Position numbers and translations under genes: made by a program
Virus record (IMG/VR): IMGVR_UViG_3300050010_000202
Span: 1 to 38,331 of that record
Origin: a virus
Direction: 5' to 3' (one strand)
DNA: 38,331 nt
In this document: in pieces, positions 1 to 38,331 of the stretch
How the letters are laid out: every line of letters starts with the position of its first letter
Position numbering within the stretch: the stretch's first letter is position 1
Notes under the pieces: generated by a model
Told to the model about the DNA's origin: nothing
What the model saw: the letters and a program-made list of their open reading frames with translations, nothing else
Databases searched by the model: none

Positions 1-2040
1 AGCGTCGGGCTGACTCTCACGTCAATTCCTTTTTCTACTCAATACGAGTACTCACCCAACTTCGCCGACCTCGGCCACACGAACAGCAACGAGCATTTCT
101 TACAACATATGGATTTCCTCACCCCTGAGCTTTTGCGCGTGCTCCAACCGGGGCGTATTGCCGCTATCCACGTAAAAGACAGAATTGTGCCGAGCGGCCT
201 CACGGGCCTTGGCTTCCAGACCGTCTACCCCTTCCACATGCGGGTGACCGATCATTTTATGAAACACGGTTTCGCCTACATGGGCATGAAAACCATCGTC
301 ACGGATGTGGTCCGGGAGAACAACCAGACGTACCGTCTCGGGTGGACGGAACAGTGCAAGGACGGCACGAAGATGGGCGTGGGGATGCCGGAATATCTCC
401 TTATTTTCCGCAAGCCCCCTACGGATAACAGCAACGGATATGCGGACCTGCCCGTGGTGAAGAGCAAGGATAAATATAGGCTCTCGAAATGGCAGGTAGA
501 TGCTCACGGGTTTGAAAGGTCCTCTGGGGACAGACTCATGGACCCCGAAGAGCTTAAACAACTCACTCACCAGCAGATCTTCCGCCTTTTCCGGGATTAC
601 TCGCTCCACGAGGTCTATGACTTTGAACATCACGTGGAGATAGGCCAGACGATCTATGAGCACGGCCGCTTACCCGTGACTTTTATGCTCCTTCAGCCGC
701 AGTCGTGGAGCCCGGAAGTCTGGACGGACATCACGCGCATGAGAACGCTCAACGGGGCACAGAGCGCCAAAGGAAAGGAGATGCATCTCTGCTTGGCGAG
801 GGGGTCGATGGTTCTCACGAAGGAACGAGGCTATGTGCCTATCCAAGAGGTGACCATCGGCGAACACGCTTTGACGCATAAAGGACGTTGGAAGCCGGTA
901 GTAGTGGTACAAAATACGGGAATTCGAAGGGCAATAACGATAAAAGGCCAAGGTGTTCCTGGACTCACGCTGACGCCTGATCATAAAGTGTGGGCTCGTG
1001 TATCAAAGCGGGTTAGGTCGCGCGAAGGGGCAGAGTTTATCAGGCCCGATTGGGAAGAGGCGCAACGGCTGCTTGGCGCTTATGTCAATCTCAAACTACC
1101 AGAGCCGGAACTCCCCGTCAACGCAGATTGTACGCTGTGGTGGACTGTAGGGCGGTGGTTGGCTGACGGCCACATATCTACTCGGGGTTGTGCAATTATC
1201 AGTTGTGGAAAGGATAAATGGGAAGACTTCTCGTTAAAAGTTGGTCGATTCGGCGGAAATAAACCCTCTATCGGAACAGCAATTCAATTGCAATTATATG
1301 ATCCAGAAAGAGAGCTTCGAAACATCCTCGATAAATGCGGATCGGGAGCAGGGGGGAAGCACCTACCGCCTGAATCTTTCACGCTTCCAATCGAATATGC
1401 GACTGCGCTTCTTCATGGATATTTATCCGGAGATGGCTGTCTCAATGAAAAACGACAACGATGGATGGCAAGCAGTATCAGCCGAACCCTTTTGCTGGGT
1501 ATTTCCCACCTTGCGCAGCGAGTATACGGCACTATTGCAAGCGTCTATGCGAGTCGGCCAGAACGCGAAGGTGTGATTGAAGGACGGACCGTACATATGT
1601 GCCAAGAATGGGGGCTCAGTTTTGACACGGTCATTAATCGATCAAAGCCGTTCGTGGTTGAAGACGGGGCATGGAAGAAAATCCGATCAATTGAAGATGC
1701 CGGAGAAGTCGAGACGTGGAACTTAAGAATTGAGGAGGACGAGAGTTACACAGCTGAGGGTTGCATTGTCAAAAATTGCCCGATGCAATTTGATATCGCG
1801 GATAGGGTGATCGAGCAGATGAGTAATCCTGGGGATGTAGTATACGACCCCTTCAACGGGATCGGTACGGTTACCTTTCGGGCGGTGCTCGCGGGCCGCT
1901 ACGGGCTCGGGTGCGAACTGGCCCATAGCTATTGGCTCGATTCGTGTTTTTACGCGAAGGCGGCGGAACAGAAGAGGGCAACGCCGGGACTTTTCGACGC
2001 TGTTACGCAAGATGGAAAGGAAGAGGAGGTGGCCGTATGA
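1..2040 (+). CDS. DNA N4/N6 methyltransferase, 5' end cut off, intein-containing
   Basis: Site-specific DNA adenine or N4-cytosine methyltransferase. The frame is open from base 1 with no stop, so the gene starts outside the window; the first ATG in view (109) is internal. The methylase order is permuted (motif IV before motif I): a TSIPF motif lies at bases 22-36, and the SAM-binding motif DPFNGIGTV lies near bases 1846-1875, just after the conserved HLCP segment. A 329-residue intein (790-1776) interrupts that HLCP segment. Known relatives in podophages are often the C-terminal half of a DEAD/DEAH helicase-methylase fusion, so the missing N-terminus may carry a helicase; that is inference. 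The likely role is protecting phage DNA from host restriction. Its stop overlaps the next gene's start (ATGA). Confidence 0.88.
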   Translation, partial: SVGLTLTSIPFSTQYEYSPNFADLGHTNSNEHFLQHMDFLTPELLRVLQPGRIAAIHVKDRIVPSGLTGLGFQTVYPFHMRVTDHFMKHGFAYMGMKTIVTDVVRENNQTYRLGWTEQCKDGTKMGVGMPEYLLIFRKPPTDNSNGYADLPVVKSKDKYRLSKWQVDAHGFERSSGDRLMDPEELKQLTHQQIFRLFRDYSLHEVYDFEHHVEIGQTIYEHGRLPVTFMLLQPQSWSPEVWTDITRMRTLNGAQSAKGKEMHLCLARGSMVLTKERGYVPIQEVTIGEHALTHKGRWKPVVVVQNTGIRRAITIKGQGVPGLTLTPDHKVWARVSKRVRSREGAEFIRPDWEEAQRLLGAYVNLKLPEPELPVNADCTLWWTVGRWLADGHISTRGCAIISCGKDKWEDFSLKVGRFGGNKPSIGTAIQLQLYDPERELRNILDKCGSGAGGKHLPPESFTLPIEYATALLHGYLSGDGCLNEKRQRWMASSISRTLLLGISHLAQRVYGTIASVYASRPEREGVIEGRTVHMCQEWGLSFDTVINRSKPFVVEDGAWKKIRSIEDAGEVETWNLRIEEDESYTAEGCIVKNCPMQFDIADRVIEQMSNPGDVVYDPFNGIGTVTFRAVLAGRYGLGCELAHSYWLDSCFYAKAAEQKRATPGLFDAVTQDGKEEEVAV
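790..1776 (+). mobile_element. Intein with LAGLIDADG homing endonuclease domain
   Basis: The insertion starts at Cys (codon 790-792; block A CLARGSMVLT) and ends in VKN before the +1 extein Cys at 1777. It is 329 residues. Block B shows TPDH at intein residues 62-65. Two dodecapeptide motifs, TVGRWLADG (about 119-127) and LLHGYLSGDG (about 207-216), mark a DOD-type homing endonuclease. Block F resembles ETWNLRIEEDESY (308-320). Removing the insert rejoins HL to CPMQFD, restoring a normal methylase sequence. The penultimate residue is Lys rather than the usual His. By eye the insert is more AT-rich than the flanking exteins, consistent with later acquisition. Confidence 0.9.
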
Positions 2041-2234
2041 TCCCCTCCTATGCCCTCGCCACCCTTGAATCCCTCCCACGCTGCGGACCATGCGCCTACT
2101 GTTGGGAGACGCCAGAGCAGCCGTGTTATTGCCGCATGCTGTTCAATACCGCTACTTGCCCCGGCCCGAGCGTCCAGACTGCCGACCCCACGTCTGCAAC
2201 ATCCGGAGTGACGATCTTGAGGGGGAGCTGGTGA
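2037..2234 (+). CDS. Small cysteine-rich protein
   Basis: 65 residues, unrecognised. The start ATG overlaps the methylase stop (ATGA) and is preceded by a strong GAGGAGGT site about seven bases upstream, which fixes this start. The N-terminal third holds a dense cysteine cluster (CGPCAYCWETPEQPCYC, residues 16-32), suggesting metal binding. The C-terminal half is Thr/Ser-rich and featureless. It sits between two DNA methyltransferase genes, so a link to DNA modification is possible, but that rests on position only. Confidence 0.6.
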   Translation: MIPSYALATLESLPRCGPCAYCWETPEQPCYCRMLFNTATCPGPSVQTADPTSATSGVTILRGSW

Positions 2235-2244
2235 GGGTGGAGAG

Positions 2245-3120
2245 ATGGAGCCGCTTTGCATAGAAGGCTTCTGCGGTTTAGGCGGTTGGTCTGAGGGAGC
2301 CATTGTCGAGGGGTATACGTGCATTGGGTTTGATATTGAAAGACATGATTATGGAACCGGAGGATACCCAGGAACGCTGGTTTTGCAAGACATGTTGACC
2401 GTGGACGGCGCGCGCTGGAAGGACGCTGATTTGCTGCTTATGTCACCGCCCTGTCAGGAGTTCTCTTATATGGCTATGCCGTGGAGCAGAGCAAAGCAGA
2501 TAGGACAGGCATTACGCGGCGAAGGCGACTTCCCAAAGGGCTATACCGGCTCACGCACCGTACCTGAACTAACCGCCCTCTTCGACGCCTGTTTTCGCAT
2601 TCAGCGGGAAGCGATAGAGGCGGCGGGGCATTTTATTCCGATGGTTGTGGAGAATGTCCGGGGCGCCGAGAAGTGGGTAGGGCGGGCACGATGGCACTAT
2701 GGGAGCTTCTACCTTTGGGGGGATGTTCCGGCGCTTATGCCGCCCGCAAAAGCTATCAAGAATCCCGCCTGTAAAACATGGTATTTGCCAGATGATCCAC
2801 GTCATCAACCTAATCAGAGGTTCAATCGATTAGAAGGATGTAAACTCCCCGGCTTCCGCTTCGATGGCTCCGGCAAATCGTTTCAGACGGCGAGCGTGGA
2901 AGGGACGAAGCAGGGCGGCGATTGGTTCGCGGAAGCGCGCAAGGGAGGGGCAGGCGGAACGTCCGCAAGCTACGGCTCCAAGTCCCCCGCCCGGAAGGCC
3001 GCCTCCGCCATGATCGCCAAAATCCCTTTCGCACTTGCTCAATATATCGCGGCGTACTGGAAGCCGAGAGAAGCGGAGGAAAACACCAATAATATCAATA
3101 TTACTCAGGTCAATTGTTGA
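2245..3120 (+). CDS. DNA cytosine-C5 methyltransferase
   Basis: 291 residues, with family motifs in the usual order: motif I-like FCGLGGWSEG near residue 9, motif IV SPPCQEFS near residue 71 with the catalytic Cys, and motif VI ENVRG near residue 135. It should transfer a methyl group from SAM to C5 of cytosine in a short DNA target. It is somewhat short for the family, and the C-terminal target-recognition region (about 170-270) is compact and Gly/Lys-rich. The C-terminal tail has an AT-rich stretch of Asn codons. It follows the cysteine-rich protein by 10 bases. Together with the upstream N4/N6 methylase it gives the phage two DNA methylation activities, most likely anti-restriction; no restriction enzyme is encoded nearby. 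Confidence 0.9.
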   Translation: MEPLCIEGFCGLGGWSEGAIVEGYTCIGFDIERHDYGTGGYPGTLVLQDMLTVDGARWKDADLLLMSPPCQEFSYMAMPWSRAKQIGQALRGEGDFPKGYTGSRTVPELTALFDACFRIQREAIEAAGHFIPMVVENVRGAEKWVGRARWHYGSFYLWGDVPALMPPAKAIKNPACKTWYLPDDPRHQPNQRFNRLEGCKLPGFRFDGSGKSFQTASVEGTKQGGDWFAEARKGGAGGTSASYGSKSPARKAASAMIAKIPFALAQYIAAYWKPREAEENTNNINITQVNC

Positions 3121-3144
3121 GACTCTACTTGATAGGAGGTAACC

Positions 3145-3687
3145 ATGCCAACATGCCCGAAATGTGACGCACAGTTGATTGATGAGCGAGTCGAGAAGAC
3201 GGACGAGGGGGACTTACTCTTTCACTGCTGCGGCCTATATTTGGTCCGCAAAGTTCCGCCCCTTGCGCCCGCCGATATCCGCGCTACTTACCCCACCGAC
3301 GTGCCGCAAGGACCGGGAAGACGACCACGGGACCCCTCTAAACCCGCCCCTGCCCACAGCGGAGGCAATGCCCTTGCTGCTGACCTCCAGGACGCGATAA
3401 CCGAGGCCCTGAAGGCAGGCAGAAGCGCCCGCCAGGTCGCCGAAGAACTCGGGGTAGCCAAATCCACGGTCCAACAGTACGCTTACCGGCTCAAAAACAG
3501 TATTCCTCTGCCCTACATGCGTCAGGAAACAGGACCGGGTAGTAACTGGCACAAGACGCTCTCGCCGGAGAAGATTTCGGCCATCAAGCGCATGAAGGCC
3601 GAAGGGGCGTCCTGGTTGGATATTAAAACAGAACTGCACGTGGGGTACAACACCATCGGGAAATATGCGCGGGGCGAGAGGGGATAG
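3145..3687 (+). CDS. Zinc-ribbon and helix-turn-helix DNA-binding protein
   Basis: 180 residues. The N-terminus has a zinc-ribbon-like CPKCDAQL (4-11) and a later Cys pair (HCC near 28-30). A Pro-rich linker follows (about 50-80), then a helix-turn-helix of the resolvase or transposase type, AGRSARQVAEELGVAKSTVQ (about 100-119). The C-terminal part resembles a second HTH (SPEKISAIKRMKAEGASWLD, then HVGYNTIGKYARG). A GGAGGT ribosome site six bases upstream sets the start. It lies directly upstream of the replication-initiator-like gene, so it may regulate or help load the replication machinery. Function beyond DNA binding is not determined. Confidence 0.7.
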   Translation: MPTCPKCDAQLIDERVEKTDEGDLLFHCCGLYLVRKVPPLAPADIRATYPTDVPQGPGRRPRDPSKPAPAHSGGNALAADLQDAITEALKAGRSARQVAEELGVAKSTVQQYAYRLKNSIPLPYMRQETGPGSNWHKTLSPEKISAIKRMKAEGASWLDIKTELHVGYNTIGKYARGERG

Positions 3688-3694
3688 GCGATAA

Positions 3695-4357
3695 ATGGCA
3701 CGTAGCAGGGTAATCAAGCCGGAGTTTGCCAGTGACGAGAAGCTCGCGAGACTCTCGCGAGACGCTCGCTTAACCTTCGCGCTGATGTGGACATGCAGTG
3801 ATGATTATGGCGTTTGTAAAGCACATCCGGCATGGCTGAAGAGTCAAATTTTCCCGTATGACGACATAGAGACGGGGCTTTTTGAGAAGTGGCTATCCGA
3901 GCTTGAGCACTTGCAGCGCATCCTTCCCTTCGAGGCGAGCGGCGAGAGGTACTATTTCATCCCCGGCTTTCTCAAGCACCAAAAAGTCGACCATCCGAGC
4001 AAGGTCAACCGTAACCCTGCGCCACCACAAGAGATTTTGAATCCTCGCGAGAGTGTCGCGAAAGACTCGCGAGAGTGTCGCGACGAAACTGAAACTGAAA
4101 CTGAAACAGAAACAGAAACTATACCCCCCAAACCCCCCGAGGGGCAGATAGATAAAATTCCTCCGACCATCGAACAGGTAACGGCCTACTGTCAGGAACG
4201 CAAGAACGGTGTGGACCCCAAGGTGTGGTGGAACCACTACGAGGCCGTAGGGTGGAAGGTGGGGAAAAATAGAATGGTTGACTGGAAAGCTGCGGTAAGG
4301 ACGTGGGAAAAGGACAGGACGGAAGCAAAAAAGCCCATGGGAGGTCTCGCATTTTGA
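3695..4357 (+). CDS. Replication initiator-like protein (lambda O / DnaD-type role)
   Basis: 220 residues. The N-terminal half (about 1-100) matches the winged-helix domain common in phage replication proteins: MARSRVIKPEF, then an LARLSRDARLTFALMW helix region and an FIPGFLKHQKVDHPS segment. A low-complexity linker follows (RESVAKDSRECRDE, then six Thr-Glu alternations, about 115-142). The C-terminal domain (about 150-205; VWWNHYEAVGW, MVDWKAAVRTWE) is the type that contacts the helicase in such proteins. The DNA encoding the linker is an array of direct repeats, a possible origin (see 4044-4120). It lies immediately upstream of the primase-helicase, whose TTG start overlaps this gene's stop. 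The role is inferred from domain layout and context. Confidence 0.72.
   Translation: MARSRVIKPEFASDEKLARLSRDARLTFALMWTCSDDYGVCKAHPAWLKSQIFPYDDIETGLFEKWLSELEHLQRILPFEASGERYYFIPGFLKHQKVDHPSKVNRNPAPPQEILNPRESVAKDSRECRDETETETETETETIPPKPPEGQIDKIPPTIEQVTAYCQERKNGVDPKVWWNHYEAVGWKVGKNRMVDWKAAVRTWEKDRTEAKKPMGGLAF
3743..3762. repeat. Paired CTCGCGAG palindromes in the initiator gene
   Basis: CTCGCGAG at 3743-3750 and the perfect 10-base palindrome TCTCGCGAGA at 3753-3762 sit side by side. The same CTCGCGAGA core recurs twice at 4044 and 4066. The clustering of one 8-base palindrome at two places in one replication gene suggests a binding site. Confidence 0.55.
4044..4120. repeat. Iteron-like direct repeats; candidate replication origin
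   Basis: An 18-base direct repeat, CTCGCGAGAGTGTCGCGA, occurs at 4044-4061 and 4066-4083 (22-base period). It is followed at once by six hexamers of GAAACT or GAAACA (4085-4120), then a C-run. Lambda-family phages place the origin as iterons inside the initiator gene next to an easily melted strand-biased tract; the layout here is similar. The alternative is that the repeats only encode a flexible linker. Confidence 0.45.
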
Positions 4358-6069
4358 AGACTTGGAAAGACTTTGGCCTTGATTTACCCGAAACGTTCAC
4401 GGGAGAAAGGGCCTCGACGTGCCCGGTGTGTAGCCATACCAGGAAAAAAAGCACGGTCAAATGCCTTTCGGCTAATGGCGATAAGGGAAAGTTTGTATGC
4501 TTCCATTGCGGCCATGCGGGGACGCTTGCCGATGGAGTGACGCACAAGGGCGGGGATGTCGAACCTACCGAGAAGAAATATATTCGGCCCGACTATGCCC
4601 CCGGCGTGCGTGTGCTCGCGGAAAACACCCTGAAATGGTTCGCAGCTCGCGGCATATCAGAAACCACCATGACGGCCAACTTCATCGGCGCGGAGCCGGT
4701 CTATTTTCCCCAGGTCGAGGAAGAGCGCCCTGCGATGCGCTTTCCCTTCTTCCGCAAAGGCGAGGTCATCAATGTCAAGAGCAGGTCCGCGGACAAGATG
4801 TTTCGCTTGGAGAAGAACGCCGAGCGGATTTTCTACGGCATGGACGATTGTAATGGAGATACCGTTGTCATCGTCGAAGGGGAGATAGACAAGCTTTCGC
4901 TCTATGAGGCGGGGATTAAACATTGCGTCTCGGTTCCCGACGGCGCACCGTCCCCGAAGTCAAAAAATTACGAGAGCAAGTTTGAGTTCCTGGAGAATTG
5001 TAACGAGTTCTTGGAGGGCATCAAGGCTTTCGTCCTTGCGGTGGACAATGACGAACCAGGGCTAAAACTAGAAGAAGAACTCGCCCGCCGTCTCGGAAAG
5101 CACAGATGCCAGCGGGTAGAGTGGCCGGAAGGGTGCAAGGATGCTAATGACGTGCTGAGAAAGCACGGCCCTCAGGCACTTATATCGGCCATAGACAAAG
5201 CCAAAGACTACCCGATAGAGGGTATTTTTAATGTAGATGATGTGTGGGCCGACGTGGAACGGCTGTACGAACACGGTCCGCAGGCCGGGAAATATCCGGG
5301 ATGGACACAGGTAGGCGAGTTTTACACGGTCAGGCCCGGAGAATTTACCGTCGTGACGGGTATCCCGTCGATGGGCAAATCGGAATGGCTCGATGCCCTT
5401 ATGGTAAACCTCGTACAGACCGAAAAGTGGAATTTTGCAGTATTCAGCCCTGAAAATCAGCCCATAGAGCGCCACATAGCAAAGATCATGGAAAAGATAA
5501 CCGGCCGGCCGTTTTTCAAGACATGGATCGAGCCTCGCACCATGAAGCGGCGCGAACGGCTGACAAAGCGAGATTTGGCAACGGCCCGGGGCACCCTGAA
5601 TAACTTCTTTACCTTCATTTTGCCCCCCGAGAATTTGATGACCGTAGATGGCATCCTTGAGCTTTGCACCCATGTGGTGCTCAAGAAGGGCATCAGGGGC
5701 GTGGTGATCGACCCGTGGAACGAGGTTGACCACACGAGGCCGGTCAACATGAACGAGACGGAATATACCTCATTCTGTCTATCGAAAATGCGGAGATTCG
5801 CCAGGAAATATGCCCTGCATCTGTGGCTCGTAGCACACCCAACGAAGCTCAAGAAGCAGGACAACGGGACCTATCTGCCGCCGACCCCATACGACATCTC
5901 AGGGTCCGCGCATTTCCGCAACAAGGCCGACAACTGTATCTGCGTGCATCGGCCGGATATGGAAACAAACGAAGTGGAAATACACGTCCAGAAGATCAGG
6001 TTCAAGGACGTGGGAAAAATAGGTAAGGCGGTTTTGCATTACGACATCGTAACAGGTGAGTACGAATGA
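4354..6069 (+). CDS. Bifunctional DNA primase-helicase (T7 gp4-like)
   Basis: 571 residues. A zinc-binding primase domain comes first (CPVC near 22 and CFHC near 48), then a TOPRIM core with VVIVEGEIDKLSLYEAG (about 170-186) and a later VLAVDNDEPG acidic motif. A DnaB-type RecA fold follows: Walker A GIPSMGKS (about 335-342), Walker B GVVIDPWNEVD (about 450-460) and a LWLVAHPTK motif. It makes RNA primers and unwinds the fork. The start is most likely TTG at 4354: GGGAGGT sits eight bases upstream and the codon overlaps the previous stop as TTGA. An ATG at 4303 in the same frame would add 17 residues but lacks a good ribosome site. The stop overlaps the next start. Confidence 0.93.
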   Translation: MKTWKDFGLDLPETFTGERASTCPVCSHTRKKSTVKCLSANGDKGKFVCFHCGHAGTLADGVTHKGGDVEPTEKKYIRPDYAPGVRVLAENTLKWFAARGISETTMTANFIGAEPVYFPQVEEERPAMRFPFFRKGEVINVKSRSADKMFRLEKNAERIFYGMDDCNGDTVVIVEGEIDKLSLYEAGIKHCVSVPDGAPSPKSKNYESKFEFLENCNEFLEGIKAFVLAVDNDEPGLKLEEELARRLGKHRCQRVEWPEGCKDANDVLRKHGPQALISAIDKAKDYPIEGIFNVDDVWADVERLYEHGPQAGKYPGWTQVGEFYTVRPGEFTVVTGIPSMGKSEWLDALMVNLVQTEKWNFAVFSPENQPIERHIAKIMEKITGRPFFKTWIEPRTMKRRERLTKRDLATARGTLNNFFTFILPPENLMTVDGILELCTHVVLKKGIRGVVIDPWNEVDHTRPVNMNETEYTSFCLSKMRRFARKYALHLWLVAHPTKLKKQDNGTYLPPTPYDISGSAHFRNKADNCICVHRPDMETNEVEIHVQKIRFKDVGKIGKAVLHYDIVTGEYE

Positions 6070-6275
6070 TAACCGACATTTTCAGGGACATCCGTTGCAC
6101 ATGTGGACGTGTAGAGAATTTCCGGCGAGTAGAGGTTATCGAAGCCGACACGGGCGTTGAATGGATTTACCAGTGCAATAACTGCGACATGCCCCGGAAG
6201 ATGCTTGTGAGCAAATGGGAACCCATCAGTGTTGTTGCGGCGATCAAAGAAAACATAAAGCGGAGATCATCTTGA
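6066..6275 (+). CDS. Small zinc-ribbon protein
   Basis: 69 residues, start overlapping the primase-helicase stop (ATGA). Two Cys pairs, CTC near residues 11-13 and CNNC near 37-40, spaced about 25 residues apart, form a zinc-ribbon pattern; the C-terminus is basic (KENIKRRSS). Its coupling to the primase-helicase suggests a replication accessory or single-stranded nucleic-acid binder. No specific family is recognised. Confidence 0.65.
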   Translation: MITDIFRDIRCTCGRVENFRRVEVIEADTGVEWIYQCNNCDMPRKMLVSKWEPISVVAAIKENIKRRSS

Positions 6276-6565
6276 CCCCCTTAACCGCTGCCGCCCTCCC
6301 CCCGGGGACCACAGTCCTCTATCACGAGCTGCGCGGCAATTGGACATCGTGGACGTGGACCGGGATGTATCACAAGAAGGGCGGATTTTATCGGGCGGTC
6401 GTAGAGCGGGACGGAAAACGATATTTGAAGGATTTGAGGAGACTGAAGGAGGAAGATAAAACCGTGCAACTTAGGGCTGAGGAAAGGGCCATACTTCGCG
6501 AGGAGGGCCGGTATGACGTCGCAGGCTGCACGATAAGGGGTGGACATGACACATTGTATAGGTAG
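6272..6565 (+). CDS. Hypothetical small protein, TTG start
   Basis: 97 residues from a TTG at 6272 that overlaps the preceding stop (TTGA) with GGAG seven bases before it; the same arrangement starts the primase-helicase. An in-frame ATG at 6215 would lie deep inside the previous gene. The body reads as a compact beta-rich domain (TVLYHELRGNWTSWTWTGMY, KGGFYRAVVERDGKRY) followed by a charged helix (LRRLKEEDKTVQLRAEERAI). No function can be assigned. Confidence 0.6.
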   Translation: MTPLTAAALPPGTTVLYHELRGNWTSWTWTGMYHKKGGFYRAVVERDGKRYLKDLRRLKEEDKTVQLRAEERAILREEGRYDVAGCTIRGGHDTLYR

Positions 6566-6616
6566 GGGAAATGAGACGCAGTGTGGAGGCGATAAACGGA
6601 TTGAAGGAGGTAACCC

Positions 6617-6718
6617 ATGAATAACCCATTTCGCGGCATATATTACGCGGCCCTATTCTCCCTGCCGATATGGGCGGGGATCGTTTGGGTAGTGATTGCG
6701 ATGAGGGTGTGGAAATGA
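6617..6718 (+). CDS. 33-residue single-span membrane peptide
   Basis: Starts with ATG at 6617 after a strong AAGGAGGT at 6604-6611. The sequence is one hydrophobic segment (YYAALFSLPIWAGIVWVVIA, residues 9-28) with a short basic tail (MRVWK). Its stop overlaps the start of the RuvC-like gene (ATGA), so it belongs to the same operon. The membrane location follows from hydrophobicity; function is unknown. Confidence 0.55.
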   Translation: MNNPFRGIYYAALFSLPIWAGIVWVVIAMRVWK

Positions 6719-7176
6719 TTGTGCTTGGGATAGACCCAAACCCGCAAACGAGCGGATGGGCTGTGTGGGACTCGTGCTCTAAAACCATTATAGGCCATGG
6801 CACCCAGACCAACGATATGATGCTGACACAGGTCAAAAATGGGCGACCCTTTTATAACCGCATCGCCATTGAGCGCGTCCGATCCTATGGTCAGGTCCTC
6901 GGCAATGAGACAATCGATACCGTGGAGTGGTACGGAGGTTTTGTGCACGTCTCGACAGTCCCTGTGTCGCTGATTCCTCGGCCTCAAATCCTCAGGGAAT
7001 GGGGCGTGGCGAACAAGAGCAGCGATAAATATCTCAAGGAATATTTGGTCGATCATTACCCGGCCCTATTCCCAGCGGCCAAGCGGGGCAAAACGGGGGC
7101 CCTGACGGTCAAGGGGTGGGAGAGTCACGACATGTCCGCGCTGGCTGTGGCTATTTACGTGGGCGAGCAGCTATGA
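6715..7176 (+). CDS. RuvC-like Holliday junction resolvase
   Basis: 153 residues. The RNase H-fold signature VLGIDPNPQTSGWAV (3-17) places the first catalytic Asp. A second acidic residue lies in RIAIERVRSYG, and the C-terminal SHDMSALAVAIY (near 135-146) supplies the last Asp. The middle contains RPQILREWG and a Lys-rich loop typical of phage RuvC-like enzymes. It should cut four-way junctions during recombination or before packaging. The start at 6715 is chosen because it overlaps the previous stop (ATGA) and directly precedes the signature; an in-frame start at 6670 would add only residues that shadow the membrane peptide. The stop overlaps the next small gene. Confidence 0.82.
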   Translation: MIVLGIDPNPQTSGWAVWDSCSKTIIGHGTQTNDMMLTQVKNGRPFYNRIAIERVRSYGQVLGNETIDTVEWYGGFVHVSTVPVSLIPRPQILREWGVANKSSDKYLKEYLVDHYPALFPAAKRGKTGALTVKGWESHDMSALAVAIYVGEQL

Positions 7177-7280
7177 CCCCCGAGACATGGATCATAGCCA
7201 TACTGGCCGGGCTGGTGGCGCTGCTCGTTATGGCGCTGTTCGGGTTGGTTTGGGTGGGGACAAGGAGAAAACATGGATAA
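7173..7280 (+). CDS. 35-residue single-span membrane peptide
   Basis: ATG overlaps the resolvase stop (ATGA). One strong hydrophobic helix, WIIAILAGLVALLVMALFGL (6-25), then a basic C-terminus (GTRRKHG), predicting N-out, C-in topology. It overlaps the next gene by eight bases. It could be a holin-like or membrane-anchored accessory; nothing shows which. Confidence 0.55.
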   Translation: MTPETWIIAILAGLVALLVMALFGLVWVGTRRKHG

Positions 7281-7497
7281 GTTTTTGCGAGGCGACACGG
7301 CGCTGAGAATCTTTAATGTGCTGAGGCTCAGGGGGTGGAAGCCGCCAGAGGAACACGAATCCGCCTTATCTGCCATAGAAACTGGTGGAATATTGCGTGA
7401 AGGCACCACCCACAACACGAAGGTCAGCGAGGACTCCATGCGGGTGCTACAGATGCTTGAGCGCCGGCGGTGGGTGGTCGCGGAGGGGGATAGATGA
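7273..7497 (+). CDS. Hypothetical protein, possible helical DNA-binding fold
   Basis: 74 residues, ATG after AAGGAG with good spacing. The sequence is rich in helix (TALRIFNVLRLRGW, VSEDSMRVLQMLERRRW) and reads like a small winged-helix or HTH: two helices, a short hydrophilic loop, a third helix and a terminal WVVAEG strand. No family is recognised. Its stop overlaps the following small ORF (ATGA). Confidence 0.55.
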   Translation: MDKFLRGDTALRIFNVLRLRGWKPPEEHESALSAIETGGILREGTTHNTKVSEDSMRVLQMLERRRWVVAEGDR

Positions 7498-7580
7498 AGG
7501 TCCTTCTGTACTGTCTCCTCTCCCTGGTCGTGTCCCTCCTCACGGGGCGGATAATAGCCGCAGGAGACGTGAGCGCTTGA
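7494..7580 (+). CDS. 28-residue hydrophobic peptide
   Basis: ATG at 7494 overlaps the preceding stop (ATGA), with GGAGGGG just upstream. The product is essentially a signal-peptide-like or membrane helix (LLYCLLSLVVSLLTGRIIAA, 4-23). It is the third tiny hydrophobic product in this operon. It is too short for firm support, but start, spacing and overlap match its neighbours. Confidence 0.42.
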   Translation: MKVLLYCLLSLVVSLLTGRIIAAGDVSA

Positions 7581-7590
7581 GAGGAATGTC

Positions 7591-7755
7591 TTGACGAAGT
7601 TTAACGGCACAGCTTACGATATCAAGGACGCGATAACTGCTATTCACCTTGTCATCGGAGATGTGGCCGTGAAGACCGCCCGTATCCGCACGAAGGAGCG
7701 ATCTCCCCGTCGGCTTTCATTTTTGCCGCACCAGCATTCAATTCGTCGCCCTTGA
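7591..7755 (+). CDS. Possible small protein, TTG start
   Basis: An open frame of 54 residues starting at TTG with GAGAGG upstream, downstream of the last convincing + strand gene. The first 35 residues (KFNGTAYDIKDAITAIHLVI and on) look protein-like; the rest becomes Arg/Ser/Pro-rich and may be non-coding. This may be a genuine last gene of the early operon or a decayed one. Confidence 0.3.
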   Translation: MTKFNGTAYDIKDAITAIHLVIGDVAVKTARIRTKERSPRRLSFLPHQHSIRRP

Positions 7756-7791
7756 CGACCGGCTATAAACAGTCCCCAAACAGTCCCCAAT

Positions 7792-7836
7792 GTGGAAGGG
7801 CCCCCGAAGAGGCCCCTGTTCCACCCTATCATTTTT
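7792..7836. terminator. Bidirectional hairpin between converging operons
   Basis: GTGGAA (7792-7797) pairs with TTCCAC (7819-7824), and GGGCCCC pairs with GAGGCCC inside it around a four-base loop. Read on the - strand the inner loop is C-UUCG-G, an extra-stable tetraloop; read on the + strand the hairpin is followed by ATTTTT (7831-7836). It lies exactly where the + strand early and - strand late transcription units meet. Just left of it is an 11-base tandem repeat AAACAGTCCCC (7767-7788). Confidence 0.6.
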
Positions 7837-7853
7837 CCCGATTGGGAAATATG

Positions 7854-8012
7854 TTACGCCGCTTCCTTCTTTACCCCGGCTGCCGCTTCCAGAACATCAG
7901 CCATGGACCGAAGCCTCGCCGCCATGGCCGTCATTTCCCCTTGGGCCTGAGTGATCGCCTCGCCTGCCCTTGCTTCCAGAGCTTCTGCTGCCGCTTTTAA
8001 TTCTTCGAACAT
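7854..8012 (-). CDS. 52-residue Ala/Glu-rich coiled-coil protein
   Basis: ATG at 8012 with AAGGAG seven to eight bases upstream. The product is one long amphipathic helix rich in Ala, Glu, Lys and Arg (FEELKAAAEALEARAGEAIT, then MAARLRSMADVLEAAAG), so coiled-coil assembly is likely. It is the last gene of the late operon, right before the terminator hairpin. No function is recognised. Confidence 0.6.
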   Translation of the reverse strand: MFEELKAAAEALEARAGEAITQAQGEMTAMAARLRSMADVLEAAAGVKKEAA

Positions 8013-8037
8013 GATTCTTTCTCCTTATTTTTGTTCG

Positions 8038-8544
8038 CTACCAGGACAGGTTTATGCCCGTCGCGGCATACAGTTTACTGTCGTATGTGTTATAAATGCC
8101 GCCCATGAGCCACTTCGCCGCAAGGTTGGTCTCTTTGATGGACACCCCCTTGACGCCGGTTATGAGCTTGATGAGGTCAATGCTTATGGCGCCGGTGATG
8201 GCCGTCTCCCCCGTATAATCCCCGGAGACCGCGCTACCCGCGCCGAGGTTCAGGGTAAGGTCGAGGCTATTGCCGTCCGTGGACGAGAGGGGTTTAGTGT
8301 AGCCCAAGAGGGCGACGCTGCCGCCCACAACAAAAAAGGACTTGCCTTTGAACCGTGAGCAGATGAAATTATCCTCCCCGAAGGTAAAAGGGGTGGCGAT
8401 AGTGGCTATGGATTCTTCCGTGGTGCCCGTGGCGGGCGTTGCCGCCGTGCTATCCGCCGCATATGCCCTACAATCCACGCACCCGGGGCAATTCCCGACC
8501 GAGAATGCTATTGCCAATGCCAGTAAGATCAGTGTCTTTTTCAT
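8038..8544 (-). CDS. Secreted protein with Sec signal peptide, possible outer-membrane protein
   Basis: 168 residues. The start at 8544 is set by AAGGAGG just upstream; a longer frame to 8598 has no such site. The first about 30 residues form a signal peptide (MKKTLILLALAIAFSVG, cleavage near AYAA). The mature part has alternating Gly/Ser/Thr-rich strands (LDLTLNLGAGSAVSGDYTGE) and ends in the aromatic GINLSW, a pattern seen in outer-membrane beta-barrel proteins. It lies downstream of the lysis genes. It could be an envelope-modifying factor such as a superinfection-exclusion protein, but that is speculation; the family is not recognised. Confidence 0.65.
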   Translation of the reverse strand: MKKTLILLALAIAFSVGNCPGCVDCRAYAADSTAATPATGTTEESIATIATPFTFGEDNFICSRFKGKSFFVVGGSVALLGYTKPLSSTDGNSLDLTLNLGAGSAVSGDYTGETAITGAISIDLIKLITGVKGVSIKETNLAAKWLMGGIYNTYDSKLYAATGINLSW

Positions 8545-8554
8545 GTGATCCTCC

Positions 8555-8764
8555 TTATCTAAAATGAAGGGATATCGCTCCTTCGATCCTCGTTCCACCC
8601 GGACCCCCCTTGAGGCTGTCCGTTTCCCGATCCACCTGTTCCTTTTCCTGCGACTCCGGATTGTCCTGCGCCTCCCGGCACGCTCCCACTATCTCGATGA
8701 GGAGCCCCGAGGGTTGGGGCGGGTGCAGGACCTCCGACAGTTCCGGGCTTGGTTTCTCCATCAT
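8555..8764 (-). CDS. Overlapping-frame protein in the lysis region
   Basis: 69 residues starting with MMEKPSPEL, fully overlapping the C-terminal half of the 8559-8936 frame, shifted by +1. Codon third positions here are strongly G/C, as in the surrounding genes, while the other frame loses that bias, so this frame looks like the coded one in this stretch. It is Glu/Gln-rich with no signal peptide. Either it is an independent embedded gene, or it is the true C-terminus of the upstream reading frame joined by a frameshift. Confidence 0.42.
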   Translation of the reverse strand: MMEKPSPELSEVLHPPQPSGLLIEIVGACREAQDNPESQEKEQVDRETDSLKGGPGGTRIEGAISLHFR

Positions 8765-8936
8765 CCACCTCGTACACCACGTTTGGATTTTTTGCCAGCT
8801 TGACGACCAGGCCGAGAAGATGCCGAACAGGTGTCGGCAAATACTTCTGAGGCACGGCCTCCATGGCGACCCAACATGCCGCGCACGTGAACCACTGCCA
8901 ATGAGCTAAAAGCGAGTTTAAGATAAACGTCTTCAC
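8559..8936 (-). CDS. Hypothetical protein with low-complexity C-terminus
   Basis: 125 residues from a GTG that overlaps the previous stop, with GGAGGG upstream. The N-terminal 60 residues look real (FILNSLLAHWQWFTCAACWV, YLPTPVRHLLGLVVKLAKNP). From about residue 65 the sequence turns into Gly/Ser/Pro repeats, typical of an out-of-frame reading; the +1 frame (8555-8764) then has better codon use. The N-terminal gene is likely genuine, the C-terminal half doubtful. Position after holin and endolysin would suit a lysis accessory, but no spanin signature is seen. Confidence 0.5.
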   Translation of the reverse strand: MKTFILNSLLAHWQWFTCAACWVAMEAVPQKYLPTPVRHLLGLVVKLAKNPNVVYEVDDGETKPGTVGGPAPAPTLGAPHRDSGSVPGGAGQSGVAGKGTGGSGNGQPQGGSGWNEDRRSDIPSF

Positions 8937-9109
8937 TTTCCCTCCCTCCTTTTTCCTTTTTGAATCATCCGGAACATGTCGAAACCTATGAAGTAGTCGC
9001 ACAACCGGCAGGCTGCGGGCGTCTCCTTCACAACTGCATCCTGGTCCTTCTGCAGGAGCTCCATCAGCTTCGCGTGGTTGTCGCAATCAGGGAGGTTGCA
9101 GGGTGGCAT
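8933..9109 (-). CDS. 58-residue putative metal-binding protein
   Basis: The start ATG shares a base with the endolysin stop (TAATG) and the stop overlaps the next GTG start (GTGA), so it lies inside the coupled lysis operon. Cysteines are arranged as CNLPDC near residues 4-9 and CRLC near 34-37, which suggests a zinc site. The remainder is charged helix (KLMELLQKDQDAVVKE) and a basic tail. Unrecognised. Confidence 0.55.
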   Translation of the reverse strand: MPPCNLPDCDNHAKLMELLQKDQDAVVKETPAACRLCDYFIGFDMFRMIQKGKRREGK

Positions 9110-9561
9110 TATGGCATCTCCTTGTATTTGGCCCTCAGGGCATCACAGCGGACTCCCCACCCCTTCAGGTCCTTCTTCTTCGCGGGGTTGTGCCGGGCCC
9201 TCTCCTCGTAGTAGCTCTCCCGCAGGTCAAGGAGCTTCCGCCAACTCTGCGTTTCCCTCAGGGTCTCGACGCACCATCCGGGGCCGGGGTTGACCGCGGA
9301 GTCAAAGGCCACCACATCAAGGGGATGAGGCAGATCGTCCCCGTGGATGACGTTCCACATGTTGCGCCGGAAAAACTCCGTGGCGTAGGCAACCGCGCCT
9401 GCCTTATCACCCTTCCGGGTGAGTGACATGATGGCGTCGTAGTCTCGAGGCCAGTATTTCCGAGCCACGCCATAGACGGTGTCTCCGCCCCATTTGTCGG
9501 ATGAGAGATAGCCTTCTTCCCGGAAGGTAAAGGCGATTGCTTCGGAAAATGATTCCTTCAT
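9109..9561 (-). CDS. Endolysin, glycoside hydrolase family 108 type
   Basis: 150 residues, close to the family's usual length. The N-terminus AIAFTFREEGYLSSDKWGG (about 8-26) matches the GH108 pattern of a catalytic Glu followed by a GG-T-YGV segment (GGDTVYGVARKYWP). A later FDSAVNPG (about 89-96) matches the conserved AVN-G motif of this muramidase group. It should cleave peptidoglycan glycan strands in the periplasm to release phage. There is no signal peptide, so export needs the neighbouring holin. Its start overlaps the holin-like gene's stop (ATGA). Confidence 0.87.
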   Translation of the reverse strand: MKESFSEAIAFTFREEGYLSSDKWGGDTVYGVARKYWPRDYDAIMSLTRKGDKAGAVAYATEFFRRNMWNVIHGDDLPHPLDVVAFDSAVNPGPGWCVETLRETQSWRKLLDLRESYYEERARHNPAKKKDLKGWGVRCDALRAKYKEMP

Positions 9562-9752
9562 AGTTTCGCCGTCCTCTGTAGCACCGTCTTCATGTCGGTT
9601 CGTATCTCGCTAATAGCGTCCCATAGCTCTTTCTGCGCGTCCGCCACCCCCCCATGCAAGGGGCATGTCTTATCGTTGTGAGGCTTCGTGAGGACTACCG
9701 CCACCACGCTTGCCATTGCGCCGATTATTACTGCTGCCGTGCCGTAGTCCAT
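9558..9752 (-). CDS. Holin-like membrane protein
   Basis: 64 residues with one N-terminal membrane span (TAAVIIGAMASVVAVVL, 5-21), a short loop and a C-terminal amphipathic helix (AQKELWDAISEIRTDMKTVL). GGAGAG lies seven bases before the ATG. It sits directly upstream of the endolysin with overlapping codons, the usual place for a holin or a membrane-anchored lysis factor. The single span with cytoplasmic or periplasmic coiled coil is known in class III holins and in XhlA-like proteins; which it is cannot be told from sequence. Confidence 0.65.
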   Translation of the reverse strand: MDYGTAAVIIGAMASVVAVVLTKPHNDKTCPLHGGVADAQKELWDAISEIRTDMKTVLQRTAKL

Positions 9753-9788
9753 CTCACTCTCCTTTATCCGTCCTCCTGTCGCCCGCTT

Positions 9789-11825
9789 TTAAGGTCCATC
9801 AAAAATAAACCCGCCTGTCACATTGCTCTGCGCGCTTCCCACACTCGTTGTCGGCTCGGGGGAACTGTAGGGGCGGACCAGCATGTATTTAATGAGCATA
9901 GTCGTGCTACTCTGTGACGACGCAGCCCCCAGCGACAAAGTCCCGTACATCGTATTGGTCGGCGTAGCAGTGGCCGAGGAGATGTCCACGAAGGCGTTCG
10001 CGTCATTCTGAATCTTGACATCTGTCGAGCTATTGAGCCACGTCCTATGTAGATGATATGCGGTTGCGTCGAGCGCCTGCGTCGTCGTGACCGTGGCGTT
10101 ATTCGATACATTATTGCTCATTCCCTGCCAATAGGCGGAAGCGTTCAGACCGTCACACACGCACGCGAAGATATTCAATGAGAAATCGGCCACAAACCCC
10201 ATGATGTCGTAGTGGTTCGTGCTGTTCGCGGCCTGCTCGTTGCGCGTGTATGCCTCGAAGATGTAACCGTTCGTAAACTGCTGCGCGGTATAGATACCGT
10301 AAACCGCGGCTCCCGCACCAGATACCATGGTGCCGACATTCCCTGAAATCGTAAGGCTGCCACCGCTCCCTGATTCCTGGCGCGTATAGGCATGGGAGGG
10401 GAGTGGAGTCGAAGCGAAGCCTTCGTAAAATCCGAATACCTGGTCGGGCGGGAATCCTTGGACGGTGTTGACCGCCGACATGGTCGCCATGCCGATCTCC
10501 AGGTTACTCGTGACGTTATTGATTGACCCGGCGTAGGGGAAATAGTATGTGTTGCTATATAGGGAGATTGCCCCCCTGAAAGCGGCATCGGAATCCCATG
10601 CGCTGTCATTCCCCCGGCTAAGAGTGATATTGCCTCGCGTGACGTTAACAAGATCAGTTGTGGAATAATAGGCCGTGTGGCAAGGCAGAGAGGTTGTTGC
10701 GGGGTCCTGGAGCGTCACCGCGCAATAGATGTAGACGGTGCCTCCTACCTCATAGGCATGTGGGTCTCTCGTCGCAGAAGCGTCATAAGCCCCGGCAGGC
10801 CCGAGGGGAATAAGGGGATTCGAGGCGTACTTGGTCCATGGGCCTGCCGGACTGCTGGCGTAAGCATAGCCGGTCTGAGGGATCTCGCTCCCGGCAGCGG
10901 TCGCCTTGTCTCCCATGTAGAGCATGACCCATGTGCCAGCCGCAAGGCTTCCGTGAGCATTGGCAAGCTGGAAAACGTAAGGCTCCGCGACCCGCCCACT
11001 TTCCCACCCCGTACCAAGCACCCCGGCTGTTGAGACGCAGGCCCCCTGATCCGTGTAGGTGCCCGTAACTGCACTCGCGGTGGCGTAGTGGATTGAGAAC
11101 GTGCCGTACACCGTCCCTACCGAGTAATAGAGATAATACGTGCCGCCGCTTATCACGAGACACGGGCCGTCAGGGTCGTTACTCAGGCCCGAGATAGTGA
11201 GGTCGCCGTTGTAGGTCCAGGTGGTCAGGTCGGTGGAATACGCCAGCCCGATTTTGGACGTGTTCATGTTGTCGATGACCATCCAGTATTTACTAGTGGC
11301 CGAGTCATAGACGATATTCTCAGGCGTGAGGGAGCCCGTGTGGGTGCCGTCCGACGTGATGACCGGATTGCCTGGATATTTGGTCCATGCCCCGATAGGC
11401 GGCACCTGGAAGGATGTAGGGGCGGCGTTGCCATAATAGATATACACGCTTGTCGTGCTGCTGCCGGGAATTGACGGGACGTTAACCCAGATTGTTCCGA
11501 CCTGACTCGCGCTGTTCCAGGAGGCATGCGTCACGCCATCGGGGGTCACTATAGCAGGACCTGTCTGGATCCAATAGGGAATCAGCGTGACGCCATCCGA
11601 CGCCGTGACCCTGATGTCCGAGCCGTCCGACTTTGCGACGGAGAAATCGAAATTTGAGCTGGTAAGGTCGATGGGGCGGGCATAGCCTGTCAGTGTGTTC
11701 GCATTGCTCGTGTTCGTGACCGTGACGGCGCGCCTGGTGCTCCAGGATGAGTTATACCAGCCTGCCCCATGTACAAGGCAGGGCCACAGGATAAGTGCGA
11801 TGAGAAGAACGGTTATCCGGCGCAT
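9789..11825 (-). CDS. Secreted DUF2341 / beta-propeller glycosidase-like protein
   Basis: 678 residues. The start at 11825 overlaps the previous stop (TGATG). Signal peptide: MRRITVLLIALILWPCLVHG. A DUF2341 beta-sandwich follows (about 22-125; begins GWYNSSWSTRRAV, ends SVYIYYGN). Next is a five-bladed propeller like GH43/GH130 glycosidases (about 130-460; repeated WTKYPGNPV and WTKYASNPL blade starts, DPDGPCLVISGGTYYLYYS). A C-terminal LamG/concanavalin-like domain (about 475-660) completes it. It likely binds or cleaves a surface polysaccharide. Catalytic residues cannot be confirmed by eye. It is encoded beside tail-fibre genes but carries an export signal. Confidence 0.75.
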   Translation of the reverse strand: MRRITVLLIALILWPCLVHGAGWYNSSWSTRRAVTVTNTSNANTLTGYARPIDLTSSNFDFSVAKSDGSDIRVTASDGVTLIPYWIQTGPAIVTPDGVTHASWNSASQVGTIWVNVPSIPGSSTTSVYIYYGNAAPTSFQVPPIGAWTKYPGNPVITSDGTHTGSLTPENIVYDSATSKYWMVIDNMNTSKIGLAYSTDLTTWTYNGDLTISGLSNDPDGPCLVISGGTYYLYYSVGTVYGTFSIHYATASAVTGTYTDQGACVSTAGVLGTGWESGRVAEPYVFQLANAHGSLAAGTWVMLYMGDKATAAGSEIPQTGYAYASSPAGPWTKYASNPLIPLGPAGAYDASATRDPHAYEVGGTVYIYCAVTLQDPATTSLPCHTAYYSTTDLVNVTRGNITLSRGNDSAWDSDAAFRGAISLYSNTYYFPYAGSINNVTSNLEIGMATMSAVNTVQGFPPDQVFGFYEGFASTPLPSHAYTRQESGSGGSLTISGNVGTMVSGAGAAVYGIYTAQQFTNGYIFEAYTRNEQAANSTNHYDIMGFVADFSLNIFACVCDGLNASAYWQGMSNNVSNNATVTTTQALDATAYHLHRTWLNSSTDVKIQNDANAFVDISSATATPTNTMYGTLSLGAASSQSSTTMLIKYMLVRPYSSPEPTTSVGSAQSNVTGGFIFDGP

Positions 11826-13048
11826 CAGAAGTTGTCTCCGATTGATCCGCAGAAGTAGGCCGACATGGCCCCGCTGTACTGGCATGTGATCGCATCATGC
11901 TTCGTCGAGGCTCCCGAGAAGGTCGGGGCCGATCCGCTTACCCATGTCACTGTAGGGCTGAAGGTCGGCAAGGGTGCCGGTCCTGATGACCCCTGAATCA
12001 CGTATATGCGGTACACCTGACCCGCTACGGGGTTACTCATGGTGAGGGTCCATGCGGTCGTGTTGTTCTGTGCAGTGAGCACGCACGTGGACCCGGAGCC
12101 CCAGTTGCATGTTGCGGCGTTCGATGAGACCGTGACGGACTGTTCCCCCCCTCCCATGTAGGCCGATACGTTGGAGACCGAGGTCACCTTGGTCGAGTCC
12201 GCTACCGTGCAGGTCGACCCGAGGGTGCAGGCCTGCCCGTTGACCGTCGTGGAGGCATTGGCGAGGTTCGCATTACTGATCCCCGCCGAGCCCGAAAGGT
12301 TGCTGTTTGTGAGTCCACTTATCGAATTAGACCCAGCCGCGATGGTCTTATTCGTGAGGGCCTGGCTGTCGGACGTGCCTACGATTGTTCCGGCCGGAGC
12401 CGTGAGGGACGTCCCCCATGTGCTTGAGCCGGAATAAACCGCGATGCCAGCCGCAGACGGCCATGTCATGGAGCCGCCCCCCGCGTACTGCGGGATATTC
12501 AGTGTGCCTGCGCTTAATGTCGCCGCGCCACTCGTGCCGGTCGTTGTCAGGGTGAGGGCTGCCTGTTTGCTCGACGTGGTGATTGCCGACCATGAGTCAA
12601 GATTCGCGCTCCACGCTTCGGTATTGGTGCCGATGACTAAGGAAAGGTCCGCGGGGGTGACCGTGACGTTTCCGGAAAGAGCATAGCCGTTGACTGTGGT
12701 GGATTGGGAGACATAGGAACCGGCTGCCTGGAAGAGCGTGGTGAGAAGGGTCCCTCCCGACTTCGTGCATGTCACCACCCCGGTCGATACCACGATGGTG
12801 CAATCGCCCGACATGGTGAAGCCGCCGAAGGCCGTGCCACTGTTATTCCACTGAATTTGGTTTGCTGTTCCCCCTGGGTTCGCAGCGGTCCCACTCACGG
12901 CCTGACAGGTATATCTCCCCGTGGTCGCGCTGTAGGTCGGGACATACCCCGTCTGCGTGCAGGCAGGCATCTCGAAAATCTGAGGGATCGCCCACGCCTG
13001 TTCTGCCAGGAGGATGCCAAGGAGAATGAGGAGGAGGTAACGTTTCAT
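11825..13048 (-). CDS. Secreted fibre-like protein with cysteine pairs
   Basis: 407 residues. ATG at 13048 with AAGGAG upstream; the frame remains open further upstream but there it only shadows the next gene. Signal peptide MKRYLLLILLGILLAEQAWA. The mature protein is Ser/Thr/Gly-rich, beta-rich and fibre-like (GYALSGNVTVTPADLSLVIG, SDSQALTNKTIAAGSNSISG). Cysteines come in close pairs (CTQTGY..YTC, CTIVVSTGVVTC, CTLGSTC, CNWGSGSTC, CQYSGAMSAYFC), suggesting disulfides formed outside the cytoplasm. Similar 'LTNKTI' segments occur in phage tail fibres. Receptor-binding or adhesin-like role is inferred. Confidence 0.68.
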   Translation of the reverse strand: MKRYLLLILLGILLAEQAWAIPQIFEMPACTQTGYVPTYSATTGRYTCQAVSGTAANPGGTANQIQWNNSGTAFGGFTMSGDCTIVVSTGVVTCTKSGGTLLTTLFQAAGSYVSQSTTVNGYALSGNVTVTPADLSLVIGTNTEAWSANLDSWSAITTSSKQAALTLTTTGTSGAATLSAGTLNIPQYAGGGSMTWPSAAGIAVYSGSSTWGTSLTAPAGTIVGTSDSQALTNKTIAAGSNSISGLTNSNLSGSAGISNANLANASTTVNGQACTLGSTCTVADSTKVTSVSNVSAYMGGGEQSVTVSSNAATCNWGSGSTCVLTAQNNTTAWTLTMSNPVAGQVYRIYVIQGSSGPAPLPTFSPTVTWVSGSAPTFSGASTKHDAITCQYSGAMSAYFCGSIGDNF

Positions 13049-13056
13049 GACGCTCC

Positions 13057-13566
13057 TTACTGAGGTATGAAACTCAGGGTGTACGCCCCCTGCGCACCTG
13101 CTACCGTATTCGTCACGTTCCCCGTGATAGGGCCGATGTTGCGCCGGAAGCCCTTGCCTCCACTCGTCAGAAGCTGCCAACTCCCTGCGGTAGAACTTAT
13201 GCCGGTCCCGTTCCCGCCCATGAGGTCTTGAGGGGTCGAGCCCACGAGGAAGGTCAAGGTCATACTGTAGCCGGTCGGGGCTGGCGTGCCGGGTGAGATG
13301 TCGATTTGATAGGGATAATACCCCGATAGGTTCGGGCTGTCCGTCGGGGATGTCCCGGTAATCACCGCAGACGGCACGCTCCCCGTGATCGCATCCCCCG
13401 TCCAGTTGCACGTCACGGTATAGGTGGAAAGGGCCGGATTAGGCGTCCCATATGGAGGAAGGACGGACACGGGGGCACCGCATGTATGCGTCCCCGCCGC
13501 GAACGTCGCTGTGCAATGCGCGATGCAGAGGGCGAGAAAAAGAAGGAATAGGGCTAATTTTTTCAT
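13057..13566 (-). CDS. Small secreted protein with cysteine pair
   Basis: 169 residues from ATG 13566 (AAGGAG upstream). Signal peptide MKKLALFLLFLALCIAHC with cleavage near TFAA. The mature protein begins GTHTCGAPVSVLPPYG and has a second Cys at VTCNW, giving one likely disulfide. It is beta-rich with Gly/Ser turns. It has no recognised family. It is flanked by two other secreted fibre-like proteins in the same operon. Confidence 0.65.
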   Translation of the reverse strand: MKKLALFLLFLALCIAHCTATFAAGTHTCGAPVSVLPPYGTPNPALSTYTVTCNWTGDAITGSVPSAVITGTSPTDSPNLSGYYPYQIDISPGTPAPTGYSMTLTFLVGSTPQDLMGGNGTGISSTAGSWQLLTSGGKGFRRNIGPITGNVTNTVAGAQGAYTLSFIPQ

Positions 13567-13576
13567 ATTGGCTCCT

Positions 13577-14668
13577 TTATTGGGCGCGGATAACACAGTT
13601 GGCTGTTAAATACGGTGGCATGATACTGTGCGGGCTGCCGCCGCCGGGGTTGATGGTGATGCCGATCTGGTTCGGGTCGGTCCCAAGGTTTCCCGGCCCT
13701 TGGTCTATCCCCCCTGGTGCGAACCCCGCAGTGCTGCCCGCTATACCTCCCACGAGGCCGGGATACGAATGAGCATGGCCGGGATCGGTATAGGGGATGC
13801 TTGCCGGGAGTTCCGCCGCCGTAAGAGTGTGAGACGCTGCCCCGCCTCTGCTGCCGAGGGGGTAGGAACCGCTCGCGCCGAGAACGAACGATTCACTCTC
13901 GTTGGGGATGCCGAAATAGCCTGTTGTACAGCCATTTGCCGTAGTGACAACATCCCCAATTGCAGCGTATAGGGTCGCATAGGTGGTTTTTGATACGCAG
14001 GCGATGTATGAGGCACCTGTGGTCCATAGATAATTAGTAGGCAAGGACGCGTAATATCCGCATTCTCGAGTCCCTGCCGGCACCCCGCCTGTACCCGCCG
14101 TCCCCTGAGGCCCTTGTGGCCCTGATATCTGGATGGTCCAGCCCGTGCCGGTGTAGGCACCCTGAGAGTATGTAGCGCTGATGACGAGGGTGGTTGAGGA
14201 ATAGGACGTGACGGACCCCTGCATGTAAGTGCCGGGGCTCGCCGTGACATAAGCGGTCACAACCATGTTAGATGAAAACGAGAGGCCGGTGGCGACAGAG
14301 AAGGTCTTCGTCCCGGTCCCGCTTGTGATGGTTGTCGATGTGTCTATCCCAACGAGGTTGAGCCCCGCCCCGGCGGGTTGGAAAGAAGCGGCATCGGCAA
14401 GGGCAGCCGACTTGAGCTTGTTTGTTCCCTGAGGAAGATTGGAAAAGTCTATAATCTGGTTATCTATGCCCTGGAACTTCAGGGTATTGTAAAAAGCCAC
14501 AACCTTCCCCGCCGTGATCTGGAAAGGGCTCTGTACGGTCTGCGAGCATGTCCCGTTCCACACCATTGTCCCGGTCGTGGAGTTATACGTGTAGCAGTTA
14601 TTCGTCTGGGACTGCGCTGTCCCGACGAGTGAGGCCAGAATCAAAAGGGCGAGAAAGGTTCTTTTCAA
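13577..14668 (-). CDS. Secreted tail-collar-domain protein
   Basis: 363 residues. The C-terminal half matches the phage tail collar / microcystin-dependent fold (TYATLYAAIGDV near 235, GYFGIPNESESFVLGASG, terminal SIMPPYLTANCVIRAQ). A short collagen-like stretch GPQGPQGTAG precedes it (about 205-214). The N-terminus is a signal peptide (KRTFLALLILASLVGTAQS). The start is probably TTG at 14668, with AGGAGG four bases upstream; an ATG at 14683 overlapping the previous stop is the alternative and would lengthen the signal peptide by five residues. Cysteines are again present in pairs (NNCYTYN, GTCSQ). A tail-collar protein with a Sec signal is unusual. Confidence 0.78.
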   Translation of the reverse strand: MKRTFLALLILASLVGTAQSQTNNCYTYNSTTGTMVWNGTCSQTVQSPFQITAGKVVAFYNTLKFQGIDNQIIDFSNLPQGTNKLKSAALADAASFQPAGAGLNLVGIDTSTTITSGTGTKTFSVATGLSFSSNMVVTAYVTASPGTYMQGSVTSYSSTTLVISATYSQGAYTGTGWTIQISGPQGPQGTAGTGGVPAGTRECGYYASLPTNYLWTTGASYIACVSKTTYATLYAAIGDVVTTANGCTTGYFGIPNESESFVLGASGSYPLGSRGGAASHTLTAAELPASIPYTDPGHAHSYPGLVGGIAGSTAGFAPGGIDQGPGNLGTDPNQIGITINPGGGSPHSIMPPYLTANCVIRAQ

Positions 14669-14679
14669 GGTTCCTCCTG

Positions 14680-15549
14680 TCATACCGAATACCATATTGT
14701 CCCATCGCTGACTATCCTTTTGAAGGCCCATTGGGCCAACGTGGGCGAGGCCGTCCCGTCCACCGTGCCCGTGATGGTCATAGTCGTGGCATTGATGTTC
14801 TTCACCGTGAAGCCTCCTCCGGGCGGAAATGTGCTTGCGGCAGGCAAAGTGAAGGTGGGGGCATTGGTGCTGTTCATCAGGATTATCTGCCCCATGTTCG
14901 CGATTGTGGGGGCGAATGTCACGGTGGCGGCTGTCAAAGTGAGCGTAGGCTGCACCGGGGAAGCCGTCGGCATACCTGCGGGGAGAACCCCAAGGGCAAC
15001 GGCGGTGAGGCTATTGTTCAGTGCTGTATTGTCCCACGCCACCGTTACCGTAGTGATGATAGGGGTGCCCCCGGATGTCGCCGCCGTGATGGTCCCGTAG
15101 ATGTTACCTCCAGAAACAGCTGCCTGCACTCTTGTGCCGGGGGTATAAGACGCCGTCAGGTTTCCAGAAACCGTGAACTGAGTCGAGGACACGTAGGTGG
15201 GAACGGTGGTCTGCGTCACGAACTGGGGCGATGTAGACGTAACAGAAGGAGAGTTGGAAAGGTTGTCCTGTGAGGATACGGAATTTCCGTTTGCGTCAAA
15301 AACAACCACCTTCGTGGGGCCGGTGATAAAAATAGGGGCCTCCCCGTTGCTATCAAGAATGATCGGATTGGCGTTCGGTGCTGTCCCTAGGGCGTCGGCA
15401 TAGGTCGTCATGGGGGAGGCGGGAGGAAAGCCAAAGGCAGCGGAGGTACCGGGCTGCACGGTATAGACGTAGCCTCCCGACAGGGGATTGCTGGTGCCGG
15501 GGTAGAATTCCTTGAATCTTACGGCTGGACAGACTGCTAAGAGTGGCAT
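14680..15549 (-). CDS. Tail fibre/spike protein
   Basis: 289 residues, ATG with GGGAGA upstream. The N-terminus (KEFYPGTSNPLSGGYVYTVQ, TYADALGTAPNANPIILDS, NGEAPIF) is the standard head-proximal part of podophage fibres and spikes that attaches to the virion. The rest is Thr/Val/Ala-rich beta structure with a C-terminal stretch (TVKNINATTMTITGTVDG, WAFKRIVSDGTIWYSV) typical of fibre tips. Unlike the next four secreted genes downstream it has no signal peptide, so it is the best candidate for the true virion fibre. Confidence 0.75.
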   Translation of the reverse strand: MPLLAVCPAVRFKEFYPGTSNPLSGGYVYTVQPGTSAAFGFPPASPMTTYADALGTAPNANPIILDSNGEAPIFITGPTKVVVFDANGNSVSSQDNLSNSPSVTSTSPQFVTQTTVPTYVSSTQFTVSGNLTASYTPGTRVQAAVSGGNIYGTITAATSGGTPIITTVTVAWDNTALNNSLTAVALGVLPAGMPTASPVQPTLTLTAATVTFAPTIANMGQIILMNSTNAPTFTLPAASTFPPGGGFTVKNINATTMTITGTVDGTASPTLAQWAFKRIVSDGTIWYSV

Positions 15550-15558
15550 GTGATCTCC

Positions 15559-17079
15559 CTAAAACTCGATTCCGTTTTCACGGCCCTTGGAGATGCTGTT
15601 CTTTATTTCCTTCAGTTGTTCGATGCCTTTGTCTATGCGTTTCGCGTCGATCTCTTTTGCCCGCTCTTCAACGAGGCCCACCGCTTCATCTATGGTGTTG
15701 CCGAGACCTATGACGGTGCCCAAGGAATCGAAGCCGGGGACCGCGTAATAATCTTCGCCCTTCCTCACCGCCCGCCTGAACTTCACCCATTGGCGTATCT
15801 TTTTTGGCACGGTGATGTTGAGCCATGTTTTGTTCGCTTCCTCCGAATGGAAAGCACAGGCGGCACCATACTTGTGCTTCATAATAGGCTGCACCTTGGC
15901 CCCCGTGGCGAGGCCGTACACTACCTCTGTGTAGTTCTCGATCAATTCAGACTGTATGGCAGCCGTCCCGGGGCCTGCTAGGCGCATGGTAGGGTCTATC
16001 AGGTAGGGAATCTTATCCTTGTCTATCTTGATCTCCGTCGAGTAGAAGAACCGCGTATGATGCTTCTTGAACTCGGGCGCAAGCCCTTCATGGACCCATA
16101 GGAGCGGTTCAGGCACGTCCTTTTCTTTCCGATAGACCCGCTCGATGATACCCACTCCTTTCTGCTCGTATCCTCCCATGGTGGGGTAAAGAAGTTCCCC
16201 GTCCCACGTGATCGCGTCGAGGCCCGGCTCTTCCCCCGGTAGCAGCTCCTCTATGGTGAACCACACCTCTTCTTTGTAGGGGTGGCCCAGTTTGAAAGCC
16301 ATGTGATCTATCGTGGGCTCCACGTCCCGGTAGTCGGTGTATTTGAAGCTCTCCTCGATGCCGCGGTACTGGTTATCCACCTTGACGTACATATTCTTGT
16401 GGGTCTTGCAGAACTCACGAAGCGCCGTGACGCCCTTTATCCGGTGGGTCTCCTGAACGGGAAGCCCGTTCTTCTCTTGGATGCCCCGGCCATACCAACG
16501 GTCAAGCTCTACCTTCTCGATGTTGCCCGCCCCCGCCGTGGGGTAATCGTGGGCCTTGAGATATTCGGTGATTCCGGCGCACTGGTTGTCAGGGATGAAG
16601 ACGAAGTCCGCCTTGTCCACTTCCGCCCAGAAGTCGTCTATGCGGGTGATGCCTTCCAGGTTGTCCCCTATGACGCGCTTGAAGGGCTCCGAGAACGCTT
16701 CTGCCCATGGGACGAAGTACATGACCTTGGCGCACTCCCTGGCGAGGCGTGCGGCGTTCTCCGTCCACAGGCCGAGGTCGTAGACGATGCATGTCTTGCT
16801 ACTCAGGTCCACCTTCTCCGTGCCCATGGCAGTCATGAGGTCTTCACTGTGAAGCTCTTCCGTCTCCCCTCCGGCCACGTCCGCCCACTTCCTGAACAGA
16901 ATAGGTTCCTTCGACTTGAGCCAGAGGCGGGCATGGTCACGAGACATGAACTCGCCCGCGGGAGAAAGAAACCCTCGCTGCACCTTCGCATCAGCCGGGA
17001 TGCCGTTCGCCTTGATAATGTCGGGATGGGTTTTCCCGGACAGGGTCTTGCCATTGAAACGAAGAGCAGCCGTCAGCAT
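15559..17079 (-). CDS. ATP-grasp ligase-like protein
   Basis: 506 residues. Residues about 1-90 resemble an N-terminal region of some phage proteins (GKTHPDIIKANGI, RGFLSPAGEFMSRDHARLWL). From about 95 a pre-ATP-grasp Rossmann-like domain starts (TCIVYDLGLWTENAARLARE). Then the ATP-grasp fold: YPTAGAGNIEKVELDRWYG (about 199-217), GLPVQETHRIKGVTALREF, MYVKVDNQYRG (lysine-bearing strand), EVWFTIEELLPGEEP and a C-terminal PYLIDPTMRLAGPG (about 368-381) that resembles the metal-binding end of the fold. PurD-like ligases share this order. It would join a carboxylate to an amine using ATP; substrate unknown. Position between ejection and fibre genes suggests modification of a virion or cell-surface component. 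Confidence 0.68.
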   Translation of the reverse strand: MLTAALRFNGKTLSGKTHPDIIKANGIPADAKVQRGFLSPAGEFMSRDHARLWLKSKEPILFRKWADVAGGETEELHSEDLMTAMGTEKVDLSSKTCIVYDLGLWTENAARLARECAKVMYFVPWAEAFSEPFKRVIGDNLEGITRIDDFWAEVDKADFVFIPDNQCAGITEYLKAHDYPTAGAGNIEKVELDRWYGRGIQEKNGLPVQETHRIKGVTALREFCKTHKNMYVKVDNQYRGIEESFKYTDYRDVEPTIDHMAFKLGHPYKEEVWFTIEELLPGEEPGLDAITWDGELLYPTMGGYEQKGVGIIERVYRKEKDVPEPLLWVHEGLAPEFKKHHTRFFYSTEIKIDKDKIPYLIDPTMRLAGPGTAAIQSELIENYTEVVYGLATGAKVQPIMKHKYGAACAFHSEEANKTWLNITVPKKIRQWVKFRRAVRKGEDYYAVPGFDSLGTVIGLGNTIDEAVGLVEERAKEIDAKRIDKGIEQLKEIKNSISKGRENGIEF

Positions 17080-17089
17080 GAAATACCTC

Positions 17090-17118
17090 TTGACTTGGGA
17101 CGGGACAGGGTGGACAAT
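17090..17118 (+). promoter_or_regulatory. Sigma70-like promoter for the opposite-strand gene
   Basis: TTGACT at 17090-17095 and GACAAT at 17113-17118 with a 17-base spacer. The predicted transcript would start about 15 bases before the ATG at 17140. This is the only convincing promoter-like pair in the middle of the late region and it points against the late operon. Confidence 0.45.
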
Positions 17119-17139
17119 AGGGGAAAGGAGGACATGACC

Positions 17140-17325
17140 ATGTGGACAATCGCGGGAGGCGTGATATTGGGGGTGGCGGGGATTGCCGTCATTTTCTTCG
17201 TGGGGAGATTCATCCTCGACCTTATTTTCGAATTTTCTGACTCCGACGGTATCAAGACGTTCTTTATCCGTGTTGCCATGACGGCATTCTTCTTATTTGT
17301 CATTTACCATACCTTATGGGGTTGA
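17140..17325 (+). CDS. Two-span small membrane protein on the opposite strand
   Basis: 61 residues. AAGGAGG lies eight bases before this ATG; an ATG at 17134 is too close to that site. Two hydrophobic helices (AGGVILGVAGIAVIFFVGRF, 5-24, and VAMTAFFLFVIYHTLW) are joined by an acidic loop (EFSDSDG). The gene is transcribed against the surrounding late genes with a promoter-like pair just upstream, and its 3' end overlaps the converging neighbour by 12 bases. This is the layout of a 'moron' gene. Two-span proteins include holins and superinfection-exclusion factors; no family is recognised. Confidence 0.65.
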   Translation: MWTIAGGVILGVAGIAVIFFVGRFILDLIFEFSDSDGIKTFFIRVAMTAFFLFVIYHTLWG

Positions 17326-18864
17326 TCCCGCCCCCGATGGCACCTGTTCTGAAGTAGCACCTTCTCCCACATTGAAATAGGGCTTAGATGCACCGGCTTT
17401 CCCCACTTGATACAGGGCATTGGGTCTTGCCGCCGATATCCCTGCCCTACCTTCCTTGCCTGCCCATTTAGCAAGTCTCGACATACTCGCTTGGGTAGTG
17501 GCTATTTTGTAGGCCACCGCACCCGGTACACCCTTTTCTACCAGCACGCCGAAGAGCATTCCGGAAAGGCTTATGGGGTCGAGATTTCCGCCTCTGTTGA
17601 GCGCTCTTTCGACCCATTTCCTCGCGTTCATGAGACCCGCCTCTGTCCGCATGGCCTGCCTTACCGATTTAGGCACATCGGGATGGTTCAGCACTTCGTT
17701 TCGAAGGACCGAAGCCGCCCGCGCCTTCGCTTTCGTATAAGCCGCCTCGGTATCGGCGTTCATCCCTACCCGGCCCGTTTCCGGCTTCTGGCCTCTGGCG
17801 TAATAAGACTGTATTTCCTGATAAATGCCCTTCTTCAGCTGGTTGGCGTCCATAAGGCTTATGGTGTCGGGAACGGATACCGTTTTCTGCTGAGGAACGG
17901 TGAGAGGCTGGCCGTTGGGGCCTACTATGCTCGTCGGGGCATTTACTGTTACCTGAGCCTTACGAGCGGCGAAATCGTGCTCAATGACGCTTTTCTTCGC
18001 CTCATCTATGGCCCGGTAATAATCCTGAGAATCAGGACGGTTCACATACTCCTTTTTCATGTCCTCAAGGGCTTTCGACACCTTGTCTATGGAGAACTCG
18101 GCCCCCTGCCGAGAAAGATTGTCGAGGGTATTGTCTATGTGGGTCTCGAGACCCTTCATTCTCGCGTTCATGGCGGGAAGCGTTTTGCTGCCCAATGAGG
18201 GAATGTCCCCTCGAGACATCGTAGAGGCAACGTCTTGCCGCACCTCATCCCGCAAGCTCCCCGGCGGCATCTTCATGGCCTTGGTCATCAACCATTCCGG
18301 GGCTTTAGTGGCCGCTATTCTATTCGCTCCCGCCGCTATCGGCTTGGTTGCCAGCGATACGGGGTTCGTGAAGGAGGCTCCTGTCCGTGCCGCAGCGGCT
18401 GCACTTTCAATGCCCGCTTTCTCTGCTATCCCGGCACCGCCGGAGAAAACGGAAGAGATATCAGCGAGAAAACCCACGGGGTCTTCCGCCATGGTTTTCT
18501 TGACGTTTTCCCATCCCCCATAACGGTCCTTCATTCCTGTCACAAAAGCATCGAAGGCAGGTTCTTCTTTCCCTGTCCCGGCCTTTTTGCCGATGATCAT
18601 ATCAAGGCCTTTTTCAACGCCACCGGCCGCAATGTCTCCCAATGCTTTGCCGTTCCGAGGATCGAGGCCCCTTACCGTATTAACCGCGAAATTGGTGGCG
18701 CTCGGGATGATGTTGCCCGGGACTTCTCTGAGTCTCTGCCCCAAGCTCCGGGGGATGACGGAGGGGGGAGGGGCATCATCAAACTTGACGGTGGAGGCGT
18801 CCAGAATACGCCCCTTGGATTGGGGAGTGTCGAAAGTAACTTGGCTGGCGTCAACAATAGGCAT
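17314..18864 (-). CDS. Putative internal virion / ejection protein
   Basis: 516 residues. The N-terminus contains two copies of a ten-residue motif, IVDASQVTFD (3-12) and ILDASTVKFD (20-29), seen at the start of podophage internal virion proteins. Long Ala-rich helices follow, with a region AGIAEKAGIESAAAAARTGA that may be membrane-active, and charged coiled-coil segments (about 230-300). It is the first of three adjacent genes (with 18868-20796 and 20789-21844) that match the position of P22 ejection genes 16, 20 and 7. Function is assigned by position and composition. Confidence 0.6.
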   Translation of the reverse strand: MPIVDASQVTFDTPQSKGRILDASTVKFDDAPPPSVIPRSLGQRLREVPGNIIPSATNFAVNTVRGLDPRNGKALGDIAAGGVEKGLDMIIGKKAGTGKEEPAFDAFVTGMKDRYGGWENVKKTMAEDPVGFLADISSVFSGGAGIAEKAGIESAAAAARTGASFTNPVSLATKPIAAGANRIAATKAPEWLMTKAMKMPPGSLRDEVRQDVASTMSRGDIPSLGSKTLPAMNARMKGLETHIDNTLDNLSRQGAEFSIDKVSKALEDMKKEYVNRPDSQDYYRAIDEAKKSVIEHDFAARKAQVTVNAPTSIVGPNGQPLTVPQQKTVSVPDTISLMDANQLKKGIYQEIQSYYARGQKPETGRVGMNADTEAAYTKAKARAASVLRNEVLNHPDVPKSVRQAMRTEAGLMNARKWVERALNRGGNLDPISLSGMLFGVLVEKGVPGAVAYKIATTQASMSRLAKWAGKEGRAGISAARPNALYQVGKAGASKPYFNVGEGATSEQVPSGAGSTP

Positions 18865-18867
18865 ACG

Positions 18868-20796
18868 CTACTCCGCTACCCATACTTGTTTTCCGTCGGG
18901 GGACACCCATGCCGCTTTTCCTCCCACTGTTTTCCCGCTGTTCGTATATCCTGCCGGAGGAGAGGCGGTAGCAGCCTTATTGGGATATGCCGCCTTTGGC
19001 TCTGCGTTGTACTTCTTCAATATCCCTTCGGCTGTCCCCTTGAGCGCCCCTGTCCTCTTGTTCATGAGAACCTGGAAGTTATCGAGCACTTTGTTGAAGG
19101 TTTCGGGCTTGTCGGCCACCGAAAGAAGTTTCTGTCCTTCCACTCGTGCGGAGTCGGTGAGCCCTCCCATGCCGAAGTTGCCGGTTACGACTTTACTATA
19201 ATCGACAAGGGTTTCGTAAAGGGTTCCATAAAACACCTTCGCATCGGGGTCGCCTATCATGTCCTTTTCGACCCTCATCTGAAGTTCCGCGATGGACCTA
19301 ATGGGCACTCTCTTGACTGCGGCCGATTGAGCTTTCAGTATGGGGATATATGACTCGACGGTCTTCTCGTAGTTCTCCGTCATGGCCGCTATCTCCGAAG
19401 TCTTGGTGAGGCTCCTTTGATCGGCCTTATATTGAAGCTGCTTCAGGGCAAGATTCACATTGTTCATGCCGTTCTGCTTGGCCCACTGCGTACCTTCGTG
19501 GATAATCTGTTTCCTCATTCCCGGTGAACCCAGTCCGAGGCCCTGCGGCATCGTGCCCGTCATGACATACTGTTTACCCATCTCTTTCGCATCTTCCGGG
19601 TCCATCTCCTGGGCTTTCTCCCGGCTTTTCTCGGTTTCGTACGACTTAGACCCTGCGCTTGCGGCGTTGAACTCCTGGAGGTCCTTCAATTCCTTTGCTG
19701 CTTTGGCCCGCTTTGAGGGGTCTGGGTCGTTATTCCTTATGTTAATAAGCTGCTCGGCCGTCCTGCTTGATTGTTTTTCGTCCCCTGCCAGCAAGGCCGC
19801 CTCTGTCCTTATGGCGGTCAACATCCGGGTATTCGCTCCTGCCATGGGCACAAGGGCCTCAAGGGCCTTTCTCTTTTCGGTATTGGTCATGGACGATCCG
19901 ATAATATCGTTCATCTTGTTCTGAATCTGGGTGGACCGGAACATGGGCTGTTGGCCGGTAGGCTGGGAGACGGGTGCAGCCTGACCGGAACCTACTGGCT
20001 GTTTCTTTGCTCCTCCCATGTTCATGCCCGATAGAAGCCGTCTACCCTCCGGGGAAGAGGCAAGTTCCTGTTCGGTGGTCATTCCTTTTCGGTTCCCGCC
20101 TAGGTCTATGAATATTCTTCCTGCAAGGGGCGCCTGCGTCGCTGGCGCAGGCGTGAGGGCGTTTGTCTGCCCCGGTACCATGCCTCCAGGGGCCACATAT
20201 CGTCCCGCAATACTCGCCGCGGTCTGAGGGAGTGCGTTGGTGCTCCCCTGGGGCTGTGCGGTAGGCGAAGACTGAGGCATCGCGTTCGTGCTTGCGGGCG
20301 ATTCTCCTCCTACGCCCGGAAATGATCCTGGATACGCCGCATTGAATAGCCCTGCCGCCGCTTCCGGTTCTCCTCCGGTAACGAAGTGCTGTGCCGCCGC
20401 CACCTGTGCCTTTCTTCGTTCTGCATCCTGCGCCGCTATCGTGGTTGCTATGGTTTTGTATTCCTCGTTCCCGCCCCTGGGAAACTTCTTAGCCCCTGCA
20501 TCGATGTTACTCTTCGCCACATATCCGACACTTGTCGGGAGCATGGGCTGGCCGGGAACCTGCACGCCTACGAGGGGAGTCAGAAAAGACTCTATGTCGC
20601 CCTTCTCTTCCTCAAGGGCATTCTTCCTCATCAACACATTCGTCTGTGCCTGCCGCTGCTTCCGTTCATCCATGACGTTAGCCGCATTGAGGAGCGTCAT
20701 GGCGTTCTTGGACGGGTCGGGCCACGTGTAGTCTGAAAGGGTCGTAGGCTTTACCGTACCGGCCGGAGCGAAGAAGGAAGCCCAATTATCAGTCAC
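18868..20796 (-). CDS. Putative internal virion / ejection protein, GTG start
   Basis: 642 residues starting with GTG at 20796 (GGAGG eight bases upstream). It overlaps the preceding gene by eight bases. The N-terminus (MTDNWASFFAPAG) and a helix with a KQRQAQTNVLMRKNALEEEK segment are followed by a Pro/Gln-rich linker with repeated TNAMPQ and TNALPQ units (about 165-225), then long charged helices (about 300-590). The composition and place among the ejection genes support a DNA-ejection or inner-core role. No catalytic motif is visible. Confidence 0.58.
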   Translation of the reverse strand: MTDNWASFFAPAGTVKPTTLSDYTWPDPSKNAMTLLNAANVMDERKQRQAQTNVLMRKNALEEEKGDIESFLTPLVGVQVPGQPMLPTSVGYVAKSNIDAGAKKFPRGGNEEYKTIATTIAAQDAERRKAQVAAAQHFVTGGEPEAAAGLFNAAYPGSFPGVGGESPASTNAMPQSSPTAQPQGSTNALPQTAASIAGRYVAPGGMVPGQTNALTPAPATQAPLAGRIFIDLGGNRKGMTTEQELASSPEGRRLLSGMNMGGAKKQPVGSGQAAPVSQPTGQQPMFRSTQIQNKMNDIIGSSMTNTEKRKALEALVPMAGANTRMLTAIRTEAALLAGDEKQSSRTAEQLINIRNNDPDPSKRAKAAKELKDLQEFNAASAGSKSYETEKSREKAQEMDPEDAKEMGKQYVMTGTMPQGLGLGSPGMRKQIIHEGTQWAKQNGMNNVNLALKQLQYKADQRSLTKTSEIAAMTENYEKTVESYIPILKAQSAAVKRVPIRSIAELQMRVEKDMIGDPDAKVFYGTLYETLVDYSKVVTGNFGMGGLTDSARVEGQKLLSVADKPETFNKVLDNFQVLMNKRTGALKGTAEGILKKYNAEPKAAYPNKAATASPPAGYTNSGKTVGGKAAWVSPDGKQVWVAE

Positions 20797-21844
20797 TATC
20801 GGTTCCTCCGAAGATGTAATAATTGGCCGGGGAATAACTTCCTGATGTTCCGCCTGTCAGCTGCTTCATCAAGGCCGCAAGCTGTGATTGGTTACTGTAG
20901 TTTGCATAGGTATTGACTCCGCTCGTTGCTGCGTTCCCTACGCCGGTGAGGGCGTTGGTGGTAGCGGCGGAACTGGCGGAGGTCCCAGACGCGTTCGATT
21001 GGCCTATGCTCGACTGAGTGTTTCCCGAACTCGTGCCGGACCCCGAATAGAGACTTGCAAGGCTGCTCGCGGTGGAGGAGCCGGACTGTCCGGAGAGCAT
21101 ATTGTAAATGGATTGGGGTGTATTAATGTAGTTCTGCTGATACGTCCCGAGGGCCTGATTGTAGTAGGTCGGCTCCAAGGTGCCCGCAAGCTCCGTGGCG
21201 ATGGAGGAAGCCATGTTACCCGACCCAAACCCGCCACCGGCCGCCTGCTGCGCAGCTATCTGGCTGTTTGCCATCTTCTCTGATGCCGCGAGGTTCGTAT
21301 CGGTGGACACATCGTACGAGAAGGGCGTGGTCGCCGCCTTGGTGAAGTAATTGGCGGGTATCCCGGAACTGGTGACGGCGCTCGACGCCGATGTTTGGGC
21401 CGCCTGCTGTTGTTGAAGAAGTTGAAGCTGCTGGAGGTCGCCTACGGCCGTTTCGTAGGCCGCGCCGTACTTGCCCGACTGGCCTCCCCTGGTGGTGTAG
21501 AAGTTGTTGATATAGCTCTCGAGATTCCCTATGGCAGATGCCATGTCCGTGCCACCCTGGGTCGCGTATTGCTGCCAGTTGGCGGACGTCGAGGAACTGG
21601 TGGGCGTCGTCCCGGTGAGGCCGTATTGCAGGAGATCGTAATCGGTAAGGCCGCCGATGTAGTAGGGGGACAATGCGCTTGCCGCGCTCTGCGTTCCCGA
21701 ATACCCTGCGGCGAGGGACGCATTCTCTCCCGCTACGGCTTCCTGTGCCGCCGTGGATGCCGACGAAGAGCCGATCAATGCACTTCCAAGGGATCCCGCC
21801 GCCGATATCCCGCCGCCGATTGTTGCTGCCGACGCCATCGTCAT
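20789..21844 (-). CDS. Ejection/internal virion protein, P22 gp7-like position
   Basis: 351 residues, ATG 21844 after GGAGG. The N-terminus is a Gly/Ala-rich hydrophobic stretch (ASAATIGGGISAAGSLGSAL) typical of phage DNA-ejection proteins that insert into membranes. A Gln-rich helix (DLQQLQLLQQQQAAQTSASS, about 135-154) and long Ser/Gly/Ala-rich regions follow. It is the first of the ejection cluster in transcription order. The match is by composition and place; no enzymatic motif is seen. Confidence 0.6.
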   Translation of the reverse strand: MTMASAATIGGGISAAGSLGSALIGSSSASTAAQEAVAGENASLAAGYSGTQSAASALSPYYIGGLTDYDLLQYGLTGTTPTSSSTSANWQQYATQGGTDMASAIGNLESYINNFYTTRGGQSGKYGAAYETAVGDLQQLQLLQQQQAAQTSASSAVTSSGIPANYFTKAATTPFSYDVSTDTNLAASEKMANSQIAAQQAAGGGFGSGNMASSIATELAGTLEPTYYNQALGTYQQNYINTPQSIYNMLSGQSGSSTASSLASLYSGSGTSSGNTQSSIGQSNASGTSASSAATTNALTGVGNAATSGVNTYANYSNQSQLAALMKQLTGGTSGSYSPANYYIFGGTDSD

Positions 21845-21846
21845 GT

Positions 21847-22335
21847 CTATTCCTCCAGGGCCTCTATGGACCCGTCAAACTCTTCAAAGGTCTTCGCGGT
21901 GAGCATGTCTTCCAGTTTGTCCGTGTCCCGCTCTTCAGTCTCATTCAGGTGAACCGTCACCCACACCACTTCGTCGTGGCATATGACGAGGCGCTTTGTG
22001 CCCGCCGGGGTGATGAACTGTGCAGGGGCGCTGACTGTCCTCGCGCCTCCCTCCTCGATAATGGTCAGGGTACCTTTCAGGATGAAGGCCGGGTGAGAGA
22101 ACTTGTGGATTTTTGTCACCACAATGTACCCGGGAGGCATAATGATCTTCCTGACATACATGCCCTGGGCGAAGGTGTGTTCCAAGGGGGCGCTGTTCCC
22201 GATCATAACGCCGGGTAAGGCTCTCATGCGCTTTTCAACCGCCGTGATCTTCTCGCGGTACTCTGTCGTGGACAGGGCCTCGTTGGTGGCGTGGACAGTC
22301 TCGGAGGGGGCTTGAGAAGTAAGGGTATTGGTCAT
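21847..22335 (-). CDS. Cupin-fold protein
   Basis: 162 residues. ATG at 22335 overlaps the previous stop (ATGA) and has GGGAG five bases upstream. The centre reads as a single cupin barrel: GMYVRKIIMPPGYIVVTKIH, KFSHPAFILKGTLTIIEEGG and a later QFITPAGTKRLVICHDEVVW. His residues in TKIHKFSHP occupy the place of the usual metal ligands. The ends are acidic. Cupin-fold proteins are occasionally found among tail genes of metagenomic phages; a structural or a sugar-related role are both possible. Confidence 0.68.
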   Translation of the reverse strand: MTNTLTSQAPSETVHATNEALSTTEYREKITAVEKRMRALPGVMIGNSAPLEHTFAQGMYVRKIIMPPGYIVVTKIHKFSHPAFILKGTLTIIEEGGARTVSAPAQFITPAGTKRLVICHDEVVWVTVHLNETEERDTDKLEDMLTAKTFEEFDGSIEALEE

Positions 22336-22718
22336 CGAAGCTCCCACCACGAATACTCGTTAAGATTGGAATCCTGAAACGTGTATGTATCTCCGGGAGG
22401 AATCAATAAATCCTGACACAGGAAAACGTTATTCCCACCCCCTGTTTGCTGGCTAGATTGACCTATTTGGTTCCCATTCCACACAGCGTTAAGCGTTATC
22501 TCCGTGCTGGTGGCGCTTGACCATCCCGTGCACTTCGCAGCTATCACCTTATTCGTATTGTTCTTGTATATTGTGCCTAACGTCCGGCTTGCCGTCATGT
22601 CCTGCCAGGTCTGATTGACGCCAAAAGCGTTATTTACTGCATCCCTCAACTTATCGAGCCATACACGCCAGACAGGGGCGGTGAGGGCGATGGACGAATC
22701 GGGAACTTTGTCTATCAT
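22332..22718 (-). CDS. Putative virion protein next to the tail hub
   Basis: 128 residues, ATG 22718 overlapping the gp10-like stop (ATGA). The N-terminal helix (APVWRVWLDKLRDAVNNAFG) leads into a beta-rich domain (SATSTEITLNAVWNGNQIGQ, FLCQDLLIPPGDTYTFQDS). The latter resembles small receptor- or decoration-type folds found in tail proteins. Position between the gp10-like hub and the cupin supports a tail role; no specific family is recognised. Confidence 0.55.
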   Translation of the reverse strand: MIDKVPDSSIALTAPVWRVWLDKLRDAVNNAFGVNQTWQDMTASRTLGTIYKNNTNKVIAAKCTGWSSATSTEITLNAVWNGNQIGQSSQQTGGGNNVFLCQDLLIPPGDTYTFQDSNLNEYSWWELR

Positions 22719-24406
22719 ATGATGTACCCTCCGAGAATCGTCCTTGGGCAATTATCGGACACCGATATCCGGGGAATCATCCCGTAGGGATGTAATCCTA
22801 TCGGCATCCATGGGTCAATGCCCCGGTAATCTCCTACGGCCCTCATGGAATGGACATATTCGGCGCTCCATGTGTTCCCTCCGTCGTCAGACCAGCTGAA
22901 GGCTATGCTCCCGTCCACGCCGACCTGCGCGTCAACCACCAGCTTGTGAAGCTGGACCGAATGGAGCATCTTCTTCTCGTCGGCGATAATCTGGGCGGTC
23001 CTCACGGCCACGAGGGGGTTGCCGTTGTCCTGGTACGTGTCGGTCCTCAGTTCGTAGATGTTGCCTGTCTGCCAATCGCCCACGAGGTGCATTCCGTTGA
23101 AATAGACGTAGCAGTTCGCCACGTGACGGTTCACTTCGTAGGGTGCCCCGCTGACATAGGTGGACCGTTCGTGCCACGCTATTGAGGGCTCCCCAATGGA
23201 AGCGTCGTAGACGAATGTCTGGTTTGCCGAGGGGGACGTCACCTCATAAAAGGAATGGCCGTCCTGCTCGTAACAGAACCCCACCACGTCGAGGTAGGGT
23301 GCCCATGCCTGCATCTGCTTCGTGATCGAGGGTGGAGATATGACTGTGGGAAGGTCGTCATAGATCGACACGACCCCTATGAAATTCGGGCTGTCCTGAG
23401 TCCGCCTCGACGCGAGCATGTAGATACAGCCGACGCCCCTTGCTACCGATGCGGGAGCGGGAGTGCCGTAGTCGATGACCGCAGCCGACTGGCGGGAGAA
23501 GGGGAAGCCTACCGTGGTGGCCGTGCCTGTGTCATACCAGAACTCGGTCGTATACTGCTTGATGACGCAAAGCTGTTCCTGCATGTTGACAAAGGCCTGG
23601 ACGAGGTCCGACGCTGCTTGAGCGTAAGCCACAGCCAAAGGGTTGTAGAATGTCCCGTCGTAGAGATTCGACGCATAGAGGGCCTGGGAACCGGCTGCCC
23701 CTACGACGAAATATCCGTCGATGTATTCAAGGGCCACCGGTGCCGCCGAAGGCCACCCGCTGCTTTGCGCCACTGGAGTAGCCGTGGGAGTGTAGGTAGC
23801 GCCGCTCTTCGCGCCTGTCCATATGCCGGTACTGGTGGAAGCCCCTACGATGTTGGCGAGGTACAGAGGGCCGGACGTGTCGGGAGGGCCGCCTATCAGA
23901 AGAGCCGTCGCGCCGCTCGTCGCCTGGGTGACTGCTTCCTGATTGAGGAAGGTACCCGCAGTCAACGCCCCGGCAACGCTGTACTCCGGAGTGCCGCATG
24001 TGAAGAAGTTGCCCGTGACGGCGTTGTAGACGTAGCCCGCCGCCCCGTCCACTATCATGAGTTGGTTGCCGCCGGTGCCCGATGCCTGAAGGGCATTGTC
24101 TTTCATGACAACGGGCCCGACATTCGTGATAAGATCACCGGTGGATATGAGAGTCACGGCTCCCGAGGCGGAAACGGAGTAAAGGTTGTTCCCGGAAACC
24201 ACATAGAGGACGTTTCCGAGGACGTGCATCCCCCTGATGGGCTTGGTTCCGACGTTGAACCGGAGGACCGTTCCGGGCGTTCCCAAAAGGGCAAACTCGG
24301 CTTTTGAGCCGGAGACGCCACGGGCGACGAACCAGTTCACGAGGCGCGAGGCGTCCCACTGGTCCGTGACGCCGCGGTATCCAGGGGATATCAGGTTAAA
24401 GCGCAT
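22715..24406 (-). CDS. P22 gp10-like tail hub / packaged-DNA stabilisation protein
   Basis: 563 residues, a little longer than P22 gp10. The N-terminus (SPGYRGVTDQWDASRLVNWF) matches the family, where virion tail accessory proteins open with a segment describing rotations of a beta-propeller. Repeated blades include VLYVVSGNNLYSVSASGAVT, QLMIVDGAAGYVYN and VALEYIDGYFVVGAAGSQAL. The C-terminal DGSIAFSWSDDGGNTWSAEY fits the family's final blade. It seals DNA inside the head under the tail. It follows the gp4-like gene with GGAGGGG before the ATG. Confidence 0.82.
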   Translation of the reverse strand: MRFNLISPGYRGVTDQWDASRLVNWFVARGVSGSKAEFALLGTPGTVLRFNVGTKPIRGMHVLGNVLYVVSGNNLYSVSASGAVTLISTGDLITNVGPVVMKDNALQASGTGGNQLMIVDGAAGYVYNAVTGNFFTCGTPEYSVAGALTAGTFLNQEAVTQATSGATALLIGGPPDTSGPLYLANIVGASTSTGIWTGAKSGATYTPTATPVAQSSGWPSAAPVALEYIDGYFVVGAAGSQALYASNLYDGTFYNPLAVAYAQAASDLVQAFVNMQEQLCVIKQYTTEFWYDTGTATTVGFPFSRQSAAVIDYGTPAPASVARGVGCIYMLASRRTQDSPNFIGVVSIYDDLPTVISPPSITKQMQAWAPYLDVVGFCYEQDGHSFYEVTSPSANQTFVYDASIGEPSIAWHERSTYVSGAPYEVNRHVANCYVYFNGMHLVGDWQTGNIYELRTDTYQDNGNPLVAVRTAQIIADEKKMLHSVQLHKLVVDAQVGVDGSIAFSWSDDGGNTWSAEYVHSMRAVGDYRGIDPWMPIGLHPYGMIPRISVSDNCPRTILGGYII

Positions 24407-24409
24407 GGG

Positions 24410-25156
24410 CTATACCCCTCCACTGTAAGGCCCAACGGTGATATCGAACGATCGGCCCTTCCCTCTCCCCAATTCTATCTGGGCAATTCCCGGCCTCGTG
24501 TTCATGCTCACCACCGCGCTCTGCCATTTATTTGCCTGCCCCATGATGAACTTAGACACCTGTGCCCCGTCGTCTCGATACTGAATCCACAACATCTTAG
24601 CCAGATTGTACCTGAGAGCGAGGAAGTAGCTCGACGGGAATTGTACCGTGTCAGTGGGTCCCGAAAACTCCGTGAAGGGCTTCCTCTGGACGATAAAGAG
24701 TGTGTAGGGAAGCCATGCGTCCGGGATAGGGTAGAGAAATATGGTGCCGAACTGGACGGCCTGCTGCGTGGGGCCTGGGTCGTAGACAAGTTCTTCCGGC
24801 CTGCTGCTCGTAATGAGCCGGTCTTCGTAGGTCTGCCAGATGACCTTGTCCGTGATCTGGACATCATAGGTGTTGTTCAAGTTGTCCGTGATGTAGGCGG
24901 ACGAGATAAACCAGGGCGGCGTTGTGTTGAAGTCGCCCCCTATCCCGATCCGGTAGGCCCACTTGCCCGGCACCACAGGGAAGCTCTCGGTGATGTCGGC
25001 CCTCTGCATACCGGCCGATATGCCCCATGCGTCGATGAGCATGTTCAGGTCGGCAATCGCATCGGCTATGGCGTTGGAGGGCGGAAGCTGGTCCATCTTC
25101 GTAAGACCGCAGTCCTTCCATGCCTTCGTGATGAGTTGCAGGGCCGACAGGATCAT
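24410..25156 (-). CDS. P22 gp4-like tail accessory factor
   Basis: 248 residues. The start ATG abuts the previous stop. Helical N-terminus (LITKAWKDCGL, AIADAIADLNMLIDAWG, 21-45) followed by beta segments (VVPGKWAYRIGIGGDFNTTP, GTIFLYPIPDAWLPYTLFIV) and a helix FPSSYFLALRYNLAKMLWIQ; this is the arrangement of the podophage head-tail connector adaptor that binds below the portal. Its place just upstream of the gp10-like hub is the same as in P22. In P22 the protein also has hydrolase activity; nothing here shows that. Confidence 0.8.
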   Translation of the reverse strand: MILSALQLITKAWKDCGLTKMDQLPPSNAIADAIADLNMLIDAWGISAGMQRADITESFPVVPGKWAYRIGIGGDFNTTPPWFISSAYITDNLNNTYDVQITDKVIWQTYEDRLITSSRPEELVYDPGPTQQAVQFGTIFLYPIPDAWLPYTLFIVQRKPFTEFSGPTDTVQFPSSYFLALRYNLAKMLWIQYRDDGAQVSKFIMGQANKWQSAVVSMNTRPGIAQIELGRGKGRSFDITVGPYSGGV

Positions 25157-25543
25157 CTACACCGCCTTCTTCATGGACGTGTCGGCAAGGAGCCTGTCCT
25201 TTTTCTCCAACTCCCTCAATTCTGCCTTGGTCGCGGCGATCTTGGCTTCCACCGCCTTCTTTTCGGTGAAGGCCGCCGGGGAGTATTCGTAGCCCTGTTC
25301 GAGAAGTGCCTGCTCCTCGTCTTCGCTGTTCACTTCCTTGGAAAGGGTAGGGATAACGTGGTGCATCATCTTGGGGTAGTCCTGCTGGCGGTATTTCTCG
25401 GTCCACCCTTCCCTGCTGGCCTCGGTGAAGCCATCCTCGGTCGTGACCCGGCGGGCCCCCTGCTGCGTGGGATGCCACAGGTAGACACCCTTGGAAAAAT
25501 CCCTCTTGATGTTGACGACTCCTATGTTAGGGACCATAGCCAT
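25157..25543 (-). CDS. Hypothetical phage head/tail protein
   Basis: 128 residues, ATG after AAGGAG with eight-base spacing. The N-terminus (VPNIGVVNIKRDFSKGVYLW) is beta-like; the C-terminal 50 residues form a charged coiled coil (KKAVEAKIAATKAELRELEK). It lies immediately before the gp4-like gene, whose start abuts its stop. Its place suggests a minor structural or assembly protein; the family is not recognised. Confidence 0.55.
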   Translation of the reverse strand: MAMVPNIGVVNIKRDFSKGVYLWHPTQQGARRVTTEDGFTEASREGWTEKYRQQDYPKMMHHVIPTLSKEVNSEDEEQALLEQGYEYSPAAFTEKKAVEAKIAATKAELRELEKKDRLLADTSMKKAV

Positions 25544-25545
25544 GG

Positions 25546-25668
25546 CTATTTCTCCTTCTTCTTCCCGACCCTGTGGGGCACGTGGGTCTTCGACGGGGCT
25601 GCATACTTGGTGTGGCCGCCGGTGCCGCTCTTTTCCTTACCGGCCTTCTCGTTCTCTTTCTTCTTCAT
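25546..25668 (-). CDS. 40-residue very basic protein
   Basis: ATG at 25668 after AAAGGAGA. The product is Lys-rich at both ends (MKKKENEKAGKEK and GKKKEK) with a Gly/His centre (GTGGHTKYAAPSKTHV). It ends two bases before the next gene. Small basic products in this place may bind DNA or act as assembly aids. Unrecognised, but start and spacing are good. Confidence 0.55.
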   Translation of the reverse strand: MKKKENEKAGKEKSGTGGHTKYAAPSKTHVPHRVGKKKEK

Positions 25669-25679
25669 GGGGTCTCCTT

Positions 25680-26660
25680 TCAAAAAGTTCCCTTGGACAA
25701 AAAGCCAAGGTTACGGTTCTGTGACTCCTCATAGATGTGCTGCCAGCGCCCAGCGTTCAATTCACTGTTGGGATCGTCCTTCTGGGCAAGGGCGATCTGG
25801 GCCATGAGCAATGCCGCCTCTTTGAAATCCGCATTAACGGAGAGGCAGAGCACGAAGTTACGCTTGGCCTCTTCCAGTTCTCCCATCTTCGCGTAGGCCC
25901 ATCCCACAGTGAAATAGACGTCCGCGAGTTCCGAACGGCCCGTGACGATGCCCTTCATGGTGCGGGTACGGATATACCGCTCGAACCAGTAGATGGAGTT
26001 GGGGAGGTATCCGGCGTTGAAGTATTCCCGAGCCATGCAGTAGTGATTCCGCATGTCGTCGGGGTTCTCCCGGCACATGTTTTCAAGAATGGGCATCAGG
26101 TTCTTAGGCCTGGATTTGTAGTTGATGACCACATTTTCGAGTTTCGCCTTGTTGGTGACCAAGCAGTATTCGTGGACAGGGGACCGAAAGTAAATGTCCT
26201 TCCTGTTCCTGAATACCCGGTCGGACCAAAACTGGTCGGGCCCGCTCTTCATGAGGACCGCGCACGCCTCTACTTCGGGGTGGTCCGTCTCGATGATGGC
26301 GAGGCCTCGCCTGATCTCTTCGAGGCATCCCTCTTCAAGTCTTTCCCCGGCACCCATACAAAGTATCCAGTCGGTGGAGCACAGCCGCATGGAGGCGGTC
26401 CTGGCCGCTCCGTAGTCGGGGTTCTGATCGTCCCACGTGTATAGACCATTGATAAAGTCTCCTCCGCATTCCCTGACGATGTCTCCGGTCCTGTCAATGG
26501 ACCCGGTATCAAGCACTTTCATTTCGTCTATGCCGGACACGCTCTTGAGGCAGTCTCCGACCCGCGCTTCCTCGTCCCGGACGAACAGGGACAGGCCGAG
26601 GGTGGGGGTCTTCTGCCTCATGGCCTGCTTCATGGCGAGGACGTTCCGGGGGCCTTTCAT
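25680..26660 (-). CDS. Family 2 glycosyltransferase with TPR-like C-terminus
   Basis: 326 residues. ATG at 26660 overlaps the acyltransferase stop (ATGA). The GT-A nucleotide-binding half reads TLGLSLFVRDEEARVGDCLK (19-38), KVLDTGSIDRTGDIVRECG (48-66) and DYGAARTASMRLCSTDWILC (80-99). The next residues, MGAGERLE, stand where family members usually carry the metal-binding D-A-D motif, so that motif is lost. A C-terminal half follows with tetratricopeptide-like helices (YFTVGWAYAKMGELEEAKRN). It would transfer a sugar to an acceptor, perhaps a virion protein or host envelope glycan. Activity is uncertain given the missing Asp residues. Confidence 0.78.
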   Translation of the reverse strand: MKGPRNVLAMKQAMRQKTPTLGLSLFVRDEEARVGDCLKSVSGIDEMKVLDTGSIDRTGDIVRECGGDFINGLYTWDDQNPDYGAARTASMRLCSTDWILCMGAGERLEEGCLEEIRRGLAIIETDHPEVEACAVLMKSGPDQFWSDRVFRNRKDIYFRSPVHEYCLVTNKAKLENVVINYKSRPKNLMPILENMCRENPDDMRNHYCMAREYFNAGYLPNSIYWFERYIRTRTMKGIVTGRSELADVYFTVGWAYAKMGELEEAKRNFVLCLSVNADFKEAALLMAQIALAQKDDPNSELNAGRWQHIYEESQNRNLGFLSKGTF

Positions 26661-27175
26661 ATCAGTTCGTCCTCCCTGACCATGCCCCTGATTCTCGCGG
26701 GGGCCCCGAAGGCAACGCACGCTTCCGGGACGTTCCGAGTCACGAGTGACCCGGCGCCCACCACGGCGTTCTTTCCTATGGTGACACCGGGGAGGACCGT
26801 GACATTTGCCGCGATACGAGCGCCGTACCTGATCGTGTACCCCTCCTGGATGAAGGGCTTCTTGTGACGCCTCTGGTGGACCATGATGCGGTCATTACAG
26901 CCGACGAACATGGGGGCGATGAAGACCTTATCCTCGATGGTCGCGCCTTTCGTGATGTGGCACTGTGCGTGAACCAGGCAGTCGGAGCCCACTGTACACT
27001 CGCCCTCGAAGACGGTGCCGTGCCCTATGACGGTCCTGTCGCCTATGACCGTGTTCGGACGCATCACGACGAAATGTCCTATGAAGCAGTCCTCTCCGAT
27101 GGCACACCCTTCCTGGATGATAGCCGTGTCCTCGATGGTCGTTCCTTTTCCTATTTGCGCGCTTTCATCTATCAT
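26657..27175 (-). CDS. Hexapeptide-repeat (left-handed beta-helix) acyltransferase
   Basis: 172 residues, ATG after GAGGAG. Tandem hexapeptides with the [LIV]-G-x-x-x-x pattern run through most of the protein (AQIGKGTTI, CAIGEDCFIG, TVIGDRTVIG, ITKGATIEDK), then a loop with H-Q-R-R-H (about 104-108) and further turns (ARIAANVTVLPGVTIGKNAV). It matches WbbJ/WecH-type sugar O- or N-acetyltransferases. It would acylate a sugar using acetyl-CoA or a similar donor. It is translationally coupled to the glycosyltransferase, so they likely act on the same glycan. Confidence 0.85.
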   Translation of the reverse strand: MIDESAQIGKGTTIEDTAIIQEGCAIGEDCFIGHFVVMRPNTVIGDRTVIGHGTVFEGECTVGSDCLVHAQCHITKGATIEDKVFIAPMFVGCNDRIMVHQRRHKKPFIQEGYTIRYGARIAANVTVLPGVTIGKNAVVGAGSLVTRNVPEACVAFGAPARIRGMVREDELI

Positions 27176-27200
27176 CGTATCTCCTCGGAGTTTAATTGAA

Positions 27201-27236
27201 GCGGGGGAGGGTAACAGGAGGGACGCCCTCCCCCGC
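27201..27236 (-). terminator. Strong GC hairpin after the decoration gene
   Basis: GCGGGGGAGGG (27201-27211) and CCCTCCCCCGC (27226-27236) form a perfect 11-pair stem with a 14-base loop. On the - strand it is followed by TTCAATTAAA. It lies between the head-shell genes and the sugar-modification genes, so it probably lowers expression of what follows. Confidence 0.6.
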
Positions 27237-27243
27237 CCGTAAT

Positions 27244-28995
27244 CTAGGATCCGTTGTTGAGACCCATGACGTCCATGGTCTGCTGTAACTCGTTGGTGAG
27301 CCCGCAGTTAAGGAATATGGACGGGGAGCCCATGACGGCCGCCCAGTTGTTCACACCCGGGCCGGGTGTCGGGAAGTTTCCGAAGGCATAGACTCCCGCA
27401 GGCGGTACAATGGCCGCAGCGGTGTTGTTCTGCCACGTCACGGCCACGGCGTTTACCGCACTGACCCTGACGCCCGCTATGGACAAACCCGCGGGAAGAG
27501 GACCGCCCATGTAGTTGAGGTCAACTGTCGACCCCGCAGGCACCCCCGAGACAGTCACGGTCTGTTCGGCACTGGTGTTTGCCGCGACAGACGTGAAGCC
27601 CGAGTAGTACAAAGGGTAGATGTTGGACGGCATTGGGGGGCTCTGTTTTCCAATGGTGACGATGTAGACTTCCTGGGCGGTCGGAGTTACGGCCGTGGTG
27701 GAAGACACGTTACCGTAGGTGACGTAGACGGCGTTGGCGGTGGTCACTGCCACCCTCGCCCCGGCCATGAGTAGCCAGTTCTGCTGAGTGGGCTTGGAGA
27801 TGCCTACCACCCAGTCGGAGTTATTGGTGATGCCGGTAATGGCTATGGCCTGTTCCGCCGTCGCCTGGGCCGCGATGGATGCACCCGGCGTTGAGCAGGT
27901 GGCCCCGTAGGTCACATAAGGGCTCACGGGGGGAAGGTCATCGAGGGGAAGAAAGGAATATACCTCGCCTGCCGTCGGCGTGATGGTGGCCGCCGTGTAG
28001 TTGGTGAAGGTGATGCCGATCTGATCATCCGCCACGACCCTGGAATTTCCGATACCGAGGCCCGCCTGTGAAGAAGGTTTGGAAACAGGGAGGAACTGTC
28101 CGGGCTGTAACCAGTTGCCGCCGCCGAAGGAAACGGCGGGAGCTACCTGATAGCCGGAGCCGGGGTTCGTGATCTTGACGCCGATGACGGCACCGGACGA
28201 GTTGACCATGGCGATACCGGTTGCACCGGAGCCGTACGGATAGGCTGCGGTAGCGGCGGGAGTGTCGAGGCCTACGGCGGTGCCCGATACATCCCCTCCG
28301 CCCGAAACGAGCCCGGACGAGAAGGGTGAACCTCCGATGATGGGAGAGGTGGAAAGGTTCGAATTTACCCCGCCTGTCGGGGCACCGCCTGCGATGGTGA
28401 GGGACGGGGGCACGATATATCCAGAACCGCCCGCCGTGATGTTGACGCCTACTACCTGGCCCGCCGCATTGATAATGGCTGTGCCTGCCGCTCCTGAGCC
28501 TGCTATGGTGAATATCTGTTCAGCTGAGGTGTTGGCCGCTACGGGTGCCGGGGTGAGGGCCTGAGTGATTACCGGACCGTTCCTGACGATGACGACGTTG
28601 TACGTCTCGCTCGCCGTGGGGGTCGTGGTGACGGCCGACGAGTTGGCGAAGGTCGCGTAGATCGTTCCCGCCGTGGTGGCCGAGTTCCTGAATCCTACAA
28701 GGCCTATACCCGCCTGTTGGGTGGGCTTATTGATCGCCACGATCATATCTGTCGTGAGGATGTTGGCAAGGCCCGTGAAGGTGCTCTCGGACGTTGTGTT
28801 GGGATTGACAGCCGAAGGGGAGAGGGAGAACTGATAAGTAATGAACTGGCTGCCCGGTGCGCCCTGAAGGGGGCTCTGGTTTCCACCCGCCCGCTGTGCA
28901 ACGGGGGGGGCACCGTAGAAAGAAATCTTGTCCGCCGGGGTCTGGCCGAAACCGCACCCGTCGGCGCTGAGGTCTTTGACGAACTGTATAGGCAT
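27244..28995 (-). CDS. Repeat-built capsid decoration or fibre-like protein
   Basis: 583 residues. ATG with AGGAGGT upstream. The N-terminus (GFGQTPADKISFYGAPPVAQ, 16-35) is one seen in phage capsid-associated proteins. The body has four copies of a unit of about 50 residues centred on KPTQQAG and ending in PTA.E.Y (about 88-137, 305-350, 400-445, and a variant at 490-540). Two copies of another unit (GVNITAGGSGYIVPPSLTIA near 183-202 and GVKITNPGSGYQVAPAVSFG near 272-291) are inserted between units 1 and 2. It follows the coat protein closely, so it is probably a head-decorating surface protein. Confidence 0.7.
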   Translation of the reverse strand: MPIQFVKDLSADGCGFGQTPADKISFYGAPPVAQRAGGNQSPLQGAPGSQFITYQFSLSPSAVNPNTTSESTFTGLANILTTDMIVAINKPTQQAGIGLVGFRNSATTAGTIYATFANSSAVTTTPTASETYNVVIVRNGPVITQALTPAPVAANTSAEQIFTIAGSGAAGTAIINAAGQVVGVNITAGGSGYIVPPSLTIAGGAPTGGVNSNLSTSPIIGGSPFSSGLVSGGGDVSGTAVGLDTPAATAAYPYGSGATGIAMVNSSGAVIGVKITNPGSGYQVAPAVSFGGGNWLQPGQFLPVSKPSSQAGLGIGNSRVVADDQIGITFTNYTAATITPTAGEVYSFLPLDDLPPVSPYVTYGATCSTPGASIAAQATAEQAIAITGITNNSDWVVGISKPTQQNWLLMAGARVAVTTANAVYVTYGNVSSTTAVTPTAQEVYIVTIGKQSPPMPSNIYPLYYSGFTSVAANTSAEQTVTVSGVPAGSTVDLNYMGGPLPAGLSIAGVRVSAVNAVAVTWQNNTAAAIVPPAGVYAFGNFPTPGPGVNNWAAVMGSPSIFLNCGLTNELQQTMDVMGLNNGS

Positions 28996-29007
28996 TATCC
29001 ATACCTC

Positions 29008-30273
29008 CTAATTGGTGGCCCTGGTGATAAGCTCGGGGCGCGTGCAGGCGTAGCCCGCGAGGATGTCGCACCGGGCGGGGAACTGCAAGTTCGTGATGTC
29101 GTAGGCCCTGGTGATGAGAACCGTTACGCCGTCGTAGGTTTCCCGTGCCGCGAAGTCGATGCCGGAGGGCATGACGAGTTCCGCTGTCCCCATGGTGAAG
29201 GCATCGCCGTGGAAAATGACGTTGACGGGATAGGTATTCCCGGCGACTCCCGACATGGGCGTTACTGACGCGCCGCTTGCCGGGGACGCATTGACCGTCC
29301 CGTATGCCGAGGACGCTACCGCCGGGGTGATGGCCGGATAAATGGGGATGGTCATGTTCCCGCTGGCGTCGGCTTGGCACGCGGTAGTCACGACAAACTC
29401 CGCATAGTACGTGGTGAGAGCCTGCTGGTTCTCGGGGTTGACATGGTATATGCCCTGGACCTGTATGATCTCGCCCGGATTCATGGTGGCGTTCGCGCCC
29501 CACCCGTTCGTCACGAGGTTCGACCCTATCTGGGAGGCACCGTTTACCTGAGCGGAGGCCGTCGCGCTCCTCGTGCCGCAGGTGATGTTACGAATGTTCT
29601 GGTCCTTGGCCCAGTTGAAGCCGAGAGTACCGTTCGGGATGACGCCCGTCTTGAACTGCTCGGCGAGGAGCTTCTGGTCATTGAAGAGACCGGAAAGACC
29701 CGCCGCAGTCTGAGCCATGGCCCACGGGGAAACAATAATCTCCCGTCTCACATCGTTGGGGGCCGACTGGTCATCAAGGAGAGCCCCGGCGAAAAGGGGC
29801 CAGTTGGGGCTCGTGTAGTTCAGAAGGGGGTTGCTGAAAGACCCACTCGACGGGGTACCCAAGAGAGTGCCGGGGGTGCCTATCTGCCGGAAGCCATTCA
29901 ATGAAAGGCCGAGGGCGTCGAGGTCGATGGCGGTAGCCATTGCGGGCAGGGACGGGTTGAGAACCTGCTGTCTGAAGTCCTGGATCGACAGGGAAAGCTC
30001 TGCGTCGGTGAAGTTGAGCCCCACCTGGTAGGGATACTGCAAGGTGAGAGGGACAAGGTCTTCAGCGAAGTTCTGCACCGCGAGGGCGGTCTGCCGGTAC
30101 ACGGTAGGTCTCCACGGGCGCTTGATGTTGAACGTGGAACCTATCTGGGCGCCTGTCTTGCCGAATTCCTTCGAATGCTGCTTGTCGATGACCTTCAGCA
30201 TGTAGCTGTGGTTGTGCAGAACGGCGATTGCCGTTACGCCAACCTCTGTATTGGTAAGGGTCTTGTTAGGCAT
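29008..30273 (-). CDS. P22-type major coat protein
   Basis: 421 residues, close to the P22 coat (430). ATG after AAGGAG. The family's N-terminal part is visible: TNTEVGVTAIAVLHNHSYML (7-26), GSTFNIKRPWRPTVYRQTAL, VPLTLQYPYQVGLNFTDAEL. Later parts include SPWAMAQTAAGLSGLFNDQK and a beta-rich C-terminal region (IDFAARETYDGVTVLITRAY, DITNLQFPARCDILAGYACT). It builds the icosahedral shell by the HK97 fold. It lies between scaffold and decoration-like genes, 10 bases after the scaffold's start-side neighbour. Confidence 0.88.
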   Translation of the reverse strand: MPNKTLTNTEVGVTAIAVLHNHSYMLKVIDKQHSKEFGKTGAQIGSTFNIKRPWRPTVYRQTALAVQNFAEDLVPLTLQYPYQVGLNFTDAELSLSIQDFRQQVLNPSLPAMATAIDLDALGLSLNGFRQIGTPGTLLGTPSSGSFSNPLLNYTSPNWPLFAGALLDDQSAPNDVRREIIVSPWAMAQTAAGLSGLFNDQKLLAEQFKTGVIPNGTLGFNWAKDQNIRNITCGTRSATASAQVNGASQIGSNLVTNGWGANATMNPGEIIQVQGIYHVNPENQQALTTYYAEFVVTTACQADASGNMTIPIYPAITPAVASSAYGTVNASPASGASVTPMSGVAGNTYPVNVIFHGDAFTMGTAELVMPSGIDFAARETYDGVTVLITRAYDITNLQFPARCDILAGYACTRPELITRATN

Positions 30274-30283
30274 AGCCTACTCC

Positions 30284-31228
30284 TTAGCCTAGAGCCCCCG
30301 TCCGCTTGAGATATTCGGCGGGATTCGTCTTCGCAAGCACGGCTAGGTCATCCGTCGGGCCTGCGCCTTTGCTTCCTCCCACCGGAGTATGAGGGGCCGG
30401 GGCCTGGCTTTGTTTATTTGTTTTGGGTTCGGGCTGCCTTTCCAGCCGCTCCATGATCTTTCCCATCTCCATCAAGGCCACATCCGGGCGAAAGGGTTTG
30501 CCGGGCATGGGGACGACTCGACCGTCCTGTAACCTGATGGTGGGGGCGATGTTGAATATCCTTTCCGCTTCCTTGGGATGCTCATAGAAGTAGCGGATGG
30601 CTTTCGGCCCTTCTTCTGACTGCATGATGGACCATGCCATTGTGCCGCTGATCTTCTGGTTCCCGTCGTTGATGATGTCATCAAGGCCGGGGTCCGCCTC
30701 CTTCGCCTTCTCAAGACGGGAGGTATGGGCATCCACTGCTTCCTGGTACTCCTTCTTCTGTTGCTCCTTGACCGTGAGGTTTCTGGTCTCTGCCTGGGTG
30801 GCCTTGATCTTCTGAGCAAACCGGTATTCTGCCTTGGCATCGCGCCATTCCTCGACAGCCTCTTCGAACTTGTCCACGTCGTCATAGTCCTCGATTTTGG
30901 GCTTGACGGGAGGCTGGTCCTCGACGGGGGTATCGGCCTTGACGGTAGTCGCTTCCGTCTTGGCTCTGCCTTCTGCGACGCCCTTCCAATAGGCGGCCAG
31001 CCGTTCCGCTTCCTGCCTCTTGTGCCGTTGGTCAATAAGCTCTCTCACCGCCTTGGAAGGTTCCGAGCCTTTTGTTTCGGTGGTTTCTTGGGCGGGTTTT
31101 TCTTCTGTGGTGACGGGGGCCTGTTCCGTCTCTTGTACGGCCTGTTCGGTAGAAACTACCGGGGTCTGTTCCGAGGTTGCCGAAGCCTCACTTACGGCTT
31201 GCGTGGTTTCTTCCACGAGTTCTGCCAT
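30284..31228 (-). CDS. Capsid scaffolding protein
   Basis: 314 residues from ATG 31228 (AAGGAGAG upstream); a longer frame to 31288 runs back through the terminator hairpin. Glu/Thr-rich acidic N-terminus (about 1-60), long charged coiled coil in the middle (KIKATQAETRNLTVKEQQKK, about 145-164) and a short basic/Pro-rich C-terminus (KTNKQSQAPAPHTPVGGSKG). This is the makeup of P22-like scaffolds, which fill the procapsid and leave before DNA packaging. It is directly upstream of the coat gene. Confidence 0.8.
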   Translation of the reverse strand: MAELVEETTQAVSEASATSEQTPVVSTEQAVQETEQAPVTTEEKPAQETTETKGSEPSKAVRELIDQRHKRQEAERLAAYWKGVAEGRAKTEATTVKADTPVEDQPPVKPKIEDYDDVDKFEEAVEEWRDAKAEYRFAQKIKATQAETRNLTVKEQQKKEYQEAVDAHTSRLEKAKEADPGLDDIINDGNQKISGTMAWSIMQSEEGPKAIRYFYEHPKEAERIFNIAPTIRLQDGRVVPMPGKPFRPDVALMEMGKIMERLERQPEPKTNKQSQAPAPHTPVGGSKGAGPTDDLAVLAKTNPAEYLKRTGALG

Positions 31229-31255
31229 GTGCTTCTCTCCTTGAACGAAATAGAA

Positions 31256-31294
31256 AAAGGCGTGCCAATCCGGTTTACGGATCAACACGCCTTT
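31256..31294 (-). terminator. Hairpin terminator upstream of the scaffold gene
   Basis: AAAGGCGTG (31256-31264) pairs with CACGCCTTT (31286-31294), and inside it ATCCG and CGGAT form a second stem. On the - strand the hairpin is followed by a run of T (complement of AAAAA at 31254-31258). It separates the terminase-portal-chaperone block from scaffold and coat. Confidence 0.6.
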
Positions 31295-31347
31295 GGTCTC
31301 TCGAACGTCGTTGAGACTTAAGCTACGGCTATATGGGTCGGGTTACT

Positions 31348-31518
31348 TCATCTCGTCAACCCCTTTAACCTTCTCTGTATTCCCACGATGGCGCTGTTGA
31401 GATGCCCTATGGTTCGTTCCATCTCGATAAGCTCTTTCCGGGGGATTATGACCATATGCTCATTAATACATATTTCTCTGAGTCTGTCAAGCGAAATCTT
31501 GTCTGTTTCCCCCGGCAT
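31348..31518 (-). CDS. 56-residue coiled-coil protein
   Basis: The ATG shares a base with the GroES-like stop (TAATG). A longer frame from 31611 would only shadow that gene. The product is MPGETDKISLDRLREIC, then a second helix KELIEMERTIGHLNSAIVGI with heptad hydrophobics, ending QRRLKGLTR. It is probably a small helical dimer. Its stop is before the terminator upstream of the scaffold. Unrecognised. Confidence 0.5.
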   Translation of the reverse strand: MPGETDKISLDRLREICINEHMVIIPRKELIEMERTIGHLNSAIVGIQRRLKGLTR

Positions 31519-31919
31519 TACAGATGGTCGGGCCTCGTCACTTCCCCTTTCATGGTGTTGTGCATGACGTTTTCCCATTCCCTGCGGGTCGGCCTGTGCT
31601 GGTTCTGCCATGAATGAACGATTCCTCCCTCTGAAATGACGCCAAGAATCTCCTTTTCCCTTGTGACCAGGTACTCCGCCGGGGGATCACCGTATGTCGT
31701 CTCGACCGCCCGGCCGGTATCCACCACCACATGATCGCCTACCCTGAGAGTCGTGGGGATGAAGACGCCCTTGTCGTTGACTTCTCCGGGGCCTATGGCG
31801 ATGATGCGACCGGACCACTGATTACTCCAATGGGATTCGGGCAGATAAATCAGCCCCACCCTGTCGAGGGGGTCGTCGCGCTTCACCCATATCTTGTCGT
31901 GAGGGACGCGGATGTTCAT
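31518..31919 (-). CDS. GroES-like co-chaperonin
   Basis: 133 residues from ATG 31919 (AGAGGGGGG upstream, ATGA overlap with the upstream gene). The order of motifs follows GroES: NIRVPHDKIWVKRDDP (2-17), mobile-loop-like VGLIYLPES (21-29) with an I-Y-L tripeptide where GroES has I-V-L, WSGRIIAIGPGEVNDKG (36-52), RVGDHVVVDTG (59-69) and YLVTREKEILGVI (82-94). A 38-residue C-terminal tail is extra. GroES closes the GroEL folding chamber; T4 gp31 is a phage version required for coat folding. Here it lies two genes upstream of the scaffold-coat pair. Its low similarity makes it a tentative but well-supported call. Confidence 0.75.
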   Translation of the reverse strand: MNIRVPHDKIWVKRDDPLDRVGLIYLPESHWSNQWSGRIIAIGPGEVNDKGVFIPTTLRVGDHVVVDTGRAVETTYGDPPAEYLVTREKEILGVISEGGIVHSWQNQHRPTRREWENVMHNTMKGEVTRPDHL

Positions 31920-32104
31920 ACCGCCCCCCTCTTCGCCATCTGGTATTCCCGGCGAAGGCCGGTACAGGCCGTCGCATATCCGCACACGACGAACTGTTTA
32001 GCCGACTTCCAGAAGCCTATCCCCACCTGTTTGTCTTCCCCGATTATCTGGGGCCGATCCTGATGCACCTGCCGACGTAGTTGCTTCGCCTTCTTCCCGT
32101 TCAT
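31916..32104 (-). CDS. 62-residue basic protein
   Basis: ATG 32104 after GGAGGGAGA. The N-terminus is strongly basic (MNGKKAKQLRRQVHQDRP), followed by a short hydrophobic part (KSAKQFVVCGYATACTGL) and a basic tail (RREYQMAKRG). The stop overlaps the co-chaperonin start (ATGA). Small basic proteins beside the portal may bind nucleic acid; the function is unknown. Confidence 0.55.
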   Translation of the reverse strand: MNGKKAKQLRRQVHQDRPQIIGEDKQVGIGFWKSAKQFVVCGYATACTGLRREYQMAKRGAV

Positions 32105-32106
32105 CT

Positions 32107-34578
32107 TTATCTCCCTCCTGTTTTGTCTCCGAACATCGATACCCTCAGCTCGTCGTTGATGATCTTACGAAGTTCCTTTTCCTCGTCTATGGCCTTCTCG
32201 CCCTTGTCCACAAGCTCCTTCTGTATCTCGATCATGCGGAGCTTCATGTGAAGTTCCTGCTGCTTGAGCTTGGCCTGTTCCGTCATTATCTTGGCCTTGG
32301 CAAGCTGCTGCTGCGGGTTCTCTGGGGCCTGCGCCCTCTGTTCCCCTTCCTTCGGGGGAAGCATCCACGGAGGGATGAGGCGCTTCAGGGATTCTTCGTA
32401 TTCGCCTCCGTCTCCGAGGTCGAGGTGCTTCACCGCATAGTATTTATCCAGGGCGTTCATCCTCTGACCCTGGGTGGCGAGCGTCATGAACTGCTCGCTT
32501 GCCTCTTCCCGCGCGGTCGAGAACGGGGGGCCTACCTTGGTGAAGACATCATAGCGGCCCTTGGAAAGCTTGTTGTACTCGCTCGACGGGTGTTCCTTGG
32601 CGCGGGCCTCAAGTTCCTGGACATTGATACCGGTGTACCTGCCCTGATTTGACTTCACCCTCTTCAGGGCATCGGCTGCGGTCGTGTTGACGGGGATGAA
32701 GGACTGTACCTCGTCGTCGCTCATGGTCCTGACGTCCCGATCGGTGTCATAGACTTCGGGAATCTTCGACACGATGATCCGGGCACCGTGTTCTATAGCG
32801 CCGTTCAGATTGTCGATGAAGTGGAAGGTGCCCACGTCGGATGATTTCCTTTTGCCGCGGCTCGCCGCCCCCGTCCTTTCAGGCGAAGGCACGTTCATGG
32901 TGTCGGCACGGGCTACCCCGAGAGCGTCCTCGATGTACCCCTTGATATTCTCGGAATACTGGAACAGGGCCACGGGCATCTGACCAATACTGACTCTTTC
33001 AGGCTTGGGCGCGAGACCTGCGACGGTGCCGTCTTCCGCCATGACAACTTCTGGGTCGTAAAGCAGGGCGCCCCTGTTCTCTATGTTGGCGGCATCGAAC
33101 AGTTCCCCGCCGGCCGCATACTGCTTGAATGTCATGATCCATGGGGCCTTGGGCATCATGTCGATGATTTCCGCCTTGGCCGTCTCTACCTGATTGAGAA
33201 GAGATTGAGACCCCTTGGCCTTTCTGATAAGGCTTGAATACTCCGTCTTCCCCTCCACGTTCGTCTCTATGCCGTGGGCGAGCACGATGGGTATGTAGGA
33301 ACCGGGGATGTCATGGGGCCCCTGGAGTATCTGGTCAGCCGCCACGACGTAATGCTTAACCCGGGGGACTTCTATTTCCCGCTTCCTCTCGTTCTTCTTC
33401 TTGTCCTTGGCGATAGTGAGGGAGGGAGGGAGAGGCGGCATCTCGGGCATGGGGAGATTCGGAGAGACCGCAGGGACGGAGGCGGGTGCCCCTTGAGGCG
33501 CAGAAGATTGCTGGCCGGTAGGAGGAGCCGTGGGGAGGGACTGATTCATACCCGTAGCGATGTTAAGCGTGCCGGTGTTTGTCGCAACGTTGCCGGTATT
33601 TTGAGGCTGGCCAGGCTGAGGTTGTGGCACCCCTTGAGGAGGAGAGGCGGGTATCGCTCCCGCCTGTTGCATGGCCGATACCTCTTGCATCAGCCGCCAC
33701 GCCTTCATCTTTTCTTCAAGTATCTCTTCCTGTTCCTCCTGCCATTTTGTCTTGGCCTTGCTCAATTCGTCTTCGGCGATGACGTCGTCATTCTCCAGCA
33801 TGACGTAGGTGGTCTTCTCTGGCTCGATGACGTAGTAGTCGGCTACCCATATGCCATCTTCCTCGAACCACAGTTCCATGTTCGTGCCGGGCATGTCCTT
33901 CCACTTCTCTGCGGAGGGGAATTCCTTGCCTTCAAACATCTCTTCCCATTCGTCCTTCGTCACCTTCTCCATGACAAAGCCGTACTTGGCATCGGCGTAG
34001 TAGTCATCGCGGGCAGACGAGTCCATGTAGACGAGGAGGGGATTCTTGATGCGCTCTATGTAGATTTCCTGCTCGAAGGGGTTCTCTTTGGAGTATCGTT
34101 CAAGAACGCGCCACGCCCCGTAGGCACACCCGCACAGCATGTCCCCAGCGTACTGGTATATGCGGTCGGCCTTGGAGTCGTATTCTATCTCGTGGATGAT
34201 GTCCTTATATGCCTTAGCAACCTGGAGGCTCGCGTCGTCGTCGGCGGGGAGGACGTGAATGTGGGCCTTGTTCAGCCGCATCTCTCCCGTGACCTGATTG
34301 ATGGGCCGGGAAAGCTCGTCAAGGACGATGGCGGGCCTCATCATTTTCTTGCGCCTCATGAGTTCTTGAGAATCCCACTGGTCCTTCACACCGGCGCGGC
34401 GAAACTTCTGGTCTTTGACCGCCTCTTCCCGGTTATCCTTGTCGGCTCTGACTTCTCGCTTGTGGCGCTTCCTCATGAGGTCGAGGAAGTCCTTGTCCTT
34501 GGTCTTGGACTTGCGCTCCTTGGGTTTCTTGCCCTCGTACTTCTCGGTTAATTCCTGGGTCTTTTCATCTTCGGTCAT
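32107..34578 (-). CDS. P22-type portal protein
   Basis: 823 residues, about 100 longer than P22 gp1. ATG 34578 overlaps the zinc-ribbon stop (ATGA) and follows AAGGAG. The early region (AIVLDELSRPINQVTGEMRL, HIHVLPADDDASLQVAKAYK, AGDMLCGCAYGAWRVLERYS) matches the P22 portal family. A Pro/Gln/Ala-rich insert (about 300-395; PQPQPGQPQNTGN) divides it. The C-terminal part has long helices (KAKIMTEQAKLKQQELHMKL, about 767-786) that form the barrel in P22. It is the dodecameric DNA entry ring and the terminase docking site. Confidence 0.85.
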   Translation of the reverse strand: MTEDEKTQELTEKYEGKKPKERKSKTKDKDFLDLMRKRHKREVRADKDNREEAVKDQKFRRAGVKDQWDSQELMRRKKMMRPAIVLDELSRPINQVTGEMRLNKAHIHVLPADDDASLQVAKAYKDIIHEIEYDSKADRIYQYAGDMLCGCAYGAWRVLERYSKENPFEQEIYIERIKNPLLVYMDSSARDDYYADAKYGFVMEKVTKDEWEEMFEGKEFPSAEKWKDMPGTNMELWFEEDGIWVADYYVIEPEKTTYVMLENDDVIAEDELSKAKTKWQEEQEEILEEKMKAWRLMQEVSAMQQAGAIPASPPQGVPQPQPGQPQNTGNVATNTGTLNIATGMNQSLPTAPPTGQQSSAPQGAPASVPAVSPNLPMPEMPPLPPSLTIAKDKKKNERKREIEVPRVKHYVVAADQILQGPHDIPGSYIPIVLAHGIETNVEGKTEYSSLIRKAKGSQSLLNQVETAKAEIIDMMPKAPWIMTFKQYAAGGELFDAANIENRGALLYDPEVVMAEDGTVAGLAPKPERVSIGQMPVALFQYSENIKGYIEDALGVARADTMNVPSPERTGAASRGKRKSSDVGTFHFIDNLNGAIEHGARIIVSKIPEVYDTDRDVRTMSDDEVQSFIPVNTTAADALKRVKSNQGRYTGINVQELEARAKEHPSSEYNKLSKGRYDVFTKVGPPFSTAREEASEQFMTLATQGQRMNALDKYYAVKHLDLGDGGEYEESLKRLIPPWMLPPKEGEQRAQAPENPQQQLAKAKIMTEQAKLKQQELHMKLRMIEIQKELVDKGEKAIDEEKELRKIINDELRVSMFGDKTGGR

Positions 34579-34739
34579 TTGCGGGGCTCCTTCTCGGCGC
34601 ATTCAAGACACATGACTCTTTCGGTCTGTGTGGGAACGCCTATGTCTTCTTCTCCAAAAACGGTTGACAGGATGATGTGTTGAACGGTGATGCGCTTCAC
34701 GATGATGGGGGATTCCTCTTTACAGACGGGGCACATCAT
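34575..34739 (-). CDS. 54-residue zinc-ribbon protein
   Basis: Start MMCPVCKEESP at 34739, overlapping the terminase stop as ATGA; a GGAAGG site lies just upstream. Cys pairs CPVC (3-6) and CLEC (46-49) form a zinc-ribbon. Between them is a hydrophobic beta segment (VKRITVQHIILSTVF). It is located between terminase and portal, where some phages carry small assembly factors. Function is unknown. Confidence 0.6.
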   Translation of the reverse strand: MMCPVCKEESPIIVKRITVQHIILSTVFGEEDIGVPTQTERVMCLECAEKEPRK

Positions 34740-36584
34740 ATCCGGCCTTCCAGGGGAGCTTTTGCCTGCGCCACAAGGGCCGCGTAATCCACGGGGGCCT
34801 CCTCTGCGGGGTCGGTATAGCGGAGGCCGGTCTGAGAGAAACGACCTATACATTCCGGGAAATGCCCCTTATCGCTCGGCTTCCCATTGTCCTCGTAAAT
34901 CCACCGGTCAATCTGCCGAAGGGTCTCCTCGCAATGGGCCATGACGAAGAACAGGGGCGGGATGTGAGTCATCCACTCCTCTATTTTGGCGATGTAGTTC
35001 TGCTCCGCCTTGGACCCCACGGCGAGCTTGAGGCCGTGTTTCTTGAGAAAGCGCTCGATCTCGTAGTAGGAATCTTCCGTCTCGACTCCCCGGCGATTCT
35101 TCACATAGGCAGAATCTCCCTTTGCCAAAGCATCAATTTCCCCGCCCTTCATGCGCCACCCCTCCCGCTCCTTCCTGCGCACGATCTCGTCTACGATCTG
35201 TTCGTTCGTGAGATGGGCCCATACCTCGTCGCAGATGAAATGACGGCCCCATGGGTCGACGGCGCGGAAGCTGATGGCAATATTCTCGGCGGGGTGAAAA
35301 TCTATCTGGAAGTCCACCGGCCAGCTGACCGGCACCTTGAAGTCGTCCACCCGGTGGATGTCTGGCTGAAAATGCTTCCATACCTTCCCCATGAGGTGCT
35401 TGGGTTCCCCGAAGACCCGAGGTATGCGCTCGCTGTCGTCCTTCAATTCCTTGATGAACCGGTGAATCTGGAGGCGCTGCAAGGCGAAGGTGACGGCATC
35501 GAGGGTGAAGACCTGGCCGAAGTCGTTTCGAAACTCCACGGTCCTACTCCCTATGAGTTCCTTGATAAGAGACTCGGTCTCGGGCAGGTTCTTGGTCTTG
35601 CGGGCTTCCCTCTTCTGGAGGGAGAGAATATGGGTGGACTGCTCTTCGGTAAGGCCGCACTTCGTCAGGACGGCCATGTCATTGTCGTAGAGGTGCGGGG
35701 CGTCCCATAGGGACACATTAGTGATGACCTTAACGTCAGGGCGGTTCTCGTTAATCAGGTCATCGAATATCCATGCCTCTTTCAAGGGGGTCATGGACAT
35801 GAAGACCTTACCGTTCGTCATGAAGAGGGCGCGAGCCATGCCTATCCAGACGGTCTGGGGCGGGGGTTCATCGGGCCACCACGCATCGCACTTGAAGGAT
35901 TCGAAGAGGTCTTTGTCCTGCCGGTAGGTCATGATGCGGAGTTCGCTACCGGTTTTCTTGTGGACCCAATGGGACTCGGCGCCCACGTTGTTCTTCGTGG
36001 TGGTCCACTCGTTATCCTGGCAAAAGAACTTGAGTTCAGGAACAAGGGTCTCCTTGACATGTTCGTCCCAGTCTTCCGACGAAGTCTTTTTCCACCTCGT
36101 TCCACGGCTCGTACCCGATAGCCCACGAATGGACAAGGGCGGCGCCTGCACGGCTTTTGCCGACCTTGTTGGAGAGGGGGAGTACGACGATGTTGAAGCC
36201 TATCCTGAAGGCATCGAAAATAGCTTTCTGGTACTCATAGGGCTTGAAGAAGGTAAGCTGGTGTGTATCCTCGTAGCCCTTCAGGACCACGGCCTTCTCA
36301 TAGCTCTTCCGCTCCAACTCCTCGATCGCCTGGATGATACCGAGGGTCTTGTCGGGGTCCTTCCGGTAGGCCGACATGAGCATGTCTTTCGACAGGCCGG
36401 AAGATTCGATGGCCGGCAGGATGGCGTTGAGACGCTTCTCGATCTCGTCGGGAGGAAGGGCCGAAGCAATGACTTCGGGGATTTTGGGCTTAGGGGAAGG
36501 ACGACTATGGGTCTTCCTCGCGGGCTTTACCGCCTTGGTGGTTTTAGACTTGGGCTTGTTGGGCGATCCCTTGGGGCGTCCTAT
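34736..36584 (-). CDS. terL: Terminase large subunit, apparent frameshift and non-ATG start
   Basis: Packaging ATPase-nuclease, about 615 residues if one base is removed. The N-terminal frame (36584 to about 36087) has Walker A SNKVGKSRAG. The C-terminal frame (from about 36088, +1) has Walker B-like CDAWWPDE, the coupling motif VFMSMTPL, and the nuclease acids at VDFQIDFHPAENIAI and LAKGDSAY. The change of frame lies at an A5 run (36087-36091): with four A the frames join as NEVEKTSSEDW. The first ATG in the N-terminal frame is 36383, but the frame is open back to ATA at 36584, which has AAGGAG seven bases upstream, overlaps a stop as ATAG and begins GRPKGSPNK, a common start for such proteins. 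The 67 extra residues are basic and Pro-rich. Confidence 0.8.
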
Positions 36585-36622
36585 GGCTTGTCTCCTTCCG
36601 GTATAATGTCCCCTCTCTTCAT
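36581..36622 (-). CDS. 13-residue leader-like ORF before terL
   Basis: ATG 36622 overlaps the preceding stop (ATGA) with GGAGGAG just upstream; product MKRGDIIPEGDKP. Its TAG overlaps the ATA that opens the terL frame. It is either a coupling leader peptide or the true N-terminus of terL separated by a missing base. Confidence 0.35.
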   Translation of the reverse strand: MKRGDIIPEGDKP

Positions 36623-36804
36623 ATCTCCTCCATACAGCCGAATCTACACGGCATCTCCCGGTAAGCGACGAGCACCCCGTCGGGCTTTGAAATCCATGCC
36701 TGCCCTGTCGAATGAAGGGTCACGAGGTTGCCATTGAAGGTGAAACGCGCGATCTCGGTCTTCCATGGCTTAAACTCTGTGTAATTCCCTACGAAGCTAC
36801 TCAT
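36619..36804 (-). CDS. 61-residue hypothetical protein
   Basis: ATG 36804 overlaps the previous gene by eight bases. The sequence is compact and beta-rich: MSSFVGNYTEFKPWKTEIAR, FNGNLVTLHSTGQAWISKPD, then GVLVAYREMPCRFGCMEEI with two close Cys. The longer frame from 36852 only shadows the neighbour. Unrecognised. It is the second small gene before terminase. Confidence 0.5.
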   Translation of the reverse strand: MSSFVGNYTEFKPWKTEIARFTFNGNLVTLHSTGQAWISKPDGVLVAYREMPCRFGCMEEI

Positions 36805-37015
36805 AGAGTATCCCCCAGGAGATGGTGGCCCCAAGATTTCTCGCAAGCGCAAGGGCCCCTGTCTTGGCGGCCGCCTCGGTGGGATAGATCACGTCGGAGT
36901 GGATGTGGGCGAGGGAACCCAGGTCGATGAGAAATTTGTATTCCCCTACGGCCTTCCTGATGGGCGCGGCGTAGCAGAACAACGGTTCAAACTTTGCACC
37001 GTTTACCAGTTCCAT
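36797..37015 (-). CDS. 72-residue hypothetical protein
   Basis: ATG 37015 overlaps the winged-helix gene by 13 bases. The body (AKFEPLFCYAAPIRKAVGEY, YPTEAAAKTGALALARNLGA) suggests a small alpha/beta fold ending GATISWGILYE. The same frame stays open back to 37537, but that part overlaps the winged-helix gene and is probably shadow. An upstream stretch repeats its GSKFEPLG segment, from the 17-base repeat. Confidence 0.5.
   Translation of the reverse strand: MELVNGAKFEPLFCYAAPIRKAVGEYKFLIDLGSLAHIHSDVIYPTEAAAKTGALALARNLGATISWGILYE
36980..36996. repeat. 17-base imperfect palindrome, copy 1
   Basis: CAACGGTTCAAACTTTG, matching 37424-37440 exactly. The two half-sites agree at 6 of 8 positions. 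This copy lies in the coding start of the 72-residue gene, just after the winged-helix gene. Confidence 0.5.
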
Positions 37016-37296
37016 TCTACGGGAATAACGATTGTAATCTCTTGAGAAATCCTCCCGGATGTCGAGCGCCGAAGAATCAATTCCATCTTTTCCAGCTCTC
37101 GCAGGCCCTTCAGCACGGAGTTCTTTGACAGCCCTGTCATGCGGCACAGATCCGCTACGCTGTCCCGCATTTTCTCGCGGTGGTACCCCAATGTTCTCCG
37201 CTCTATCACAGAATAAATCTTCCATGCGTTGGAACTTAGCTGCGGAAGAAAGCTGTCCCTTACGATATTCGAAACTTTTGTGTACCGATTTCGCAT
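37003..37296 (-). CDS. Winged-helix DNA-binding protein (phage replication O N-terminal-like)
   Basis: 97 residues. ATG 37296 is nine bases from GGAGG; a GTG at 37305 is too close to that site. The order matches the winged-helix domain of phage replication O proteins: NRYTKVSNIVRDSFLPQLSS (3-22), AWKIYSVIERRTLGYHREKM (24-43), DSVADLCRMTGLSKNSVLKG (45-64), LRELEKMELILRRSTSG. Only this DNA-binding domain is present. It opens the late operon, so it could be a late-gene regulator, or a stand-in for the small terminase subunit, which is otherwise not visible. A pair of 17-base repeats flanks it. Confidence 0.72.
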   Translation of the reverse strand: MRNRYTKVSNIVRDSFLPQLSSNAWKIYSVIERRTLGYHREKMRDSVADLCRMTGLSKNSVLKGLRELEKMELILRRSTSGRISQEITIVIPVEWNW

Positions 37297-37423
37297 CCAT
37301 AGCACCTCCGGGTGCCGCCCGGTTAAAGAAGATAGGGGGCAGGGCAGACCGGAGCTCTGCCTTTTCCGACGCTATCGTAGCCCCCTTCACCATTGTTTTT
37401 ATTGACGTACAAAAACAGGGTCC

Positions 37424-37440
37424 CAACGGTTCAAACTTTG
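37424..37440. repeat. 17-base imperfect palindrome, copy 2
   Basis: CAACGGTTCAAACTTTG, identical to 36980-36996. It lies about 130 bases upstream of the winged-helix start, in the probable promoter region, as expected for an operator. Confidence 0.5.
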
Positions 37441-37834
37441 ACCCCCAATACAAAGAAAACAGAGTCAGGTCTGATTTGGCAGGTAAAAACGGAACGGAAT
37501 GGGGTTGAGAGGAAGTGAACATATGCCCATAATGCAAATCGGAAAAGGGAAGGTTGTCAAGTGTAGTCTTATGAGGAGAAAAGGGCTTTTGAAATTTTCG
37601 TACCCACGGGGGGAATAGATACGACTATAAACACAGATTCGGCCAGCGGGCTGTACCCGGGTAGGCCGGGCAGGTATGGGGCGGGATCGAGAACAGTTGA
37701 GACCGCAGAGGGAGGATGAGACGAGGGAGGAGGGGCAGAGCGGAGACGAGGTGCCTTGATGAGTTGACATAATATTTATGGGATCGGCGAACGTCGATGG
37801 TGTATTACCTATATCCCGTTGCGAGAGTAGGCAA

Positions 37835-37848
37835 TGTATCGTTATACA
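37835..37848. repeat. Short inverted repeat TGTAT-4-ATACA
   Basis: Perfect five-base arms around CGTT, in the AT-rich gap. A second 14-base palindrome of the same 5-4-5 geometry lies at 37898. Confidence 0.4.
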
Positions 37849-37897
37849 TGTAGTGTGCGATTACGGAAGGTGCAGAGTAGGTACATTATGTTAAAAA

Positions 37898-37911
37898 CGA
37901 CAATTATGTCG
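37898..37911. repeat. Short inverted repeat CGACA-4-TGTCG
   Basis: Perfect five-base arms around ATTA, 50 bases from the previous one. A size typical of small dimeric regulators, but chance is possible in AT-rich DNA. Confidence 0.4.
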
Positions 37912-37981
37912 ATTCAATAATTACAGGTACTTACAACAATTGTACGTAACGGTGAACAATACAGACATGGTAATACATCAA

Positions 37982-38331
37982 TTATCCCTTGGATAGGCTC
38001 TTGAGGGCCGCGATCAATACCTCTTTTTTTGCGGACAGGTCGGCCAGGTCGGCCGCGACGGCACCAGGATCGATGATGGTGGTAGCGAGGCCGCGCTCCA
38101 GGCGCTCGGATTGGTGATCGTAATAACGGCCGCCCTGCATGGTGTGGATGATCTCCTTTTGAAGCCGAACATCCTGCGAAAACAGGTACTTATCTGGATC
38201 ACTGATCCACCGATCTATAATCATTGTCTCAACCGCATGCTTTTTGGCCTGCGATAATGACAATAAATCCGCATGGTTAGCTACGTATACATCAATATCC
38301 TGCTTGAGCGGCTTCAGCGATTGGAGATACC
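37982..38331 (-). CDS. Unrecognised protein, 5' end cut off
   Basis: 115 residues are visible and the frame is open through the right edge, so the start lies outside. A TTG at 38263 is in frame but no ribosome site supports it. The protein is helical and charged (KPLKQDIDVYVANHADLLSL, SQAKKHAVETMIIDRWISDP, YLFSQDVRLQKEIIHTMQGG), ending in a Lys-rich helix (LSAKKEVLIAALKSLSKG). There is no recognisable motif. It is followed by the AT-rich gap and is transcribed in the same direction as the late genes. Confidence 0.6.
   Translation of the reverse strand, partial: YLQSLKPLKQDIDVYVANHADLLSLSQAKKHAVETMIIDRWISDPDKYLFSQDVRLQKEIIHTMQGGRYYDHQSERLERGLATTIIDPGAVAADLADLSAKKEVLIAALKSLSKG

Follow-up and report, generated by a model that had tools for sequence, protein, structure and literature searches.

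A probable intein with a two-motif LAGLIDADG endonuclease in a phage N6/N4 DNA methyltransferase

What is the long in-frame segment that separates the two halves of a DNA methyltransferase gene at the edge of this viral contig, and does it still move? The window analysed here is the whole virus record (38,331 bases). The open reading frame that holds the segment lies at 1-2040 (+). Its 5' end is open at the contig edge, so the gene start lies off the contig. Elsewhere in the window, close to the tail genes, a large open reading frame at 9789-11885 (-) matches DUF2341 and Glyco_hydro_43. We consider it very likely that the segment is a class-1-type intein with a two-motif LAGLIDADG endonuclease. 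It would interrupt a phage N6/N4 methyltransferase without disturbing the frame, splitting a conserved H-[LVI]-C-P motif after Leu-1 and before Cys+1, with a splicing and homing mechanism that we infer from its residues. The features are as follows; in motifs below, a slash marks an intein junction.

1..789 (+): N-extein, N6/N4 methyltransferase part (phrog_16 and 2zie matches; helicase domain upstream in relatives)
790..1776 (+): intein (P0001), 329 aa, predicted Hint splicing and LAGLIDADG endonuclease domains, by motifs, profiles and fold model
790..828 (+): splicing block A, Cys1 at 790-792 (Cys in 37/37 distinct same-site inteins)
973..984 (+): splicing block B, TPDH, His65 (Thr62 and His65 in 37/37)
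1147..1170 (+): LAGLIDADG motif 1, VGRWLADG, D126 at 1165-1167 (Asp in 37/37)
1411..1437 (+): LAGLIDADG motif 2, LHGYLSGDG, D215 at 1432-1434 (Asp in 36/37, Tyr in L004)
1711..1776 (+): splicing blocks F and G, ETWNLRIEEDESYTAEGCIVKN, penultimate Lys328 and terminal Asn329 (from the same-site intein alignment)
1777..2037 (+): C-extein, first residues Cys+1 and Pro+2 (PF01555 match); stop at 2038-2040
1846-1872 (+): motif I, DPFNGIGTV, inside the C-extein

Host gene and intein anatomy

Outside the insert, PF01555 matches the C-terminal part of the frame (6.2e-11), phrog_16 matches the window methylase (4e-63; best stretch 31-264) and the N-terminal part matches 2zie (5.4e-05). A profile built from 37 intein-free relatives matches 2zie at 7.8e-19 and M.MboIIA at 8.3e-08. 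The N-extein contains SIPF at 22-33, which we take to be the catalytic-type methyltransferase motif. The modelled fold of one intein-free relative (pLDDT only 66.9) resembles 2zif, M.BceJIV, CcrM and RsrI among the best 50 matches listed. Around the insertion site the methylase model is poor (316-321 below pLDDT 50), making it impossible to place the site relative to the cofactor from the model. In Pacc40 gp60, a mycobacteriophage relative, a helicase C-terminal domain lies upstream of the methylase part. By family profile, motif I and predicted fold, we assign the host gene to the beta-class N6/N4 DNA methyltransferases. An earlier note on this DNA had named a DNA methyltransferase as host, and the PF01555 match and the profile and fold matches to beta-class enzymes agree with it.

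The insert at 790-1776 (+) consists of 329 stop-free in-frame codons. It begins with Cys1 and ends in IVKN, and the next extein residue is Cys; the boundaries proposed in the earlier note were exact to the base. For comparison we used a same-site set of 37 distinct full-length inteins (51 before identical ones were dropped), all at 41% identity or more. Asn329 is present in 37/37, and the C-extein starts with CP in 37/37. Both LAGLIDADG motifs had been described as intact, and on the alignment both acidic residues are indeed present in the window. The intein of L004 (loci are cited by L number) is a decayed copy in which the second endonuclease acidic residue has changed from Asp to Tyr.

Textbook inteins have an Asp and a His in block F and a penultimate His at the C-terminus. 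In the window, block F has Asn in place of Asp and Glu in place of His. The usual penultimate His is also absent: the same-site inteins have Lys (35/37), Ala (1) or His (1) at this position. Cyanobacterial DnaE inteins are described in passages of PMC5874633 as having a penultimate Ser or Ala instead of His. Because of such published exceptions, His is not defining, and Lys is no bar to membership of the class-1 type. Splicing efficiency is uncertain since the C-terminal splicing blocks are not textbook (Lys, Asn, Glu).

Pfam alone leaves the case for an intein weak, with Hint_2 and Intein_splicing both under their cut-offs on the window intein. Searching the PDB with this one sequence brought up nothing but unconvincing matches to unrelated molecules, so a family profile is needed to match solved inteins. 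A 45-sequence profile has PI-PkoII as its best solved intein (1.3e-10) and matches the Mtu RecA intein over 292-329. The intein model from 45 natural sequences has a mean pLDDT of 94.7 and a pTM of 0.92. Among the best 50 VIA-align matches listed, the top one is the TliVMA intein (Z 27.6, rmsd 3.1, 301 residues aligned), followed by PI-PkoII (2cw7), PhoVMA and PI-SceI. Foldseek is concordant, with PI-SceI and I-DmoI among its best 50 listed. TliVMA, PI-PkoII and PI-SceI share the splicing and endonuclease folds predicted for the window intein, but they are only 15-18% identical to it over the aligned part and reside in other host proteins. In the predicted model, the Hint fold lies in the gene's own frame and, with the endonuclease fold, extends over the whole length of the insert.

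Cys1, TxxH, the terminal Asn, Cys+1, the predicted Hint fold and an exact empty site argue strongly for a class-1-type intein. The earlier note had also called it an intein; motifs, profile matches and a confident fold model point the same way. The two motifs, both acidic residues and the predicted endonuclease fold argue for a LAGLIDADG homing endonuclease.

Insertion site and intein-free relatives

The insertion splits HLCP, with HL at 784-789 and CP at 1777-1782. The site had been described as a SAM-pocket motif just before motif I. The split of HLCP stands; the location is refined to an H-x-x-P segment, the insertion point preceding motif I by 23 residues. The profile built from 37 empty relatives pairs H-L-C-P with H-P-A-P in 2zie and with H-I-T-P in M.MboIIA, and we take the H-x-x-P segment at the insertion point to be methyltransferase motif X. 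PMC4490356 describes contacts between residues of motif X and the target adenine in EcoP15I.

The earlier note proposed looking for intein-free relatives with the same flanks. Among the best 80 of 524 viral relatives, 75 are empty, with a gap of 0 between the two flank matches, and the remaining five (L002-L006) have 975-1011 bases of intein at the same point. Neither finding that the note named as a refutation, an insert present in every relative or missing acidic residues, was obtained. After three further scans the pool held 337 loci, of which 30 had no flank match and were left unscored. Among the scored loci with an N-flank, 247/307 are empty and 60/307 carry an intein, same-contig duplicates included. 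In the close pair L160 (Pacc40) and L161, DNA identity is 97.5% in the 789 nt upstream and 95.8% in the 240 nt downstream, and nothing but the insert interrupts the alignment.

The empty loci have His (247/247), Leu, Val or Ile (247/247), Cys (246/247) and Pro (247/247) at this point, which bears out the suggestion that the site is one other phages must conserve. As Cys is native in 246/247 empty loci, the splicing nucleophile Cys+1 is the methylase's own residue. The same count led us to reject an insert that carries its own +1 residue.

Judging from these residues and the fold model, the insert most likely cuts itself out of the methylase. Cys1 would form a thioester with the N-extein, and Cys+1 would take the thioester over. 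Asn329 would then cyclise, leaving the methylase halves joined so that the pocket can form. Before splicing, the methylase would be inactive. The freed intein would cut intein-free alleles at the DNA encoding H-[LVI]-C-P, and repair would copy the intein in. The copy in the window may itself be active.

Mobility and spread of the lineage

Intein presence is patchy on the methylase tree. With 228 deduplicated rows (37 with and 191 without the intein), the tree requires at least 24 gains or losses, 15 of them forced by well-supported (starred) branches. Duplicates (76) were dropped, and L086, L105, L119 and L156 were left out as too short or cut off. Shuffled intein labels need about 35 changes, so the real labels are clustered but very patchy.

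Intein and extein trees of 35 sequences disagree: when the trees are exchanged, the two data sets lose 1100 and 1272 lnL units (L147 and L086, with broken or partial N-exteins, were left out). Restricting the comparison to the main methylase family (26 sequences) gives gaps of 874 and 770 units. In a control on the 26 sequences, alternate-column halves of one gene differ by 26-84 units, and half data sets lose 447-488 units on the other element's tree. The same control separates the splicing part of the intein from its endonuclease part by 79 and 248 units. We used the size of the likelihood gap and did not take AU p-values alone as proof, because those of the one-gene control splits were also 0.0002-0.05.

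Individual comparisons show the same discordance. The window and L092 are 58% identical in the intein and 28% in the methylase; the window and L005 are 44% identical in the intein and 68% in the methylase. The window methylase groups with L002 and L005, and the L005 intein is the same as that of L154 (Proteiniphilum). The window intein groups with Micromonospora, Dactylosporangium and cluster-F mycobacteriophage inteins, with a support of only 76. Five cluster-F phage loci have intein DNA that is 98.8-100% identical and N-exteins that are 94.0-98.5% identical; between L160 and L176, both from cluster-F phages, the intein is identical over 993 nt and the N-extein DNA is 94.0% identical. These comparisons indicate that the intein lineage moves independently of its host gene. 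The earlier note's view that the element may still be mobile is upheld for the lineage by patchy spread, discordant trees and identical inteins. For the window copy, the sole direct sign of activity is its intact residues. Its nearest intein-bearing relative is 62% identical over the intein, and no close one was found.

A scan of contigs from 84,980 species gave 11 loci, ten from the same-site lineage (42-61% identity) and one from a lineage in C5-methyltransferases described below. The same-site hosts are Micromonospora (twice), Bradyrhizobium, Dactylosporangium, [Pseudomonas] boreopolis, Duganella, a Planctomycetaceae MAG, Proteiniphilum, a Prevotella MAG and Aureimonas, where the match ends at residue 293. 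Same-site inteins occur in contigs of four bacterial phyla; these loci are probably prophages. The insertion is at H[LVI]/CP in 37/37 same-site inteins, and in a 50-intein tree the 33 same-site (motif-X) rows form one side of a branch (support 99, starred). Same-site inteins also occur in a divergent methylase family (L092, L097, L109, L113-L115 and L153) whose N-exteins are 27-37% identical to the window over part of their length. Among the relatives found with L109, 17/18 loci are empty (L241-L257), and the remaining one, L240, is L109's own contig.

Two members of the divergent family, L097 (3-89) and L113 (upstream part, open reading frame from 2), have a helicase part with the end of a second intein-like sequence, GALVHN/SS. 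It would interrupt a helicase motif, and there would be two inteins per polypeptide.

Distant homologues (24-36% identity, full length) are found in C5-cytosine methyltransferases, immediately ahead of the Cys in the P-C motif, which we take to be the catalytic Cys of these enzymes. The typical site, assigned from flanking sequence, is GG[FTS]P/C...HN/CQ. In the 50-intein tree a branch with a support of 68 sets the 16 C5-site copies apart, and their neighbour is the nrdD intein of Lactococcus phage 949. The last two residues are His-Asn in 16/16 C5-site copies versus Lys-Asn in 35/37 motif-X copies.

Several records show the C5 site in occupied or empty form. Directly downstream of the invaded methylase, the window has a short C5-type methyltransferase gene at 2245-3120 (+) with an empty SPP/CQEF site. 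The dmt gene of a phage P1 isolate (OP279344; L159, 3001-4023) has a full intein-like insert, GGTP/C...VVHN/CQAF, with Hint_2 and LAGLIDADG_3 both above Pfam cut-offs. Eighteen phage records match at 90% identity or more: query coverage is at least 80% in five, and only 55-66% in the other 13, among them reference P1 (NC_005856) and P7, which is the coverage that a gene lacking the insert should give. The window intein also matches 128 plasmid records, mostly from Escherichia, and the plasmid matches listed are about 24% identical and lie in Dam-type methylase genes. We presume that these are prophage plasmids of the P1-like type and carry the insert seen in dmt. The C5-methylase of Mannheimia phage 587AP2 (L341, 364-2200), annotated as two overlapping genes, has an intein-like insert at the P-C site.

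Tentatively, and in our estimate at a little under an even chance, the lineage is a specialist of DNA-methyltransferase active sites. Its place in N6/N4 enzymes would be motif X, in phages and in what are probably prophages from four or more bacterial phyla, and it would have passed from one methylase family to another although only about a quarter to a third of the residues are shared. A sister would reside at the catalytic Cys of C5 enzymes, and splicing would proceed with the unusual Asn, Glu and Lys for Asp, His and His.

Known systems and alternative readings

The intein in Mycobacterium phage Pacc40 gp60 is already mentioned in print, and inteins of this methylase family are known from the published literature. 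In Table 1 of PMC5050341, clusters F1 and F3 account for seven DNMT-1 inteins, and clusters E and F1 for four of DNMT-2; from the F1/F3 distribution, DNMT-1 is probably the Pacc40 gp60 type. The inteins of Pacc40 gp60 and cluster-F phages share with the window the insertion point (HV/C...VKN/CP), the methylase family and a two-motif endonuclease. The Pacc40 intein is 59% identical to the window over the whole intein, its host methylase is only 57% identical, and the window intein is on its own branch, apart from the Pacc40 type. The kind of intein is thus known from mycobacteriophages, and so, probably, is its insertion site; the window holds a divergent member. The P/C inteins of C5-methyltransferases, including some P1 dmt genes, belong to the same intein family and also interrupt a methylase catalytic motif, but in another enzyme class and at another site. 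The cross-phylum spread, the conserved penultimate Lys for His and the C5-site sister lineage that includes some P1 dmt genes are apparently new; we found no description of this spread, the Lys-Asn ending or the sister lineage in searches of open-access PMC papers.

According to PMC9957025, the intein of the phage N6/N4-type methylase Dorothy_75 moves by homing from one phage to another. It occupies another site, WLYG/C...ITGN/SGFPK, and is barely related to the window family. We rejected its identity with the window intein on the basis of the different site and a score of 6.9 bits against the family profile.

Several RefSeq records of cluster-F mycobacteriophages give this methylase the name 'anaerobic ribonucleoside reductase large subunit'. 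The name probably stems from the similarity of the methylase's intein to the nrdD intein of Lactococcus phage 949. The same nrdD-type annotation carry-over is seen in phrog_26446.

The main competitor to a mobile intein is one that splices but has lost its endonuclease activity in this phage, making it a vertically inherited resident. Decay does occur in the family, as the same-site copy in L004 has lost its second acidic residue, and the window has no close intein-bearing relative. We nevertheless consider such a resident unlikely, since the window keeps both acidic residues and a full-length endonuclease domain, and its intein groups with Actinomycetota inteins (at the support of 76 given above) while its methylase groups elsewhere. 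Purifying selection on the endonuclease region in the measurable relatives also argues against it: dN/dS is 0.06-0.22 in the five pairs with unsaturated dS (L107/L108, L110/L112, L093/L149, L149/L151 and L093/L151). Four of the other five pairs are saturated, and L082/L085 gives 0.34 on few changes.

Two further readings are far less probable. Conditional splicing might let the phage control the timing of methylase activity, making the insert useful and not only selfish. An insertion in a pocket motif would tie activity to splicing, and the unusual C-terminal residues are kept in the same-site lineage (Lys in 35/37). Yet 191 of the 228 deduplicated relatives do without the insert, and its distribution is that of a homing parasite; we find this reading very improbable. 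Still harder to credit is the idea that the insert does not splice, being either a permanent domain or an element such as those of the hidden-HNH type. Section 3.6 of PMC11855218 reports non-splicing insertions with hidden HNH frames in phage methylases, and Pacc40 gp60 is described there as having a second, non-intein insertion at another position. In the window, the penultimate His is absent, and splicing is predicted from sequence. The longest open reading frame in another plus-strand frame of the insert is at 1241-1576. Hidden-HNH insertions of the ShiLan type are without a detectable splicing domain in the gene's own frame, where the window model has a Hint fold. The insert also has Cys1, TxxH, the terminal Asn and Cys+1, is predicted to adopt the Hint and endonuclease folds over its whole length, and is cleanly absent from most relatives.

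A class-1-type intein with a LAGLIDADG endonuclease therefore stays the preferred reading, and the window copy alone is ordinary for its kind. Phage methylase inteins have so far been described mainly from mycobacteriophages, and the same element is found at the same point in phages of distant hosts. This makes the methylase motif useful as a marker of gene flow among phages that are far apart. Alleles with and without the intein, in what is nearly the same gene, form a natural panel for measuring homing, and the conserved penultimate Lys raises a question of splicing chemistry that is directly testable.

Follow-up and report, generated by a model that had tools for sequence, protein, structure and literature searches.

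ATP-grasp ligases spend Mg-ATP to activate a carboxylate as its acyl phosphate, and attack of an amine on this intermediate yields an amide. Among described enzymes, the GAR synthetases (PurD; PDB 2yw2, 1vkz and 1gso) and the L-amino-acid ligases BacD/YwfE and BL00235 (3vmm, 3vot) provide the closest comparisons for the protein considered here; the latter amidate small amino compounds, and their known role is to make an antibiotic or dipeptide in cells. Tailed phages encode ATP-grasp enzymes of the R2K/CDC123-like type, which have been proposed to modify proteins (PMC4431377), and LUZ24-like phages carry ATP-grasp, amidoligase and COOH-NH2 ligase genes of peptide-ligase type (PMC3890496). In addition, viral metagenome papers name purD as an auxiliary metabolic gene, e.g. 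PMC11097641. For phage homologues of SpeD, decarboxylase activity on AdoMet, ornithine or arginine has been demonstrated, and the papers that describe them mention no ATP-grasp partner (PMC9992855, PMC10407285).

The window analysed here is a 38,331-base IMG/VR virus record whose gene complement is that of a P22-portal podovirus. Its late genes encode portal, scaffold, major head protein and head closure protein Hc3, followed by ejection-type (DNA-transfer-type) and fibre-type genes. Counterparts of the portal and of Hc3 with 25-33% identity occur in DSL-LC05, Rhodoferax phage P26218 and Vibrio phage VvAW1, among others. The gene of interest (15559..17079, minus strand) encodes a PurD-like ATP-grasp protein of 506 aa, identified by ORF calling, HMM search, AF2 and Foldseek. 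It is a real gene, with its ATG at 17079 and a Shine-Dalgarno-like AAGAGGT read from the sequence 5 nt before this start (17085..17091, minus strand). An earlier note on this DNA had placed the ligase between ejection and fibre genes with no purine pathway nearby, and this setting was borne out. The gene is preceded by an ejection-type protein of 516 aa (17314..18864, minus strand) and followed by a fibre-type protein of 289 aa (14680..15549, minus strand). A search of the window for GARS_A was empty and no purine gene was seen; the flanking genes on both sides belong to the virion, not to purine biosynthesis. The gap between the ligase and ejection-type genes holds, on the opposite strand, a 63-aa, strongly hydrophobic ORF resembling a membrane protein (17134-17325, plus strand), which has a textbook Shine-Dalgarno sequence (AAAGGAGGA).

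The same note had called a PurD-type ATP-grasp enzyme from the order of its motifs, and structure prediction pointed the same way. AF2 on the single window sequence was of no use (pLDDT 31); with a 54-row alignment of the window protein and 53 relatives (A3), pLDDT was 90.3 and pTM 0.82. The 13 best PDB fold matches found by Foldseek were all GAR synthetases (TMt 0.63-0.73), headed by 2yw2 (E 7.8e-20, TMt 0.72, 15% identity). Biotin carboxylase-type enzymes and L-amino-acid ligases came after them, and neither RimK nor CarB was among the best 50 PDB fold matches listed. The sequence profile of A3 matched PurD/GAR synthetase in the PDB at 3e-7, and a modest result was obtained with hhalign against only two PurD sequences (probability 48%, E 1.8e-4). 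On this model, the window protein has the full PurD-type ATP-grasp fold.

When the protein was compared with the described systems, the likeness to PurD extended to the whole domain order, the full-length fold (TM 0.72 to 2yw2), the ATP-grasp core and a related C-domain. The phage family is nevertheless only 13-18% identical to PurD and does not have the phosphoribosylamine-binding motifs or the GARS signature; its lid reads RG[DIT]xE[TS] where PurD has GLAAGKG, and its metal/Arg site is Asp/Cys(Thr)/Arg in place of Glu/Asn/Arg. The L-amino-acid ligases share the ATP-grasp fold and stood high in the fold list, but their fold similarity was below that of PurD and no sequence match was found. 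The R2K/CDC123-like enzymes belong to a different ATP-grasp clade, and viral fold matches reached TM <=0.42 by query length. The LUZ24-like genes lie in an early region with an amidoligase and an amidotransferase, not in a virion operon (PMC3890496). The ligase resembles PurD in its fold, and its acyl-phosphate chemistry is presumably similar, yet it stands outside the GAR synthetase family.

Residues 90-506 (15562..16812, minus strand) form the PurD-like core, comprising an N-domain, the ATP-grasp domain and a C-domain. Four segments quoted in the earlier note all fall on ATP-grasp elements: GAGNIEKVELDRWYG, which contains R194, GLPVQETHRIKG, YVKVDNQYRG, which contains K233, and DPTMRLAGPG, which contains D362 and R366. 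Profile alignment pairs PurD LESSK with VELDR and places R194 (16498..16500, minus strand) where PurD has its first Lys for ATP binding. Residues 231-245, YVKVDNQYRGIEESF (16345..16389, minus strand), contain K233 of the ATP site and the lid found in place of PurD GLAAGKG. E349 (16033..16035, minus strand) is a putative metal ligand and was invariant, including in 57 members recruited with a different motif. In DPTMR (residues 362-366; 15982..15996, minus strand), D362 is a second putative metal ligand, followed by T364 where Asn is usual and by R366.

Direct searches with the window protein gave no match in Pfam, PHROGs, NCBIfam or the PDB (phmmer), nor did tblastn against plasmids. A search of 50,697 phage records (INPHARED) to E 10 returned only one unrelated chance match at E 7, 8-mer scans of IMG/VR and GTDB with the window protein yielded nothing, and BFVD held no close model for the family. 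The records of 50 portal-related podoviruses contained no ligase homologue. Two initial motif guesses in IMG/VR led to five loci, and those that were read were chance matches. The family was opened with a degenerate DNA pattern for KI[ST]xxRGDxET, which we took to be a motif of uncultured-phage proteins. This pattern recovered 70 IMG/VR loci, all but one or two of which encode proteins of 380-500 aa (a few cut by contig ends) that are 24-36% identical to the window protein, with a best E of 1e-75 over 424 aa, a similarity well outside what chance would give. A second pattern, drawn from another stretch of the protein so that claims of conservation would be independent of the recruiting motif, added 47 members. 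One of these, L220, is 56% identical to the window ligase and carries RGIEES and DPTMR, the variant motifs of the window ligase. Searching with a third pattern, built on this variant, added five more close relatives (L229-L233; 57-62% identical). By HMM search of the recruited loci the family comprises at least 119 loci, a lower bound set by motif recruitment. The IMG/VR contigs are fragments, ORF calls in relatives were mechanical, and the tree referred to below is a quick tree.

Family members scanned against Pfam, PHROGs and NCBIfam gave no match. A GTDB contig scan using one motif identified two cellular loci, and no further member was found in 398 genomes of Pseudomonadota, 385 of the same class and 198 of Bacteroidota (about 980 in total; the Pseudomonadota and same-class samples may overlap). 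The family is thus nearly absent from the cellular genomes sampled.

The genomic placement of the ligase was compared across relatives. In many of them a single strand carries TerL, a SpeD-like or small 139-aa protein, the ATP-grasp gene, a protein of about 100 aa, portal, scaffold-type protein, major head protein and Hc3; the portal in these TerL-side relatives belongs to PHROG 156, as does that of the window. Dozens of loci have TerL, portal and MCP as same-strand neighbours, mostly in the order TerL-[x]-portal-MCP. In another lineage the ligase is flanked by a 763-aa protein whose features resemble those of a portal (no library match) and by a scaffold-type protein. The seven phages of the window's subclade have the ligase between ejection-type proteins and fibre. 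A homologue of the fibre gene is kept downstream in L220, L232 and L233, and a weak homologue of the ejection-type protein (30% over 105 aa, E 2e-6) occupies the corresponding position in L220.

A gene resembling SpeD/AdoMet decarboxylase was found upstream of the ligase in 34 of 119 loci, on the same strand and usually adjoining it. Its product belongs to the same superfamily (PF02675) as the described phage SpeD homologues. The assignment rests on Pfam AdoMet_dc (PF02675), which the L160 partner matched above the cut-off (E 7.5e-9) and those of L122 and L118 just below it; no PDB sequence was matched by a profile built from the SpeD-like proteins. The pyruvoyl serine is kept in these partners (ESF). 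In L160:2978-3397 and the 33 other loci an Asp stands where AdoMetDC has the His of HTW, and the partners may for this reason decarboxylate something other than AdoMet. In the quick tree, the SpeD-like partner was confined to one 47-row clade (26 of 47 rows) and missing from the window's clade. Extension of this partnership to the window phage was rejected, as neither the window nor the searched records of its clade contained a copy.

Our preferred reading, to which we assign a probability of about one in two, is that the protein is a functional carboxylate-amine ligase, produced while virions are assembled, whose amidation target is a virion or packaged component. The ligase would phosphorylate a carboxylate with Mg-ATP to give an acyl phosphate, and an amine would attack this intermediate to form an amide, so that a small amine or amino compound would be joined to a carboxylate of a virion or packaged component during assembly. 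An amine as nucleophile is suggested, at least in the SpeD-like clade, because the partner makes amines; it may be polyamine-like, with the host pool as its source in phages that have no SpeD-like gene, the window phage included. A role during assembly is suggested because the ligase is constantly found alongside head, portal, ejection and fibre genes, and we infer that the target would be a virion or packaged component. Against amidation stand the presence of the SpeD-like partner in one 47-row clade only and the replacement of the Asn and of the first Lys. A fuller proposal, which we regard as tentative and rather doubtful, is that these loci represent a widespread phage system, so far unnamed in the open PMC papers searched. 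Here a PurD-like ligase would link an amine through an amide to a capsid, portal, ejection or fibre protein, or to another packaged component, during assembly; the amine would come from the SpeD-like pyruvoyl decarboxylase in some phages and from the host in others.

The main alternative is that the enzyme makes a small molecule that stays free, such as an aminoacyl- or glutamyl-polyamine, and modifies no protein. This product would neutralise or condense the packaged DNA or load the capsid. The fold matches include PurD and the L-amino-acid ligases, both of which act on small molecules, a SpeD-like decarboxylase adjoins the ligase in one clade, and many members have the ligase between the packaging terminase and the portal. 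However, the window and its clade have no SpeD-like gene, and no transporter or further pathway gene recurs. We consider this explanation possible but not probable.

A place in the late operon would also suit an enzyme acting at lysis or in takeover. The operon would then indicate timing only, and the substrate would be a host component modified late in infection, such as a cell-envelope peptide or a membrane or ribosomal protein. Read by eye, the ligase of L222 and L181 comes after an ejection-like gene or before a peptidase-like one, and in both phages a gene shortly downstream resembles an M23-type peptidase. The R2K phage ATP-grasp enzymes are likewise proposed to act on host proteins (PMC4431377, PMC7824862). 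The main positions of the ligase are, in contrast, in head and ejection-fibre blocks and not in lysis cassettes, and modification of a host component appears unlikely to us.

We also asked whether the protein could be a non-catalytic, PurD-derived structural or ATP-binding component of the virion, as the changed lid (RGIEES for the Gly-rich loop), the lost Asn ligand and the change of the first Lys to Arg would allow. Across 86 non-redundant members, K233, E243, E284, D288, E305, E349, D362, R366 and N382 were invariant, each residue being checked in a set whose recruiting pattern lacked it; K233, R239 and E243 were also invariant in the second, independently recruited set. Position 194 is R in 84 of 85 members and K in one, a conservative swap for the usual first Lys, and position 364, the usual site of an Asn after the second metal acid, holds Cys or Thr in all but one member. 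The family thus keeps an ATP-site Lys (K233), acidic metal ligands (E349 and D362) and R366, with Cys or Thr in place of the Asn ligand and Arg in place of the first Lys as refinements of the earlier call. The active-site Lys, two acids and Arg were unchanged down to about 25% identity. The PurD-type call withstood the refuting condition set in the earlier note, which was a model without the ATP-grasp fold or homologues without the ATP- and metal-binding residues. Values of dN/dS were 0.07-0.16 for member pairs of 74-90% identity and 0.21 for the window and L220, with dS near saturation in the latter pair, and the family is under purifying selection. A degenerate copy in the window was rejected on these grounds: the close relatives L220 and L229-L233 have the same RGIEES and DPTMR motifs and dN/dS is low, which places the window in a conserved subclade. 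In addition, the L181 gene has an intein-like sequence, and inteins usually reside in active enzymes. Residue conservation and low dN/dS look like those of a working enzyme, from which we infer probable catalytic activity, and a purely structural or ATP-binding role seems very unlikely.

A true PurD serving purine synthesis as an auxiliary metabolic gene is refuted in practice: despite the fold, the distant sequence similarity and the literature on viral purD (PMC11097641), the window protein did not match the purD models (NCBIfam TIGR00877, Pfam GARS) at E 10, it and the family consensus do not have GSGGREHA, PNTGGMG or RFGDPE, no purine genes are present and the gene is in a late virion position. 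The locus L166 represents a Bradyrhizobium prophage. The two bacterial genomes in which members occur supplied PurD controls, and these carried GSGGREHA, [PL]NTGGMG and R[FL]GDPE, with exact motifs in the Bradyrhizobium control and LNTGGMG and RLGDPE in that from Bacteroidetes.

These results describe a sizeable ATP-grasp family that is essentially limited to uncultured phages and missing from Pfam, PHROGs, NCBIfam, BFVD and INPHARED phages, and they place an enzyme predicted to form amide bonds inside a virion-assembly operon. Modification of the particle by the ligase would amount to a dedicated virion amidation step; a small-molecule product would mean a new way for phages to use polyamines. 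Fold- or profile-based pipelines may assign the name purD to such genes and score them among purine auxiliary metabolic genes.

The window ligase has an N-terminal extension that is missing in most relatives (16813..17079, minus strand). Residues 1-57 or so fold as a small domain, followed by a flexible linker to residue 89, with pLDDT 81-87 over residues 1-50 (AF2). A mis-called start was rejected as an explanation for these 89 aa, since a Shine-Dalgarno sequence is present and the domain is kept in L232, which is 58% identical over 508 aa and aligns along the full length. The earlier observation that this region occurs in phage proteins holds for L232 and, as a weak copy, for the distant member L221 (E 2e-4); a comparison with a small protein region of Rhizobium phage 16-3 gave E 0.1. 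We call the domain an optional module because most relatives do not have it, and it may perhaps serve in docking.

Several minor observations were made in the relatives and in the window. The intein-like sequence of the L181 ligase gene (3-1874) lies in the N-terminal domain and has a LAGLIDADG-type block and a typical C-terminal GN/C junction; the N-extein lies off the contig. The protein of about 139 aa that often fills the place of the SpeD-like gene, directly upstream of the ligase in L133 (8788-9249) and about 16 other loci, has an HExxE-like motif and no Pfam match. By portal (66%) and Hc3 (58%), the closest relative of the window is IMGVR_UViG_3300050026_000643, a 20.6 kb fragment that stops short of the ligase region. 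The gene before the window's portal (34736-36151, minus strand) is in the position expected for TerL and has no terminase match in PHROGs or Pfam. Between the head and tail genes are a GT2 glycosyltransferase with a TPR repeat (25680-26720, minus strand) and a hexapeptide-repeat transferase (26657-27175, minus strand), which are further small-molecule enzymes within the virion operon. A 698-aa protein encoded downstream of the fibre genes (9789-11885, minus strand) has DUF2341 and GH43-type segments and is a possible glycan-binding protein or depolymerase.
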